The notes below the pieces were generated by a model. It was not told the DNA's origin. It saw only the letters and a program-made list of their open reading frames with translations, and made no database searches. The position numbers were made by a program, and so were the translations under genes. From Chitinophagaceae bacterium (GTDB lineage: Bacteria; Bacteroidota; Bacteroidia; Chitinophagales; Chitinophagaceae), in contig JAEUVB010000013.1 of NCBI GenBank assembly GCA_016786845.1, positions 1 through 64,000 on the forward strand: DNA of 64,000 nucleotides, in the 5' to 3' direction. This document shows positions 1 through 64,000 of this stretch, piece by piece (position 1 is the first letter of the stretch; every line of letters starts with the position of its first letter).

Positions 1-243
1 ATCCGTTTCAAAGGGTAGGCAGAGGACTAATGCGGGGAATAAGTCTTTAGCTTTCCGGGGTGTTTAGTTCACCTCTGCTTTCCTTTGGAAAAATTAGTAT
101 AAATTATTTAAAAAGCAAAGTAACGGCGGGGTGTTCCGCCGTGGCGGACACCCTGCGGTTCATGATACGCGATTGAACTTCTGTCTTTGTTAATTCTCTT
201 ATATTTGAAAAATACCCTTGTCGGAAATCCCATTTCAAAAATC
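1..243. other. Non-coding left edge with a GC-rich hairpin
   Basis: No credible gene is visible here. A strong imperfect hairpin lies at 129-153: gggtgttccgcc (129-140) pairs with ggcggacaccc (143-153) with one bulged base and a two-base loop. It has no T-tract on either side, so it does not look like a classical terminator. The local GC content is well above that of the flanking AT-rich sequence, which suggests a repetitive intergenic element or a remnant of one. Confidence 0.4.
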
Positions 244-522
244 TAGTCATACATTAAAATTCCGTATGTCGCAGAATGCAACAAAATAGTGCTACGAAAC
301 GAAGGACGTTTCGCAGAACAGGTAATAAATTCATATCCAATGTTGCATATATTATCCATGAATGATGTTAATTTTAATAGGCCTAAATGGAACAAATCAT
401 TACAATGGAAGAACAGATAAATATGGATTTGATATAGACCGAAGTCAAGACACCGCAGGGTTGCTCAGAGCAGCAAACCCCGCGGGGAAGTTCTCCGGTA
501 ATGGCGTCACCCTGCGAGGAAA
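244..522. repeat. Tandem repeat copy 1 (about 279 bp)
   Basis: This is the first of two head-to-tail copies of a unit of about 279 bp. I count only about five substitutions and one single-base indel against copy 2 after the first few bases. Each copy holds a short perfect inverted repeat (cgaaacg at 295-301, cgtttcg at 307-313) and a GC-rich 3' part containing ccccgcgggg. The short reading frames inside are frameshifted between copies by the indel and match no family I recognise, so I treat the unit as non-coding. Confidence 0.8.
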
Positions 523-802
523 TAGTCTTACCTTAAAATTCCGTATGTCGCAGAATGCGACAAAATAGTGCTACGAAACGAAGGACGTTTCGCAGAACAG
601 GTATTAAATTCATATCCAATGTTGCATATATTATCCATGAATGATGTTAATTTTAATAGGCCTAAATGGAACAAATCATTACAATGGAAGAACAGATAAA
701 TATGGATTTTGATATAGACCGTAGTCAAGACACCGAAGGGTTGCTCAGAGCAGCAAACCCCGCGGGGAAGTTCTCCGGTAATGGCGTCACACTGCGAGGA
801 AA
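523..802. repeat. Tandem repeat copy 2 (about 279 bp)
   Basis: Second copy of the tandem unit, directly abutting copy 1. The internal inverted repeat recurs at 574-580 and 586-592. One extra T in the ATGGATTTT tract near 709 changes the reading frame relative to copy 1, which argues against a conserved protein. Similarity ends near 802-805, after which the sequence becomes the 3' flank of the minus-strand gene that ends at 856. Confidence 0.8.
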
Positions 803-855
803 TAAAAGGTTAGTGGTTGTTCCATTATGGAAATGTATTCCACGGACATAAACCC

Positions 856-2274
856 CTACTTCACCAGTATCACATCGCCCTTCACCTCTTGAAATCTTTT
901 GCCATAGGGTTTGTAGCGACAATAATAAAAATAGGTAGAGAGGTCGTTTTGTCCACCATCCCAGGCCTTATCGAGTGAAGTGCTGTGAAAGAGCAGATTG
1001 CCATAACGATTAAAAATTTTCAAATCGAAGACTTCTACTTTAGCGGGATCGGCGCAGATGGGTTTAAACACATCGTTGCGGGTATCGGCATTGGGTGAGA
1101 AGGCATTGGGGAAAAAGACGATGGGTGTATCGACGATGGGGACAGGAGGCAGGATAGTACCATATTCTCCGGTGTTGGAGGTGCCGCAAAGATTGATGGC
1201 CGGGAGGGTTGGGTCTATGGGGGTGAATTCGGTTCTCTTTATGTTAGTTTGATTCAGCCAAATAGAACCACCATTGCTATAACCGGTTGCATACAATTGA
1301 CCATCTGATTTGATGATATAACTAAATGTTTCACCGGCCATGATATCATTCACGTCATCTGCAACCTTTACAGGTTTAGAGATATCTACGTTACTGGGCA
1401 AACCGCACTGACCCATATTGTTCCCTTTATAGGCATAACATTCATGATTTTCGGTGAGTATAAAAAAATGGGAACCGTCATTACATCCTGAGATGGCAAC
1501 TACATGATCAATGCCGGATACCGGTTGCGGGATGGTCATATGATTCCAATGCCATAGATGACCCGCTGAGTCTAATGCCAAATTACCATTTGCAGTTGCC
1601 TTGATGTCTACTATGAATGCATTGATATCAATTTTTACAGGCGTTGTATATTTATTGCCATTATACATACCGGCAACCCACATACTACCATTCTTCAATA
1701 GAACTGTCGTAGAATAATACCCTTGTGCTGTGCGTACTGCATTATTTATATTTAGCATCTTATGTGGAATCCAAGTAAAGCTGTTATAATTTTGTCCATT
1801 CCCAAATTCTCCGGTTGAATTTTCGCCTACACTCCAAACCGTACCATCATTTTTGACAAATGCTGAATTATAAACACCGGCATCTACGAATAACACGTCA
1901 TCCAGTACTTTAACCGGCAACGTGCAATTTAGGTTGGATAGACCAAGACCCCATACCCAACCTGTACCATCATCTTTAATTGCGCCCATTACATATCCTG
2001 TCGAATAATATTTTACATGCGACATATTACTTACTTGTGTTGGCTTTTCAACGGAAATAAAAGACCCATTGCCTAATTGTCCAAAATTATTTGCTCCCCA
2101 AGCATACAACTGTTTATCCTCACCACATATAGTATAGGCCGAATAAGAGCCCACGGTATAATTGTAAGGTTTGTACCACAGGCGGCCGCCGAAGCCATCG
2201 CCGACCATGGAGTTTTGTGCCTGAAGCGCAAGAGAAAAAAGTATACAACTGAGTAATGCGAAATAGGTTTTCAT
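856..2274 (-). CDS. RCC1-like propeller protein with T9SS type B sorting domain
   Basis: This 472-residue secreted protein starts with a clear signal peptide ending LALQAQ. Residues of about 40-370 hold degenerate RCC1-like repeats of the kind YAWGANNFGQLGNG and GTVWSVGENSTGEFGNG, which in this family fold as a beta-propeller. The last 85 or so residues are a gliding-motility-associated (type B) C-terminal sorting domain: FFPNAFSPNADTRNDVF, then FNRYGNLLFHS, ending GDVILVK. By family knowledge the protein crosses the outer membrane through the T9SS. Its ligand or enzymatic role is not evident. It is monocistronic or the last gene after the LVIVD gene; the gap to that gene is 158 bp. Confidence 0.85.
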   Translation of the reverse strand: MKTYFALLSCILFSLALQAQNSMVGDGFGGRLWYKPYNYTVGSYSAYTICGEDKQLYAWGANNFGQLGNGSFISVEKPTQVSNMSHVKYYSTGYVMGAIKDDGTGWVWGLGLSNLNCTLPVKVLDDVLFVDAGVYNSAFVKNDGTVWSVGENSTGEFGNGQNYNSFTWIPHKMLNINNAVRTAQGYYSTTVLLKNGSMWVAGMYNGNKYTTPVKIDINAFIVDIKATANGNLALDSAGHLWHWNHMTIPQPVSGIDHVVAISGCNDGSHFFILTENHECYAYKGNNMGQCGLPSNVDISKPVKVADDVNDIMAGETFSYIIKSDGQLYATGYSNGGSIWLNQTNIKRTEFTPIDPTLPAINLCGTSNTGEYGTILPPVPIVDTPIVFFPNAFSPNADTRNDVFKPICADPAKVEVFDLKIFNRYGNLLFHSTSLDKAWDGGQNDLSTYFYYCRYKPYGKRFQEVKGDVILVK

Positions 2275-2432
2275 AGAATAACGATTTAGTGTAAGTGGTT
2301 GACGAAGCTCAAACAGATTGTGTGAGCGGTCATCATCGCATACCGTTGTGATCTGACATAATTAAGGTCAAGCACAATAATGTGCAGGTCATTCTTGGGA
2401 ACAGATACCTTTACTAGGGGCAAACCGGATGA

Positions 2433-3854
2433 CTATTCTTTGATGAATTTACGTCTGTAGGTAGCATCATCTGTATCTACAACTACAACATAAAATCCTG
2501 CAGGAAGTTGTTGAATAGAAAAATGAAGAGCAGTATGGCGGGCCATCATTTTACCGGTCATGTCGAAGATTTTGATTTCTTTTACCACATCATCTTTCAT
2601 CATCACACTAAGCTCATTGGATGACGGATTAGGAAAAATTTCAAGATGAGCATGCTTGGCTTCGATGAAAGAAATACCGGTAGCCACACAATTTTTTTGC
2701 ACTATTTTATAACCCGTATAATTCGAATACGGAGGTGCGGCTATAGACCAGATATAAGCAGCGGCTATTTGTTGGTTTAAAAAATCCAATCCCCAGGTGC
2801 CATAGTCGTCAGTAGTGGCTCCATAGGTTTCGCAAGTGACGGGAGAGGAAGGATTACTGACATCAATAGCCACAAGATCCGACTTACCTGCGGAGGTATA
2901 AACTTTCTGACAAACTGAATCGTAAGCAATCTCATTGGCATGACCATTTGAGGCGGCCCATACATTTAAATCATTGGTGGTGTCGGCCCATGCAGAAGGA
3001 TGCCACCATCCAAGTTGAGTGATATTACCCGGGTCGGTAATATCGAGAATTTCCATACCATAGTAGTCGAGTGTTACATATGCATGTTGGTGATGTATGG
3101 TAATGTTGTTATAGGCAGTTGCTTTATTGATGAGGGGTGCATAACAATATTGATTCATTTGTACCGGTGTATTGACATTGGATATATCGATGATGCGCAG
3201 CCCTCCTCTATCGTAACAAACATATGCGTAATTGTCTTTGAGGGCGATACCCCGAGCATTATACATCGAAGTGAGTCCTACATTCGCGTGCGGAAAGTTA
3301 TTGGCTAAAGGAAGTGCACCACTGAGTTGAATATTATTCTTATCAGAAATATTGAGAATGATGAGACCATTTTGATTGGCGGCCAGATAAGCATATACGC
3401 CGCGGGTGATTACGGCACCGGCACCGCCGGTAAGACCGGGATGGGTATAAACATCTGTCACTACCGGGGCCGATGGGTTACTGACATTGATGATTGCCAG
3501 TCCGGCCATTTCACTTGTATTCCAAATATTACCCAATACGACATAGAGCCAAATACTGTCTTGAAATAAATTGATGGCATCGAGATTGCCCAGAGATGAT
3601 TTAGGAACAGATGCCATCAAGGCAGGGGTACCGGATGTATTTTGGTCGTAAATTTTAACACCTCCGCTCACGGTGGCTAAATAAGTATATGGCCGGTTGA
3701 GCTTATCTAACTCCGGACTGGTAGCGATACCGAATGCGGGATTGGTAAAGAGGGAATCGGTGGGTAAGAGGGAGGTCCAGCCCGGGCATTGTGCGTAGCT
3801 ATTTGGGCTGATGGCCAGAAGAATCAACAGACCTAAAAGATTCAAGTAGTTCAT
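2433..3854 (-). CDS. LVIVD-repeat propeller protein with T9SS type A sorting domain
   Basis: A secreted protein of 473 residues if started at the ATG at 3854, which places a standard signal peptide (MNYLNLLGLL...NSYAQ) at the N-terminus; the frame is open 19 codons further upstream but that extension would bury the signal. The body has at least four LVIVD-type propeller repeats (for example AYVCYDRGGLRIIDIS and AYVTLDYYGMEILDIT). The C-terminal 75 residues are a type A sorting domain (LEIFPNPSSNELSV ... IFDMTGKMM ... LPAGFYVVVV). Such proteins are exported and often anchored at the cell surface by the T9SS. The substrate is unknown. Confidence 0.85.
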   Translation of the reverse strand: MNYLNLLGLLILLAISPNSYAQCPGWTSLLPTDSLFTNPAFGIATSPELDKLNRPYTYLATVSGGVKIYDQNTSGTPALMASVPKSSLGNLDAINLFQDSIWLYVVLGNIWNTSEMAGLAIINVSNPSAPVVTDVYTHPGLTGGAGAVITRGVYAYLAANQNGLIILNISDKNNIQLSGALPLANNFPHANVGLTSMYNARGIALKDNYAYVCYDRGGLRIIDISNVNTPVQMNQYCYAPLINKATAYNNITIHHQHAYVTLDYYGMEILDITDPGNITQLGWWHPSAWADTTNDLNVWAASNGHANEIAYDSVCQKVYTSAGKSDLVAIDVSNPSSPVTCETYGATTDDYGTWGLDFLNQQIAAAYIWSIAAPPYSNYTGYKIVQKNCVATGISFIEAKHAHLEIFPNPSSNELSVMMKDDVVKEIKIFDMTGKMMARHTALHFSIQQLPAGFYVVVVDTDDATYRRKFIKE

Positions 3855-4060
3855 ATCGTAGAATTTGACCCAGTGCATACCGAATGACAATTTACAGTAA
3901 ATATCACCCAAAGCGTTACCCCTGCATGTTCATCAAACTTTGGGAAAATTCTGTTGACAATAAAGATAACCGATGATCTTGACGTCGCCAAATGAGCAAA
4001 GCAAAAAATCTTCATCTGAGCCTCGGGAGCGGTAATTCGCCGGCAGAAGCAAGCGCGACC

Positions 4061-4831
4061 TTACCGATCCAGCCACTTCTTGAACTCCGGGCTTTTCAGG
4101 CGGCTCATATCGATATCCAACTTTTGATTGGGCTCCTTGAGTCGTATGATCAGTTTTGAATTTTCGACCGGTTTAACACTTTGAATGGCATCAATATTGA
4201 GGATACATTGGCGGTTGGCTCTGTAAAATTTCATCGGATCGAGTAATTCTTCCACTTCATCGAGTGAATTGTAATCGATCATGTAGCGATCACCTGAATG
4301 GAGGTAAACATAATTTAGGGTTTCCTTCACGAAGCAGGCAATTTCAGACGTATTGACGGGGACCCATTGATTTCGGATGCTCACTATAAATTTTTCCTTG
4401 TATCTGGAATTTTTATTGGGGTTAGCCAATTGGCGGATCAGTTCGGTGATATCCGGATTTTGAACTGAAGCATGTTGCACGATGGCTCTGCATTTATCCA
4501 AAGCCCTGGACAGATCCGATTCATTGACCGGCTTCAACAAATAGTCTATGCCATTGACTTTAAACGCATTGAGGGCATATTCATCGTAAGCGGTTGTAAA
4601 GATGATGGGGCATGACAATTTAAAATCGTTAAACAAATCAAAGCTGACGCCATCACTCAGTTGGATATCCATAAAAAAAAGATCCGGCTCGGCATGTTCA
4701 CCCAACCATTTTCTGGCGGTCTTCAAACTCGGTAGTACCGTGATCACTTTGACATCGGGAGCTACTTTTTTTAATTTGCCTTTCAGTACATCGGCAATAA
4801 TTTCTTCGTCTTCGAGTATAACTGCGTTCAT
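4061..4831 (-). CDS. LytTR-family response regulator
   Basis: A 256-residue cytoplasmic response regulator of the LytR/AlgR type. The receiver domain covers about residues 1-120, with the acidic pair at E7-D8, the phosphoacceptor D55 in FFMDIQLSD, and the conserved lysine in DYLLKPV. Residues of about 150-255 form a LytTR DNA-binding domain (FIVSIRNQWVPVNTSEIACF, then FYRANRQCILNI). It is the second gene of an operon: its start lies only 10 bp after the stop of the sensor kinase gene. The kinase is the expected phosphodonor. Confidence 0.93.
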   Translation of the reverse strand: MNAVILEDEEIIADVLKGKLKKVAPDVKVITVLPSLKTARKWLGEHAEPDLFFMDIQLSDGVSFDLFNDFKLSCPIIFTTAYDEYALNAFKVNGIDYLLKPVNESDLSRALDKCRAIVQHASVQNPDITELIRQLANPNKNSRYKEKFIVSIRNQWVPVNTSEIACFVKETLNYVYLHSGDRYMIDYNSLDEVEELLDPMKFYRANRQCILNIDAIQSVKPVENSKLIIRLKEPNQKLDIDMSRLKSPEFKKWLDR

Positions 4832-4841
4832 GTTGAATAAA

Positions 4842-7800
4842 TTAAATCAGCGGTATTTTAATTGAAAATTGGGTGGTCGATTCTTCTATGAGAATTGGTT
4901 TATCGGTCAGGTAAGCATACAGCGTCATAAGTTTTTTCAAACCTTGTTTATTGGAAGTTTCGACATAGCTTTTTCTTTGTAAATTGTTTGATACGACCAG
5001 ATAATCGTTCTCCAAATAGATATCAATCACCAGCGGTGAATCGGCATCAATCATATTATGCTTAATCGCATTCTCGATTAAATTCTGAAGGGTTACCGGG
5101 GCTATTCGGTAATGATCTATCCCGGATGAATGTTGCAGGTTGATGATTAAGCCATTTTTAAATCTTGTTTTTTGCAAATGAATAAAGAGTTCCGCAAAGC
5201 GAATTTCTTCTTTGAGTGTAACCGTTTCCTGATCACCGTGTTGAAGGATATAGCGGTATATGCCCGACATTTTTTCCAGAAATTCGGCTGCGAGGTCCTG
5301 ATTGGTATAGATCAGGCCGGAAAGAGAGGTGAGTGAATTAAATAAAAAATGCGGATTGAGTTGTTGTTTAAGACTGTCATACATTACTACAGCCTTTTCT
5401 TTTTCCGACGCTTGTGCACGACTCTCCATTTCATACAAAGCGTCTCTTTGTTTTAAGCGATAGCGGTAGAGGTAGAATATGATCAGGGAAACGGTGAATA
5501 GCAGTAAAGCGAGAAAACCATTTGATTTATAGAAGGGCGTATTGATCTTAATATAGAGTATACGTTCAGCAGATTGCCAGTTCGTATTTCTTCCTTTAGC
5601 CCTCACCCTGAAGATATAGTTACCGGCTCTCAGGTTATTGTATTTTGCTTCTGCAATTTCTGAGCTATGTATCCACGTTTCATCACTTCCTTCCAGTTGA
5701 TATTCAAATTCATGGGTAAATATATTGGGATTGATGAGCAGGCCAAATTTGAAATGAATTGAATTTTGATCCGGTTCCAAGGTCAGATTTGTCAAGTGTT
5801 CCGGGAAATAATCTTTTCCTGAAATACTGATCACGCTGAACTGTGGCATGGTGTTCTTAGGAATGATATTGAGGTTATTCGGATAGAATTCAAACACATC
5901 ATTGTTGACATTCCCCATAACCACACTGTCTGAGCGTAGGGTGAGACAATTATAGTAATATGTATTTCTTTCGGAATAAGGAATAGAAAAACTGGCGAAG
6001 CTGTTTCGTTTCACATTCAGGATGGAGAATCGATTGAAATAAGCCATCCAAACATTTCCATGATGATCGGCTTTCATGGCATGAAGATGATTATCCATCA
6101 GTCCATCCATATCGTTCCAAAAAGCTCTTGTTTTTGTTTTGGGAGAATAGCAATAGATCCCGTAACCTTTATTGATGACCCACAAATTGCCATCCGCATC
6201 CATATCCGCCGAATGGAAATAACCGCCCTTTTCCAATAATTCATTTTTAACTAAATTGATCAAATTGATCTGACCCTTTTCAGTGAGTTGTGCAATATAA
6301 TCAGCCCCGGTAGTGGCATGGAATCCATACTGAGGATTCCAAAACATATTCATGTAAGCCACTTTCGATTTTAAATCATCGTTTAATCTCTCATTGGATG
6401 CCCAATAGCCGGTTCGTTTAATCGGGTTGTAAACCAATAGCCGGTTGCCGTTGCCTAAATACATTAATGAATCATTCGCGGGCAGGACATCAGTGAATGG
6501 TATCTGATTCAAATCCTTAGGTAAAATATCGAATGGCACAAATCGCTTCTTTTCCGGGATCAATGTCCACGTTCCATTAAATGTAGAGATCATCAATTGC
6601 CCTTTATAAAACCTTATAGCATTCCAATTCTGAGGTTTATATCCCCATCGGTTGGGAATGGCATTCAGCTGCGAATACAACATATACCGGCCACTTTGAG
6701 GGTAGTAATGAATGAGCCATTGTTTATTTGTGGCTATCCACCAGGTATGATCTTTCGGGTCCTCCTCAGTCAGGTAAATGGCGCAAGAATCCAGCGCAGG
6801 AATTTTTTGAGGCAGGTTATTGGGTTTAAATACATTTTGACCCGGATTACACATAGACAGACCATTCATGGTTCCCAGCCAAACAGTTCCATTGTCATCT
6901 TCCAGCGCGGCCCAAATAAAATTGGAAGCAATACTGTATAGCAACTTATCCTGACCGGAGAGGATCACTACTTTGTTGTGATTCATGCGGTCGATGACGA
7001 CGGGATCACTTCTCCAGTTTCCAAACCAAATCCGATGGGCATGGTCTTCAAGAATTGCAGACCCTGAACCTATATTCGGAATAGACCACAGAGATATTGA
7101 ATCGGTCACCTTTTGGGTATTGGGGTCAAAGCAAATCAGTTGGTGATGGGTATTGTCACTCATCCACATTTGTCCAAAAGGCGATTGTGCGAGCGCTGAA
7201 ACTCTTCGGTTTGCAAAAAGCGGTTGACCATTTCCATTTTTACTGTTTGTAAGGATATTTGTTTCATACTGATAATGCATGAGGCCCACTCCGGTTGCCA
7301 GCCATAATGCATGGTTTTTCTCGTCGAGCAACATGTGATTTTTAGCGAGCCAATACCATGCCGTGGAATCTTTATCGCGAGTGAGTTGTATCATCACCTG
7401 AAATTTCTTTCGCACGGTATCCAACTTATATAGCTGTACCGCTGAAGCCGCAAAAACATTTCCGACCTGATCACATTTAAGATTGTAAACCGACTTATGC
7501 AAAGCCTCTGAAGAGATCACATAGTTTGTAAACTGATTGAGCGAGGGGTTATACTTAAAAATACCGTTATCCGTTCCTCCCCAAATATTTCCATGACTAT
7601 CCTCTGCTAAACAATTGACTGAATTATTGGGCAGGGTATTTTGTTGCTTGCTTCGTTGATAATTATAAAAATGAGCTCCGTCAAATCGATTCAATCCGTT
7701 TTGTGTGCCTATCCATAAAATACCTTTCCGGTCCTTCAGCAGACTAAATACAAAATTATTTTTCAGACCACGCTTTTCGTTATAATTCTGAAAAATAAAT

Positions 7801-7871
7801 TGATCGTCCTGAGCAAAAATATTAAAGTGGCTGAGGAGGATAGCGATACATATGATATAGAGATGCTTCAC
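4842..7871 (-). CDS. Propeller/Y_Y_Y sensor histidine kinase, LytS type
   Basis: A sensor kinase of about 1009 residues. After a signal peptide (HLYIICIAILL...FAQ) come two-component-regulator propeller repeats (GILWIGTQNGLNRFDG, GNIWGGTDNGIFKYN), then a Y_Y_Y domain near residues 700-770 (YNNLRAGNYIFRVRAKG). A transmembrane helix lies near 785-806 and a His_kinase (LytS-like) module near 835-900, with the phosphoacceptor histidine in LNPHFLFNSL. A HATPase domain follows (LQNLIENAIKHN). The start has no ATG: TTG at 7874 is followed directly by GTG at 7871, and I chose the GTG. The periplasmic part resembles that of glycan-sensing regulators, but no polysaccharide-utilisation genes are nearby, so the ligand is open. 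Confidence 0.92.
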   Translation of the reverse strand: MKHLYIICIAILLSHFNIFAQDDQFIFQNYNEKRGLKNNFVFSLLKDRKGILWIGTQNGLNRFDGAHFYNYQRSKQQNTLPNNSVNCLAEDSHGNIWGGTDNGIFKYNPSLNQFTNYVISSEALHKSVYNLKCDQVGNVFAASAVQLYKLDTVRKKFQVMIQLTRDKDSTAWYWLAKNHMLLDEKNHALWLATGVGLMHYQYETNILTNSKNGNGQPLFANRRVSALAQSPFGQMWMSDNTHHQLICFDPNTQKVTDSISLWSIPNIGSGSAILEDHAHRIWFGNWRSDPVVIDRMNHNKVVILSGQDKLLYSIASNFIWAALEDDNGTVWLGTMNGLSMCNPGQNVFKPNNLPQKIPALDSCAIYLTEEDPKDHTWWIATNKQWLIHYYPQSGRYMLYSQLNAIPNRWGYKPQNWNAIRFYKGQLMISTFNGTWTLIPEKKRFVPFDILPKDLNQIPFTDVLPANDSLMYLGNGNRLLVYNPIKRTGYWASNERLNDDLKSKVAYMNMFWNPQYGFHATTGADYIAQLTEKGQINLINLVKNELLEKGGYFHSADMDADGNLWVINKGYGIYCYSPKTKTRAFWNDMDGLMDNHLHAMKADHHGNVWMAYFNRFSILNVKRNSFASFSIPYSERNTYYYNCLTLRSDSVVMGNVNNDVFEFYPNNLNIIPKNTMPQFSVISISGKDYFPEHLTNLTLEPDQNSIHFKFGLLINPNIFTHEFEYQLEGSDETWIHSSEIAEAKYNNLRAGNYIFRVRAKGRNTNWQSAERILYIKINTPFYKSNGFLALLLFTVSLIIFYLYRYRLKQRDALYEMESRAQASEKEKAVVMYDSLKQQLNPHFLFNSLTSLSGLIYTNQDLAAEFLEKMSGIYRYILQHGDQETVTLKEEIRFAELFIHLQKTRFKNGLIINLQHSSGIDHYRIAPVTLQNLIENAIKHNMIDADSPLVIDIYLENDYLVVSNNLQRKSYVETSNKQGLKKLMTLYAYLTDKPILIEESTTQFSIKIPLI

Positions 7872-7918
7872 CAATGCGAAAAATACTGCAATGGATAAAA
7901 ATATGGCAATAAATCAAA

Positions 7919-7953
7919 CTGAAATGTCGAAATGTGATTCTGAAATGTCGAAA
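7919..7953. promoter_or_regulatory. Perfect direct repeats 21 bp apart, possible LytTR operator
   Basis: The 14-mer ctgaaatgtcgaaa occurs at 7919-7932 and again at 7940-7953, a spacing of exactly 21 bp or two helical turns, about 50-85 bp upstream of the kinase start. LytTR domains typically bind two direct repeats with this periodicity. A third partial copy (ttcgacattt) lies in the opposite orientation at 8063-8072. Autoregulation of the kinase-regulator operon is an inference. Confidence 0.5.
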
Positions 7954-8140
7954 ATCGGTCTTTAAATGTAAATGAAGTCTACCCCGTATAATGAACGGTT
8001 TCGCCGGCATATTTCTATCGGCTGACATATAAAATCCATATCCTTACAGTTCAACCCATTCATTCGACATTTGACTAAATGATTTTTTAAAAGCACAAGT
8101 TTGAAAATCAATTTTGCTGTTACACAATGAACCATATCTC

Positions 8141-8236
8141 ATGAGCAAAATCAAATCACCCTATACTCCATTTGATCTATTATATTTTTTAGTGGTTTTA
8201 TTGACACTTTTTATATTGATCATCCTGTTAAAATAA
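8141..8236 (+). CDS. Possible 31-residue single-pass membrane peptide
   Basis: A short reading frame in the 590-bp gap between the kinase and the next gene encodes 31 residues from ATG at 8141 to TAA at 8234-8236. The N-terminus is positively charged and polar (MSKIKSPYTPFD). It is followed by an uninterrupted hydrophobic helix (LLYFLVVLLTLFILIILL) and a terminal lysine. This is the classic layout of a small bacterial membrane protein. It is not recognised as a known family, and no good promoter or ribosome-binding site is visible. The rest of the 7875-8464 gap shows only the direct repeats described separately. Confidence 0.4.
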   Translation: MSKIKSPYTPFDLLYFLVVLLTLFILIILLK

Positions 8237-8464
8237 TTGGTCATATGGCCGACATATACGCATCATGATTTTACGTACACTTTTATACCGGAGGACGGAT
8301 TCTCATATTTTTAATTAATAGAATAATGCCATCAGTTTCTCCATCGCATTATACATTTCAAACCGGCGCAGGTGCAGTTCAAGCAACAAATTATTCATTT
8401 CGCAAACAGATAATTTTTAACCATTGATACCTCAAACAATTTTGCATTCTAAAATAATTAATAA

Positions 8465-9844
8465 ATGAAAAACATCTTAAACAAAACAAACATTCTACTG
8501 CTCTTACTAACCTTAACGGCTTCACTTGCAAACGCACAATGGTGGTTTGACCCATTGCAATATGGCGATGGCACAAAACGCATGACAGGTTACCGTCTGT
8601 CTGCCTGGGATTCAAATAACCTAAACTGGCAGGACGAGGATTCTTCTAACTATCAATACGGGTCGATCAACAAACCTATGCAGGTCCATCAATACGCATA
8701 TAATAATGCATGGTATGATAATATGATACACAAATATATTTACGACAATGCGCAACGTATCATAGAAAAAGTGGACAGTTCGTATACCACACCTCAAGTG
8801 AGTACTAAATATATTTATACTTATGATGTCAATGGGAGATTAATTACCAAAGTGAGACAGATTCTGAACACGGCAACCCTCACATGGACCAATTATACAC
8901 GCCAACAATATACCTATAGTGCAAGTGGTAAAGTCAGTCTAGAATTGACAGAATATGTCTCAAATGGAATTTGGACAAATTATGAAAGATTAATATACTA
9001 CCAAAATACAGCGGACAAAGATTCGTTGACACTGGGTCAAAAATGGAATCCGTCCGGCAGTGCATGGCTTACCACAGGTAAATCCTTTTATGCATACGAT
9101 GCCAATGGAAACCGGATTTCAATTTTAGAACAAAATTTCGATAATACCTTCATGGCTCTGGTCAATTACATGACCGAAATATATACATACGATGCACAAT
9201 CAAAAAAGACAAGCACCTTAAGAAAACTATGGAATGGCAATAACAATACCTGGAAGAATAATTACTTTGAAAGATACACCTATAATGTTCAAGGCCTGGA
9301 AGATTCTACAATTAGGGACAACTGGGATACCATTAGCAATAATTGGGTAAAATCACACATCAAAACATCGGCATATCAAACACAGGGATGGCTGATATCG
9401 AATACCTGGTATAATTGGAATACGGCTACTAATTCTTACGTCAATAGCAACCGGCATTTGTTTACTCATGATACCCATGGATATCTCAGTAATTTTCACA
9501 ATGAAATATTTAGCAGTAATTTATTATCGTGGCAACCTTACAGCAATGTCAATTTCTGGTATGAACCTAATGTCGCAACTGTGATTTCCGAAAGTGATAC
9601 TGAACAATTTGCACTAAGTGTTTATCCTGTACCCAGTGCAGATGGTTTTACCATCACCATGCCCAAGGAATATAAGAAGGCGAGCATTCGGGTTTTGGAC
9701 ATGACCGGCAAGCTGCATATATCGATGCCACAGTTGAAAAATTGTGCCGCTGTGCAATTGGGAGATCGCTTACCTGCCGGAAACTATTTGATTCAAACAG
9801 AATGCGATGGTAAGACTTATGTCAATCAAGTAGTTAAATATTAA
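8465..9844 (+). CDS. YD-like repeat secreted protein with T9SS type A sorting domain
   Basis: A 459-residue exported protein with signal peptide MKNILNKTNILLLLL...ANAQ. Residues of about 50-370 consist of repeats of roughly 45 residues that alternate tyrosine-rich strands (YIYTYDVNGRLITK, YAYDANGNRISI, YTYDAQSKKTS) with W/N-rich loops, similar to YD or RHS-type repeats. The last 80 residues form a type A sorting domain (LSVYPVPSADGFTITM ... VLDMTGKLHIS ... LPAGNYLIQTE). By family knowledge it is displayed or released through the T9SS. No toxin or catalytic tip follows the repeats, unlike true RHS proteins. Confidence 0.8.
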   Translation: MKNILNKTNILLLLLTLTASLANAQWWFDPLQYGDGTKRMTGYRLSAWDSNNLNWQDEDSSNYQYGSINKPMQVHQYAYNNAWYDNMIHKYIYDNAQRIIEKVDSSYTTPQVSTKYIYTYDVNGRLITKVRQILNTATLTWTNYTRQQYTYSASGKVSLELTEYVSNGIWTNYERLIYYQNTADKDSLTLGQKWNPSGSAWLTTGKSFYAYDANGNRISILEQNFDNTFMALVNYMTEIYTYDAQSKKTSTLRKLWNGNNNTWKNNYFERYTYNVQGLEDSTIRDNWDTISNNWVKSHIKTSAYQTQGWLISNTWYNWNTATNSYVNSNRHLFTHDTHGYLSNFHNEIFSSNLLSWQPYSNVNFWYEPNVATVISESDTEQFALSVYPVPSADGFTITMPKEYKKASIRVLDMTGKLHISMPQLKNCAAVQLGDRLPAGNYLIQTECDGKTYVNQVVKY

Positions 9845-10028
9845 TGGCCCTATTTCAAATTAAACGAATTCATTCGAATAATAAAGCCTGAACACTTCTC
9901 ATATATCATTTGAACAAACAAAATCATCATTTCAACTGATAAAAAATGCAGTCCGCACACATAAACTTTTATCCCTTTATTCAGTAAACCAAATTTGCAT
10001 CATCAACAAACAATAAAAATTAAACATC

Positions 10029-11429
10029 ATGAACAAACTACATTTTCACCTCATTCTTTTTTTAGCCGTTTTGCTCGTCCACACACAGACATTTGCTCAA
10101 GCACCGAATCAATATAATTATCAGGGTGTAGCCCTGAATGGAAGTGGTACGCCGATTAGCAATTCGACCATTAATTTGAAATTCAGAATTTTCCAGGGAG
10201 TGACCAACGCGTATAAAGAAGAACGAGCCGTACTGACCGACAATATGGGTCATTTCTCTTGCGTCATTGGCAGCCCCGGTGCGGTTAATATCACCGGTTC
10301 ACTGAACAACATCGATTGGAGCAACTATCCAAACAGTTTACAAGTAAGCATGGATGCCAGTGGAGGTACGAACTTCACGGTATTGGGCCTGGATACCTTT
10401 AAGACCGTTCCCTATGCACAATATGCCAATCGAGCCACGAAAGCAGATTCATTGATGCTTCCGTTTGAAGACACGGATAACAATACGGCATCCTTTAAGG
10501 TCACAAATACCTTATCAGGCGGAACGGCTATTTGGGGTAAAGCGACAAATATTAACCCAAATTCTGCGGGCATCATGGGAGAAGGAAACGGAGGAAGCTC
10601 CGTTGGGGTAAAAGCAACGAATACCACAGGGTTTGCCGTTTATGCTACCGGCACGCCCACTTCATTGAACCCGGTGATTTATGGACAGAGTACCGGAAGT
10701 GCGGGATCGGGTGTGAAAGGCAAGTCGGATGGTGCTGCAGGTGTAGGAGTATACGGTGAATCATTGGCCGGAAAAGGTGTGGAAGGGTATGGTAATAATG
10801 CCGGAAGTATTGGGGTCAAAGGGAGCGCTCTTGCCGGAATTGGCGTAAAAGCCTACAGCTTCTCAGGAACCGCATTAGATGTGGAAGGTAACCTGAAAAT
10901 AGCCGGTGGAAATACCACCCCCGGGCTTGGCAAAGTATTGACAAGTGATGCCAGTGGTAATGCCACATGGAAATCACCGGGCAAGGTCGGATTTGTGGCA
11001 GAAAACAATAATACAATAACAGTAAACCATAATACTACGATCACAATGACCTTACAAGGTGAATTATATGATAATACAAATAGCTTAAATCTTTCGGGAT
11101 CAGCTATTGACCCTAATACTTTCGTGGCACCGGTCAGCGGATTTTATCATTTTACCGCCCGATGCTTTTATTTATATCAAAGTTTAACTTACAATCTTGA
11201 GGGTGCAAATATTTGGTTCAGAGTTAATACGACCGATCTTAAAGGTATTGGAGCATCCGCCCCATTGCATATTTCCACACAAACGAAAATGCCTCTGGAA
11301 CTGAACAGAGATATTCATTTAAATGCCGGAGACAAAGTAGTCGTGCGTACCAATCAAATCAATGGTGGTGGTGGATCAGCAGTACTTTGGGAAGCCTATT
11401 TCAGTGGATATTTAATTTATGAAGACTAA
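10029..11429 (+). CDS. Fibre-like secreted protein with C1q-like tip
   Basis: A 466-residue protein with signal peptide ending TQTFAQ. The N-terminal domain (about 25-140: YNYQGVALNGSGTPIS ... TVPYAQYANRA) is the same module that opens the four large paralogues at 19.9-32.9 kb. A glycine-rich shaft follows (GVYGESLAGKGVEGYG, GVKGSALAGIGVK), then the linker GLGKVLTSDASGNATW. From about residue 318 a C1q/TNF-like jelly roll runs to the end (GFVAENNN ... FVAPVSGFYHFTARCF ... YFSGYLIYED). C1q-like domains form trimers in known cases, as do tail-fibre shafts. It has no sorting domain of its own. A small T9SS protein follows 19 bp downstream. Confidence 0.8.
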   Translation: MNKLHFHLILFLAVLLVHTQTFAQAPNQYNYQGVALNGSGTPISNSTINLKFRIFQGVTNAYKEERAVLTDNMGHFSCVIGSPGAVNITGSLNNIDWSNYPNSLQVSMDASGGTNFTVLGLDTFKTVPYAQYANRATKADSLMLPFEDTDNNTASFKVTNTLSGGTAIWGKATNINPNSAGIMGEGNGGSSVGVKATNTTGFAVYATGTPTSLNPVIYGQSTGSAGSGVKGKSDGAAGVGVYGESLAGKGVEGYGNNAGSIGVKGSALAGIGVKAYSFSGTALDVEGNLKIAGGNTTPGLGKVLTSDASGNATWKSPGKVGFVAENNNTITVNHNTTITMTLQGELYDNTNSLNLSGSAIDPNTFVAPVSGFYHFTARCFYLYQSLTYNLEGANIWFRVNTTDLKGIGASAPLHISTQTKMPLELNRDIHLNAGDKVVVRTNQINGGGGSAVLWEAYFSGYLIYED

Positions 11430-11448
11430 TTATTAAACTATAAATACT

Positions 11449-12222
11449 ATGAGAACCTATTATATTTTCATCCTGTTCCTTTGTTGTTCCTGCCCTTTGA
11501 TCTCAGCATCACAAAGCATACAGAAAAAAGTGATCAGCAGTTCAGGGAAAGTAATGAGTGGGGGTGGAGCGAGCCTCAACTACACCTTCGGAGAAATGGC
11601 TGTAGCGAAATACAGCAATTCCGGAATGACTTTAGCACAAGGATTTCAACCCTATTATCTAATAATTAATACTCCCTTACCGGTGGGTTGGCTAAGCTTT
11701 GATGCGCGTTGGAAAAGTGAGCATGAGGCCATATTGAAATGGCGTTTATCGAATGAAAAAAATTGTAAAGGGTTTCACATCGAGCGCATGCAGGAGGGTG
11801 AAAAAGACTTTTCAATTGTCGGATATGTTCCAACTCAGGCAGAAAATGGTCAATCAGATATTACCACAGACTATGAGTATTACGACAATGACTATCAGAA
11901 TAAAAAAACATTCTACCGCATTCGCCAGGAAGATCAGGATGGCCGTAACAGCTATAGTGAAACAAGACTTGTTTTCGGTAACGGAAGTACCGATGTAAAC
12001 ATTGAAATATGGCCGGTGCCTGCCAATACCACGGTTCATATCATGGTCAACGGTTTAGGAAAAAATACTCAAGTGGTCATTCTGGATATGCAAGGTAAAG
12101 TGATTAAACGATTGGAAATGCTTCAAAATAATCATATTGAATTAAATGGATTGGCAGCAGGTATGTATATCGTACAAGTAGCCAATCAGCCGGGGGTTTC
12201 CCAGAAAATAATCGTTCAATAG
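11449..12222 (+). CDS. Small T9SS type A cargo paired with the C1q-tipped fibre
   Basis: A 257-residue secreted protein with a signal peptide ending CPLISASQS. Residues of about 20-70 carry the GEM/TQGF module (LNYTFGEMAVAKYS, then LAQGFQPYY). Residues of about 80-175 resemble a fibronectin-like region that often precedes sorting domains (WLSFDARW ... FHIERM ... FYRIRQEDQDGRNSYSE). A type A sorting domain ends the protein (IEIWPVPANTTVHIMV ... ILDMQGKVIKR ... LAAGMYIVQVA). It starts 19 bp after the fibre gene, so the two are probably co-transcribed. The perfect terminator at 12260-12298 closes the unit. The N-terminal module is related to the partners at 25517 and 29222. Confidence 0.8.
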   Translation: MRTYYIFILFLCCSCPLISASQSIQKKVISSSGKVMSGGGASLNYTFGEMAVAKYSNSGMTLAQGFQPYYLIINTPLPVGWLSFDARWKSEHEAILKWRLSNEKNCKGFHIERMQEGEKDFSIVGYVPTQAENGQSDITTDYEYYDNDYQNKKTFYRIRQEDQDGRNSYSETRLVFGNGSTDVNIEIWPVPANTTVHIMVNGLGKNTQVVILDMQGKVIKRLEMLQNNHIELNGLAAGMYIVQVANQPGVSQKIIVQ

Positions 12223-12259
12223 TGCGTACCGTTATAAAATGCGATAACCCCTCCCCTTC

Positions 12260-12298
12260 AACCTAAAAAGCGTCTTTATACAAGACGCTTTTTAGGTT
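12260..12298 (+). terminator. Intrinsic terminator after the fibre/partner operon
   Basis: A perfect 17-bp stem (aacctaaaaagcgtctt at 12260-12276 with aagacgctttttaggtt at 12282-12298) and a five-base loop lie 38 bp after the stop of the upstream gene. A short T-run lies within and after the right arm. Confidence 0.85.
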
Positions 12299-12400
12299 TA
12301 AGCAAGCGAAAGAAAATGGCTGAAGAGGGATTACCACCAATCGTCTGTAATGACCATTTCTTTCTATAAACCCAAAACCAAATTTTATCCTTCCTTGCTG

Positions 12401-12408
12401 TACATTTG
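12401..12408 (+). promoter_or_regulatory. Bacteroidota -7 box of prfB
   Basis: TACATTTG fits the TAnnTTTG -7 element used by the Bacteroidota primary sigma factor and ends only six bases before the prfB ATG at 12415. No matching -33 TTTG is evident at the usual 19-bp spacing, so this is a partial match. If real, the transcript would have almost no leader. Confidence 0.45.
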
Positions 12409-12414
12409 CGTCCT

Positions 12415-13509
12415 ATGACCATTGAGCAATTGAAAGTGATGCGGGAAAGAGTAGCCGCCTTGGGTACCTTTCTGGCTGTTGGCGAAAAACAAGACCGAAT
12501 CAATAATGATAAACAACTCAGTCTTTCGCCCGGATTCTGGGACGATAATGCCCGTGCAACCGCCATCCTAAAAGAAATAAAAACCAATAGCTATTGGGTT
12601 GATCTGTACAAAAGCGTGGAAACGGCTGTCGAAGATTTTGCCGTTTTGTTTGAGTTTTGGAAAGAAGGCGAAGCCACGGAAGAGGATGCACGCCAAGCCT
12701 ATGATCATGCCATACAGGCTATCGATGAATTGGAATTTAAAAGTACCCTCAACGGACCGGAAGATGAAATGCCTGCAGTGATGACCATCAATTCAGGTGC
12801 GGGTGGTACGGAAAGTCAGGACTGGGCCGAAATGTTGTTGAGAATGTACCGCATGTATGGCGAGAAGAACGGATTTAAAGTGAGTGAGATCGATGTGCAG
12901 TGGGGCGATGGGGCCGGCATCAAACAAGCGACCATAGAATTTGAAGGACCTTTTGCGTATGGCTTACTCAAATCGGAAAACGGGGTGCATCGATTGGTGC
13001 GCATCTCCCCTTTCGATTCGAATGCCCGCCGACATACTTCTTTTGCTTCGGTTTTCGTTTATCCGCTCGTGGATGATACCATCGAAATTGAAGTGAACCC
13101 GGCGGATTTGGAATGGGAGTTTTTCCGCAGCGGCGGTAAGGGCGGACAAAATGTAAACAAGGTAGAAACGGCGGTCAGGCTGAAACATATTCCGAGTGGC
13201 ATTATTGTAGAATGTCAGCAGTCGCGCACACAAGGCGAGAACCGTGAAAAGGCTTTGAAAATGTTAAAGTCTCAACTCTATGAAAAAGAATTGCAGCGAC
13301 AAGAAGAGCTCAAGAACAAAACGAATAGCAGTAAGAAAAAGATCGAATGGGGATCCCAGATTCGTTCCTACGTCTTTCACCCGTATAAAATGATTAAAGA
13401 TCATCGTACAGATTATGAGGTGGGCAATATCGGTCCGGTGATGGATGGTGATATCAATGGATTTATAAAAGCCTATCTCATGTTAGGCAGTACTATGGAA
13501 AATGAGTAG
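12415..13509 (+). CDS. prfB: Peptide chain release factor 2
   Basis: Recognises UGA and UAA stop codons in the ribosomal A site and triggers peptide release. The 364-residue protein is full length for RF2. It carries the RF2-type anticodon-mimic tripeptide SPF (in [15 protein letters not shown]) and the catalytic GGQ loop ([17 protein letters not shown]). I start at the ATG at 12415; the open frame extends three codons upstream to a TTG that overlaps the promoter box. Many bacteria autoregulate prfB by a +1 frameshift at an in-frame UGA near codon 25. Here the corresponding region ([12 protein letters not shown]) is one uninterrupted frame, so that control is absent. Confidence 0.95.
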
Positions 13510-13529
13510 TTTTACAAATAAACAAGCCC

Positions 13530-14546
13530 TTGCGTAAATTCCTTTTGATATTGATTTGTTTGAGCACAGGTTATTCCTTGTCGGCTCAGATACAAGGTTT
13601 TTATGACGGCAAAAAGGTGACCGCGAACTCCGTCAAATATTATCGGGCGCCCAAACATTCCACTTTTCTTTCATTTAGTTTCGGATTGAGTAATTATCTC
13701 GGTGACCTTGGTGGCAATACCGGTATCGGAAAGAAATTTTTTTACGACAATAATTTTAAGAAAAATACTTTCTTCTACGGATTTTCAATTTCCCATTTGA
13801 GAAGAGACGCGGTTGGGTTTAGATTGAATTATACGGCCGGAAAAATTGCCGGCAGCGACCATGATGCCGCCTATCGTAACGAAACAGACGATGCCTATTT
13901 TCGATACAAACGCAATCTGGATTTTAGAAGTAAAATATCGGAATTGAGTTTGTTGCTGGAAGTCTATCCGTTCAAATTTGCCTCAGCACAAACGGCGCTG
14001 CATCGCTGGAATGTGCAACCCTATTTATTGGGCGGTATTGGATTGTTTTCATTCAACCCGCAGGGCTCTTACTTTGATGAACTTGCCGATGATTATGTAT
14101 GGGTCGATTTAGCCCGGCTGCATACCGAAGGTCAAGGAATGAATGCTTATCCCGACCGGAAACCATATGCTTTAACACAAATGAATCTGCCGTTTGGTTT
14201 TGGGGTTCATTATGATTTAGGATTGAAGACTTCGCTCAGTTTGGAATTTGTCGGGCGTAAACTGTCGACCGATTATCTGGATGACGTGAGTACAACCTTT
14301 ATTGATGCTTCTTTATTTGATCAACATTTAAATGAAGAAGATGCTGCCCTGGCGAAAATTATTTATAATAAAAGTAACCTCATCGATCCGGACCATCCTT
14401 ATCGTGCCGGCGAACAAAGAGGCAATCCGGCGAATAACGATTTCTATTATTCTTTCAATCTAAAATTTTCAATCAAGATCAGTAAGATGAAAATTCCATT
14501 CATTAAAAAGCATTATAAATTTGATGATCGTGAAATTTGTGATTAA
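13530..14546 (+). CDS. Predicted outer-membrane beta-barrel protein (DUF6089-like)
   Basis: A 338-residue protein with an N-terminal signal peptide (KFLLILICLSTGYSLSAQ) and alternating aromatic/hydrophobic strands typical of small Bacteroidota outer-membrane barrels. The stretch FLSFSFGLSNYLGDLGG resembles the start of the DUF6089 family. The start is TTG at 13530, 20 bp after the prfB stop; no ATG is placed to preserve the signal peptide. It overlaps the next gene by 23 bp, so prfB, this gene and the next may be one transcript. Function unknown. Confidence 0.7.
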   Translation: MRKFLLILICLSTGYSLSAQIQGFYDGKKVTANSVKYYRAPKHSTFLSFSFGLSNYLGDLGGNTGIGKKFFYDNNFKKNTFFYGFSISHLRRDAVGFRLNYTAGKIAGSDHDAAYRNETDDAYFRYKRNLDFRSKISELSLLLEVYPFKFASAQTALHRWNVQPYLLGGIGLFSFNPQGSYFDELADDYVWVDLARLHTEGQGMNAYPDRKPYALTQMNLPFGFGVHYDLGLKTSLSLEFVGRKLSTDYLDDVSTTFIDASLFDQHLNEEDAALAKIIYNKSNLIDPDHPYRAGEQRGNPANNDFYYSFNLKFSIKISKMKIPFIKKHYKFDDREICD

Positions 14547-15156
14547 ATCATTTTGCGGATATGGTGTACTGACCTTGATCCTCGTTTTCATGTTTCAGAT
14601 CAGTTCCTTTGCTCAGTATTATGCTGCTGAATTAGCGAAACACCGTGAACATTACAAATCCGAATTTCTGACCGATGAGAACAGTCCGCTGAAACAGAAT
14701 GATTTAGAATATCTCCGGTTTTATGCGGCCAATCCCGGCTATATCGTGAATACTTCTTTTACCCGAATCAATGATAGTATTGGATTTGATATGCATACGC
14801 ATAACGGTGTGATCAAGAAGTATTTTGTATATGGTTATGTTACCTTTCGATTGAAGAACACCGATTGTAAGCTGTATATCTATCAGAGCCAAAAACTGAT
14901 GACCAAGAAAGGATTTGAAGATTACCTCTTTATTCCTTTTACCGATGAAACGAACTACAAAGAAACTTTTGGCGGGGGAAGATATTTGGATTTTAAGATG
15001 AGTGATATTTTCAAGGACAAACTCATCATCGATTTCAACAAAGCTTACAATCCCTATTGTGCGTTTAAAGAAGGTTATGCCTGCCCCATTCCTCCGAAAG
15101 AAAATGATCTGAAGATCAGCATTGAAGCCGGGGAGAAATTATTTGGGAAGGAATAA
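14524..15156 (+). CDS. DUF1684 family secreted protein
   Basis: A 210-residue protein with a hydrophobic signal or anchor segment (CGYGVLTLILVFMFQISSFAQ). It has the DUF1684 hallmark motifs near the C-terminus: FIPFTDETNYKETFGGGRYL, then DFNKAYNPYCAF, GYACPIPPKEN and ISIEAGEKLF. The family is widespread and of unknown biochemical function. I prefer the ATG at 14524 over the TTG one codon upstream. The gene starts inside the 3' end of the upstream barrel gene, which supports translational coupling. Confidence 0.85.
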   Translation: MIVKFVIKSFCGYGVLTLILVFMFQISSFAQYYAAELAKHREHYKSEFLTDENSPLKQNDLEYLRFYAANPGYIVNTSFTRINDSIGFDMHTHNGVIKKYFVYGYVTFRLKNTDCKLYIYQSQKLMTKKGFEDYLFIPFTDETNYKETFGGGRYLDFKMSDIFKDKLIIDFNKAYNPYCAFKEGYACPIPPKENDLKISIEAGEKLFGKE

Positions 15157-15189
15157 GGTGATAGGAACTATTTACAAAGTCATTTGGGC

Positions 15190-15288
15190 GGCAGACACGC
15201 TTTCCGCTGCAAGTCCTCGGTCCTCCTGCGTCGTCCCTGCGGGCTTTCCGCTGCAATCGTTGCCGCTCGCGTTCAGCCCGATCACTCG
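15190..15288. repeat. GC-rich intergenic repeat-like element
   Basis: A block of about 100 bp, far more GC-rich than its surroundings, sits between the DUF1684 gene and tRNA-His. The 14-mer gctttccgctgcaa occurs twice (15199-15212 and 15243-15256, 44 bp apart), separated by cgtcgtccctgcggg. It has no coding sense. The layout resembles short repetitive intergenic elements known from Bacteroidota genomes; whether it is dispersed in this genome cannot be seen from one window. Confidence 0.45.
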
Positions 15289-15311
15289 AGTTCACTTTGA
15301 AATATAGCCAC

Positions 15312-15337
15312 AAAAAAAGCCTCCGTAAAGGAAGCTT
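15312..15337 (-). terminator. Intrinsic terminator of tRNA-His
   Basis: On the minus strand an 8-bp stem with one mismatch (ggaagctt/aagcctcc, 15330-15337 with 15317-15324) is followed by a run of T (complement of the A-run at 15312-15318). It lies just downstream of the tRNA. Confidence 0.6.
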
Positions 15338-15345
15338 ATTAAGAG

Positions 15346-15420
15346 GGAGGATGATGGGGCTCGAACCCACGACCCTCAGAACCACAATCTGATGCTCTAA
15401 CCTACTGAGCTACACCCTCC
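15346..15420 (-). tRNA. tRNA-His (anticodon GUG)
   Basis: The minus strand folds into a complete cloverleaf. The acceptor strands are GAGGGTG and CATCCTC. The D-arm starts GCTCAG, the anticodon stem is tcaga/tctga with loop ttgtggt (anticodon GTG), and the T-loop is TTCGAGC. The extra G at -1 (position 15420) opposite C73 is the tRNA-His identity element and is genomically encoded here. The 3' CCA is not encoded. Confidence 0.95.
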
Positions 15421-15467
15421 ATGAATTGGAGTGCAAATATAGGGTTTCTTATGAATTGAGAAAGAAG

Positions 15468-16061
15468 TTATTGATCAAAATTATAGATCTTCCAGAAATC
15501 AAGCAGAGAAGCCTTTTCAGCGTCATTCAAAACGGGCTTGTCGTAATGTCCCTTAGCTTGTTTCTGTCGAAAGGCTTCATAAATCGTCACCGCACAGGCT
15601 ACAGAAATATTTAAAGACCGAATGATACCTACTTGGGGAATAATGAAATTTCCATCACAGTAGGACAAAGTTTCTTCACTGATTCCATCCACTTCATTGC
15701 CGAAGACGAGCGCCACCGGCTCCGTTAAATCAAGGTCGTATAAATCTTTTGCTCCTTCTGCCAGGTGGGTTGAATAGATTTTTGAATACCGTTTTCTGAC
15801 TTCGCTCATACATTCGGCAACATCGTCGAATTGGTGAGCCATCACCCATTTCCATGCTCCGGAACTGCTTCTGAACCCCCAACGTTTATGTCGAGGCACC
15901 CGAGTGGTAATCACAAATATTTCCATAATACCCACCGCGTCGCAGGTACGCATGACCGCAGAGATATTGTGCGGATCGGTTACATTCTCCAGAATCACGG
16001 TGAGATCCTTTTGCCTGCTTGCCAATACGGCCTCAACCCTTTGTTTACGTTCCGGTGTCAT
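15468..16061 (-). CDS. trmH: TrmH-family tRNA/rRNA 2'-O-methyltransferase
   Basis: A 197-residue SPOUT methyltransferase that transfers a methyl group from S-adenosylmethionine to a ribose 2'-OH, most likely G18 of tRNA. The three SpoU motifs are present: motif 1 ENVTDPHNISAVMRTCDAVG, motif 2 VFGNEVDGISEE, and motif 3 IPQVGIIRSLNISVACAV. The C-terminal extension after motif 3 is short, as in TrmH. It is divergent from the haem peroxidase gene, with 60 bp between the starts. A paralogue of a different subfamily, rlmB, lies at 59275. The Gm18 substrate is inferred from subfamily resemblance. Confidence 0.85.
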   Translation of the reverse strand: MTPERKQRVEAVLASRQKDLTVILENVTDPHNISAVMRTCDAVGIMEIFVITTRVPRHKRWGFRSSSGAWKWVMAHQFDDVAECMSEVRKRYSKIYSTHLAEGAKDLYDLDLTEPVALVFGNEVDGISEETLSYCDGNFIIPQVGIIRSLNISVACAVTIYEAFRQKQAKGHYDKPVLNDAEKASLLDFWKIYNFDQ

Positions 16062-16086
16062 TTTTTAGAAGATTATCAAAGTCAAG

Positions 16087-16116
16087 TTGCGAAAGTAATT
16101 CAAGCGCGTAATTTTG
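16087..16116 (+). promoter_or_regulatory. Promoter of the dihaem peroxidase gene
   Basis: TTG (16087-16089), exactly 19 bp of spacer, and TAATTTTG (16109-16116) closely match the Bacteroidota TTTG-N19-TAnnTTTG promoter. The box ends five bases before the ATG at 16122, which predicts a nearly leaderless mRNA and supports that start over the longer upstream frame. Confidence 0.65.
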
Positions 16117-16121
16117 CATCT

Positions 16122-17084
16122 ATGCCCGGAAAAATTTCTATCCTTACTTTCTTCTTCCTTATTCTTTTGACATTCCTCATTGGTGCCGGCAAAGCAGATC
16201 AAACCCCTATGACGAAAGAACGATTGGGCAAGAAACTCTTCTTTGATCCGATACTTTCCTCGGACCGAAGCATCAGTTGTGCCTCCTGCCATAAACCCGA
16301 ACTCGCCTTTGCTGACAGTACGGCTTTTAGTACCGGTGTGATGGGCAGAAAAACAGCAAGGAATACCCCTTCCATTATGAATATGGCCATGCGGGATTTA
16401 CTCTTTTGGGATGGGCGGGCACCAAGTCTCGAAGCTCAGGTTGTATTCCCGGTCGAAAACCCGAATGAAATGAATTTGCCTTTTGCAGAGGCGGTACAAA
16501 GAATTAAAGCTGATCAAACATATCGTCAATTGTTTTTGAAAGTGTACAAGAGACTACCCGATAGTGCTGATATTGTAAACTGTATTGCGGCCTATGAACG
16601 AAGTTTGGAGACTGACCAAACCCCGAGTGATCGTTGGCTCAATGATGTACCGGGAGCGATGACGGCTCAGCAGATTCGCGGAAGGGAATTATTCACCAGC
16701 GATCGTACGCGATGTTTCGATTGTCATTTTACGCCTGACTTTACCTCGGATGAATTTCGCAATATTGGCTTATTCAATGGCCGCGAATTGAATGACAGCG
16801 GACGATACCGCATCACAAAAAATCCGGAGGACATCGGAAAATTTAAAATCCCGGGATTACGTAATGTAGCAATGACCGCTCCCTATATGCATAACGGCCA
16901 ATTCAAAACCTTGCGCGAAGTGATTGATTATTACGACGACCCGGCAGGCAAAATACACGGCAGCATCGGAAGAGATACCATACTTCCGGTAAAAATCGGG
17001 CTGACTGAACAAGAAAAACAAGATCTTGAATCTTATCTGCAAGCCTTGACTGATGACCGTTTCAGCAAAAAACGTAAAAAATAG
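16122..17084 (+). CDS. Dihaem cytochrome c peroxidase, MauG/CcpA type
   Basis: A periplasmic protein of 320 residues with an N-terminal signal or anchor helix (ISILTFFFLILLTFLIGAG). Two c-type haem-binding motifs, CASCH (53-57) and CFDCH (198-202), define the two domains of the cytochrome c peroxidase/MauG family, which reduces H2O2 or oxidises protein substrates using electrons from small cytochromes. FKIPGLRNVAMTAPYMHNG near the C-terminus holds the typical second-domain methionine/histidine region. The ATG at 16122 follows a good promoter. The open frame reaches back to 15831, but that part overlaps trmH antisense and lacks a signal. The physiological reductant is not encoded nearby. Confidence 0.9.
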   Translation: MPGKISILTFFFLILLTFLIGAGKADQTPMTKERLGKKLFFDPILSSDRSISCASCHKPELAFADSTAFSTGVMGRKTARNTPSIMNMAMRDLLFWDGRAPSLEAQVVFPVENPNEMNLPFAEAVQRIKADQTYRQLFLKVYKRLPDSADIVNCIAAYERSLETDQTPSDRWLNDVPGAMTAQQIRGRELFTSDRTRCFDCHFTPDFTSDEFRNIGLFNGRELNDSGRYRITKNPEDIGKFKIPGLRNVAMTAPYMHNGQFKTLREVIDYYDDPAGKIHGSIGRDTILPVKIGLTEQEKQDLESYLQALTDDRFSKKRKK

Positions 17085-17242
17085 TTTTGCTATTTCCGAA
17101 AAGTGGTCGTACACTTGCAACAGAATAGCACTCAGTCTCTCGCTTTATATTTTCAAACAAGCGATCTGAACTGCTTCATCTAAATTTCCACTTATTTATT
17201 TGTACCTACATTGTTCGTTCCTAACGAAAAACATTACCGAAT

Positions 17243-19150
17243 ATGAATTATGACATCATACAACTGAACGATATGATCGTTCCTGAGCTGCTTGACGTAG
17301 CCGAAAAATTATCCGTTACAGATACCAAAGGCCTCGAAAAACAAGCCCTCATTTACAAAATTTTAGATGCTCAGGCATTAAGACCCTTGCCTAAAGAAGT
17401 TAACGCAGAAGCAAAAGCAAAGCGTGGACGCAAACCTGCAGGCAAGAAAGAAGAATCCGAAGCTAATGTGGAAGAAGTGACCGCTGAAGATGAGGTTGAA
17501 AAAACCATAGCTTTGGCTGATGCTCAACAAAAGGCTAAGAGAGGTCGTAAACCGGCCGCAAAGTCTGCTGAAAAGGCAGCACCTGCAGAAAAACCGGCGA
17601 ATGTTGAAAAAGTAACATCAACAGAAAAAGCAGCTCAGGCAAAACCTGCCGAAAAGCCGGCCGAAAAGCACCGCCATCAGGAAACGACTGCTAAGGTATC
17701 AGAACCTGTAACGCCTCTCGAAAAACCTAAGGCTGAGTCGGCAGAAATTAAAGATAAACCCGCACACAATCCGGAACATCGCAAGCCTGTACATAAACAT
17801 GAAAAACAGGAGCCGCGCAAGCCGCATCCTCATCCAAGGACAAACGAACAGAAACCGGCGACTTCCAACAACGAAGCACCTCAACAGGAAAGAAGAGATA
17901 TCCCTCGCGAGAAACCGGCTCCTTTTGCAGAAATAGAATTAAATATTAAGCGTCCGCAACATCCAAAACAAGCGCCATTCGGCGAGATGGATTTGGGAAA
18001 TAAAAGACCATCTGCAAATAAAATGGTTTTGGAATTTGATGGACTGATCGATACCGAAGGGGTATTGGAAATGATGCCTGATGGTTATGGTTTCCTCCGG
18101 TCGAGCGATTACAATTATTTAAGTTCACCGGATGATGTGTATGTATCTCACAGCCAGATCAAGGTATTTGGTTTAAAAACCGGAGATACCGTCACCGGTG
18201 TGGTTCGACCGCCTAAGGAAGGTGAAAAGTATTTTGCTTTAACCAAGGTGAATACCATCAATGGCAAATCGCCGGAAGAAGTTAGAGATCGCGTTCCATT
18301 TGATTATCTGACACCTTTATTTCCATATGAAAAATTAAATCTTTGCACCACTCCGAATAATTACAGTACCCGTATCATGGACTTGTTCTCCCCTATCGGG
18401 AAAGGACAACGCGGTCTCATTGTGGCCCAACCAAAAACGGGTAAGACCATGTTGTTGAAAGAAGTGGCAAATGCAATTGCGGCCAATCATCCTGAATGTT
18501 ATCTGATGATTGTATTGGTGGATGAGCGTCCGGAAGAGGTGACCGATATGGAACGCAGTGTAAAAGCAGAAGTGATTTCCTCAACCTTTGATGAACCGGC
18601 TGAGAAACATGTAAAAGTTTCGACCATTGCCTTACAAAAAGCCAAACGTTTGGTAGAAGTCGGACATGATGTCGTCATTTTATTAGATAGTATCACCCGT
18701 TTGGCAAGGGCTCATAACACTGTGGCTCCTGCATCCGGAAAAGTATTGAGCGGAGGTGTGGAAGCGAATGCAATGCAAAAGCCGAAGCAATTTTTCGGAG
18801 CTGCCCGTAAAATCGAGCATGGCGGATCGTTGACCATCTTAGCTACGGCGTTAATTGATACCGGTAGTAAAATGGATGAGGTGATCTTTGAAGAATTTAA
18901 AGGAACCGGTAATATGGAATTGCAGCTTGATCGCCGACTGGCTAACAAGCGCATTTATCCGGCTATTGATATTGTTGCATCTTCTACGCGTCGCGATGAT
19001 CTTTTGCACGATAAAGATGTGATGAACAAACTCTATATCCTGCGTAAACATTTAGGAGATATGAACCCTGAAGAAACCATGAATTTCATTCTCAATCAAA
19101 TGCGCAATACCAAGAGCAATGAAGAGTTTTTGGCAACGATGAATAAGTAA
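17243..19150 (+). CDS. rho: Transcription termination factor Rho with long disordered insert
   Basis: The hexameric RNA-dependent ATPase that terminates transcription. The protein is 635 residues, about 215 longer than E. coli Rho. Rho_N helices occupy about 1-47. Residues of about 48-255 are a low-complexity, lysine/alanine/proline/glutamate-rich insert with two KRGRKPA motifs and many EKPA-like repeats. The RNA-binding cold-shock-like domain starts near 261 ([14 protein letters not shown]). The ATPase has Walker [10 protein letters not shown] (about 395-403) and Walker [17 protein letters not shown]. The R-loop region [14 protein letters not shown] is intact. Disordered Rho inserts are known in Bacteroidota. 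A terminator follows at 19194. Confidence 0.96.
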
Positions 19151-19193
19151 TTGAGTACTTAGTACTAAGTATTAAGTAAATATCACAATAAAG

Positions 19194-19228
19194 AAATGGC
19201 TGACCTTAAAAGAAGGTCAGCCATTTTT
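19194..19228 (+). terminator. Intrinsic terminator of rho
   Basis: A perfect 14-bp stem (aaatggctgacctt at 19194-19207 with aaggtcagccattt at 19213-19226), a five-base loop and a T-run follow 43 bp after the rho stop. Just upstream, 19154-19178 holds a palindromic acttagtactaagt-type sequence whose motif recurs at 19384-19406. Confidence 0.9.
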
Positions 19229-19312
19229 GTTGATTGTTGGATTATTTTATTATATCAAAATAGACGGAATTTCAAATATTCATTTTCGTTGGAATCAAAT
19301 AGGTATGGACAT

Positions 19313-19340
19313 AAAAAAACTGTCCGGATTTCCCGGACAG
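19313..19340 (-). terminator. Intrinsic terminator of ndk
   Basis: On the minus strand a stem ctgtccgg/ccggacag (19333-19340 with 19320-19327) with a five-base loop is followed by seven T (complement of 19313-19319). It lies 65 bp after the ndk stop. Confidence 0.8.
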
Positions 19341-19404
19341 CCTATCAGTTTAAAACTAGAAGGATCATTTCGACCTCTTTCGACTTAATACTTTCTACTT
19401 AATA

Positions 19405-19821
19405 CTAGAACTGCTCCATACCGGAGAAGAAGAAACTCCCTTCGATGATGGCATTTTCGTCGCTATCACTTCCATGAACCGCATTCTCGCCAACGCTTGT
19501 TGCATAGAGTTTACGGATGGTTCCTTCGTCGGCGTTGGCCGGGTTGGTTGCTCCAATCAAAGTTCTGAAATCGGCAACAGCATTGTCTTTCTCCAAAATG
19601 GCAGCTACGATATGGCCGCTACTCATGAATTCACACAATTCGCCATAGAAAGGACGCTCCTTGTGTACTTCATAAAATTTACCTGCGGTCTCCATCGATA
19701 ATTTGGTCATTTTCATAGCCTTGATACGAAAACCTGCATGATTGATCATGGCCAGGATGGCACCGATATGTCCGGCCTTTACTGCATCCGGTTTGATCAT
19801 TGTGAATGTAATGTTCGACAT
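19405..19821 (-). CDS. ndk: Nucleoside diphosphate kinase
   Basis: Transfers the gamma-phosphate between nucleoside triphosphates and diphosphates through a phosphohistidine intermediate. The 138-residue length is typical. The N-terminal MIKPDAV motif binds nucleotide, and the active-site histidine is H116 in NAVHGSDS, the family signature. It is convergent with rho, and each gene has its own terminator. A TAnnTTTG-type box lies 23 bp upstream of the ATG. Confidence 0.97.
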
Positions 19822-19844
19822 AATAATTATTATTTTTTAGGCCG

Positions 19845-19852
19845 CAAATGTA
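19845..19852 (-). promoter_or_regulatory. -7 box of ndk
   Basis: The minus strand reads TACATTTG, matching TAnnTTTG, 23 bp before the ndk ATG. A convincing -33 element is not visible. Confidence 0.45.
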
Positions 19853-19922
19853 ATCTGATACCGAGTAAATTTCTACACTCTTTGATATCGAATACATTTT
19901 ATTAACTTTCTACGCATGAAGT

Positions 19923-22052
19923 TTATTTGCGTTTAGACATTTGAGGACGAGTCATGTTTTGCCCTATTCCCTCTCCGATTGGGCGACCGGCTTCGATCGG
20001 ATAGAGATATTTCCCTTTGTTCTCCTCTTCTTTCTCAACTTCAGGCACCACGCGATGTGCATTCGCAAAATCGTCCTGACGTATACCGGTCACTTGCCAA
20101 CTAATTTCGACATTCGGCTTGTCGGATCGTATTGCGAATTGATGATTCGCAATTTTCTCGGCGATCCATACTTGAGCAGGCTGACCGATACAAGTCAATT
20201 GATAACGAAAATCGCGATTGAGGGCATCAAAATAATCGGGCAAAACCACCAACGCATATCCATTAGCATCTGTGGTGATATTACCGTTATAAATATTCAT
20301 CATATCCGGGCTCTCCACAAAACTATGGTAGAGGTATTTGTTTGCCGGGTCTAATGGATGATCAATGAGAAAAGTGCCGCTTCCTTTTGACACACTCCCG
20401 GTTACGGCCAAATTGCCCACGACACCCACTTTACCGTTGAAGTAACCGGCATAACTATTAGCTGTGGCTCCTGTGCTATTCACATCACCATATACACCTA
20501 CATTTACCGTACCATTTTCAGCCAGAGCATATAAACCATATTTAGAGCCCAGATTTCCGGTAGTATCAGAATGAGCATAAGCTGCAAGACCGTAGGTATC
20601 GCCACGTCCGGCGCCTTCCGCACTTCCACCATATACAGAAAAAGTACTGGCACATTTTGCGAACCCTGAGAGCCCCAGATAGCCGCCTTCTCCATAGACC
20701 CCTATGCCATAATTATCTGTCAATGATGGTTGCGACTTTCCATATAATGCGATATGATCATCTATCGTTGTTCCGGTATATTCAGCCCTTATGACGCCTT
20801 GTGTATGATCGGATCCGCTACCATTGACCACCTGTACGTAAGCATCCGAGCCGGTGACATTCAAGGGAGCGGTTGGTGTGAGGGTACCGATACCCACATA
20901 ACCATTTGCTGCAATCAATACATCTGTCGTATTGTTTGTACCTAATCCCAGGGTACTATTTTCCCTATTGATCATACTGGCAGCATTGCCGGTGGTGCGG
21001 ATATCCAAACCATCGGTGATGGTATGTCCTGTAGTGGCATTGGTAATTTTTAACGTATCTCCTGTGGCCGTATGATTAATGTGTACATTACCGGCCGGTG
21101 TTGCTCCTCCGCCAAGACCTAAATTCTCCGTCGTAAAATCGGCGTGGAATTTTATTTTCGTTCCGGATGTTTTAGTTATAGCGATACCAACATTACCACC
21201 GGAGCTTATCAGAAAGCGACCATTACCATCATTTTGCGTTAGGCCATTATTTCCAAAAGCTAAAAGATTCGCATTGGGATATAATGATGAACCTCCATAA
21301 TTTCCCGTGACAGCCGTTCCATATTTTGTAAATGTAGAATAAGCACTGGAGTTATCATTAAACATCAGGAAACGACCTGAGCTTCCGGAGTTCGCATTTT
21401 CCATGCGCACATGATTGACCTGAGTGGCAGAATTCGAATAGATATGCAAGCGATTGGTGGCGCTGGAAGAAGCCGGAGATCCGATGATGACGGTGTTCCC
21501 GTTGTCTTGCACCTGAGAATTATAAATCGTATTGGCGGCGGTAAATTTGGGAAGAAAGTTTGTGGTTCCTGTACCTGTGGCTGATGTAGACACTGTACCG
21601 GAACGGGTTTTTCCTGAACCATCAGACAGTTCACGGGCGATACCCGCTTGATTGGCAAAGATGGCATAGGGTACACTGAGCAATTGGGTGGTGCCGAGCA
21701 ATTCAAACTGATTACCACCCTTGGGATCAATTTTAACTTGAATGTATTGATTGCCGGATTCCCATTTAACTGATTTCATATTACCGCTTACCACATTCCC
21801 CGCTCCGATTTGTAAGTTATAGAGTCCGTAAGCATTGGTGGTGACATATTGTGTTTCTGCGTATTGTGGTTGAAGTGATTCTGCATTCTCCAAAATTGAC
21901 AAATGAAGATGTATCGTTTGATTCGATATAGGTTGCCCGCTTACATTTCGTGCAACACCCTGATAATTAAACAAATAAGGCGACTGGGCCTGAACTTGAT
22001 TCCAAAAAAGCAGGACAATTGATAAAACTAAAGAGGATTTAAACTTGTTCAT
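19923..22052 (-). CDS. Fibre-like secreted protein, IDHP-type tip (array member 1)
   Basis: A 709-residue protein with signal peptide ending QVQAQS. The N-terminal domain (FNYQGVARNVSGQPIS ... QLLSVPYAIFANQAGIAR) and the following shaft (NGNTVIIGSPASSS ... YPNANLLAFGNNG ... KFHADFTTENLGLGG) match the other array members. Its middle has GYVGIGTLTPTAPLNV, a phrase common in tail-fibre-like proteins, and G-rich YG/GVYG segments. From about residue 558 a conserved terminal domain follows (LIDHPLDPANKYLYHSFVE ... VSWQVTGIRQ equivalent ISWQVTGIRQ). It has no T9SS sorting domain. No enzymatic motif is seen; a structural or adhesive role is inferred. No clear terminator follows its stop. Confidence 0.75.
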   Translation of the reverse strand: MNKFKSSLVLSIVLLFWNQVQAQSPYLFNYQGVARNVSGQPISNQTIHLHLSILENAESLQPQYAETQYVTTNAYGLYNLQIGAGNVVSGNMKSVKWESGNQYIQVKIDPKGGNQFELLGTTQLLSVPYAIFANQAGIARELSDGSGKTRSGTVSTSATGTGTTNFLPKFTAANTIYNSQVQDNGNTVIIGSPASSSATNRLHIYSNSATQVNHVRMENANSGSSGRFLMFNDNSSAYSTFTKYGTAVTGNYGGSSLYPNANLLAFGNNGLTQNDGNGRFLISSGGNVGIAITKTSGTKIKFHADFTTENLGLGGGATPAGNVHINHTATGDTLKITNATTGHTITDGLDIRTTGNAASMINRENSTLGLGTNNTTDVLIAANGYVGIGTLTPTAPLNVTGSDAYVQVVNGSGSDHTQGVIRAEYTGTTIDDHIALYGKSQPSLTDNYGIGVYGEGGYLGLSGFAKCASTFSVYGGSAEGAGRGDTYGLAAYAHSDTTGNLGSKYGLYALAENGTVNVGVYGDVNSTGATANSYAGYFNGKVGVVGNLAVTGSVSKGSGTFLIDHPLDPANKYLYHSFVESPDMMNIYNGNITTDANGYALVVLPDYFDALNRDFRYQLTCIGQPAQVWIAEKIANHQFAIRSDKPNVEISWQVTGIRQDDFANAHRVVPEVEKEEENKGKYLYPIEAGRPIGEGIGQNMTRPQMSKRK

Positions 22053-22170
22053 AAAAGAAAAATTTCCATAAAGGTAAAAATCTCTGAATAGCGATGATAA
22101 CGAATTCGCTCAAGAAGGAATTTGTGAAGACGAATTATAAACTCTGATAAGAATTTAACATGGATAAAAA

Positions 22171-22203
22171 ATAAAAAGAGGCTGCCTATTCGGCAGCCTC
22201 TTT
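22171..22203 (-). terminator. Intrinsic terminator after the proline-rich gene
   Basis: A perfect 12-bp stem (aaagaggctgcc at 22175-22186 with ggcagcctcttt at 22192-22203). On the minus strand it is followed by a T-rich tract. It lies 18 bp after the stop at 22221 and probably ends the three-gene unit 26053-22221. Confidence 0.88.
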
Positions 22204-22220
22204 CAACATTGAGCTATTGA

Positions 22221-22991
22221 TTATCGCTTAGAGTTGCGATCCGATTCGGTCAATGGTTTGGTTAAAGGAGCAGGTGCCGGAGATGCCATCACGGGTCTTT
22301 CTGACTCAGATAACAAGACTGGTTGAACTGAAACCGGTGATGCAACCAATGGTGTACTTTGCTGACGATTCAATTCCTGAGTCGAAGTTACATTTGCCTT
22401 CACAGCATTTGCTTTCGGTGTACCGGGTTGTTGAATGTTCTTGTCTGCATTACCTGTAGAAGCATGATTGACTTGTGCCGGAACAGGTGTTGTACCTGAA
22501 ACACTTGGATGATTAACCTGTTCTATGGGCTTTTCTACCGGAGCAGGTTCCATCACGATAGGAGAAGCCTGATATCCTGCGACCTCTTTGCGAACAAATT
22601 TCTCTTGAGGAAGAGGAATAGGTTGTGCATTCGGGTTGCGAACATAATTCTCTGTTGGAAGCGGAATGGGTTTGGCATTTGGGTTACGTTGGTATTTCTC
22701 TTCCGCCGGCATAATGGTAACCCGCTTAACAGGAACGCTATTGGTTTCCTTACTTACTAGAGACTCATCAATGCCCATTGTAACATTGGTATTTTGGGAA
22801 GGAAGAGTCCTAGATGGTGAAGAAATAATAGTATTATCCGAAATTTGAGTTATTCCATTAACAATTTGCGGCTTAGTATTTGCTTGACCTTCAGAGATTG
22901 ATTTATCTCCTTGCTGAGCAAAAACAGGCGATACCAAAACACAAAGACCGAAACTGAACATAGATGTCATTATTATTTTTCGATTCTTCAT
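22221..22991 (-). CDS. Proline-rich repeat secreted protein
   Basis: A 256-residue protein of unknown function with signal peptide MKNRKIIMTSMFSFG...VFAQ. After it the sequence is low in complexity and rich in proline, asparagine, serine and valine. A motif of about 17 residues is repeated in the middle (YQRNPNAKPIPLPTENY, then YVRNPNAQPIPLPQEKF). No folded domain, membrane segment or sorting domain is seen. It starts 43 bp downstream of the C1q-tipped fibre gene with no terminator between, so it may be the third gene of that unit. A disordered periplasmic linker or cell-wall-associated role is possible but unproven. Confidence 0.65.
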   Translation of the reverse strand: MKNRKIIMTSMFSFGLCVLVSPVFAQQGDKSISEGQANTKPQIVNGITQISDNTIISSPSRTLPSQNTNVTMGIDESLVSKETNSVPVKRVTIMPAEEKYQRNPNAKPIPLPTENYVRNPNAQPIPLPQEKFVRKEVAGYQASPIVMEPAPVEKPIEQVNHPSVSGTTPVPAQVNHASTGNADKNIQQPGTPKANAVKANVTSTQELNRQQSTPLVASPVSVQPVLLSESERPVMASPAPAPLTKPLTESDRNSKR

Positions 22992-23034
22992 TTTGTTGTT
23001 TTTATTTTATTAAAGTTAAAAATATCATATAGAA

Positions 23035-25413
23035 TTAACGAACCAAATGTCCACTAAAACTCATTTCCAGACTGTTATTACTAACTGTGATAGAGCCACC
23101 GGAGAAATTACCCAACTCCACTTTAATCACATCACCTGCTACCAATTTTACTGTTACTGAATTTTGGATACTCCATTGTGCTGTGGTTGAAGGTTGTGCA
23201 CGAAGAATAGTCCCAGGCAGAAATGATCCATTTTTCATTAGACCAATACGGCACTGGCTAGTGCCACCCCCAGCAGTCATTACAGCACCAAAATTGAATT
23301 GATACAATCCATCAATTGGCGCTGTAAATTCGCCGGTTGTATTATTATAACTTCCCGACTCATCAAAATCTTCTGTACCGTATATTAATGTTACAACACC
23401 GCTAGCAATGGTACCAGCAGAGCAGGAATTGGCTAAAAATCCTACAGCACCTTGCCAAGAACCTGTACCTGTGCTATTAGAAACCAAGACCTTACCATTA
23501 CCCTGATTACCATCTACAATTTTGATAGGTCCCTGACTCCATACTCCATAACCGGAAGAAGAACCATAAACACCAATATCCGTTGTAGTTGGCACAGCAG
23601 TTCCGCCAAAAGCGATTCCCGCAACACCGGCACCAAAACCGAAATTTGGCTGACGACCTAATACAGCGATTTGTTGAGAAGAACCACTATTTGTTACCGC
23701 TAAAAATGCCGTATCATTTGAAGTTTCCACATGCAATTTAGTCAATGGTGAAGAAGTACCAACACCGACACGTCCTAATGCAGACGCATTAACATTCATG
23801 GTATTATTTCCTAAATAACTGCTACCATCGTAATTAAACATGTTCGTACCGAAACCGGTCATTACATCACCGCCAAAATAGTTCAAGAACAATGTATTAA
23901 ACCCTGATACACCATTTTTGGATTGGATTTCATTGTCATCTAAGGTAACGTGAAAACCAGTAGCATTACCGATATTAACTATGCCATCGGTAGTACTACT
24001 TGAATTCAATGTGGTATTTTGAACTTCAAGAGGAACACTAGGATTAGAAGTAGCGACACCCACATTTCCTGTGTTATCATCAATGATCATAGCCGGTGTA
24101 TTACCAGGTCCAAAAACATTTGGAGCAAAAGCGAGTTGACCTGCAGCATTTTCTTCGACTACAAAGCCATCAGCGCCATTGTCAAATGTGATTGAAGGAG
24201 TGGCTGTATTCAAGTTTAATGCACTTGAACCAAAATTAAAACTACCAATTGAAACATTACCTGAGGCATTAATGTTCATACGGTCTGTATTGTTAGTACC
24301 AAAATATAATGCATCGTTTTCCATGTTGGTGATCGACGCTGAAGTACCGGCAGTGCGAATTTCCAAACCATCGGTGGCAGTATGTCCTGATCCGCTGTTT
24401 GTAATTTTCATCGTATCACCCGGTGTATTTGAGTTGATATGGACATGTGTAGCCGGTGCCGCATTTCCACCTATTCCGACAAAACCGGAAGTAAAGTCAG
24501 CATGGAATTTCAAGGTTGTACCTGTTGTTTTTGTAAGAGCGAGCCCAATATTACCGCCATTCGTCATCAAGAAACGACCGTTTCCATCATTGGCAACGCT
24601 TCCATTGTTTCCAAAAGCCAAAAGATTTGCGTTAGGATATAAGGGGTTACCACCATAATTGCCGGCAACACCGGTACCATATTTAGTAAATGTTGCGTAC
24701 GAATTCGCACCGTCGTTCCCCATGTAGAAACGACCAGTACCTCCTGCATTTGCATTTTCCATACGTACATAGGTTTGCTGAACCGCATTGTTGGTATAGA
24801 TGTGCATGCGATTGTTAGCACTTGAACTAGCCGGTGAACCAATGATGACTGTATTTCCATTATCAGTAATTTGAGAGTTGGTAATGGTGTTACCAGCACT
24901 TGTAAATTTAGCGAGCTTGTTCACGTCACCGGTTGTACCAGCAGCAGTAGACACTGTCCCAGCTCTTGTTTTATCGGTACCATTGGCAGTTTCACGAGCT
25001 ACACCTGCCTTGTCGGCATAGATAGCATAAGGCACACTCAGCAGTTGAGTGGTACCGGCATCTACATAGTCTGTACCGCCTTTAGGGTCGATGGCTACGC
25101 GGATATATTTGTTCCCGGTTTCCCATTTCACGTTTTTCATTTCACCGCTAATGGCAGTACCGGCTCCGATTTGGAGGGTATACAATCCAAATTCATTGGT
25201 GGTCACGAGCTGAGTTTCTTCATACTCAGAAACCGTTGCATCAATTGTAGGGAGTACCGACAATTTGATGGCTAATTGTTGCTTGGCAACCGGATTACCT
25301 TTAGCATCACGGGCTATCCCCTGATAATTAAATTTTTGAGGTGCCTGTGCATAGGCCATGCTTCCCATCAGGAGCATCAGCAATGTAAACAGAAGTTGAA
25401 TGTTTGATTTCAT
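23035..25413 (-). CDS. Fibre-like secreted protein, C1q-like tip (array member 2)
   Basis: A 792-residue protein with signal peptide ending SMAYAQ. The constant N-terminal part covers about residues 22-370 (FNYQGIARDAKGNPVAKQQ, YAIYADKAGVARETA, YPNANLLAFGNNGSVANDG, DGLEIRTAG). The variable middle includes VGVGTSSPLTKLHVE and a linker GNGKVLVSNSTGTGSW. From about residue 656 the tip looks like a C1q domain (GFLANSCSAG ... FTAPIDGLYQFNFGAV ... LEMSFSGHLVR). It is close in length to phage-fibre-like proteins. A partner gene with a T9SS sorting domain lies directly upstream in the same direction. It lacks its own sorting signal, so its export route beyond the periplasm is unclear. Confidence 0.78.
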   Translation of the reverse strand: MKSNIQLLFTLLMLLMGSMAYAQAPQKFNYQGIARDAKGNPVAKQQLAIKLSVLPTIDATVSEYEETQLVTTNEFGLYTLQIGAGTAISGEMKNVKWETGNKYIRVAIDPKGGTDYVDAGTTQLLSVPYAIYADKAGVARETANGTDKTRAGTVSTAAGTTGDVNKLAKFTSAGNTITNSQITDNGNTVIIGSPASSSANNRMHIYTNNAVQQTYVRMENANAGGTGRFYMGNDGANSYATFTKYGTGVAGNYGGNPLYPNANLLAFGNNGSVANDGNGRFLMTNGGNIGLALTKTTGTTLKFHADFTSGFVGIGGNAAPATHVHINSNTPGDTMKITNSGSGHTATDGLEIRTAGTSASITNMENDALYFGTNNTDRMNINASGNVSIGSFNFGSSALNLNTATPSITFDNGADGFVVEENAAGQLAFAPNVFGPGNTPAMIIDDNTGNVGVATSNPSVPLEVQNTTLNSSSTTDGIVNIGNATGFHVTLDDNEIQSKNGVSGFNTLFLNYFGGDVMTGFGTNMFNYDGSSYLGNNTMNVNASALGRVGVGTSSPLTKLHVETSNDTAFLAVTNSGSSQQIAVLGRQPNFGFGAGVAGIAFGGTAVPTTTDIGVYGSSSGYGVWSQGPIKIVDGNQGNGKVLVSNSTGTGSWQGAVGFLANSCSAGTIASGVVTLIYGTEDFDESGSYNNTTGEFTAPIDGLYQFNFGAVMTAGGGTSQCRIGLMKNGSFLPGTILRAQPSTTAQWSIQNSVTVKLVAGDVIKVELGNFSGGSITVSNNSLEMSFSGHLVR

Positions 25414-25516
25414 GTTTTGTTTTTTAAGTGTTTAAAAAAAGTTGAAGGTTTTAAAAGTTAAAGGTGGTGCAAATAATCAGCAGATTTATTTAGAGCTGAA
25501 GGTTTTGCACCCTTGG

Positions 25517-26053
25517 TTAATTCATTTTTTGAATTTTGAACGAATAAGTTTGTGCATTTCCATCTTTACCCGGCTTGCGAATCATCAGGTAGTATGAACC
25601 CTGGGCTAACGCATGCAAATCGAGGCTAAATTTATTTGCCCCTGCTTTTTGTTGTTCGGTTCGGCTTAATACCACTTTCCCGGTCGCATCAAAAAGCTGA
25701 TAAGAGAAGTCAGCGTTGAGTGTTTCCAGGGTTTCAATGAATAGGATGTTGTCAGTAGGATTAGGATAAACTTTGATCTGATCTGCGAGATCATTCATTG
25801 TTGTATTTCCGGGGTCTGCGTTGGCTCCGCTACCTGAGCCAATAGGTTGTAACAATCCCTGTGTTACGATCAGGTTGCCGCTGTGTGCTGTGCTGACCAC
25901 AGTCATTTCGCCAATCGAATAATCAAAGGTCATCCCGTTGATTTTTGCTGAATGTCCTGCGACATTCAGTGTCGATTGCGAAAAAGCTGTACCGGCCATC
26001 ATCGAGAACGCAGCAAACAATGCTGTGCGGATGAGTGTTGGGTTTTTCTTCAT
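25517..26053 (-). CDS. Small T9SS type A partner protein (couple A)
   Basis: A 178-residue secreted protein from the ATG at 26053, which begins a proper signal peptide (MKKNPTLIRTALFAAF...AFSQ); the frame is open 18 codons upstream without one. Residues of about 25-75 form the GEM/TQG module (FDYSIGEMTVVST, GNLIVTQGLLQP). A type A sorting domain follows (IKVYPNPTDNILFIE ... LFDATGKVVLSR ... LAQGSYYLMIRKPG). It lies 103 bp upstream of the C1q-tipped fibre gene and probably shares its promoter. It is nearly identical in layout to the gene at 29222, so the couple seems to have been duplicated. Confidence 0.82.
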   Translation of the reverse strand: MKKNPTLIRTALFAAFSMMAGTAFSQSTLNVAGHSAKINGMTFDYSIGEMTVVSTAHSGNLIVTQGLLQPIGSGSGANADPGNTTMNDLADQIKVYPNPTDNILFIETLETLNADFSYQLFDATGKVVLSRTEQQKAGANKFSLDLHALAQGSYYLMIRKPGKDGNAQTYSFKIQKMN

Positions 26054-26211
26054 GTAATATAAATTTTTACAAAAGTCACCAAATAAAACGACATCAAAAT
26101 ATGACATTTATCAAATGGTCAGACTCAATGAGTATTCGGTCGATTTGGGCTGAAAATTGGCGAAAGTGTTTGAACATATAAATCGCATTTCAATATCTTA
26201 CTATCCGGGTA

Positions 26212-26243
26212 TAAAAAAAGGCTACCCGAGAGGTAGCCTTTTT
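26212..26243 (-). terminator. Intrinsic terminator after array member 3
   Basis: A 12-bp stem (aaaaaggctacc at 26215-26226 with ggtagccttttt at 26232-26243) and a minus-strand T-run lie 19 bp after the stop at 26263. Confidence 0.88.
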
Positions 26244-26262
26244 GAGTAATGAAAATGAAATT

Positions 26263-29124
26263 TTATCGTTGACCGGCCAATTTCAAACCATTCCGGTTAG
26301 AATGTTGAGGCTGTTGTGGTTTCCAGTTTTCTTTTGCCTTTTGTTCTGCATCCTGATGGATTTGATCTTGCAATTCCTTTTCAGCCAGATCGCGGGCGTG
26401 ATCGGCAGGTGTTGGAAGATTTCTTACATTTGCCGAAAGATTTCCTTTAGGCCCAACACTTTGCGTAGCAGGTTTGCCGAATAATTCAGGATGTAAATAA
26501 TATCCTTTGTCTGCCGCAGATTTTTCCAACTCAGGTACCACTCTGTTTGCGTTGGCCCAAGCATCCTGACGAACACCGGTTACCTGCCAACTCACTTTTA
26601 CGTTAGGTTGACTGGTTTGAATCACGAATTGATTGGCAGTAACTTCTTCTTTAATAATTGCCTGAGCAAAAGTACCTATGACAGTCAACTGATATTTGAA
26701 GTCTTTGTTTTCGGCTTCAAAATAGGATGGGAGGCTTACAATCGCAAAACCATTGGCATCAGTTGTAATGTTTCCGTTATAGACATTCATCATGTCCGGA
26801 CTTTCAACGAAGCTATGGATCAGGTACTTGTTTTCCGGGTCTTGCGGGTGATCAATTTTGAAAGTACCACCTGATTTGGAGAGGTTACCTAAAACGGATA
26901 CATCACCTTGGAAAAATCCGGCATAGCTATTTGCTGCCACAGGAGCATAACCCATCACTGCATAATTATAAGTTGCATTTAACGCTTCGCCATAGGTTCC
27001 GACATTCCAATAGTTTGGCGTGTTGATCGCACTCCCTGCAACACCGATATTAGAATGTACAAACATTGCAGAATTTGTCATGCTACTTTTACCCATCACG
27101 CCAATGGCCTCTTTGTATCCAAAAAATCCACCGATAAATGAAGTTTGACTTGCACTTGCACTATCTGCTTCGCCATATACCCCGGTTTGCTTTCCTTTAA
27201 AATAACCACCTGTGACATTCCCCGGCTGTAAGGAAAAGAGATTAGCGTATACACCATAGTTATTGGCGCCACCAGAGGCATAGGCATAAAGTCCATACTT
27301 ATTACCAACCCCTATTGCAGTATTATAACCTGCACTTGCCTGCATTCCATAACTGCTATTATCCGAATTAGCCAGTCCACGGACACCGGTATTTCCGCCA
27401 CCACTGCCTCCTAATGATGAATATCCATTCACACCAAAATATCCTCCTTCGCCCTCAAGACCTATACCCCAAAATGAATTTGGATCGGGGACCGAACGGC
27501 CAACCATTCCTCTATGATCACTGACATTAGATCCTAAATATTCAGAACGAAGTATTCCATTGAAAATTCCATTATTGCTATTTGATGTAAAATGACCGGC
27601 GGTATCAAATTCAGTATTGATATTCAATTGTGCATTACCAATTGAACCTAAAATATTTCCCATTCTACCGGAAGTCAAATCGATATGAAAACCATCACCG
27701 ACTGCATTCATTAAAGAAAGTGTATTGAGGGTCGTTCTGAAAACTGAGGCTACATCATTTGGAGAACTGCCCCAATTCCAAGTTCTCACTTTACTGCTAT
27801 CTCCCATAACCATACCCATAAATGTATTCTCTCCTTCTGCTCTGGTGAGGGTTAAATAATTGTATTGTCCTGAATAAGGCTGATGAAAATTATTCATAAA
27901 CATACTTGGTGTATAATTCGCCGAACTGCTTTCGTAGTCCGTTAAGTTATCTCGGTTATACATTCTGCGTCCCAAAGAATCTATAATCATTCTGGTCAAG
28001 TTATTTGTACCTAAAGAAAGCGAGCTGTTTTCGCGATTGATCACAGTTGCCTTATTGGCAGTCATACGAATTTCCATACCATCCGTTGCGGTGTGACCTG
28101 TGTTTGAGTTTGTTATTTTCAAAGTATCACCACTCACATTATTATTGATATGAACATTGGAAGTTGGTGCGGCGTTACCACCGATTCCAACATTACCGGA
28201 TCCAAAGTCAGCATGAAATTTTAAAGTGGTACCGGATGATTTTGTGATGGCCAATCCGATATTACCTCCGTTGGTTATCAGGAATCGGCCGGTGCCATCA
28301 TTGGCTACGGAGCCGTTGTTTCCAAAGGCTAACAAATTGGCATTGGGATACATGGCATTACCTCCATAATTACCTGCGACACCATTACCATATTTCGTGA
28401 AAGTAGCATAGGAATTTGCTCCATCATTGGCCATCAAGAATCGTCCCTGCGCACCGGTATTTGCATTTTCCATGCGTAAATAAGTTTGTTGAGTAGCATT
28501 GTTGGTGTAGATGTGCATTCGATTATTTGCACTAGAGCTTGCAGGTGTACCAATAATTAATGTATTACCATTGTCCCACAATTGAGAGTTGGCAATGGTA
28601 TTGGGGGCTACGAATTTGGGTAGGTAATTGGTAGTTCCTGTTCCGGCCGCGGAAGTTGAAACAGTACCTGCACGAGTTTTACCTGTGCCATCTGCAGTTT
28701 CACGAGCGATCCCTGCTTTATCGGCATAGATGGCATAGGGTACACTGAGCAATTGTGTGGTACCGGCATCGACATAATCTGTACCACCTTTAGGATCGAT
28801 AGCTACACGAATATATTTATTACCCGTTTCCCATTTCACCGATTTCATTTCACCATTAACGGCGTTTCCTGCTCCTATTTGGAGTGTATACAAACCAAAT
28901 TCATTGGTTGTTACGAGTTGTGTTTCCTCGTATTCAGATACAGTTGCATCTATAGTTGGGAGTATCGATAATTTAATCGCTAATTGTTGTTGTGCAACAG
29001 GATTGCCCTTCGCATCACGGGCAATTCCCTGATAGTTAAACTTTTGAGGTGCTTGTGCAAAGGCAGTGCTTGCTCCTAAAAGAAGGAAAAGTAAGGTCAG
29101 TAAGTTTTGAATGTAAGATTTCAT
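26263..29124 (-). CDS. Fibre-like secreted protein, IDHP-type tip with charged tail (array member 3)
   Basis: A 953-residue protein from the ATG at 29124, which gives a standard signal peptide (MKSYIQNLLTLLFLLLG...AFAQ); the open frame extends 24 codons further upstream. The first 370 residues are nearly the same as in array member 2. The variable middle contains many glycine/tyrosine repeats (GVYANLFSLQPGNVTGGYF, GGFFGYKEAIGVMGKSS). The conserved terminal domain starts near 755 (KIDHPQDPENKYLIHSFVE ... VSWQVTGVRQDAW). A lysine/glutamine/glutamate-rich helical tail of about 60 residues ends the protein, possibly a coiled coil. There is no sorting domain; the partner gene at 29222 lies upstream. 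Role inferred as a surface or periplasmic fibre. Confidence 0.77.
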   Translation of the reverse strand: MKSYIQNLLTLLFLLLGASTAFAQAPQKFNYQGIARDAKGNPVAQQQLAIKLSILPTIDATVSEYEETQLVTTNEFGLYTLQIGAGNAVNGEMKSVKWETGNKYIRVAIDPKGGTDYVDAGTTQLLSVPYAIYADKAGIARETADGTGKTRAGTVSTSAAGTGTTNYLPKFVAPNTIANSQLWDNGNTLIIGTPASSSANNRMHIYTNNATQQTYLRMENANTGAQGRFLMANDGANSYATFTKYGNGVAGNYGGNAMYPNANLLAFGNNGSVANDGTGRFLITNGGNIGLAITKSSGTTLKFHADFGSGNVGIGGNAAPTSNVHINNNVSGDTLKITNSNTGHTATDGMEIRMTANKATVINRENSSLSLGTNNLTRMIIDSLGRRMYNRDNLTDYESSSANYTPSMFMNNFHQPYSGQYNYLTLTRAEGENTFMGMVMGDSSKVRTWNWGSSPNDVASVFRTTLNTLSLMNAVGDGFHIDLTSGRMGNILGSIGNAQLNINTEFDTAGHFTSNSNNGIFNGILRSEYLGSNVSDHRGMVGRSVPDPNSFWGIGLEGEGGYFGVNGYSSLGGSGGGNTGVRGLANSDNSSYGMQASAGYNTAIGVGNKYGLYAYASGGANNYGVYANLFSLQPGNVTGGYFKGKQTGVYGEADSASASQTSFIGGFFGYKEAIGVMGKSSMTNSAMFVHSNIGVAGSAINTPNYWNVGTYGEALNATYNYAVMGYAPVAANSYAGFFQGDVSVLGNLSKSGGTFKIDHPQDPENKYLIHSFVESPDMMNVYNGNITTDANGFAIVSLPSYFEAENKDFKYQLTVIGTFAQAIIKEEVTANQFVIQTSQPNVKVSWQVTGVRQDAWANANRVVPELEKSAADKGYYLHPELFGKPATQSVGPKGNLSANVRNLPTPADHARDLAEKELQDQIHQDAEQKAKENWKPQQPQHSNRNGLKLAGQR

Positions 29125-29221
29125 ATGACATGGATTTAATTGTTTAAAAAAAAAGAGTGTATGGATTGTCTGAAAAGAGAACAATTGACCATACACCCAT
29201 TGATACTAAAAAATAATATGA

Positions 29222-29755
29222 CTAATTCAGCTTCTGAATTTTAAAAGAATAATTTTCTAATTTACCATCTTTAGCCGGTTTACGAATCATAAGATAGTAA
29301 GAGCCCTGAGCCAATGATTGCATATCCAAACGGAATTTATTGACACCTGCCTTTTGCTCTTCAGTGCGTTTGAGTACAACTTTTCCGGTTGCATCAAATA
29401 GTTGATAATCGAATTCTGCACTCAGAGTTTCTAAAGTTTCAATAAATAAAATATTACTGGTCGGGTTGGGGTACACTTTAATTTGATTGGCCGTTTCATT
29501 CAAGGTATTATTCCCGGGATTCGTGTTTGCATTTTGCCCGGAACCGGTAGGTTGCAATAAACCTTGAGTGACAATCAGATTGCCGTTTCTTTCAGTGCTC
29601 ACTACTGTCATTTCGCCAATGGAATAGTCAAAGGTCATTCCATTAATTTTAGCTGAATGGCCGGTTACATTCAAAGTAGTTTGTGCAAATGAATGACAGG
29701 AAATCATCATGACTCCTGCGCAAATTGCAGAACGAAGAATAAGTGTGTATTTCAT
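29222..29755 (-). CDS. Small T9SS type A partner protein (couple B)
   Basis: A 177-residue secreted protein (signal peptide MKYTLILRSAICAGVMMI...SFAQ). It has the same GEM/TQG module (MTFDYSIGEMTVVST, GNLIVTQGLLQPTG) and type A sorting domain (IKVYPNPTSNILFIE ... FDATGKVVLKR) as the gene at 25517; most positions are identical by eye. It lies 97 bp upstream of the fibre gene that starts at 29124. The repeated order partner-then-fibre supports a joint role, for example a surface anchor for the fibre, but no contact is shown by the sequence. Confidence 0.82.
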   Translation of the reverse strand: MKYTLILRSAICAGVMMISCHSFAQTTLNVTGHSAKINGMTFDYSIGEMTVVSTERNGNLIVTQGLLQPTGSGQNANTNPGNNTLNETANQIKVYPNPTSNILFIETLETLSAEFDYQLFDATGKVVLKRTEEQKAGVNKFRLDMQSLAQGSYYLMIRKPAKDGKLENYSFKIQKLN

Positions 29756-29856
29756 ATGATTTAATTTTACGTAAATATAAGAATCTTAAAGATTATTTTT
29801 TTAAAAATGATAAGTATCAGTCATTAATTTTCAAACATTAAAAATCATTAGGGAGA

Positions 29857-29887
29857 TAAAAAAACCGCTCTACACGAGAGCGGTTTT
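29857..29887 (-). terminator. Intrinsic terminator after array member 4
   Basis: An 11-bp stem (aaaaccgctct at 29861-29871 with agagcggtttt at 29877-29887) with a minus-strand T-run lies 17 bp after the stop at 29905. Confidence 0.88.
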
Positions 29888-29904
29888 ATGTTTATTTCAA
29901 TTGA

Positions 29905-32889
29905 TTATCTGTTTTGCGGATATGCAGGCGAGTTTATTGAAGGTAACGCGGCAGGTTTAGCCTGATAAGCATTTTCAGCAGCTCTTCTTTCTGCCTTAGC
30001 CTTTTCCTCTTGTTGCTTTTGCTTGGCCTGTGTTGATTCAATCTCAGCCAAATAAGCAGGATCTGAACTTGAATGCGCTTGCTGATGATCAGATTCGTAA
30101 CTAACGCCAAATTCTTTAGATTTACCATAAGCTTCTGGAACCATATACTTACCACGTAAATCCTGTGGTTTCATTTCTTCGATGACAATTGGATACTTTT
30201 GAGCAGTGGCATCATGGCGAACCCCACTTACCTGCCAACTTACTTTTACATTGGGTTTGCTGGTACGGATTTCAAATGAATTATTCGACACCTCACGGGT
30301 CACTTTAGACATCACAAAATCGCTGCTATTATCGAGAACAGTAAGCTGATATTTGAAATTCTCATTCAATGCTTCAAAATAATCCGGTAAAGTAATTGTC
30401 GCATATCCATTAGCATCTGTTTGAATATTGCCATTGTAGATATTCATCATATCATTGCTTTCGATGGAACTATGGCGCAGGTATTTATTTTCCGGATCCA
30501 AAGGATGATCAATCATAAAGGCCTTAACCCCTGCTGAAGAAGAAGTTGCATAAAGTTGACCGGAGAAATACCCGGCCCAGTTGGTCGTTGCACCATATGC
30601 TTCTGCCCATACACCATAGTTTGTAGAACCTGTGTTGGAAGCAGTGGCACTTACCGCACGCTTAGACCCTGCAGATGCATCGGCCATTGCTATTATACCG
30701 GCATATCCACCAATACCTTTTAACCCTATTCCTTTAGCCTGATTTGCAACGGGCTTTGAATAGCCGTATACACCAACATAATCTTGAGCAGCTGTCCCAA
30801 CATATTGTCCACGCAGAACACCTTCTGTTAAAGCATTTGCAATGGCATTACTATTTCCTGAAGTAAAAACACCGGACTGGTTAGAATCAGCTACACCGAC
30901 AACCGCCTTACCTCTGTAACTGAAAGAATATACCCCGTTATCAGAATTATTACTAGAGTAGTCAATGGTGTTGATTCCTCCATCGAAAGCGGCCGCTGCG
31001 GTCCCGTTTCCTGAAGAGACATAACAATATAATGCCGGTGTATTTGAGGTCAGGTTAGACTTTCCGAATATGGCAACCTCTGCATTACCTGATTTTTCAG
31101 CGACAATAGCTTTTCCACCCAAAATGTCATTAATGAATATACCATTCTGACCTAATGTGGTATCTGCTTGTAAAGTAACACGATAGGTTGGATTACCGGC
31201 AGAAGTACCCAGACCAATTCTTGCAGTATCAGCCATAATCATCGTATTGCCATAAGGAGCAAAACGGATATTACGGCTTGTGCCATAGGAGGTCCCCATT
31301 TCCATTCCACCATCTGCATGCATAATATAATCTGAGTAACTTGCATTACTATCCGCAAAGCCCATCCAAGCGCCATTACCTTCCAGACGAATACCTTCAT
31401 CAAAGCTACCACGATTCACATGCAATAATACTTTCGGGTTGTTCGTGGCAATTCCCACTCTTCCTAAAGAATCCACCTCCATACGCAAAGTATTATTGGT
31501 TCTTAAAGACAAGCTGGCATTATCAGAGGTGCCAATGAAATTTGTGCCGCTGTTGGTACCTGCATTACCGGTTAAACCCCAGCCACTGCCACTGCCTCCA
31601 CCACCGGATGGAACTTGCCAAGTAGCCAAACCTGTCGCATCTGAAGTCAGTACTTTTCCAACACCGGGGGCACCACCTTGAATTCGAATTTGACCGTTGA
31701 TATCCAAATTTGTGGTCGGTGTAGTTGTTCCTATTCCGACGTTTCCGTTCGCATCAATTCTTACATTCACTGCATTATTCGTACCTAAATCAAGGGTGCT
31801 GTTTTCTTCATTAATGATAGCTGCAGCATTACCGCTTGTCCGAATTTCCAATCCATCGGTTGCTAAATGACCGGTGGTAGAGTTGGTAATTTTTAGCGTA
31901 TCACCGCTGACACTGTTATTGATATGAACATTGGTAGCCGGAGCGGCATTTCCACCTAAGCTAACATTACCGCTTGCAAAATCTGCATGAAATTTAACCG
32001 TTGTACCTGTTGTTTTAGTAATGGCTAAACCAATGTTACCACCATTTGTGATCAGAAAACGCCCTGTCCCATCATTTGCTACACTACCATTGTTTCCGAA
32101 GGCCAAAAGATTTGCATTTGGATACAAAGGGTTACCACCATAGTTCCCTGCGATGCCATTTCCATATTTAGTAAACGTAGCATATGAATTAGCACCATCA
32201 TTGGTCATCAAAAATCGGCCTGTACCACCAACATTTACATTCTCCAGTCGGAGGTAAGTTTGCTGAACGGAGTTATTTGTATAAATATGAAAACGATTAT
32301 TAGCACTGGTACTTGCAGGATTTCCAATAATCAGGGTATTCCCATTATCCCAAAGTTGAGAATTTGCGATCGTGTTAGCAGCGACAAATTTAGTTAGATA
32401 GTTTGTTGTTCCGGTACCTGCTGCAGATGTTGAGACTGTACCTGAACGGGTTTTTTCTGTTCCATTGGCAGTTTCACGAGCGATACCGGCCTTATCTGCA
32501 TAAATCGCATAAGGCACACTCAATAACTGAGTCGTTCCAGCATCTATATAGTTATCTCCACCATTAGGGTCGATCGCTACACGGATATACTTATTCCCGG
32601 TTTCCCATTTTACCAATTTCATCTCTCCTGTAATGGCAGTACCATTCCCAATCTGAAGGGTATATAATCCAAATTCGTTGGTCGTTACCATTTGAGTTTC
32701 TTCGTATTCGGGTACTGTTGCATCCATAGCAGGCAACACCGAAAGCTTGATCGCTAGAGTTTGAGTCGCTACAGGATTCCCTTTAACGTCCCGTGCAATT
32801 CCCTGATAATTAAATTTCTGAGGTGCTTGAGCCCATGCTAATGATGCGATAAGCATTAAGGCAAAAGTGAAGAAGTGTTTTTTTAGCAT
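29905..32889 (-). CDS. Fibre-like secreted protein, IDHP-type tip with coiled tail (array member 4)
   Basis: A 994-residue protein from the ATG at 32889 (signal peptide MLKKHFFTFALMLI...AWAQ); the frame is open 33 codons upstream without a signal. The constant N-terminal region matches members 2 and 3 (FNYQGIARDVKGNPVATQT, YAIYADKAGIARETANGTE). The middle has NGNVGIGTTTPTTNLDING and a linker GVGKVLTSDATGLATWQVP followed by a glycine/serine hinge. The conserved terminal domain begins near 791 (MIDHPLDPENKYLRHSSIE, VSWQVSGVRHD). The last 70 residues are rich in K, E, Q and A and look helical. No T9SS partner lies directly beside it; the terminator at 29857 isolates it from couple B. Confidence 0.77.
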   Translation of the reverse strand: MLKKHFFTFALMLIASLAWAQAPQKFNYQGIARDVKGNPVATQTLAIKLSVLPAMDATVPEYEETQMVTTNEFGLYTLQIGNGTAITGEMKLVKWETGNKYIRVAIDPNGGDNYIDAGTTQLLSVPYAIYADKAGIARETANGTEKTRSGTVSTSAAGTGTTNYLTKFVAANTIANSQLWDNGNTLIIGNPASTSANNRFHIYTNNSVQQTYLRLENVNVGGTGRFLMTNDGANSYATFTKYGNGIAGNYGGNPLYPNANLLAFGNNGSVANDGTGRFLITNGGNIGLAITKTTGTTVKFHADFASGNVSLGGNAAPATNVHINNSVSGDTLKITNSTTGHLATDGLEIRTSGNAAAIINEENSTLDLGTNNAVNVRIDANGNVGIGTTTPTTNLDINGQIRIQGGAPGVGKVLTSDATGLATWQVPSGGGGSGSGWGLTGNAGTNSGTNFIGTSDNASLSLRTNNTLRMEVDSLGRVGIATNNPKVLLHVNRGSFDEGIRLEGNGAWMGFADSNASYSDYIMHADGGMEMGTSYGTSRNIRFAPYGNTMIMADTARIGLGTSAGNPTYRVTLQADTTLGQNGIFINDILGGKAIVAEKSGNAEVAIFGKSNLTSNTPALYCYVSSGNGTAAAAFDGGINTIDYSSNNSDNGVYSFSYRGKAVVGVADSNQSGVFTSGNSNAIANALTEGVLRGQYVGTAAQDYVGVYGYSKPVANQAKGIGLKGIGGYAGIIAMADASAGSKRAVSATASNTGSTNYGVWAEAYGATTNWAGYFSGQLYATSSSAGVKAFMIDHPLDPENKYLRHSSIESNDMMNIYNGNIQTDANGYATITLPDYFEALNENFKYQLTVLDNSSDFVMSKVTREVSNNSFEIRTSKPNVKVSWQVSGVRHDATAQKYPIVIEEMKPQDLRGKYMVPEAYGKSKEFGVSYESDHQQAHSSSDPAYLAEIESTQAKQKQQEEKAKAERRAAENAYQAKPAALPSINSPAYPQNR

Positions 32890-33065
32890 TGTTTTGTATT
32901 TTAGGATGAATAATGAAACAGAAACAGCATTTAGTATATCTAATGAAGTGATTTTCAATGGCTTCGAAAACGCATATTTAAAAACCAATACATTTAATAA
33001 AGCCTCAAGTTAACAACAATTTATAAAAAGTCCAATAATTTTTGGCTGTAAATCAAACAAAAATG

Positions 33066-33093
33066 AAAAAAACCGCCTTAGAGGGCGGTTTTT
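33066..33093 (-). terminator. Intrinsic terminator after the anchor-L gene
   Basis: A 10-bp stem (aaaaaccgcc at 33068-33077 with ggcggttttt at 33084-33093), a six-base loop and a minus-strand T-run lie 21 bp after the stop at 33114. Confidence 0.85.
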
Positions 33094-33113
33094 GTATAAA
33101 AGCTGAGAACGAA

Positions 33114-35561
33114 TTATCTGACAAGTGTAAAATCTCCTTTCAGAAAATCTGTTCTTCCGGTTGGGTAGGAAACCCGAATCATGTAGTAATATACTCCGGG
33201 ATCCTGAGGAACACCTTTATAGGCACCGTTCCAACCCTGTGAAATGTCTTTGGTATAGAATAATTCCTGCCCCCAACGATTAAATATCCTGAACTCCTGA
33301 ACGGTAATGAGCTTCCGTGCGAGTACCTTAAAGATATCATTTAATCCGTCACCATTTGGAGAGAACGCATTAGGCACGATCACGTCCTGCATTAATACGG
33401 TGATATGAAATGAATCCGTCTGAGGACAACCTTGCAATAAGCTTACACCTGTGACAGTATAGGTAATATCCTCAAGAGGCTGGGCAACAGGATCATTACT
33501 TTGTGTATAATGAAGATATTCTGTTGGTGTCCAATAATAGAACGGCGCTCCGGTTGCTCTCAATGGTACTTCGTCACCGATATAAATAGTGGTGTCATTA
33601 TTGTGAAGCACCAATTGGAATGGCGGATGGTTTTCAACGGTTACATCCAATGTATCCTGACAACCATGAGGATCCAGTAAAACAGCAAAATAAGTCGTCG
33701 TTCCCAAACCTGTAGCGATAGGGGTCGGACAATTGTCACAACTTAAATTGGCTGCAGGATACCATAAATATTGACCATTACCACCGGTTACCCATAATTC
33801 TACAGGTTGACCTGAACAAACTAAAGTATCGTCAATAATATCACCTGCCGTAAAAGGCCAAACCTGAACAAAGAATTGATCCGTTGCCGTGCATCCGGCA
33901 TTTGGAGATGTGACCGTAAAATCTATAGTTTGGGATGTCGTTCCTACAAATGTGGGATTGTAACCACCTGCATTAATAAGGTCTGTTGCAGGCGACCAGG
34001 TAATATTATAATTAAATGGTGGTGAAACCGAAGCGCTGATGTCGACTTGTTTACCTTCACAAAGCTCCAGATCAGGTAATGGCGTGATGACCGGTATAGG
34101 GTCTGTAATAATCGTAAATCCTCTAGTAACAGGTGTACAGGTACCGAATGAACCTGTTACGGCATAATATTGTGAACCCACCTGATTCGGTGTAATGGTT
34201 GTTACCAAACTATTGGGATTTAATACCCCGTTGGGTGGTGTCCATTGCATATTCATACCACTATCCATCACCCCCACTATATTCACTGAACTTCCTAAAC
34301 AAATAGCTGTATCCACATTGCTAATAGAGAATGCCAAAGAATCTTTAATTTCGATTATCAGACTGTCGGTGATCATGTTACTGCATCCACTTGAAACATA
34401 TATTTTAATAAACTCAGTTCCTTCAGCGATGCCATCCTGAAAAGCATATAGGTTCAGCGTTTGAACGGTATCATTGGGGTTGGCTGTGAAAGCTACATAG
34501 TTAGGTAAAGTGGTATAATCTATTCCATTTTGAGCGTTACCTTGTATAATCAGATTGATGGTATCTACATTTGCAGATCCCATAACAATTTTACGTTTCA
34601 CTTGAAGAGTAGCACTGTCGCAACCTTCAACTAATACCGGCGCACCACTAGTAGATGTTAAGCCTGTATTCAGCTTCACAGTCACAATATTTGAAGTAAA
34701 ACTTCCTGCTTTTAGGAATACTCCGGAATCCAAAACTTGATCCCCTTTATCGGCAATGGCCAGTTTAATATGATATGTGGAACAAGGTACTACCTCATGG
34801 ATTGCCGTTAAAACGGTGGTAAAGCCGGGATAGGCAACTGTTGCTCCTCCTGCATTGCAGACAAAATAAGAACAAGTATTATTTCCGGCATTAAAAGCAC
34901 CGCAACCGGGTGTATTTCCGAAACAGAAATTAGACGTATTGCAACAACCCGGGCTATTTGGACAATAAATCGTGCTCACACCTACAGGACAGGTAGTAGA
35001 GCCCGGCACCAAAGCCAAATTAACCGCTCCACCGGTATAAGGACCTGCAATTCCGGGCCCGCTGAGGAAGAAACCGAATACATCATTAAATGTTGTACAA
35101 GTCCAGGAAGGGTATTCGCAAGAACCGAAAACATAATCAAATTTCACGGTATCCCCTATTGTAACAAAATCAAATTCCAACAGGCACTTATCGTAGGTTG
35201 CTCCACCAATGACCGTGGTTAAATCAGGATCACCACCGTTGCCTGTGACTCCGGTATACACCCCGGCAGCAGCATTAGCCCCGGTCCCGCTCATATTGGT
35301 CGCGGCCTGACCGGAGGTCAATACGATTCCACTATCTAATCCAAGATTACTTGAAGTTACGGTAAAAATACCACTTCCGTAATTGGTACTTCCCGACGGG
35401 TTTGCACCACAATTCAAAGTGGCGTTAGAGACGGTAACTCCAAAACCAACGAGTGTTTGAGCCAACTGAGTGGCGGAATTTGTTCCATTAACGGCTATTT
35501 GGGCCGTCAAAGTGGTAAAACTTGCAAGAAATACTGTAATAAATAATAGTACTTTTTTCAT
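33114..35561 (-). CDS. Choice-of-anchor L protein with T9SS type B sorting domain
   Basis: An 815-residue secreted protein with signal peptide ending TLTAQ. Residues of about 25-270 form a choice-of-anchor L domain: LGLDSGIVLTSGQA, CLLEFDFVTIGDTVKFDYVFGS in parts, and a cysteine-rich stretch with TTCPVG and CPNSPGCC. The middle has Ig/PKD-like segments (ICLGSSVNIVG, ELCEGKQVDISASV). The last 90 residues are a type B sorting domain (VIVPNAFSPNGDGLNDIFKV ... FNRWGQELFYT ... KGDFTLVR). This type of protein is secreted by the T9SS and is often long and adhesive. It is the most upstream gene of the minus-strand array but has its own terminator. Confidence 0.88.
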   Translation of the reverse strand: MKKVLLFITVFLASFTTLTAQIAVNGTNSATQLAQTLVGFGVTVSNATLNCGANPSGSTNYGSGIFTVTSSNLGLDSGIVLTSGQAATNMSGTGANAAAGVYTGVTGNGGDPDLTTVIGGATYDKCLLEFDFVTIGDTVKFDYVFGSCEYPSWTCTTFNDVFGFFLSGPGIAGPYTGGAVNLALVPGSTTCPVGVSTIYCPNSPGCCNTSNFCFGNTPGCGAFNAGNNTCSYFVCNAGGATVAYPGFTTVLTAIHEVVPCSTYHIKLAIADKGDQVLDSGVFLKAGSFTSNIVTVKLNTGLTSTSGAPVLVEGCDSATLQVKRKIVMGSANVDTINLIIQGNAQNGIDYTTLPNYVAFTANPNDTVQTLNLYAFQDGIAEGTEFIKIYVSSGCSNMITDSLIIEIKDSLAFSISNVDTAICLGSSVNIVGVMDSGMNMQWTPPNGVLNPNSLVTTITPNQVGSQYYAVTGSFGTCTPVTRGFTIITDPIPVITPLPDLELCEGKQVDISASVSPPFNYNITWSPATDLINAGGYNPTFVGTTSQTIDFTVTSPNAGCTATDQFFVQVWPFTAGDIIDDTLVCSGQPVELWVTGGNGQYLWYPAANLSCDNCPTPIATGLGTTTYFAVLLDPHGCQDTLDVTVENHPPFQLVLHNNDTTIYIGDEVPLRATGAPFYYWTPTEYLHYTQSNDPVAQPLEDITYTVTGVSLLQGCPQTDSFHITVLMQDVIVPNAFSPNGDGLNDIFKVLARKLITVQEFRIFNRWGQELFYTKDISQGWNGAYKGVPQDPGVYYYMIRVSYPTGRTDFLKGDFTLVR

Positions 35562-35751
35562 AGAATCTTATCAATTTAGTTTTTCCAAACTACCAAACCT
35601 AATATATTTTTGTCCTAACAGTGGGTTCAATTCAACAAAAAATATCAATTTCAGGAGTCTGATAATTCAAAAGACGCAATAAATATAATATAAGTTGGCA
35701 GCTATTTATGCTATTTTATAAGGAATTATCGGGCAGAATGCCTGTAATGTT

Positions 35752-35759
35752 TATTTTTG
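35752..35759 (+). promoter_or_regulatory. -7 box of gldF-gldG
   Basis: TATTTTTG matches TAnnTTTG and lies 15 bp before the gldF ATG. No good -33 element is visible. Confidence 0.45.
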
Positions 35760-35774
35760 CCCACCTTTACCGCC

Positions 35775-36509
35775 ATGATCAGTATTTATAAAAAAGAGTT
35801 GAATCTGTTTTTCAGTTCCCTTGTGGGCTATATTGCCATCATCGTTTTCCTGCTTGTATGCGGATTTTTCATGTGGGTGGTTCCAGATAGTAATATGCTG
35901 GAATACGGATATGCAACCATGGATAAATTTTTCATTTCGGCACCATGGATTCTTATGTTTCTATTGCCGGCGTTGACGATGAGGTCATTTGCCGATGAAT
36001 ACAAAGGCGGTACCATAGAGATTCTTTCCACCCTCCCCCTTAAAGAAAGCCAAATCATACTAGGAAAGTTCCTGGCCTCCCTTACCCTGATGGTTTTTTC
36101 CTTGTTACCCACATTAATTTATGTGTTTACATTGTCCAGTTTGTCTGTCGTGGCCAACAATCTTGATACAGGAGGTATAACCGGTTCATACATTGGACTC
36201 TTTTTTTTGAGTGCAGCGTTTACCGCAGTAGGAACTTTTTGTTCGTCTTTGACCTCAAATCAAGTCATTGCATTTTTAATGGCCGTTTTTACCAATTTCA
36301 TACTCTACTCCGGCTTCGACACCTTAAGTCGAATGCCCTTTGTAAGCGGCACCCCCGAATATATCATCAGTCAAATTGGGATGCAATTTCATTATGCTTC
36401 TATCAGCCGCGGCCTGTTAGACACTCGTGACATTGTTTACTTCATATCCGTTACCATTATTTTCCTGACCGCAACTTCCCTGAGCCTCCAAAAAAGAAAA
36501 TGGAATTAA
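35775..36509 (+). CDS. gldF: Gliding-associated ABC transporter permease GldF
   Basis: A 244-residue inner-membrane protein of the ABC-2 permease type, with about six hydrophobic helices (for example LVGYIAIIVFLLVCGFFMWV and ILMFLLPALTMRSFADEY). GldF works with GldG and the ATPase GldA in Bacteroidota gliding-associated transport. The ALTMRSFADEYKGGTIEIL segment is the conserved cytoplasmic loop of the family. I start at the ATG at 35775 (MISIYKKELN), six codons inside the longest frame. GldG follows 22 bp downstream. GldA is not in this window. Confidence 0.93.
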   Translation: MISIYKKELNLFFSSLVGYIAIIVFLLVCGFFMWVVPDSNMLEYGYATMDKFFISAPWILMFLLPALTMRSFADEYKGGTIEILSTLPLKESQIILGKFLASLTLMVFSLLPTLIYVFTLSSLSVVANNLDTGGITGSYIGLFFLSAAFTAVGTFCSSLTSNQVIAFLMAVFTNFILYSGFDTLSRMPFVSGTPEYIISQIGMQFHYASISRGLLDTRDIVYFISVTIIFLTATSLSLQKRKWN

Positions 36510-36531
36510 TCCTGAATTTAAGACGACATAC

Positions 36532-38256
36532 ATGACGAAGAATAAACATTCCATCAAACAAAAGTCCATGACTCGCTTTTTATTACTGTTGGGAATATTA
36601 GTCCTGGTGAATATTGTTGGTTCGAGATTGCACTTTCGCCATGACGCAACAGCTGAAAAAAGATTTTCTTTAAGCGAGCCGACTAAAAAACTATTACGCC
36701 AGTTGAAAGATGTGGTAGTAGTAGAAGTGTATTTAAAAGGTAGTTTTCCTGCAGGATTTCAAAGATTGAGTGAAGCTACCCGAGATATGCTGCTGGAGTT
36801 CAAAGAATATGGAGGAGGGAAAGTGCGATTTGAGTTTATCAACCCCTTAGAAGGGAAAGATGAAAAACAAAAAATGGATGTGTACCGGCAATTATCCGAG
36901 AAAGGAATTAATCCTGTAAATGTGCAGATTCAACAGGATGCCGAAGATGGATATTCAGAGAAAATTTGTTTTCCTTCCGCTAAGGTTTCATATAATCAAA
37001 AGGAAATGGCTGTCAATCTTTTAGAAAGCCATCTGAGCATGACACCTGAACAAAGACTCAACTATGCAGAGTCGATGTTGGAATATAAGATAGCCTCTGC
37101 CATCAAATACCTGATGATGCCGGATAAGAAAAAAATTGCATATATGGTTGGTCATGGCGAAATGATAGGCATGAATACCATAGATATCCTTTCAACTTTA
37201 GAAAAATATTATGACGTAGACACAGTCGATATCCGGCAAAATATCGAAATCCCTGCGGTCTATACCGCCGCTATTTTTTGCAGGCCAACTGAGGCGTTTG
37301 ATGAAAAGAATAAATTCAAAATAGATCAGTATGTGATGCACGGCGGCCGATTGTTTATGTGTATCGATCAGTTGCGTTTCAATATGGATTCTTTGATTGG
37401 TAGTGATGCGACTTTAGCCATTGACTACGGACTCAATTTGGAGGATCTATTGTTTAAATACGGTGCCCGTATTAATCCTGATTTTATAGAAGACTATCAA
37501 CAGTCAAATCCGATTGCCGTCACAGTAGGCCAAATTGGCAACCAGCCTGACATTCGTTTGGTTCCGTGGGCCTATCTTCCTTTTAGTACGCCAACCAGCA
37601 AGCATCCGATTGTAAACAATATGGACGCCGTGATGTTTATGATGGCCAACAGTATTGATACGGTTGCGAATCTTGATATTAAAAAAACAGTTTTATTGGC
37701 CAGCTCAAATTTGAGTCGAAGAGTGCCGGCACCCGTTCGAATCAGCCTATCCAATCTGCGTTTCACACCGAAACCTGAAATGTTTAATGAAAAAAACATC
37801 CCTATGGCTGTTTTGCTGGAAGGTAAATTTTCTTCTGTCTTTGAAAATCGGATTGACCCGCATTTTATAGATGTTTATCGGGATTCTTTACAGAAAGATT
37901 ATGCCACTTCATGTGCTAAAGACAATCGAATGATTTTGGTATCTGACGGAAATGTTATGTCGAATGATTTTAGTCAGTCCCGCGGACCGATGGAATGTGG
38001 ATTTTACAAATACACCGACCAGATGTTTGCCAACAAAGTTTTCATTTTAAATTGTTTGGAATACCTGACGGACGATTTCGGTTTACTCGAGGCCCGAAAT
38101 AAAAATGTCAAATTGCGATTATTGGATAAAGCCAAAATCAAAAAGGAAAAGCTCCAATGGCAATTGATCAATATTGTATTACCCATATTGGTGGTATTAT
38201 TTTTTGCAAGCGGTTATTTCTTTTTCCGTAAAAAGAAATACGAAGGAAAGGTTTAA
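36532..38256 (+). CDS. gldG: Gliding-associated ABC transporter substrate-binding protein GldG
   Basis: A 574-residue protein with one N-terminal transmembrane helix (TRFLLLLGILVLVNIVGS) and one near the C-terminus (INIVLPILVVLFFASGYFFF), so most of it lies in the periplasm. It matches the GldG/ABC-type uncharacterised transport family: the KRFSLSEPTKKLL stretch, the KKIAYMVGHGE segment of the DUF7088/GldG core, and CIDQLRFNMDSL. It forms an operon with gldF. In species that glide, GldFG-GldA is linked to motility, but non-gliding Bacteroidota also keep these genes, so motility cannot be concluded. Confidence 0.93.
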   Translation: MTKNKHSIKQKSMTRFLLLLGILVLVNIVGSRLHFRHDATAEKRFSLSEPTKKLLRQLKDVVVVEVYLKGSFPAGFQRLSEATRDMLLEFKEYGGGKVRFEFINPLEGKDEKQKMDVYRQLSEKGINPVNVQIQQDAEDGYSEKICFPSAKVSYNQKEMAVNLLESHLSMTPEQRLNYAESMLEYKIASAIKYLMMPDKKKIAYMVGHGEMIGMNTIDILSTLEKYYDVDTVDIRQNIEIPAVYTAAIFCRPTEAFDEKNKFKIDQYVMHGGRLFMCIDQLRFNMDSLIGSDATLAIDYGLNLEDLLFKYGARINPDFIEDYQQSNPIAVTVGQIGNQPDIRLVPWAYLPFSTPTSKHPIVNNMDAVMFMMANSIDTVANLDIKKTVLLASSNLSRRVPAPVRISLSNLRFTPKPEMFNEKNIPMAVLLEGKFSSVFENRIDPHFIDVYRDSLQKDYATSCAKDNRMILVSDGNVMSNDFSQSRGPMECGFYKYTDQMFANKVFILNCLEYLTDDFGLLEARNKNVKLRLLDKAKIKKEKLQWQLINIVLPILVVLFFASGYFFFRKKKYEGKV

Positions 38257-38320
38257 GCACAGGATTTCTTAATGTCCTGAACTTACTGATAAACCAAAAC
38301 ATTTTAATGCTTTCGGTGAT

Positions 38321-38328
38321 TATCTTTG
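38321..38328 (+). promoter_or_regulatory. -7 box of paaZ
   Basis: TATCTTTG is a perfect TAnnTTTG element 16 bp before the paaZ ATG. A -33 match at 19 bp spacing is weak. Confidence 0.5.
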
Positions 38329-38344
38329 GCAAAAATTATTCTAC

Positions 38345-40390
38345 ATGTCATTGATTACACTGGAAAATTATGCTGAGGGTAAATGGGTCAAAGGACTTCG
38401 CTCATCGGAAACTTTATATCATGCAATCAGCGGAGAGGCCCTCTACCAAACCGGTTCAGAGGGGCTTGACTTTGCTGCAATGCTGGCTTATGGCCGAAAA
38501 AAAGGAAAAGCACTCCGAAACATGACTTTCCACGAACGCGGTCTGATGTTGAAGGCCCTTGCATTTCATTTAATGTCAAAAAAGGAGCTCTTCTATCAAA
38601 TCAGTGCTTTCACCGGTGCCACCCGTTCCGACAGTTGGGTGGATATTGAAGGCGGAATCGGCAATCTTTTCGCTAATGCCAGTCTGCGCAGGCAATTTCC
38701 CAATGAACGATATTACGTAGATGGTGATGTGGCTCGTTTATCAAAACAAAATACATTTATAGGTCATCATATTATGGTTCCATTGGAAGGGGTGGCTATA
38801 CATATTAATGCGTTTAATTTCCCGGTTTGGGGCATGTTAGAGAAAATTGCGGTCAATCTTTTGGCAGGCGTTCCCGCCATTGTTAAACCTGCCTCTCTGA
38901 CCTCCTATCTTACAGAAGCCGTATTTAAAGAGATTATTCATTCCGGAATTTTGCCGGAAGGTTCGCTGCAATTGATTTGCGGCAGTGCCAGAGGTCTTTT
39001 GGACCATGTTAAGAATCAGGATATCGTAACTTTTACTGGAAGTGCCGAAACAGGGAAGCTATTAAAAAGTCATCCTCAATTGGTTCATGAAGCAGTTCCG
39101 TTTACCATGGAAGCCGATTCGCTCAACGCATGCGTATTAGGCCCTGATGTAAATACAGACATGCCTGAATTTGATTTATTCATTAAAGAAGTGGTCAAAG
39201 AAATTACCACCAAAGCGGGTCAGAAATGTACAGCGATCCGAAGAATCATGGTACCGGAAAACCGATTGGAAGATGTAAAAATTGCATTGGGAAAAAGATT
39301 GAAATCCACCACCATCGGTGACCCATCCGTTGAAGGTGTAAGAATGGGTCCATTGGCAGGCATCAGTCAAAGAAATGATGTGATCGCCCGTGTTGAAGAC
39401 CTGATGAAACACCAAGAAATTGTGATTGGCGATCTTCATCATTTTGAAGTGAGTGGCGCAGACAAAAACAAAGGCGCGTTTATGAGCCCGATTGTGTTTT
39501 TTAATGATGATCCATTTCACAAAACGGCATGCCATGATATAGAAGCCTTTGGACCGGTATCCACCCTGATGACTTATCAGAATTTAGATGAAGCGATAGA
39601 ATTGACAAGAATGGGGAAAGGTTCTCTTGTTTGCAGTGTGGTTACGGCTGACCCATCTCATGCCCGTGACTTTGTATTGGGATCTGCCAATATGCATGGT
39701 CGCATTTTAATTCTTGACCGTGAATGTGCGAAGGAAAGTACCGGACATGGCTCGCCGATGCCTATGTTGGTTCATGGAGGACCCGGACGCGCCGGAGGAG
39801 GAGAAGAAATGGGTGGGAAACGTGGCGTTTTGCACTATCTGCAGCGCACCGCCATACAAGGATCGCCCAGCATGATTACTGCGGTGACCAATGTATACCA
39901 ACAAGGCGCGAAGGGAATTTCTGATGGCATACATCCTTTTAGAAAACGTTTCGATGAGCTGGTCATAGGTGACCAAATCATAACGGATAAACGAATGATC
40001 ACTTCTGAAGATATAGACCGCTTTGCTGACCTCAGCGGGGATCATTTTTATGCCCATATGAAGGATACAAATTTTGAAGGCACCATGTTCACACATCAGG
40101 TAGCACATGGATATTTTATTATGAGTGCAGCCGCGGGGCTATTTGTAGACAGTTATGATATGAATCCGGTCCTACTCAATTATGGTATTGACGAATTACG
40201 TTTTACAAAACCCGTTTATCCGGAAACAGAAATATTTGTTCGATTTACTTGTAAGGAAAAACTTCCTACTGAAACCAAAAATGAAGAGGACATACCAAAA
40301 GGAATTGTGAAATGGCTGGTAGAAATTTTGGACACCAGTGAAGAACCGGTTGTAGGTGTCGCCACCATTTTAACCATGGTCAAAAAATAA
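38345..40390 (+). CDS. paaZ: Phenylacetate degradation bifunctional enzyme PaaZ
   Basis: A 681-residue fusion of an aldehyde dehydrogenase (about 1-520) and a MaoC-type hydratase (about 540-681). PaaZ opens the oxepin-CoA ring and oxidises the resulting semialdehyde in aerobic phenylacetate breakdown. The dehydrogenase active site is intact: E256 in TMEADSLN and C295 in [10 protein letters not shown]. The hydratase pair D566 and H571 in [11 protein letters not shown] is also present with the correct spacing. None of the other paa genes (paaABCDE, paaG, paaK) lie nearby, so the gene is either an outlier of the pathway or used for another aldehyde/CoA substrate. Confidence 0.95.
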
Positions 40391-40394
40391 TGCT

Positions 40395-40424
40395 TAACGA
40401 TTCAAACATCGGTTTGAATCGTTA
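40395..40424. promoter_or_regulatory. Perfect 13-bp inverted repeat between paaZ and the TA operon
   Basis: taacgattcaaac (40395-40407) is perfectly complementary to gtttgaatcgtta (40412-40424) with a four-base loop. It starts four bases after the paaZ stop and lies 88 bp before the antitoxin ATG. The plus strand continues with A, not T, so it is not a canonical terminator for paaZ. It could be a terminator without a T-tract or an operator; the distance makes an antitoxin operator uncertain. Confidence 0.5.
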
Positions 40425-40512
40425 AAAAATCAGAACGCGTAGACGGAAAATGAAGTTGGAATAAATGCGTTTCAAGACATTTGTCGTATCTTCGGGTGAC
40501 AATTGCCTGAAG

Positions 40513-40962
40513 ATGAAAAAGCCTGCCAAAAAATATACGATTCCCAAGGAAGGTGAATTGAATGTAGAAAATAGTCTAAATCTTTACCCCTCTGCTTCTA
40601 CCGACAAGTTAAAACCTGTGGTCAAACAATTCACTTACAAGGATTTCAAAAAAATTGCCGACCTGACAACATTAACGGTCAAACAATGGGCTGACATCCT
40701 GCACATCAGTGAACGCACCCTTCAACGTTACGCAAAAGACAAGGCCGGCTTCAGCGGTATGCAAATAGAACGTATCCTTCTGATGGAAAAAATGATCAGG
40801 AAGGGAATTGAAATGTTTGGCAAGGAGGGATTCTCCGCCTGGCTATACTTTCGGCCTCTTTCACTTCAATTTCAAAAACCTGCAGATCAACTTGGCACCT
40901 ATGAAGGTATTCAGGAAATTATCAATACCCTCGGTCGCATCCAACACGGAATCCCTGCCTAA
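40513..40962 (+). CDS. Xre/ParS-family antitoxin of a RES toxin-antitoxin pair
   Basis: A 149-residue protein of the DUF2384 (Xre-MbcA-ParS toxin-binding) type. A helix-turn-helix region lies near 60-90 (LTVKQWADILHISERTLQRY). The C-terminal toxin-binding helices follow (RILLMEKMIRKGIEMFGKE, FSAWLYFRPLSLQF, then DQLGTYEGIQEIINTLGRI), where a short final helix typically blocks the toxin active site. The ATG at 40513 is preferred to an upstream in-frame ATG at 40465. The stop and the toxin start overlap in TAATG, a sign of translational coupling. It should neutralise the toxin and repress its own promoter. Confidence 0.9.
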   Translation: MKKPAKKYTIPKEGELNVENSLNLYPSASTDKLKPVVKQFTYKDFKKIADLTTLTVKQWADILHISERTLQRYAKDKAGFSGMQIERILLMEKMIRKGIEMFGKEGFSAWLYFRPLSLQFQKPADQLGTYEGIQEIINTLGRIQHGIPA

Positions 40963-41414
40963 TGATTATCTACAGATTAACCCAAAGTACATTTCAGGAA
41001 GATCTCAGTGGAAGTGGGGCTGCTCTTTACGGGGGAAGATGGAATAATAAGGGAATACCTGTGCTCTATACGAGCTCACATATTTCCTTAGCGGTTTTGG
41101 AGATTTTAGTGAATCATAACCGAAACGAAAGCCCACTTCTCCCTTCTTTTCATTTGTTGGAGTTGGAATTACCGGAGAATCTTCAATCCCGGACAAAAAA
41201 GCTAGTACTGAAAGATGACTGGATCCGGGATATAGAATATACCCGATTTATTGGTGATACTTTTCTTAAAGAAGGCCGGGATCTGATTTTACCGGTGCCT
41301 TCAGTCGTTATTCCGGAAGAGCATAATTATCTGTTGAACCCGAATCATAAACAATTTAAAAAGATTAAAATCATCCAAAGCAAGCCTTATCAACCGGATA
41401 AGCGATTGTTTTAA
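40962..41414 (+). CDS. RES-domain toxin
   Basis: A 150-residue RES-domain protein. Members of this family degrade or phosphorolyse NAD+ and arrest growth when free of antitoxin. The conserved early arginine (MIIYRL), the YGGRWNNKGIPVLYTSS segment, the glutamate in LAVLEILVN and the serine in LPVPSVVIPEEHNYLLNP match the catalytic pocket of the family. The start overlaps the antitoxin stop by one base. It appears intact, not decayed. Confidence 0.92.
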   Translation: MIIYRLTQSTFQEDLSGSGAALYGGRWNNKGIPVLYTSSHISLAVLEILVNHNRNESPLLPSFHLLELELPENLQSRTKKLVLKDDWIRDIEYTRFIGDTFLKEGRDLILPVPSVVIPEEHNYLLNPNHKQFKKIKIIQSKPYQPDKRLF

Positions 41415-41422
41415 GGGACAAA

Positions 41423-41461
41423 TGTGGAAATATCTCGCATTTATCCACAACTTATTCCACA
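41423..41461 (+). promoter_or_regulatory. DnaA-box-like cluster upstream of smc
   Basis: A perfect DnaA consensus TTATCCACA lies at 41441-41449. It is flanked by near-matches: ttattccaca at 41452-41461 and, on the minus strand, atttccaca (41423-41431). The stretch up to 41560 is AT-rich. One perfect box is weak evidence for an origin; DnaA control of smc is another option. Confidence 0.35.
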
Positions 41462-41559
41462 ATCTATTGCACTTTCACACAACACCAAAAATTCAATTTT
41501 CAAAAACCTAAAGTCCGTCAGTCAGGCAGTATATTCACGCTCCATTAAAAAATTGAATA

Positions 41560-44500
41560 GTGCGACTGAAATCATTAGACATTAAAGGATTTAAAAGCTT
41601 TGCCGATAAAACACATATCAGCCTTGACAATCAAATAACCGGCATTGTTGGCCCAAATGGTTGCGGAAAATCAAATATTGTTGATGCCATACGCTGGGTG
41701 ATTGGAGAACATAAAATCAAAACCCTTCGTTCCGACAACCTTGAAGACCTGGTTTTCAACGGGTCTAAAACCCGTAATGCTTCTGGCTTAGCGGAAGTAT
41801 CCCTCACTTTTGAAAATACCAAAAACCTTCTACCTACGGAATTTCATACGGTAACCATCACCCGTAAGTTTTATAAAAACGGTGAAAGTGAATATCGTCT
41901 CAACGATGTTACATGTCGATTGAAAGACATTACCAATCTCTTTTTAGACACAGGGGTTACCTCAGACAGTTACTCTATCATTGAATTGGGAATGGTGGAC
42001 GACATCATTAAGGATAAAGAGAATAGTCGTCGTCGTATGCTTGAACAAGCCGCCGGTATATCCATTTACAAAACCCGAAAAAAGGAAGCCAAACTAAAAT
42101 TAGACGCCACTGAACAGGATTTGAACCGGATTGAAGATCTGTTATTTGAAATTTCAAATAACCTGAGAACCTTGGAAAGTCAGGCTAAAAAAGCTGAAAA
42201 ATACCATCAGATAAAAAACGAATATAAAGATGTCAGTGTAGAATTTGTAAAGGCATCCCTTGAAGATTTTAATTCTTCTTATCAAACCTTAAATAGCCAG
42301 CAACAGCAGGAAGTAGACAAAATTCTTTCTCTTGAAAGTCTGATATCCCGAGAAGGTGCGGAACTGGAACAACAGAAACTTGAATTAACCAAAAAGGAAG
42401 AAGAATTACATCTACTGCAAAAGACATTTAATGAGTTGGTTGATCGATTACGTAAATTGGAAAACAATAAAAACCTCTCCACGCAGCGTATCGAACATTT
42501 GAATCAGTTGATCACAAATATTCAACATTCGATTGCAGAATCTACTCAACAGACAAAAAATCTTTTGAAAGCCACCGATGAGTCAGAAAAAAAGTTGATT
42601 ACCGAAGAAGATACCTTCCAAAAATTAAAAACTAATTTAGAGGAATTACGGTCTCATTTGGATGAAAAACGGTCAACGTATGATCAACAAAAATCTACTT
42701 TAGATAAACTTCGGACAGAACATCAGCAATTACAAATCAAACAATTTGATACAGAAAAACATATCGCGATAGCGGAAAACAATATCAACAATCAACATCG
42801 CAGCATTCAGCAACTGGAAGAGGAAAATCAAAACCGCTTGAACGAAATAGAAAAACTGACCGCGCAGCGTTCAAGCATCCTCGAATTATTGGATGCCAAG
42901 AAAATCAATCTTGAAAATCTAAAGAAAATCCAAGCTGAAGCCACCGAAAAATTACTGAATTCCCAGGCTGAACTTGAATCGTTAAGAGTAAAGCTCATCG
43001 AAGAAAATCGAACGCTTGATGCCAAACAGAATGAATATAATCTATTAAAATCCCTGATTGACAGTTTAGAAGGGTATCCGGATAGTATCAAATACCTGAA
43101 TAAGAATGCTTCATGGAATCACAATTTTCAGCTCCTGTCTGAAGTCTTTAATGTAAAGGACGAGTATCGTACCTGTGTAGAAAATTATCTTGACAAGTAT
43201 TTGAACTATTATGTGGTTGATACCCCTGAACAAGCATATCAGGCCATTGAGTTATTAAAAGACAATAAAAAAGGGAAAGCAGGATTTTTCATCTTATCTG
43301 AAATTCAGGAAAAAAGTATTACAGAGGAGATTCCTGAAGGCAGTATTAGTGCATTTGATGTTTTACAACATGAAGAAAAGTACAAGTCCCTGTTGAAACT
43401 TCTTTTGCATAATGTATGTATTACAGATGATTTGAAAGTCGTGAATCCGGGCAATTCCGTTTTACTCCAAAAAGATGGAAGCGGATATAAAACAGGCAAA
43501 CGAATAGTCGGTGGATCTGTAGGTCTTTTTGAGGGAAACAAAATTGGTCGAACACAGCGTTTGGAAAAGCTGTCTACAGATATTCAGGCAATTCGTCAAG
43601 TTGCTGATGGACTTAAACTTGAAATAGTCGATACGCAAAATAAAATTGTAGGTTATAACCAACAGGTTAAAGATGATCAAATCAACCGTACCAAGGATGA
43701 GATCAGCGGCTTGGAAAATCAAAGTGTTCAACTGGCACACAAAATGGAGAATTTTGCGCATCAAAATGAGCAAGCGCAGTCTCGAATTCTTCAATTGAAT
43801 GAACAATTAACGATGACCCAAAATGGGATTTCCGATTCGCAAAAAGTTCATGCGGAAATGAAGGCACAAATGACCCTGGCCTTTGATTCACTTCAGGAAC
43901 ACCAACAACTTTTTGCTCAAGCTGAAGCCGCCTACAATAAAACCAACGAAGAATATAACCAACAGAATATCATTATTGCCCGACAACAAAGTCGTATCAA
44001 TGAGATCAAAAATGAACGTGCCATCAGAGAAAATCAAATCGCTGAATTGAATCGAAAACAAGTTCAAAATGATGCGCAATTGGCGGACACTCACGCGCAA
44101 TTGGAGACTTCCGGGACTGAATTAAAAGCCTTGGAAGAACAACTTTATCAGTCTTTAAAAGAAAAAGAAGATGGAGAAAAAATACTGAATGAAAAAGATC
44201 AGGCATTTTATATTTTCCGAAATCAATTGGCCGAAAAAGAAACCGAGCTCAATAAGAAACGTAGAGAAAAGGAACACTGCGAAACCTTACTTTCCTCTAT
44301 CAAAGACAAACTGACCGATATGAAGTTGCAACTGACTTCAATGAAGGAACGTCTTCATGTAGAATTTCGTATTGATCTCGACGAAGTACTGAAACAACCC
44401 AGAACCGGAGACCAAAACCTCGAAGAATTAACCGCAGAAGTCGATAAATTAAAGAAAAGAATTGACAATCTGGGCGAAGTGAATCCGATGGCCGTTGAAG

Positions 44501-45075
44501 CATATAAAGAGATGAAAGCCAGACACGATTTCATTCAAGAACAAAAGGCGGATTTGGTCAATGCGAAAGAAAGTTTGATGAAAACCATTGAAGAAGTGGA
44601 GGCCACTGCTAATTTGAAATTCAAAGAAACTTTCGAAAAAGTCAGAGAGAATTTTATTAATGTATTTCATGCATTATTTACACAAGATGACATGTGCGAT
44701 ATGAAGTTGGTGGATCCGGAAAATCTTGCGGAAACGACGATTGAAATTTATGCTCAGCCTAAGGGTAAAAAACCGAGTACGATTACGCAACTTTCCGGTG
44801 GAGAAAAAACGCTCACGTCGACTGCATTTTTGTTTGCGATTTATTTGATTAAGCCTGCCCCATTCTGTGTGCTGGATGAAGTAGATGCACCATTGGATGA
44901 TGCCAATGTCGGTAAATTTACCAATATGATCAGAAAATTCTCCGACAATTCACAGTTTATCATCGTGACCCATAATAAACAAACCATGGCGAGTGTGGAT
45001 GTCATATATGGCGTTACCATGCAGGAAGCCGGTGTGAGCAAATTGGTTCCTGTGGATTTCAGAAGCCTGAATTAA
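41560..45075 (+). CDS. smc: Chromosome segregation protein SMC
   Basis: The condensin ATPase that loops and compacts DNA. The 1171-residue protein has the full architecture: Walker A GPNGCGKSN (31-39), a long coiled coil (about 170-500), the hinge (about 510-645), the return coiled coil (about 660-1010), the ABC signature LSGGEKT (from 1078), and Walker B CVLDEVDAPLDD (about 1103-1114) with the D-loop. The start is GTG at 41560 and gives the canonical MRLKSLDIKGFKSFAD opening. The coiled coils are rich in glutamine, lysine and glutamate. The scpA and scpB partners are not in the window. The next gene begins two bases after its stop. Confidence 0.97.
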   Translation: MRLKSLDIKGFKSFADKTHISLDNQITGIVGPNGCGKSNIVDAIRWVIGEHKIKTLRSDNLEDLVFNGSKTRNASGLAEVSLTFENTKNLLPTEFHTVTITRKFYKNGESEYRLNDVTCRLKDITNLFLDTGVTSDSYSIIELGMVDDIIKDKENSRRRMLEQAAGISIYKTRKKEAKLKLDATEQDLNRIEDLLFEISNNLRTLESQAKKAEKYHQIKNEYKDVSVEFVKASLEDFNSSYQTLNSQQQQEVDKILSLESLISREGAELEQQKLELTKKEEELHLLQKTFNELVDRLRKLENNKNLSTQRIEHLNQLITNIQHSIAESTQQTKNLLKATDESEKKLITEEDTFQKLKTNLEELRSHLDEKRSTYDQQKSTLDKLRTEHQQLQIKQFDTEKHIAIAENNINNQHRSIQQLEEENQNRLNEIEKLTAQRSSILELLDAKKINLENLKKIQAEATEKLLNSQAELESLRVKLIEENRTLDAKQNEYNLLKSLIDSLEGYPDSIKYLNKNASWNHNFQLLSEVFNVKDEYRTCVENYLDKYLNYYVVDTPEQAYQAIELLKDNKKGKAGFFILSEIQEKSITEEIPEGSISAFDVLQHEEKYKSLLKLLLHNVCITDDLKVVNPGNSVLLQKDGSGYKTGKRIVGGSVGLFEGNKIGRTQRLEKLSTDIQAIRQVADGLKLEIVDTQNKIVGYNQQVKDDQINRTKDEISGLENQSVQLAHKMENFAHQNEQAQSRILQLNEQLTMTQNGISDSQKVHAEMKAQMTLAFDSLQEHQQLFAQAEAAYNKTNEEYNQQNIIIARQQSRINEIKNERAIRENQIAELNRKQVQNDAQLADTHAQLETSGTELKALEEQLYQSLKEKEDGEKILNEKDQAFYIFRNQLAEKETELNKKRREKEHCETLLSSIKDKLTDMKLQLTSMKERLHVEFRIDLDEVLKQPRTGDQNLEELTAEVDKLKKRIDNLGEVNPMAVEAYKEMKARHDFIQEQKADLVNAKESLMKTIEEVEATANLKFKETFEKVRENFINVFHALFTQDDMCDMKLVDPENLAETTIEIYAQPKGKKPSTITQLSGGEKTLTSTAFLFAIYLIKPAPFCVLDEVDAPLDDANVGKFTNMIRKFSDNSQFIIVTHNKQTMASVDVIYGVTMQEAGVSKLVPVDFRSLN

Positions 45076-45077
45076 AC

Positions 45078-45413
45078 ATGGATATAGAGTCGATCAGGAA
45101 TTTTGCTTTGGCCTTAGACGATGTCACCGAATCTTGTCCTTTTGGGCCTGAGGTGATTGTTTTTAAGGTCAAGGACAAAATTTTCCTTCTTTTACCTTTA
45201 GACACAGATAAAGTTCAGTTCAATGTAAAATGTGACCCGGATGATGCGATTGAATTGCGGGAAATATACCCGGAATCCATTTTACCCGGTTACCATATGA
45301 ACAAAAAACACTGGAATACCGTTATTCTGAATGGTCAGATTCATGATGAAGAGGTACGCCACTTTATTCAAAACTCCCATCAGCTAATTCTTAGAAAATC
45401 ATCAAAGAAATAA
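45078..45413 (+). CDS. MmcQ/YjbR family DNA-binding-like protein
   Basis: A 111-residue cytoplasmic protein of the YjbR/MmcQ family (CyaY-like fold). Diagnostic pieces are VTESCPFGPEVIVFKVKDK near the N-terminus, NVKCDPDDAIELRE, and YHMNKKHWNTVIL near the middle, where the KKHWNTV motif is the family signature. The biochemical role is not settled; a DNA-binding function has been suggested for the family. It starts two bases after smc and is probably co-transcribed. Confidence 0.9.
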   Translation: MDIESIRNFALALDDVTESCPFGPEVIVFKVKDKIFLLLPLDTDKVQFNVKCDPDDAIELREIYPESILPGYHMNKKHWNTVILNGQIHDEEVRHFIQNSHQLILRKSSKK

Positions 45414-45486
45414 CCCTATCAATTTATCTTATCGATAAATACGGTTAATTCAAAAGCAATATTTTTTTAATCCCACATCCTACTAT

Positions 45487-45494
45487 TACATTTG
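45487..45494 (+). promoter_or_regulatory. -7 box of the TolB-like gene
   Basis: TACATTTG matches TAnnTTTG and ends six bases before the ATG at 45501, with TTTT 19 bp upstream in the -33 position. A very short leader is predicted. Confidence 0.5.
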
Positions 45495-45500
45495 CGCACG

Positions 45501-46544
45501 ATGAAAAAATTGATGCTGCTTTGCATAGGCTATCTTGCCTTACAATCCTTTACCGGTACTCCGAAAGAAAGTCATATTACCAATATCCGCCAGTTGACAT
45601 TTGGAGGAGACAATGCTGAAGCATATTTCAGTCCGGATGGCAAACATTTAGCTTTTCAGAGTAATAACCCTGCATGGGGATTAGAATGTGATCAGATATT
45701 CAACATGGATATCCGGAAAGCTCTTAAGGATACAAGCTATATCCCTCCCCGCATCAGTACAGGATTGGGCCGCACCACCTGTAGCTATTTCATGCCCAAT
45801 GGTAAAGACATCCTTTATGCATCTACACATTTAGGTTCTCATGCTTGTCCTTCCGTGACTCACATTCAAGGAAAGTATCTTTGGTCGGTCTATTCAGACT
45901 ATGAGATTTTTATTGCAGATCAAAAGGGTAAAATCAAAAAACAATTGACTGAGAATAAATTTTATGATGCGGAAGCCACTGTATCGCCCAAAGGAGATAA
46001 AATTGTTTTTACCAGCAATCGTTCCGGAGATCTAGAATTATGGACCATGGATATCGATGGCAGCAATCAAAAACAAATTACGACCGGATTGGGTTATGAT
46101 GGCGGAGCTTTCTTTTCAGCAGACGGCAAACAGCTTGTTTTCAGAGCATCCCGACCCAATACGCCGGAAGAGGTCAAAGAATATAAAGATTTTCTCATGA
46201 AAGGTTTAGTAGCTCCAACGAACATGGAAATTTACACTTGTAATATCGATGGTTCGAACTTAAAGCAGATTACTAAATTAGGCAAAGCCAATTGGGCACC
46301 CTATTTCCATCCGTCAGGCAAGAAAATCATATTCTCCAGTAACCATTTAAGTCAGAAAGGGTACGATTTTCAGTTATTCCTGATCAATACCGATGGAAGC
46401 GGATTACAACAGATTACATCAGAAAGTATCTTTAATGCTTTTCCAATGTTTTCACCCGACGGTAAAAAACTGATTTTTTCTTCCAATCGAAACAATCACG
46501 GTACCCGAAATACAAATTTGTTTATTGCCGATTGGCAAGATTAA
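45501..46544 (+). CDS. Secreted TolB-like (PD40) beta-propeller protein
   Basis: A 347-residue protein with signal peptide MKKLMLLCIGYLALQSFTG. WD40-like PD40 repeats run through the body: AEAYFSPDGKHLAFQSN, ATVSPKGDKIVFTSNRSG, GGAFFSADGKQLVFRAS, YFHPSGKKIIFSSN and PMFSPDGKKLIFSSNRN, which makes five to six blades of a propeller. It is probably periplasmic. Related proteins are TolB and the propeller parts of Bacteroidota exopeptidases, but no catalytic domain follows, so a binding role is likely. It has its own promoter box at 45487. An M28 peptidase gene follows 86 bp later and may act on the same substrates, which is speculation. Confidence 0.85.
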   Translation: MKKLMLLCIGYLALQSFTGTPKESHITNIRQLTFGGDNAEAYFSPDGKHLAFQSNNPAWGLECDQIFNMDIRKALKDTSYIPPRISTGLGRTTCSYFMPNGKDILYASTHLGSHACPSVTHIQGKYLWSVYSDYEIFIADQKGKIKKQLTENKFYDAEATVSPKGDKIVFTSNRSGDLELWTMDIDGSNQKQITTGLGYDGGAFFSADGKQLVFRASRPNTPEEVKEYKDFLMKGLVAPTNMEIYTCNIDGSNLKQITKLGKANWAPYFHPSGKKIIFSSNHLSQKGYDFQLFLINTDGSGLQQITSESIFNAFPMFSPDGKKLIFSSNRNNHGTRNTNLFIADWQD

Positions 46545-46630
46545 TTTTTTGGTTATTTTTACGCTTAACAAGGATTGCTCAGAAATTGTTTTTCTGAACA
46601 GTTTGCTGTATCCTTACTTCAAAATCATGT

Positions 46631-47866
46631 ATGATGAAAAAATCTATTTTCTTTTTTCCCCTTTTGCTTTGCTTTCAATTTGTGCAATCCCAAAGGATCG
46701 TTTCTGACAATTTGATCCCCCATATCGCTTACCTTTCTGCTGATGCTCAACATGGAAGAGCCACCGGAACCATTGATGAACTTAAAGTAGCTCAATATAT
46801 CGCAGGCCGTTTTGAAGATCTTGGATTAAAACCCAAAGGCAGCAAAGGATATTATTATGATTTTACCTACAAATACAATCCGGACCCCTCAGATACCCTG
46901 ACGAAAATCAAAAGTAAAAAAGGCCGAAATGTTTTAGCCTATCTTGACAATGATGCTCCCTATACCATTGTAATTGGTGCTCATCACGATCATCTGGGAA
47001 TGGGATATGATCATAATAGCCTCGACGCGAATCCAAAAGGAAAAATTCATAATGGTGCCGATGATAATGCCAGTGGCGTGGCCGGTGTGATTGAATTGGC
47101 AAGATATCTCTCCATCAATGGCATTCAGGAAAAATACAATTTCCTGTTTATGACATTCTCGGGTGAGGAATTAGGACTCATTGGTTCTAAACGCTGGTGT
47201 GAAAAACCAACCATTCCACTAGACAAAATTAATTACATGATTAATTTGGATATGATTGGGCGTTTTAATGATACCACAAAAAAACTCTTAGTTTATGGAC
47301 TTGGAACTTCTTCTTCATGGGAATCGGCTTTAGCCAAAACGAATACCTACTTCTCTATTAAAAGCGATAGTGCAGGCATAGGCCCCAGTGACCATACTTC
47401 ATTCTATCTTAAAGATATTCCTGTATTGCATTTCTTTACGGGCCAACATGGTGATTATCATCGTCCAACCGATGATGAAGACAAGCTCAATTTAAAAGGT
47501 GAAGCACGTATTTTGGAATTGATTGTAGACTTGATCCATGAACTAAATGAGCAGCCCAAACTATCCTTTTACAAAACCAAAAGTCCCGAAGGTGAAACAA
47601 AAAAAATGTCCTTCAAAGTAACCTTAGGTGTGATGCCGGATTATACCTTCGATGGTGTTGGCATGCGACTGGATGGTGTCACCAATAATAAACCGGCAGA
47701 AAAAGCCGGACTGCAGCGCGGGGACATTATTCTTAAAATGGCAGGACAGACCATTAAATCCGTTCAAGACTATATGAAGGTGCTTAAAACCCTTAAAAGT
47801 GGCGACAAGGTGCCCGTTCATTTCATGCGTAATCAAACTGTTCAAACCGTAGATATCAATTTATAG
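46631..47866 (+). CDS. M28 family metallopeptidase with C-terminal PDZ domain
   Basis: A 411-residue exported zinc aminopeptidase-like protein. After the signal peptide (IFFFPLLLCFQFVQSQ) the M28 domain (about 80-300) keeps the metal and catalytic residues: GAHHDHLGMG (first histidine), GADDNASGVAG (bridging aspartate), FSGEELGLIGS (catalytic and metal glutamates), NLDMIGR (aspartate) and GDYHRPTDD (second histidine). A PDZ domain follows at about 330-410 (GVGMRLDGV, KAGLQRGDIILKMAG), which probably binds substrate C-termini. The start is a double ATG; either could be used. The activity is expected to be N-terminal peptide cleavage in the periplasm. Confidence 0.92.
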   Translation: MMKKSIFFFPLLLCFQFVQSQRIVSDNLIPHIAYLSADAQHGRATGTIDELKVAQYIAGRFEDLGLKPKGSKGYYYDFTYKYNPDPSDTLTKIKSKKGRNVLAYLDNDAPYTIVIGAHHDHLGMGYDHNSLDANPKGKIHNGADDNASGVAGVIELARYLSINGIQEKYNFLFMTFSGEELGLIGSKRWCEKPTIPLDKINYMINLDMIGRFNDTTKKLLVYGLGTSSSWESALAKTNTYFSIKSDSAGIGPSDHTSFYLKDIPVLHFFTGQHGDYHRPTDDEDKLNLKGEARILELIVDLIHELNEQPKLSFYKTKSPEGETKKMSFKVTLGVMPDYTFDGVGMRLDGVTNNKPAEKAGLQRGDIILKMAGQTIKSVQDYMKVLKTLKSGDKVPVHFMRNQTVQTVDINL

Positions 47867-48367
47867 TATACTACCGATCATTGATTGAGTGATTTCAGAG
47901 CAAGTCGTTCTGACGATTGATTCTGCTCCAATTCCCGGATTGAAATTGTCTTCGGACCATCTTTGTGAATTGCTGTGTTTTACATGAATGGAATTAACTA
48001 CAAATTGTTTCAAATGAACTATATCAGTTTTTCAAAGGTAATTTCATCATAGGGATCCGGTAACCTGATCATGGTGATCCTATCTTTTGTTATGGATGTT
48101 TCCTTCTCTATTATCCAATTCAATTCTGCTCATCCATTTTAAGTTCACCCTATTCGATGAGCAAAAAGTTCGATTGAAAACGGAATATGCAAACCAACTT
48201 CTCAGCATCCTTTTTCTGAATAAGCCAGATCATAGATGCTTTTACTCGCCTAAAGGCAATTAAATTATACCATGTTGCAGATTTAAGAACAAACTAAGCC
48301 TTTGCAAAATTCATTTGCCATATAAAAATCAGGCATCTACATTTCGTATAGAACGAATTAAAACAAA
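47867..48367. other. Intergenic gap with no recognisable gene
   Basis: About 500 bp between the convergent M28 gene and the SBBP-repeat gene. I see only very short reading frames (about 22 and 16 codons) without conserved features, and no RNA gene. The only clear element is the terminator at its right end. Confidence 0.6.
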
Positions 48368-48396
48368 GAAACGCCCTGAGGCAGGGCGTTTCTTTT
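48368..48396 (-). terminator. Intrinsic terminator after the SBBP-repeat gene
   Basis: A 10-bp stem (gaaacgccct at 48368-48377 with agggcgtttc at 48383-48392) lies 19 bp after the stop at 48412. It has T-rich flanks on both strands, so it could stop transcription from either side. Confidence 0.8.
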
Positions 48397-48411
48397 AAAT
48401 AATGAAATACG

Positions 48412-50331
48412 TTATCGTTTCTCAAAGGTGTAACCATTTGAACGAATACTATTGGTAACCCTGACAAAATAAATCCCAGCTTTCAAATCAGAAATACTCA
48501 ATTTGTCGGAATGTAAAATATTCCATTGCTTTAATAATTGACCATGGGCTGAATATATACTCACAATCGATGGTTCTTCACTTTCCAATTTAATATAGAT
48601 AAACTGATTCGCCGGATTCGGATATATACTGACCCCGGAGTTCGTACTTCTGATTACTTTTTGCGTCGAAGAATATGTGAATTTCCCATCGGCATCTACT
48701 TGCTTTATCCGGTAGTAAACCTTGTCGTTTACTATATTTTGATCATCATTTAAATGATATTGGTTACGACCTCTCGAATTTTCAGCTTTCACCTCTCCGA
48801 TCTTAGTAAATGTAATGGCATCAAAACTGCGTTCAATCTCAAAATGAGAAGTATTTTCTTCCTGGCTTGTTTCCCAGTTTAATGAAATATACTTTTTTTC
48901 ATCATGAACATTGAAAGATAGCCATTGTAGCGGCAATGCAATATTGCTTACATATTTTGCAAAAAAGAAATCATTATTTCCTACAGCAGTCGAATTCAGG
49001 GTTCCGGATTCAGGATCCAAATCCATCGTACCACTATAGTTACCACACATATAAAGTGTATTATTTTTATACTCTAAAGTGTTCACATAGGCATCAGCCG
49101 TATTTGTAAAAGAGCAATGTGATAAATATGTAAGGTTATTGTCAAAAGTTAGTATATATGAATCAATACCGTTATCATAAGAAGAGTTTATCACGTTAGG
49201 CCCAGGATCCACGTCAAAAACCCCTGTATAATAGCCGGATATATAAACATTGTTATTATGAGTAACTACGGAAGTGAGCGACTGGGTTCCTGCTGCTCCT
49301 AAACTGTATCCAACCTGATATACTCCACTGCTATTAAATTTTCCAAACCAGGCATTTATATTTGATGCAGAAATTCTGGCATAACCCACAGTGAACACAT
49401 TTCCGGAACCATCTACAGCAACAGAATTAAGTGCATCGGACCATGCGGAACCGAGCCTGAAATGCCACTGATAATCACCTGCATCATTTAATTTAATCAA
49501 TATACCATCAGTACCACCAAGACTTGATAACATATTCAAATTGGCAGAAGGATCTACATCCACAGTACCTGAAAAATAGCCAGACAGGTAAAGGTTATTA
49601 TTTGCATCCGCTATCAAACATGTTGGCGCATCAGCCCCGGTTGAACTGATCCCTTTAGTCCAAATAAAATTTCCATTCACATCAAATTTCGTCAAATAAA
49701 CATCATTGCCACCTCCTGAGGTCAGATTGGAAACCCCGGCATTTGGGTTCATATCAACTGTTCCCGTAAAATTACCACTCACAATAATTTCATTGTTGGT
49801 GTTGACAGCTATCTTCGCTATTCCTTCCACATTCGTGGTATTCCCAATTTGTTTAAGCCAATTACATGCACCGGTATTGGCATCCAACTGCGCTAAAAAA
49901 GCATCCTGATTACCTCCACCTAAATTGGTTACACTAATAGCATCTATCGTTAGCGTTTCTAAAAATGTACCTCCGATATAGACATGTCCAAGTTGGTCCA
50001 CTTCGATGGCGTCTCCACTATCCCAATTCCAGTCTCCTAAAGATTTGGACCATATCAAACCTCCGGACAGGCTATATTTTGCTACAAAAATATTGTTTTG
50101 TCCACCTGCTGAATTATTAATAGCCCAAACAGTTGCCGGCCCGGGATCTAAATCCATCGTGGCAGCATTAGAGCCAATTACATAGACATTACCATTGGCA
50201 TCCATGGTCATATCGGAAATAGCATCATTGCCTGTGGAACCCAACCCAAATCCCCAATCCAAATTATAGTTTTGAGCGTAAGCGGATTGAGCCATGATAA
50301 CGATGAGCGCAAGCGTAAATAATTTTTTCAT
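48412..50331 (-). CDS. SBBP-repeat propeller protein with T9SS type A sorting domain
   Basis: A 639-residue secreted protein from the ATG at 50331 (signal peptide MKKLFTLALIVIMAQSAYAQ). It is built of SBBP-type beta-propeller repeats, each with the pattern NGNVYVIGSN ... LDPGP ... NIFVAKYSLSGGLIWSK, repeated about seven times to residue 450. A fibronectin-like segment follows (LPLQWLSFNVHDEKK ... FEIERSFD ... VYYRIKQVDADGKF), then a type A sorting domain (VSIYPNPANQFIYIKL ... IYSAHGQLLK ... LKAGIYFVRVTN). The DVDPSAN/LDPESG loops are acidic and could bind calcium. It is exported by the T9SS; the ligand is unknown. Confidence 0.87.
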   Translation of the reverse strand: MKKLFTLALIVIMAQSAYAQNYNLDWGFGLGSTGNDAISDMTMDANGNVYVIGSNAATMDLDPGPATVWAINNSAGGQNNIFVAKYSLSGGLIWSKSLGDWNWDSGDAIEVDQLGHVYIGGTFLETLTIDAISVTNLGGGNQDAFLAQLDANTGACNWLKQIGNTTNVEGIAKIAVNTNNEIIVSGNFTGTVDMNPNAGVSNLTSGGGNDVYLTKFDVNGNFIWTKGISSTGADAPTCLIADANNNLYLSGYFSGTVDVDPSANLNMLSSLGGTDGILIKLNDAGDYQWHFRLGSAWSDALNSVAVDGSGNVFTVGYARISASNINAWFGKFNSSGVYQVGYSLGAAGTQSLTSVVTHNNNVYISGYYTGVFDVDPGPNVINSSYDNGIDSYILTFDNNLTYLSHCSFTNTADAYVNTLEYKNNTLYMCGNYSGTMDLDPESGTLNSTAVGNNDFFFAKYVSNIALPLQWLSFNVHDEKKYISLNWETSQEENTSHFEIERSFDAITFTKIGEVKAENSRGRNQYHLNDDQNIVNDKVYYRIKQVDADGKFTYSSTQKVIRSTNSGVSIYPNPANQFIYIKLESEEPSIVSIYSAHGQLLKQWNILHSDKLSISDLKAGIYFVRVTNSIRSNGYTFEKR

Positions 50332-50340
50332 GATTCGCAT

Positions 50341-50644
50341 ATTTTAAATTAATAATTGATTAGGTCACAAAGGTGCTACTTCGCCCATACGATTATTTAT
50401 TCAAGTTTGTGAAATCAGCATTTGAGTTAGTGAATTCCGGATCTTGATTTACTGCTATTCCACTTTTTCAGTGTACAAAATATGGAAAGAACTTATTCTA
50501 TTTTTTGATACGCATTACGATATTTTAACCGATACGATGAATTCTGCTCATGTTAACCAATTGAATAGAACTCTAACCAGATTGGTTATATCTATCTTCA
50601 ATACCATCCGTTATATCATCGTCTGAAATTCTTGTCTATTGAGA
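50341..50644. other. Intergenic gap, nothing recognised
   Basis: AT-rich 300-bp region upstream of the SBBP-repeat gene. It contains a short plus-strand frame (50444-50626) without family resemblance and no hairpin or clear promoter match that I trust. Confidence 0.5.
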
Positions 50645-51166
50645 TTAATCTTTCGACAAGTAACTTATTTCGGAGTGTTTGTCCAAGGGTTCCGCATTCA
50701 ATTTAGGCATCCATTGAAATGAGGTTACACCTAAATTGTAAGAACCGGCATAATTATAATTTACATCTCCTTTTGTCAGTATTAATTGATTCAAATTATC
50801 ATTCCATTTCAAAGCGTACTTTTCTCCAAATTCAGTGTATTGAATGTTAAAAGAGTTTATTTCCAGTTTTTGCAATTCCATATTAGAAGCATATAATTCG
50901 ATATTTCCACGGTTCGTCATACGATTGATCGTTTTTTGTGTTACACGACCATTTTTCTCTGTGACCGTATAGGTGAGCTGGACTTTTACACTTCCCGAAA
51001 AATCTCCTTTGATTTGAATCGAACGAATGGAGTCATCGATTTGCTGAACAACATTGAGATGATACTTACCCGTAAATAACGGTTGATTTACCCGGGTCAA
51101 TTGTTGAGAATAAGCACCGAACATCATGAAGGTAAATAATGCGATTAAAAAGGTTTTCTTTGACAT
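50645..51166 (-). CDS. Small secreted protein of unknown function
   Basis: A 173-residue protein with a signal peptide (MSKKTFLIALFTFMMFGAYS). The mature part is predicted to be beta-rich with alternating charged and hydrophobic residues (VQLTYTVTEKNGRVTQK, YALKWNDNLNQLILTKGD). It has no sorting domain, lipobox cysteine or membrane segment. I do not recognise a family. It stands alone between the SBBP-repeat gene and the NarL-type regulator. It could be periplasmic. Confidence 0.65.
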   Translation of the reverse strand: MSKKTFLIALFTFMMFGAYSQQLTRVNQPLFTGKYHLNVVQQIDDSIRSIQIKGDFSGSVKVQLTYTVTEKNGRVTQKTINRMTNRGNIELYASNMELQKLEINSFNIQYTEFGEKYALKWNDNLNQLILTKGDVNYNYAGSYNLGVTSFQWMPKLNAEPLDKHSEISYLSKD

Positions 51167-51383
51167 GGTATTTGGGTTTTAAAGTTGAAATGTTTTTTGC
51201 CTACTCTATTCAGTTTTCGGCTTCCCTGTTTTGTCTTCCGGCTTTCCCTTTTGACAATACAAAGATGCTGCAGCACGAATCCCTATTTAAGCGTCGAAAA
51301 ACCCGAATTACAAAACAGGTAAAAAAGCCTGCTGACCTGAGGCCAATCAGTAAAGCCGTTAAACACCCTAAAAACCCCAAAAA

Positions 51384-52052
51384 TCAGTACAAAACTTCGA
51401 AAATACGGTACTTGACGGCAAACAAAACCAAACCTGCCGTATTATGACAACCCGTTTTGGCCAACAGATTATTGCGGTGGCCATCTACCGTACGCACACT
51501 AATAAATAACTTTTCAGCAATCTCAGCATTGCTGTGCTCTTCACAAATTAACTTTAACACCTCTATTTCCCTGGTCGACAATTCTATCGGTATGGCCTGT
51601 ACGTTCATAGGGCTTTTGGCATTAGCAGCCGGCGACTGAATTGCTTTAAGCACGTCCGGCGTAATATGAAAGCCATTGTTATATACACTCAAAATAGCAT
51701 TTAGCAATTCTGCCTTATTGCAATTTTTAATCAGATAGCCGCTTGCGCCTGCCTGTATCATTCTGGCAATGAGTCTTTCCCTGGCATGTACGGACAAAAC
51801 AATTACTTTAATCGAAGGATATTTTTTTCGAATCTCATCATTTAACTGCATTCCATCCATACCCGGCATTTCCATATCCATCAATACGATATCAGGAAGG
51901 ATATCACTAGATTTTAATTTGGAAAGAAAATCCAATCCATTATCGGCTTCCATGACCAGTGAAAAATCCTTTTCGTTCCTGATCAAGGATGCTATTCCTT
52001 CCCGAAAAAGAATTTGGTCGTCCACCAAGGCAATATTGATTACATTTCGCAT
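51384..52052 (-). CDS. NarL-family response regulator
   Basis: A 222-residue transcription regulator. The receiver domain (1-125) carries the acidic pair D11-D12, the phosphoacceptor D59 in VLMDMEMPGMDG and the lysine in GYLIKNC. A LuxR-type helix-turn-helix follows (LSTREIEVLKLI, NAEIAEKLFISVRTVDGHRN). It is the second gene of an operon: the kinase stop is six bases before its start. The typical partner is the HisKA_3 kinase encoded upstream. Targets are unknown; no autoregulatory site was found. Confidence 0.95.
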   Translation of the reverse strand: MRNVINIALVDDQILFREGIASLIRNEKDFSLVMEADNGLDFLSKLKSSDILPDIVLMDMEMPGMDGMQLNDEIRKKYPSIKVIVLSVHARERLIARMIQAGASGYLIKNCNKAELLNAILSVYNNGFHITPDVLKAIQSPAANAKSPMNVQAIPIELSTREIEVLKLICEEHSNAEIAEKLFISVRTVDGHRNNLLAKTGCHNTAGLVLFAVKYRIFEVLY

Positions 52053-52058
52053 ACTTCG

Positions 52059-53903
52059 TTATTTTATTGGAACAGATATCAAGACCCTATATCCTCCGAT
52101 TACCGGCGCTTCAATTTTCCATTTCGCTTTAATCATGTCTAAACGGCTTTCTATATTCTGCATACCTATACCTCCGGATGACTTCTTAGAATGATGGCTA
52201 AATCCAATTCCATCGTCGCTATAATCGATGTTTAAAATTTCATTCTCAATCTCCACTTTCAATCGAATATGACCGGCCTTTGCATGCTTCAGTGTATTAT
52301 TTATCAATTCGGCAATAACCCGATAAAGTGCCATAGGTTTCTGCTCATCCGGAAAGTCAGGTAAATGAGATTCATTAAAATCGATATCCATATGTATGAT
52401 CCCGGATTGATTCACCCCATCTGCCAGTTCATGGATGGCATCGTAAAAACCGAAACTACCTGAAATCCGTGGCGAAAGCGCATGAGATATATTCCGCATA
52501 TTTGCGATAATTTTATCAATGTCGTTTTTATAGCTATCTGCGTCGATGTTATGGCTCTCCTGACCAAAATGCTGTTCCATTTTTATTCTTAGGGTTGAAA
52601 GCGCAGCACCGACTTCATCATGAAGGTCCATTCCTATTCGTTTGCGCTCCGCTTCCTGAGAAGTAATCACTGTTTCCATTAAATTTTTCTGATGGATGAT
52701 CTCAGCTTCCTGCATTTTCTGTGTGGCAATCAACTTATTGCGTTTGGCACGCTGATTATAAAAATTGATGCTAATCATCAAAATGACCGTCAGTAATAAG
52801 GAAGCAAATATGAATCCGTTTCTTTCAGCTATGCGCAATTTGTTTTTGGTAGCGAGAAGGTCCACTTCCTTTTGTTTCTTAGATACTTCAAAGTCTGTTT
52901 GCAGGTCGGCTACTTTCTGGATAGTCTGAAGGTTGTTGACACTATCACGATAAATAATAAAGGCTTTATAATGTGATAAAGACTTTTTCAAATTTCCTGA
53001 CTTTTCGTAAAGTCCGGAAAGGGTAAGATTAGCATCACCTATTTCCTTTTTTAAGCCGTATTGATGGGCCAAATCAAGACTCTTTTCGGCATACTTCTTA
53101 GCATCGTCTATGCGTCCGTTATGTAGATTGACCTCCGACATGGAGATAAGAAATTCGCATATGGCGGCGTATTCATTCAAGGGCTCTAGCCGACTAATCG
53201 ATTGATTGAGATTAAATTCTGCCAATGGTGTATTTCCCTGTTTCAAATAAATGACGCCTAAATTACCGTAACCAAAGGCCTCACCAATTTGATAATTGAT
53301 CTTTTGCGAAATAAGCTGAGATTGTTGAGTGTAGAAAAGTGCTGAATCCAGAATATCGGATTTTAGAAATTCATCGCCTAAATTGTACAACAGCATGGCC
53401 AACCTCAATGAATCATTTTCTTCTTTCAAAATAGGCACCGCATTTCGGTAGTACTTTACGGAATTGTCATGATTGCCCATTAAGGAGTATACATCCGCGA
53501 TGATCATATTTAAGGCCCCAGTTTGAATCCCGGGTTTCACCAATTTCTCAGCCTCGAAATAACATTGTAAAGCTTTACTATAGTCTCCTTTCAATTGAAA
53601 AGCAGAACCTCTTTGGGTTATTCCTATATATTCATACCCTGTTGAGTCAAGTTTTCGAGCCTCTGAAATTAAAATGTTACTATAGTAGAATATTTTCTCA
53701 GGATCGTTACAATTGTCTGAAATCTCTTTGAGTATGGAAAGTTGATCTGATTTTTTATAATCACCGGAATGATACAGAGTTAATAAACTGTCTAAGTGTT
53801 TTGTATTTTGGCTAAATAAATAACTGCAAAAAATAAACAAAAAGCCTACTGTTAGGCAGGCTTTTCGCTTAATATCACTTTGCAGAAAAAAGGCTGTTAT
53901 CAT
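52059..53903 (-). CDS. TPR-containing sensor histidine kinase, NarL/DegS type
   Basis: A 614-residue kinase. An N-terminal signal or anchor (CLTVGFLFIFCSYLFSQ) precedes TPR-like helices (about 40-330; for example YSKALQCYFEAEKLV and DDAKKYAEKSLDLAHQYG). A transmembrane helix lies at about 352-372 (GFIFASLLLTVILMISINF). Next come a short coiled coil and the HisKA_3 domain with the phosphoacceptor histidine near 425 (RKRIGMDLHDEVGAAL). A HATPase domain ends the protein (AELINNTLKHA, YSDDGIGFSHH, GGIGMQNIESRL). TPR sensors of this type in Bacteroidota sense unknown periplasmic signals. The partner regulator follows in the same operon. Confidence 0.95.
   Translation of the reverse strand: MITAFFLQSDIKRKACLTVGFLFIFCSYLFSQNTKHLDSLLTLYHSGDYKKSDQLSILKEISDNCNDPEKIFYYSNILISEARKLDSTGYEYIGITQRGSAFQLKGDYSKALQCYFEAEKLVKPGIQTGALNMIIADVYSLMGNHDNSVKYYRNAVPILKEENDSLRLAMLLYNLGDEFLKSDILDSALFYTQQSQLISQKINYQIGEAFGYGNLGVIYLKQGNTPLAEFNLNQSISRLEPLNEYAAICEFLISMSEVNLHNGRIDDAKKYAEKSLDLAHQYGLKKEIGDANLTLSGLYEKSGNLKKSLSHYKAFIIYRDSVNNLQTIQKVADLQTDFEVSKKQKEVDLLATKNKLRIAERNGFIFASLLLTVILMISINFYNQRAKRNKLIATQKMQEAEIIHQKNLMETVITSQEAERKRIGMDLHDEVGAALSTLRIKMEQHFGQESHNIDADSYKNDIDKIIANMRNISHALSPRISGSFGFYDAIHELADGVNQSGIIHMDIDFNESHLPDFPDEQKPMALYRVIAELINNTLKHAKAGHIRLKVEIENEILNIDYSDDGIGFSHHSKKSSGGIGMQNIESRLDMIKAKWKIEAPVIGGYRVLISVPIK
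53840..53865 (-). other. Terminator-like hairpin inside the kinase signal-peptide codons
   Basis: On the minus strand aaaagcct (53858-53865) pairs perfectly with aggctttt (53840-53847) across a 10-base loop, and a T-rich stretch (tgtttatttt) follows. It lies about 40-65 bases after the kinase start codon. It may be chance, or it may attenuate the operon. Confidence 0.35.
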
Positions 53904-53950
53904 GAATAATATATATTCGTCATTCCTTGTTTTGGCAATAATATATACAC

Positions 53951-54424
53951 TTATCTGGGTGGTTGTACAACCTTTATTTTTGGATCCAGAAAACGCGCTT
54001 TATAACTAATAACGAAATGTATGGTATAACTCTGAGCATCTAAGCCGGCCGGAAAATCTTTTAATGCGGTCATGGAGATGCTACTTCTACCATCGGGTAA
54101 AATGGTGGGGACAGGAGCGCCAAAAGTATCGGCGGGAATGGTATCGGACAATTCTATTTGGGTAATATTAATTACCGGTGTTGGATCGCCATCCGGTATT
54201 ACTGAACTCGGGTTTAGTACCCCATTCCAAGTGATAACATCACCTTTATACACTTGGCTGATAAAATTCTTTGCATCTCCTCCGGGTGGAGGTGCAGAGG
54301 TCCCGTCACCGGTTTGCGTTATCGATGCCCAATTATTATACAAAGGCTGTCCTGTACCGCTATTTCTTGACTCTTCCTTTAGAATGGATGTGTTTACACT
54401 GAGTGTAATTGTTGTTTGTCCCAT
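53951..54424 (-). CDS. Uncharacterised cytosolic protein, possibly AidA/PixA-like
   Basis: A 157-residue protein without signal peptide or membrane segment. It has a beta-rich look with YKGDVITWNGVLNPSS in the middle and YTIHFVISYKARFLDPKIKV near the end. The layout (a mid-protein 'GD-ITW' segment and a C-terminal strand followed by a 'DPKI-V' turn) recalls AidA/PixA inclusion-body proteins, but the match is weak and I would not assign the family from it. The stretch DGTSAPPPGGDAK is a flexible loop. It stands alone, about 47 bp upstream of the kinase gene in the same direction. Confidence 0.55.
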   Translation of the reverse strand: MGQTTITLSVNTSILKEESRNSGTGQPLYNNWASITQTGDGTSAPPPGGDAKNFISQVYKGDVITWNGVLNPSSVIPDGDPTPVINITQIELSDTIPADTFGAPVPTILPDGRSSISMTALKDFPAGLDAQSYTIHFVISYKARFLDPKIKVVQPPR

Positions 54425-54816
54425 GTTGTTGATTTTTTTGGTTTGTTAAATTTAATTCTTTAAGATTAATATCATACTATGAAAATAGTAATTTTTATCT
54501 TTTTAAAGGATATTCTTTCCGTTTATAACAACACAAACATACTCAACTTGCACCATGCCTAAATAGGTAATAATACCTGATTATAAAAACAAGCTTAAAT
54601 ACTGGTTGGGACATTTAAAGCCATATTACATGGATTGTACTTGATTATATACCTCTGTATCAAAATTCTTTTGATATCTAGTTCTTGATGCATACTTCAT
54701 TCCTCTCAAAGGGTGAATCCATAGGTTGGAAATAATCAAGCACCCTTTTATCAACATATTTGGCCCTCTATCATAAAAGGAGTGCCTACTTATGAATAGC
54801 TCATACATTTAACCTT
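54425..54816. other. Divergent intergenic gap, no gene recognised
   Basis: About 390 bp, very AT-rich, between the divergent uncharacterised gene and the AraC regulator. It should hold both promoters, but no convincing TTTG-N19-TAnnTTTG pair was found. A 60-codon minus-strand frame (54626-54808) shows no family resemblance or signal. Confidence 0.5.
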
Positions 54817-55704
54817 GTGAAGAAACCCGGAACTTTTATTGTGAAGAATATTTCTCAAAAAGAAATTGGTTGTCAAATTAATTATTCTGAATTGAGTAAT
54901 TTCTTTCACGAAAAGCCCTACCGTAAGTTTTCCATAAAGTATGTGATAGAAGGCAGTGAAAATTACACCGCCAATGGGGTCAAATACAAAGTGAATGCCG
55001 GCGAATATCTACTAGCGAGTTCACACACCGAAGGTTGCATTCTGGTTAAGGAAAATCAATACGCTAAAGGAATCTGCATCGATTTGTCAAATGATGTTTT
55101 TGCAGAAGTAATGGCTCAAGGAGCTCCCATGGATGAGTTGAATGAACTTATCACATCGAATTTTTTCAATTCTACTCAATTTCTGGAGAATAAATTCCAG
55201 GTTACGTCAAGCAAAACGGGCGCTCAATTAATTCAGCTCCATAATCAATTTGTTTTACAAAAAGATTTTGAGATGTCGGTTGATAACGGTTTTTATTTTC
55301 AACTTATAGAAGCGCTCATCTCAGATTACATTCCCATATACAAACAATTACAACAAATTTCATCAAAGAAAATTAAAACGAGAAAGGACCTTTGGCGCAA
55401 AACAAATGAAGGAATGAACATGTTGAATGAATTGTATTTACAAGAAATCAGTGTTCGACAAATTGCACGCGCAATAGGGCTTTCAGAATATTATTTTTTC
55501 AGATTATTTAAGTCCATTTATCAAATCAGTCCGTATCAATTTGTTCTGAATAAACGCTTAAAATATGCCACATCATTGTTGATAGAATCGGATTTAAATA
55601 TCTCTGAAATTGCTGACCAATCTGCGCTTGGGGATATTTTTAGTTTTAGTAAGATATTTAAAAAAGCATACGGCATTTCACCATCCCAACTCAGTCGTAA
55701 ATAG
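54817..55704 (+). CDS. AraC-family transcriptional regulator
   Basis: A 295-residue regulator. The N-terminal half (about 20-180) looks like a cupin-type ligand domain (NYTANGVKYKVNAGEYLLAS). The C-terminal 100 residues hold two helix-turn-helix motifs of the AraC/XylS family: ISVRQIARAIGLSEYYFFRLF and NISEIADQSALGDIFSFSKIF, ending KKAYGISPSQL. The start is GTG at 54817 with no better ATG. The next gene in the same direction is a secreted serine hydrolase 189 bp later, a plausible target, though nothing in the sequence proves it. Confidence 0.92.
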   Translation: MKKPGTFIVKNISQKEIGCQINYSELSNFFHEKPYRKFSIKYVIEGSENYTANGVKYKVNAGEYLLASSHTEGCILVKENQYAKGICIDLSNDVFAEVMAQGAPMDELNELITSNFFNSTQFLENKFQVTSSKTGAQLIQLHNQFVLQKDFEMSVDNGFYFQLIEALISDYIPIYKQLQQISSKKIKTRKDLWRKTNEGMNMLNELYLQEISVRQIARAIGLSEYYFFRLFKSIYQISPYQFVLNKRLKYATSLLIESDLNISEIADQSALGDIFSFSKIFKKAYGISPSQLSRK

Positions 55705-55893
55705 TGGGATGGAAACGAATCATCTATGTCATTTTTTGTATGTAGCATCAATAGAACGGATTTTGTTTTTGTCAAAAACTGCAAAAATTCTAAAGATCAT
55801 ACACTTCAACGGAAATCATCGAATATTTAGCAGGAATTCACAAATCAAGATTCCTAAACCTAAATAGTTTTACCATTCAAAATAAAACCATTT

Positions 55894-57300
55894 ATGAATC
55901 GAAAATACCTTCTTTTGATTTGCATGATTTGTTCACTTTCAACAAGTGCCCAATCTGTAGCGCCTCAACTAGACACCTTATTACGAAACACACTAGATAG
56001 TATGCGTACCTTGCTCAATAATAAATCGTTGAGTGCTGCCATACAAATAGATGCGAACACATCATGGTCTTATGCCACGGGTGTGTCAGAAGAAAACCCG
56101 AACGTGTATGTCACACCTGATCATGTTTATGAAATAGGCAGTGTGACTAAAACCATGACAGCCGGGGCTATATTGAAACTTGTAGATCAGGGAATACTAA
56201 ATTTAGATGATAGTATACATCAATGGTTACCGCCCATGAACTTTGTGGATTCAAACATCACGATACGTCAATTACTAAGACATCAAAGCGGGTTATACGA
56301 TGTGTTGGCTAACCCTTCAAATCAACCGACACTTTTAAATGACATGAATAAAATTTGGACACCGCAAGAATTGATTGATACATTTTTAATGGCTCCATTA
56401 GCCGCTCCCGGTGGAACGTGGAATTACTGCAATACCAATTATTTCTTACTGGCCATGATCATTAAAGCCGCAACCGGGCAAGAATATCATCAGTTGATCA
56501 GAAGTAACTTTTTTACCTCATTACAATTAAACGATATTGCTATACCGGCCTTTGAAACCTTGTCATCGAATGTGGCTCATGTCTGGATAGATTTGAATGG
56601 TGATAACATTGTAGACGATGCGCATAATCTATATTTCAACTGGCTCTCACTCAATTCGACCGCAGGCGCTGCCGGGGGGTATTACGCAACAGCCAAAGAT
56701 GTTTCAAAATGGATGCGTGCCTATATGCGAGGCGATTTTCATTCTCCCGTCGTCATGCAAGAAGCTAAATCCACGATTACGGCACCGGGCCTTCCGGGAG
56801 GAACCTATGGACTGGGCTTAATGAAAAAAACATTTCTGGGTTTAGATGGTTATGGGCATGGAGGTGATCTGTCCTATTCCTCGAGTTCATGGTATTTTCC
56901 GTCAAAAGATATCAGTATTTCGGTCCTGAATAACGACTCCAGGAAAATATCATGGGATCTAATTTCAACGGTGACGGCCTTATTGAAAACCTATAACAAT
57001 TGGCTCATATTGACTGCAGTGAATACCTCTACGTTGATTGAATCCGGACTAAAAATTTTTCCCAGTCCTTGTTCAAACAATCTACACCTGCGATTTGTGG
57101 CAAATAAAGGAATATTAACACGTCTATTAATTATCAATGCGTTTGGGCAACTTGTACAAAGCCAATCTATTGTGCTCAAGGAGGGAGTAAACCAAATTGA
57201 CGTTCAAACGGCGAACCTACCAAATGGTTACTACACCATACATATTCAGGATGAGCACCAATGGATTCAGGATAAATTTGTTGTCCAACACTTGAATTAA
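55894..57300 (+). CDS. Secreted class C beta-lactamase-like serine hydrolase with T9SS type A sorting domain
   Basis: A 468-residue protein with signal peptide MNRKYLLLICMICSLSTSAQ. The beta-lactamase/D-alanyl-D-alanine carboxypeptidase fold spans about 25-370. The SxxK motif is SVTKT with the nucleophilic serine near residue 84, the second motif is YCNTNYF (YxN), and HGGDLSYSS is the HxG motif. A type A sorting domain ends the protein (LKIFPSPCSNNLHLRF ... NAFGQLVQSQS ... LPNGYYTIHIQDE). It acts outside the cell or on its surface, on a peptide, ester or beta-lactam substrate that the sequence does not reveal. The AraC regulator lies upstream. Confidence 0.9.
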   Translation: MNRKYLLLICMICSLSTSAQSVAPQLDTLLRNTLDSMRTLLNNKSLSAAIQIDANTSWSYATGVSEENPNVYVTPDHVYEIGSVTKTMTAGAILKLVDQGILNLDDSIHQWLPPMNFVDSNITIRQLLRHQSGLYDVLANPSNQPTLLNDMNKIWTPQELIDTFLMAPLAAPGGTWNYCNTNYFLLAMIIKAATGQEYHQLIRSNFFTSLQLNDIAIPAFETLSSNVAHVWIDLNGDNIVDDAHNLYFNWLSLNSTAGAAGGYYATAKDVSKWMRAYMRGDFHSPVVMQEAKSTITAPGLPGGTYGLGLMKKTFLGLDGYGHGGDLSYSSSSWYFPSKDISISVLNNDSRKISWDLISTVTALLKTYNNWLILTAVNTSTLIESGLKIFPSPCSNNLHLRFVANKGILTRLLIINAFGQLVQSQSIVLKEGVNQIDVQTANLPNGYYTIHIQDEHQWIQDKFVVQHLN

Positions 57301-57312
57301 GTAAATCTCTTT

Positions 57313-57370
57313 GAGGATAAACCGATGCCCCTCCCCGACAGACCCTGTCGGGACGCTCTACCAACTGAGC
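57313..57370 (-). pseudogene. tRNA-Ala-like remnant A with palindromic hairpin
   Basis: The minus strand keeps the tRNA-Ala D-arm (gctcagttggtagagcg) and pieces of the T-arm and acceptor 3' strand (catcggtttatcctc). The anticodon arm is replaced by an 8-bp hairpin (cccgacag/ctgtcggg, 57334-57352) with a three-base loop, and the T-loop TTCGAAT is deleted. It cannot form a working tRNA. Confidence 0.75.
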
Positions 57371-57406
57371 ATAAAAAAAGAGAACCGTAATGATTCTCTA
57401 ATTTTG

Positions 57407-57479
<73 letters not shown>

Positions 57480-57491
57480 CTTTTATATTTT

Positions 57492-57559
57492 TCACTTCGA
57501 GCCGATGTCCTTCCCGACAATACTTGTCGGGACGCTCTACCAACTGAGCTAATCCCCCC
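57492..57559 (-). pseudogene. tRNA-Ala-like remnant B with palindromic hairpin
   Basis: The 5' half is identical to the intact tRNA-Ala (28 bases up to the D-arm, 57532-57559, with one change). The T-loop and 3' T-stem are recognisable (catcggctcgaagtg). The anticodon arm is replaced by an 8-bp hairpin (cccgacaa/ttgtcggg, 57513-57531) with a three-base loop, and the acceptor 3' strand is missing. A further degenerate T-arm-like piece follows at 57570-57600. Confidence 0.75.
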
Positions 57560-57830
57560 TTTTATATTTCCACTTCGCGCTGATGATTACACATCATCGG
57601 CTGCCATAGAATAACCCGGAGGTCTGCAAATATAACCGCTCTTTTTAAAAGAAAAAATGTATTTTTAGGGCTTGAAACAACAATCTTTTCTTCAACAGAT
57701 TTTACGCTATTTCTACCTTAGAAAGGCGGACCCGGATGCCCCATCCAGCACCAATGTAAAACTCATGCATGGCATGAACAGAATTTCCATTTTCATGTTT
57801 CTATTCGCCCTTCTGGTCATTTTATACCGA

Positions 57831-58931
57831 TTATTTTTTAAGGGCTAACTGCCATACAATTTCTGCTGCTTTCCGACTCGCCGTTCCGTCCCGGGATAAT
57901 AATTTCTCCAACTCTTCATAATCATCCAATATTTCCTTCCGGCGCTTTTCATCTTTCAACAACATAGACAATTCAGTTGTTATAGACTCCACAGTCACGT
58001 CAGATTGGATCAGTTCACGAACACTTTCCCGATTCAGGATCAAATTGACCAAAGAAATATACTTGACCTTGACGAGCCTGCGAGCTATCGAATAAGAAAT
58101 AGGATTTGCAATATAACAAACCACCTGTGGCACCCTGAAAAGGGCAGTTTCCAGCGTCGCAGTTCCCGAAGTAACTATTGCGGCATCTGCTATTTTCAGA
58201 ATATCATATGTCCGGTGCTGCAGTAAATGTATCGATCTGCCTTTTAAAAAAGGTTCATAGACTTCATCCTTCAGATTGGGTGCTTGAGCAATAATTATTT
58301 TAAAATCTTTGAATGATTCTATCACTTCTAACATGATCGGCAACATCTTAGAGATCTCTTGTTTCCGGCTTCCGGGCAATAATGCAATGACTTTTTCATC
58401 AGGCAATGCCTGAGGTTTTCCTTTTTCAGACCTAACCACCTCAACCGTTGGGTGCCCAACGTATTCGGCCTCATATCCCCATTTGGCATAAAATGCTTTT
58501 TCGAATGGCAGTATACAAATCATTCGATCGACATATTTTTGGATCGTCTTTACCCGATTTTCTTTCCACGCCCAAACCGTTGGTGAAATATAATATGCCG
58601 TTGAATATCCTCTTTGTTTTACCCATTTAGCCATTCTCAAATTAAAACCCGGATAATCGACAAATATGACCACATCGGGCTTGAACTCAGATATCTGTTT
58701 TTTACATTGCTTGAAATTTCTCAGAATTCTTCCAATATTACTGATTACTTCGGCAAATCCCATAAAGGCCAGCTCGTCGATGTGTTTTAAAATTTTACAC
58801 CTTGCCGCCTTCATTTTATCACCACCCCAGCCTACTATTTCCAGTCCCGGATCCAAAGCATTGAGTTCCTTGATCAGGTTACTACCATGCAGGTCTCCAC
58901 TTGCCTCACCGGCAATAATAAAGTATTTCAC
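57831..58931 (-). CDS. lpxB: Lipid-A-disaccharide synthase
   Basis: A 366-residue GT-B glycosyltransferase that joins UDP-2,3-diacylglucosamine and lipid X into the lipid A disaccharide at the inner membrane. Motifs: [17 protein letters not shown] at the N-terminus, [37 protein letters not shown] and [15 protein letters not shown], followed by [15 protein letters not shown]-type nucleotide-sugar binding (seen as [15 protein letters not shown]). The start is GTG at 58931, and it overlaps the stop of the small upstream membrane-protein gene by one base (TAGTG). An intact outer membrane with lipid A is thereby implied. Confidence 0.97.
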
Positions 58932-59230
58932 TAAAGAAAATTGAATTTATACAAAACTGCCAACAATGCATAGAGTATGATCAGGGTAAAGACGCCTTTT
59001 AGTGTGGTATACCTGCGTCGGTTTTTGTAATAGGTAATCAATGGTATGGTGGCAATTAATCCCAATGAAATGATTTTGGGAATGATAGAATGATTCGTTT
59101 GAATCAGATAAATGAATCCATTCAACGAAACATTCCGTGACATAAATCTAATCATGTATAATAGCAGTATCCCAAATAATGGAACGATAAAACCCAATAA
59201 TGCCCCTAAAAAATAATTGTCACGGTTCAT
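58931..59230 (-). CDS. Small integral membrane protein of unknown function
   Basis: A 99-residue protein with three hydrophobic segments: [20 protein letters not shown] (about 8-27), [19 protein letters not shown] (about 49-68) and [18 protein letters not shown] (about 79-96). A basic patch KNRRRY lies between the second and third. I recognise no family. Its stop overlaps the lpxB start by one base, so the two are translationally coupled; a role near lipid A synthesis or export is possible but rests only on this overlap. Confidence 0.75.
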
Positions 59231-59274
59231 AAATACAAAAATGCTGAATAAATTGGAGAAAACAAAAACGGGTA

Positions 59275-60024
59275 TCAGGACTTAATATTCATCCTTTGCT
59301 TCATTGCTTCATAACAGATAATACCTGCAGCGACCGACACGTTAAAACTATCAAATTGACCCGCCATCGGAATGATAAAAGTATCGTCACAAGCTTGTTG
59401 CGTGGCCGAAGAAATTCCATTTTCCTCAGCCCCCATCACCAAACAGCAGGGCTCCCGGAAATTGATATCCTGCAAAGTGTGCTCAGCTTTTAGGTCGCTC
59501 GAAAGTACTCTAATCCCATTCAACTTTAATGTATTCAATATTTGAGAAATGCTTTTTTCACGACAAAAAGTGATCTGCATCATTGCTCCTGCGGATGTTT
59601 TAACCATATCCTCATGTAGCGGAGCTGAATTTCTTTCGGAAAAAATAATCGCATCCACACCGCAACAAACAGCGGTTCTGATAATGGCACCGGTATTTCT
59701 TACATCCGTAATCCCATCCAACAAAAGCAGAAATGGTGTTTTCCCCTGATCATATAAATGGGAGATCACATCCTGAATCGGTGTATACTGCACAAAAGAT
59801 CCAAACGCCACAATACCCTGATGGGCACCCCGAACCAGTGTATTCAACTTCTCCATGGGTACCCGAATAATGGGCACATTAGACTCCTTGGCCAGCCTGA
59901 TAATATCGCCAATATTTTCACCACTAATGGTGTGGTGCATCATGATTCGGTCGAGAGGCTTGTGATGTTGTAAGGCTTCAAGTACAGGGTTACGCCCATA
60001 CACCATAGATTTGGGTGATCTCAT
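59275..60024 (-). CDS. rlmB: 23S rRNA (guanosine-2251-2'-O)-methyltransferase RlmB
   Basis: A 249-residue SPOUT methyltransferase that modifies G2251 in the peptidyl-transferase P-loop of 23S rRNA. The N-terminal substrate-binding domain starts MVYGRNPVLEAL, typical of RlmB. The SpoU motifs are LLLDGITDVRNTGAIIRTA (motif 1), LVMGAEENGIS (motif 2) and IPMAGQFDSFNVSVAAGI (motif 3), where FDSFN replaces the common xxSLN. It follows the sorting-domain-only gene by three bases. Confidence 0.93.
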   Translation of the reverse strand: MRSPKSMVYGRNPVLEALQHHKPLDRIMMHHTISGENIGDIIRLAKESNVPIIRVPMEKLNTLVRGAHQGIVAFGSFVQYTPIQDVISHLYDQGKTPFLLLLDGITDVRNTGAIIRTAVCCGVDAIIFSERNSAPLHEDMVKTSAGAMMQITFCREKSISQILNTLKLNGIRVLSSDLKAEHTLQDINFREPCCLVMGAEENGISSATQQACDDTFIIPMAGQFDSFNVSVAAGIICYEAMKQRMNIKS

Positions 60025-60027
60025 GAA

Positions 60028-60357
60028 TTAACGGTCTATGGTGAATTTTGAGGTCTCAATAATTTTACCAAAGGCATCTTTGGCGAGGATAATATAAATT
60101 CCGTTAGGATAGGTGTCCATCTCCTCAAAGATGACCTCTTCCGCACTTTTAGGTAGTTTTTTCTCCTGAAGTTTCTTCCCAATCAAATTTCGCAATTCAA
60201 ACGCAGAAACTTCCACTGTTGAAATATTCATTTTAACGGTCAAACGTGGTGTCACTAAGGGCACAGGATACAATGAAAACAATTTGACATCATTATTGCC
60301 TGCAAATAATGCCATCTGCAGGAATACAAAAACTGTAAGAGTGTAAATAAATTTCAT
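60028..60357 (-). CDS. Secreted peptide consisting of a T9SS-like sorting domain only
   Basis: A 109-residue protein with signal peptide MKFIYTLTVFVFLQMALFAG. Nearly the whole mature part resembles a type A C-terminal sorting domain: LFSLYPVPLVTPRLTVKM (variant of YPNP), FELRNLIGKKLQEKK, then YPNGIYIILAKDAFGKIIE. There is no cargo domain between the two. It lies three bases upstream of rlmB in the same direction and may be co-transcribed with it. It might be a decoy or a structural surface component, or the relict of a cargo protein; none of these can be decided here. Confidence 0.75.
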   Translation of the reverse strand: MKFIYTLTVFVFLQMALFAGNNDVKLFSLYPVPLVTPRLTVKMNISTVEVSAFELRNLIGKKLQEKKLPKSAEEVIFEEMDTYPNGIYIILAKDAFGKIIETSKFTIDR

Positions 60358-60462
60358 TGTCTAAGGCAAAAGTAGACTCATTTTCGCTCTTTTCCTGACT
60401 ATTTTTGGTGTTTAAACCCTAAAAAACTGTTATATTTGTTTCAGAATTAAAACCTGAAGGGT

Positions 60463-60780
60463 ATGCATTTCATTCAGAATATCTGGCTCGCCCAGCATTG
60501 GACTTGGCTATTGGTCATATTTGCAGGTTCTCTGGCGATTGTAGCTTATATCAATAATCGCATGGGAATGCTGAAAAAATCTTTGGCTACATTTATTGTA
60601 TTACTCACATTTTCAATGTTCATTTCCATTCAGGAGTCTGAACAGAATACCTTGAATATTGCTTCTACAAACATAGAGCAGGAATTACCGACACAATCAC
60701 CAACGCTTGAAACACCTTCACTCTTTGGTAAAATGATAGAATTTGCCGGCAATATCTTAAAAGACAAATTGGAGGATTAA
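60463..60780 (+). CDS. Small membrane-anchored protein of unknown function
   Basis: A 105-residue protein with two hydrophobic segments: [18 protein letters not shown] (about 13-30) and [16 protein letters not shown] (about 41-56). A soluble C-terminal tail of 50 residues ([38 protein letters not shown]) ends the protein. No known family is recognised. Its stop overlaps the convergent prfC stop by four bases. No neighbours suggest a function. Confidence 0.6.
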
Positions 60781-62369
60781 ACCACCTCGTGTTTAAAATC
60801 ATTGGTCATGTAGAATTTAATCCCCGGATTATTTGCGCGTTCCGTGTTTAAATACCACTGACTTTCTGCCAAATAGACCAAATTCCCTTCCTTGTCTTCA
60901 ACCACATTGGATTGTTTGAATCGTGTAAAATCATTAATCACTTTCTCGTCTCCTTGCATCCAACAAGCCTTGAAATAAGGAAGCGTGCGAAAACTGCATG
61001 CCGCTCCGTATTCCTGCAAAAGTCGATATTGTATCACTTCAAACTGAAGGTCGCCAACGCAACCGATGATTTTACGATTGCCTCCGTGCTGGGTAAATAA
61101 CTGTGCCACACCCTCATCGGTCAATTGACGAACCCCTTTTTCCAGTTGTTTGGTTTTCATCGGATCATTATTGATGAGCTCTTTGAAAATTTCAGGGGAG
61201 AAGCTTGGAATGCCCACATAAGTCATGATTTCACCTTCAGTTAATGTATCACCAATTTTGAAATTTCCGGTATCAAATAAACCGACCACATCACCCGGAT
61301 AGGCGTCATCGACCACGTTCTTTTCACGGGCAAGAAATGTATAAGGATTACTAAATCGAATTTTTTTATTCAATCTCACATGATGATAAAAGGTATTTCT
61401 CTCAAATCGGCCTGAACAAATTCTTAAAAAAGCGACACGATCACGATGCCTTGGGTCAATATTCGCATGGATCTTAAAAATGAAACCGGTAAATTTATCT
61501 TCACTGGCCTGTACTTCACGTACATCGGTCATTCTTGGGCGTGGCGCAGGTGCTATTTGAATAAACGTATCCAGCAAATCCTTTACACCGAAATTATTTA
61601 CGGCACTGCCGAAAAAAACGGGAGCGAGTCTTCCGCTGAGATATTCGTTTTGATCAAATGTATCATAAACGCCCATCACCAATTCCATATCTTCACGCAA
61701 AGACATCGCATCCTTTTCGCCAACCAGATCCACAATCTCTTGTGAATTCAAATCGGGAAGCGGAATGAGATCCTCATCTGTCGCTTTTTGATTGGCTTGA
61801 AAGGTGAGCAGGCTTTTATTAAAAATATTATAGACTCCTTTAAAGTCACGTCCCATATTGATGGGCCAGGAAAGCGGTTGTGTTTTAATATTGAGTTTCT
61901 TCTCCACTTCTTCCAACAAATCAAAAGGATTCCTGCCATCCCGATCCATCTTATTGATGAAAATAATCACCGGGGTATCTCGCATACGGCAAACTTCCAT
62001 CAGCTTTTCCGTTTGCTCTTCCACTCCCTTTACACAATCAATCACCAATACCACACTATCAACGGCAGTCAGGGTACGATACGTATCTTCTGCAAAATCC
62101 TTATGGCCGGGTGTATCCAGCAAGTTGATCAGCTTGTCTTTGTATTCAAAACTCATCACAGAAGTAGCCACCGAAATCCCTCTCTGACGTTCGATTTCCA
62201 TGAAATCTGAAGTAGCATGCTTCTTTATCTTATTTGACTTAACGGCACCTGCAGTCTGAATTGCACCCCCGAACAGTAGAAATTTTTCTGTCAATGTGGT
62301 TTTACCGGCATCCGGATGGGAAATAATCGCAAAGGTTTTACGCTTTTCAATTTCGTGTTGGTATTTCAT
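60777..62369 (-). CDS. prfC: Peptide chain release factor 3
   Basis: A 530-residue GTPase that removes RF1 and RF2 from the ribosome after release. GTP-binding motifs are complete: [13 protein letters not shown] (G1), RGISVATS (switch I), [14 protein letters not shown] (G3), NKMDRDGR (G4) and GSAVNNFGV (G5 region). The C-terminal RF3 domains contain [15 protein letters not shown]. Length and motifs separate it from elongation factor G. Together with prfB in this window the cell carries the full RF2 recycling pathway. Confidence 0.97.
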
Positions 62370-62539
62370 AAAGTGCGCAAAGGTAATTCAAAATTTGAAT
62401 GGGGTACAACACTTTCATCGATCCGGCAATAAGCCACAAGGATGACCTAGAACACAAACGATTCAGCGAATTAAATGATTATAAAAGTAAATCAGATCCA
62501 TTTTATCCTCATTCTCACGCTCATTCTCACTCTGTTTAG

Positions 62540-62611
62540 TAGCCTCACCGGGAATCGAACCTGGATCAAAAGTTTAGGAAACTTCCGTTTTATCCATTAA
62601 ACTATGAGGCC
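62540..62611 (-). tRNA. tRNA-Arg (anticodon CCU)
   Basis: The minus strand forms a cloverleaf. The acceptor strands are GGCCTCA and TGAGGCT, with a G-U pair at the end. The D-arm is GTTTAATGGATAAAAC, the anticodon stem gaagt/acttt with loop ttcctaa (anticodon CCT), and the T-loop is TTCGATT with stem ccagg/cccgg-type pairing. CCA is not encoded. It reads AGG codons. Confidence 0.9.
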
Positions 62612-62644
62612 CTATTAAATAGAATAAGTGAACGAAGGTAAGCC

Positions 62645-64000
62645 TTACGCATAAATACGCAGGATATAATCGGCATATTTTTCAGCAATTTTTTTTCGTT
62701 TGAGTTTTAAAGTTGGGGTTAGTTCCCCTCCATCTATCGTCCACTCATTCGTCAACAGTTGAAACTTTTTCACCTGTTCATGGGCAGAAAATAACTTATT
62801 GTACTTGTCCAATTCAGTGCGTATGAGTTTCAGAATATCCTTATCGGTGGTCATATCAATGGCCTTATCCAAAGTAACACCCATGCGTGAAAAGTGTTCA
62901 AATATTTTATCTACAGCCGGCACGATAAGGGCTCCTACAAATTTCTCATTACTACCGACCACCATGATTTGTTCAATAAATGATGACTCTTTCATTTTAT
63001 TCTCAATCGGAAGCGGAGCGACATATTTCCCTCCTGAAATTTTAAAGATCTCCTTTTTTCGATCTGTGATTTTTAGAAATTTACCATCAATGAACTGACC
63101 GATATCTCCGGTATGAAACCAACCTTCCTGTATCACTTCATCAGTTAGTTCGGGATGCTTATAGTAACCCATCATCACGTTGGGACCTTTACAAATAATT
63201 TCGCCATCTGCACCCAATTTTACTTCTACCCCTCTGATAATTGTACCTACTGTGCCAAACATTCGTCCATCTTGTTCAAAACGATTCACACTCACCACCG
63301 GAGAAGTTTCAGTGAGACCATAACCTTCCATCACCACAATTCTGGCAGCCGTAAAAAGCCTGAGTAACTTGACCTGACAAGCCGCTGAACCGGTGACAAT
63401 CGCTTTAATTTTTCCGCCTATTGCCTCACGCCATTTGACGAAAACTAATCGATCCGCAATATTCAGTTGCAATCTATAAAATAGAGATCCTTTTTCATGC
63501 ACATCAAATCGCAATGCCAATGAAACTGCCCAATCAAATATCCGGCGTTTCATTCCGGTAAGTTCGGCACCTTTTGCATCGATTTTTTCATACACCTTCT
63601 CCAACAACCTTGGCACCGTAGTGAATACAACAGGCTTTACATCTCGCAAATCAGCCCCTATGGTTTCCATTCCCTCTGCAAAATATACCGACACCCCTTT
63701 GTTCAAATAGATATACATAATGGTACGCTCGAAAATATGATTCAGGGGCAAGAAACTTAAGGTTCGCTCATCACTTCCGCAAAAACCAAATGCATCCATG
63801 CAACTCTCCACATTACTTAATATATTCTGATGCGAAAGCATTACCCCTTTAGGATTACCCGTAGTGCCTGATGTATAGATAATCGTAGCCAGTTGTTCAG
63901 GCTTGATTCTGCCTTTTATTTCTTCAATGGCGTTCTTTTGTGCTTCATCTATTGGCGACAGAAGGGAGGTCCAATGGGTCACCCCTTCAATTTCATCAAA
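62645..64000 (-). CDS. Long-chain acyl-CoA synthetase (AMP-forming), 5' end outside the window
   Basis: A partial gene; the frame continues through the right edge without a convincing start, so the N-terminal part is missing. The visible part of about 450 residues carries the AMP-binding P-loop IIYTSGTTGNPKGVMLSH, the motif GYGLTETSPVVS, GWFHTGDIGQF, the adenylate-binding TDRKKEIFKISGGKYVAP and the catalytic-lysine C-terminal domain (P-IENKMKES, then LTPTLKLKRKKI). It activates fatty acids to acyl-CoA through an acyl-AMP. It resembles FadD15-like long-chain ligases of Bacteroidota. tRNA-Arg lies 33 bp downstream. Confidence 0.93.
   Translation of the reverse strand, partial: FDEIEGVTHWTSLLSPIDEAQKNAIEEIKGRIKPEQLATIIYTSGTTGNPKGVMLSHQNILSNVESCMDAFGFCGSDERTLSFLPLNHIFERTIMYIYLNKGVSVYFAEGMETIGADLRDVKPVVFTTVPRLLEKVYEKIDAKGAELTGMKRRIFDWAVSLALRFDVHEKGSLFYRLQLNIADRLVFVKWREAIGGKIKAIVTGSAACQVKLLRLFTAARIVVMEGYGLTETSPVVSVNRFEQDGRMFGTVGTIIRGVEVKLGADGEIICKGPNVMMGYYKHPELTDEVIQEGWFHTGDIGQFIDGKFLKITDRKKEIFKISGGKYVAPLPIENKMKESSFIEQIMVVGSNEKFVGALIVPAVDKIFEHFSRMGVTLDKAIDMTTDKDILKLIRTELDKYNKLFSAHEQVKKFQLLTNEWTIDGGELTPTLKLKRKKIAEKYADYILRIYA

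Follow-up and report, generated by a model that had tools for sequence, protein, structure and literature searches.

Five fibre genes with a common base and different tips

The window, by which we mean the whole 64,000-nucleotide stretch of DNA analysed, comes from contig 17 of a 3.6-Mb Bacteroidota draft genome (G000). Inspection of its open reading frames (ORFs) recovered all five fibre-like genes that an earlier note on this sequence had described, each where it had been placed. The array and its border are organized as follows:

10029..11429 (+): fibre W10, 466 aa; N-domain 10098-10439; repeat region; GKVLTSDASGNATW linker; C1q-like tip ~11118-11417
19923..22052 (-): fibre W19, 709 aa; N-domain 21642-21986; shaft ~20913-21643; IDHP tip 19980-20387
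23035..25413 (-): fibre W23, 792 aa; N-domain 25003-25347; shaft ~24240-25004; C1q tip 23041-23391
26263..29124 (-): fibre W26, 953 aa; N-domain 28711-29055; shaft ~27970-28715; IDHP tip 26470-26877
29905..32889 (-): fibre W29, 994 aa; N-domain 32485-32829; shared shaft ~31744-32490; IDHP tip 30121-30522
33114..35561 (-): choice-of-anchor L protein; T9SS type B CTD; conserved array border beside gldF in related genomes

All five fibres begin with a signal peptide and an N-terminal domain of ~115 aa (the N-domain), and the four minus-strand paralogues additionally share a shaft that reaches ~residue 385 in pairwise comparison (W26 against W29, 82% identity over 372 aa; W23 against W29, 77% over 384 aa), just as the earlier note had read them. 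The likely starts of the two longest fibres, W26 and W29, are the ATGs at 29124 and 32889. In W10, the N-domain is followed by a region of repeats and linker, and the shaft common to the four large paralogues is missing. The complete divergence that had been claimed beyond about residue 370 was too sweeping, since three members (W19, W26 and W29) share an IDHP tip, at 59-65% identity to that of W26. Similarly, the two C1q ends that had been proposed fared differently: the Pfam C1q model scored W23 above its cut-off of 23.7 bits (38.8 bits, E 1.3e-9), and W10 below it (15.2 bits).

The genes neighbouring the fibres look like prfB, rho, ndk and gldF/gldG, and no phage genes were found beside the fibre genes in the window, in agreement with the earlier reading. 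The shafts contain VGIGT motifs, as phage fibres do. The choice-of-anchor L protein at the array border is possibly independent of the fibres.

A genome-wide family with a repertoire of tips

The family of five turned out to be part of a larger one: the genome encodes 17 N-domain proteins of up to ~2,000 residues, two of which are cut by contig ends. Their layout is a signal peptide followed by the ~115-residue domain (QAPQKFNYQGIARD...LLSVPYALYA). The count of 17 may be slightly off, as the assembly breaks inside fibre genes, where collagen and shaft sequence is repeated; this is seen at the start of contig 23 (L024:8-4450) and where contigs C20 and C22 end.

At least five kinds of tip sit on this one base within the genome. 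The IDHP tip occurs in five copies, every one on an N-domain protein. Two C1q-like tips (those of W23 and W10) and five S74 chaperone ends (C20a, C23a, C15b and C15c by Pfam; C15a from sequence) were identified, along with one PA plus Lcl_C end, one coiled-coil end, and inner collagen and YadA-head stretches. Across Bacteroidota, sequence grouping sorted the ends of 99 complete fibres into some 22 groups, the largest being the S74-containing (36), IDHP (34) and C1q (6) groups; the S74 group is mixed owing to shared shaft sequence, and several singletons may represent truncated or broken genes. In 50 diverse Bacteroidota fibres, Pfam searches detected abundant trimer-forming modules, namely collagen in 20, S74 in 12, C1q in three and the YadA head in two, as well as phage collar, BclA_C and phage depolymerase C-terminal ends. 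The tip thus varies on a constant N-terminus, with IDHP, C1q, S74 and other ends found; an invariant C-terminal partner was the outcome that had been named as refuting the idea. In L109, what looked like a 2038-aa fibre with the N-domain inside it proved to be a masked stretch read as X rather than a fusion.

Kinship with the MAT fibres of Bdellovibrio

We found that the N-domain is homologous, by profile comparison, to that of the mosaic adhesive trimer (MAT) fibres of Bdellovibrio bacteriovorus, a predator that recognises its prey with such fibres. The NCBIfam model Bdello_MAT_N (NF053851) matched the N-domains of the five window fibres (E 1e-6 to 1e-8, 28-35 bits), all 17 copies in the genome, and 49 of 50 diverse Bacteroidota fibres at E <= 1e-3 (best 1.1e-12), with no match in 14 control genomes. 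Its curated cut-off of 60 bits was reached in none of the 21 genomes searched, so the Bacteroidota fibres form a sister family rather than members of the NF053851 subfamily.

For MATs, surface display, trimeric tips, tip exchange and glycan binding have been shown (Caulton et al., PMC10769870), and the same authors mention that further tips may be used by other bacteria (PMC10769870). The evidence does not support the wholly new system that the earlier note had envisaged, as the display and tip exchange of these homologues are already published (PMC10769870). The resemblance extends to the layout, in which a signal peptide and a conserved beta-rich domain precede a long shaft and exchangeable tips, including S74, C1q/TNF-like and lectin-like ends, and to the copy number (21 in Bdellovibrio, 17 here). 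The Bacteroidota fibres differ in belonging to another phylum, in scoring under the family cut-off, in commonly using IDHP knob, collagen and YadA-head modules, and in that a T9SS-secreted partner gene adjoins about half of their genes.

Predicted structure of the fibre

The structural model of W19 contains a folded N-domain (residues ~28-124, pLDDT mostly 75-90) and a folded IDHP tip (~560-680), joined by a shaft that, modelled as a monomer, had pLDDT values mostly below 50. The N-domain was modelled as a beta sandwich; compared with PDB folds, it resembled general Ig-like sandwiches (Z ~6), with nothing specific, and no PDB entry clearly matched its fold. A PDB sequence search with W26 returned chance matches only.

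The tip was more informative. Residues 585-657 aligned with the knob of the cyanophage Pam1 tailspike (Z 9.0, 2.1 A, 69 residues), followed by several matches of the same protein class at 6.3-7.2, with AP22 gp53 and the R2-pyocin fibre at Z 7.2 each; the Sf6 tailspike and, more weakly, the H-type lectin of Helix aspersa were also matched. Modelling thus predicts a knob fold for the IDHP tip, as in phage tailspikes and R-pyocin fibres, with Foldseek E-values of 0.0025 and above for these matches.

The fibres resemble phage tailspikes, tail fibres and R-pyocin fibres in this predicted knob fold, in their S74 ends and in the shaft motifs, but their N-domain, signal peptide and neighbours are cellular and phage genes are not nearby. 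With trimeric autotransporter adhesins such as YadA and Ata they share YadA-head repeats in some members and the layout of a trimeric surface adhesin; they differ in having no C-terminal YadA anchor and in carrying the base at the N-terminus, which reverses the polarity. The YadA membrane anchor family was absent from the Pfam matches of the 50 fibres. Overall, the earlier proposal of cell-encoded fibres with exchangeable tips on a constant base is supported; they carry trimer-forming modules, and the IDHP tip is predicted to fold much as phage tail fibres do.

A small partner gene adjoins many fibre genes

A small gene that encodes an undescribed domain of ~45 residues and adjoins about half of the fibre genes, irrespective of tip, constitutes a new part of the system. 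We named the domain SGEQP (consensus about ...GGSA.I.G...YSIGEM.LVST......TQGFLQP). Three such genes, absent from the earlier note, adjoin three of the five fibre genes in the window, and a fourth gene occupies the slot upstream of W19:

11449..12222 (+): partner, 257 aa; SGEQP 11521-11661; T9SS type A CTD; ~20 bp downstream of W10
22221..22991 (-): proline-rich secreted protein, 256 aa; lacks any known domain; fills the upstream slot of W19, where a partner would be expected
25517..26107 (-): partner, up to 196 aa; SGEQP 25838-25978; T9SS type A CTD; directly upstream of W23
29222..29755 (-): partner, 177 aa; signal peptide; SGEQP 29543-29683; T9SS type A CTD; directly upstream of W26

No T9SS signal was found on the proline-rich protein at 22221-22991. 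In 53 proteins with the SGEQP domain, no Pfam or NCBIfam model matched except T9SS families, and the literature searched, chiefly non-subscription papers, yielded no T9SS partner for such fibres. When the SGEQP part of a partner was modelled alone with AlphaFold, its pLDDT was 50-60, against 95 for the CTD; this low confidence would fit a domain that folds on binding.

A signal for type IX secretion (T9SS) was present on all 53 partners scanned (48 of type A, five of type B) and on none of 50 fibres. The genome has a T9SS, of which SprA and PorV-family proteins were identified. In six Pedobacter loci (L115, L118, L126, L129, L142 and L150), the partner lies downstream of the fibre and has a type B end, indicating a swap of signal type with retention of the SGEQP domain. 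Outside the 53 scanned proteins, three S74-tipped fibres of contig 15 are each followed downstream by an SGEQP protein with a dockerin-like double repeat (DLDGSGGVDGDDFN) at its end:

L030:6815-7636, contig 15 of this genome: dockerin-like-ended partner, without a recognised T9SS CTD
L031:2740-3534, contig 15 of this genome: dockerin-like-ended partner, without a recognised T9SS CTD
L032:7861-8658, contig 15 of this genome: dockerin-like-ended partner, without a recognised T9SS CTD

The partner tracks the constant base

We quantified the pairing in two sets of genomes that were not chosen by fibre. Across 21 genomes of the genus and order, 46 of 62 SGEQP genes were immediate same-strand neighbours of a fibre gene, where ~0.5 would be expected; in our genome, all seven adjoined a fibre gene. 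Among 80 genomes sampled across the phylum, the N-domain was present in 18 and SGEQP in five, all of them among the 18, and all eight SGEQP genes outside our own genome adjoined an N-domain gene on the same strand when positions were compared by hand.

A wider view came from 79 Bacteroidota loci (Chitinophagaceae, Taibaiella, Pedobacter, Mesonia, Aureispira, Cytophagales and others), analysed together with our own; the 79 were chosen by the N-domain, so that only position within loci is informative. Here, 61 of 63 SGEQP genes were adjacent to a fibre gene on the same strand and none lay on the opposite strand. Of the two exceptions, one lies where its contig stops; the other is a repeat view of a gene, in a locus that truncates its fibre. 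Other ORFs with a T9SS signal in the same loci were adjacent to a fibre on the same strand in only two of 25 cases. The spacing is operon-like, with a gap of at most 103 bp in 44 of 47 pairs in which the partner is upstream.

Partners accompany S74, IDHP, C1q, Lcl_C and rare tips alike, so the partner goes with the constant base. A recognised adjoining partner was found for 60 of the 119 fibre genes in these loci; for the rest, the partner may be shared, replaced or not always needed. No protein fusing N-domain and SGEQP was found among the 119 N-domain and 63 SGEQP ORFs. Distances between N-domains correlated slightly better with those between SGEQP domains (r 0.68, partial 0.51) than with those between partner CTDs (r 0.61, partial 0.34). 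As species descent confounds these correlations and was uncontrolled in them, the co-variation of N-domain and SGEQP is suggestive only.

A proposed model for two-protein display

That this genome encodes a MAT-like repertoire of surface fibres is well supported. We propose that the fibres are exported by Sec and assemble as trimers, each with an Ig-like base at the N-terminus, a shaft of beta, collagen or YadA type, and a tip at the C-terminus. The tip (IDHP knob, C1q, S74-matured or other) would bind a surface, glycan or other ligand, and copies with different tips would let the cell display a repertoire of recognition specificities. The partner, consisting of a signal peptide, the SGEQP domain and a T9SS signal, would reach the outer surface by way of the T9SS and remain there, and its SGEQP domain would bind the constant base; in this way the partner would anchor the fibre or aid its passage over the outer membrane. 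We infer that the fibres form trimers, are displayed on the surface and bind ligands, and that the partner touches the base; likewise, the role of surface anchor or export companion is one we ascribe to the partner because it most simply explains both the T9SS signal and the constant pairing with the base. Taken as a whole, MAT-like trimeric fibres with varied tips and a T9SS-borne partner that anchors them or aids their export make up a model that we hold to be probable. Against it stand the fibre genes with no recognisable partner beside them, the sub-cut-off Bdello_MAT_N scores, and the low modelling confidence of the shaft and of SGEQP. More tentative, with a prospect a little short of even, is its boldest form, a display by two proteins in which a signal-less fibre is anchored, or carried through the T9SS, by a co-encoded SGEQP adaptor gripping the constant base.

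The closest parallel on the T9SS side is the pairing of type B adhesins with PorP/SprF shuttles, likewise two-gene T9SS modules that put adhesins on the Bacteroidota surface. In those pairs the adhesin carries the T9SS signal and its neighbour is an outer-membrane shuttle (PMC12618676, PMC9143113), whereas here the signal is on the neighbour and the fibre has none.

With these findings, MAT-type fibres reach beyond one predatory group into a large phylum of environmental bacteria, and many Bacteroidota proteins of unknown function would gain a meaning. They also name a candidate for the missing fibre anchor: in Bdellovibrio, the surface element bound by the MAT N-domain is stated as unknown (PMC10769870), and the adaptor, if its role is as proposed, would be the counterpart of the element that holds MAT fibres there. 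With two-protein display, one machine could present any tip. A real adaptor would further show how the T9SS can display proteins without a T9SS signal, and would be a natural modular scaffold for presenting binding domains.

Alternative explanations

The fibres could be MAT-like while the partner is a separate small T9SS-secreted surface protein, for example an adhesive or matrix protein, that is merely co-expressed and makes no contact with the fibre. Such an arrangement would readily accommodate the fibre genes that have no partner neighbour, about half of the total, and the partners' varying placement upstream or downstream and differing C-terminal ends; contact between base and partner is, moreover, itself inferred. 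We consider it rather unlikely, because the closely spaced pairing recurs in several orders and is tied to the base, which is constant, rather than to the tip, and because partner genes are seldom found away from fibre genes.

It is quite improbable that the fibres are shed, soluble matrix proteins. The absence from them of a T9SS signal or known membrane anchor would suit this explanation, but their trimer-forming modules, the T9SS signal on the co-encoded partner and their homology to MAT proteins shown on the cell surface (PMC10769870) all argue for attachment.

Captured phage tail-fibre genes, a prophage relic or cargo with no present role at the cell surface, are a very improbable source of the array. 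The match of the IDHP tip to tailspike and pyocin knobs, the phage collar domain serving as tip in one relative, and the N-domain on three virus-classified contigs would point that way. We nevertheless rejected the idea that the locus came from a phage: the N-domain had no PHROG match, phage genes are absent from the window, and Sec signal peptides and neighbouring T9SS-signal genes are out of keeping with virion parts. The three viral contigs (L057, L058 and L059, from IMG/VR) each carry an N-domain fibre gene, with a phage lysozyme-like gene nearby in L057; in L058 and L059, a small gene with a T9SS-like end directly precedes the fibre gene, which makes the module look like a passenger, and prophages may indeed carry it as such. 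Sequence divergence argues against a relic as well. Among the paralogues of our genome, N-domain proteins are 52-95% identical, and fourfold-degenerate sites are mostly only ~20-50% identical, near saturation; conserved proteins with near-saturated synonymous sites indicate that the fibres are kept by selection. C20b and C23a form the only paralogue pair that looks recent.

A programmed diversity-generating array, with a constant expressed 5' end into which silent tip cassettes are swapped by recombination, is scarcely credible: tandem genes with a constant 5' and a variable 3' part, and a slot holding different tips across genomes, would favour it, but every copy is complete and encodes a signal peptide of its own. 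We rejected programmed cassette switching because synonymous sites in the shared part are near-saturated, which implies that gene conversion has not occurred recently and that homologous recombination has little to work on. The same near-saturation points instead to tip exchange over evolutionary time.

We compared the syntenic site between the gldF-linked choice-of-anchor-L gene and ndk among related genomes. Our genome has four fibres there and G005 has one, which is frame-broken in that assembly; in G007 the site holds no fibre and the two border genes adjoin. In G003, a partner and a fibre with a coiled-coil tip occupy the first slot, and a W19-like gene, interrupted by a stop, lies beside ndk on another contig.
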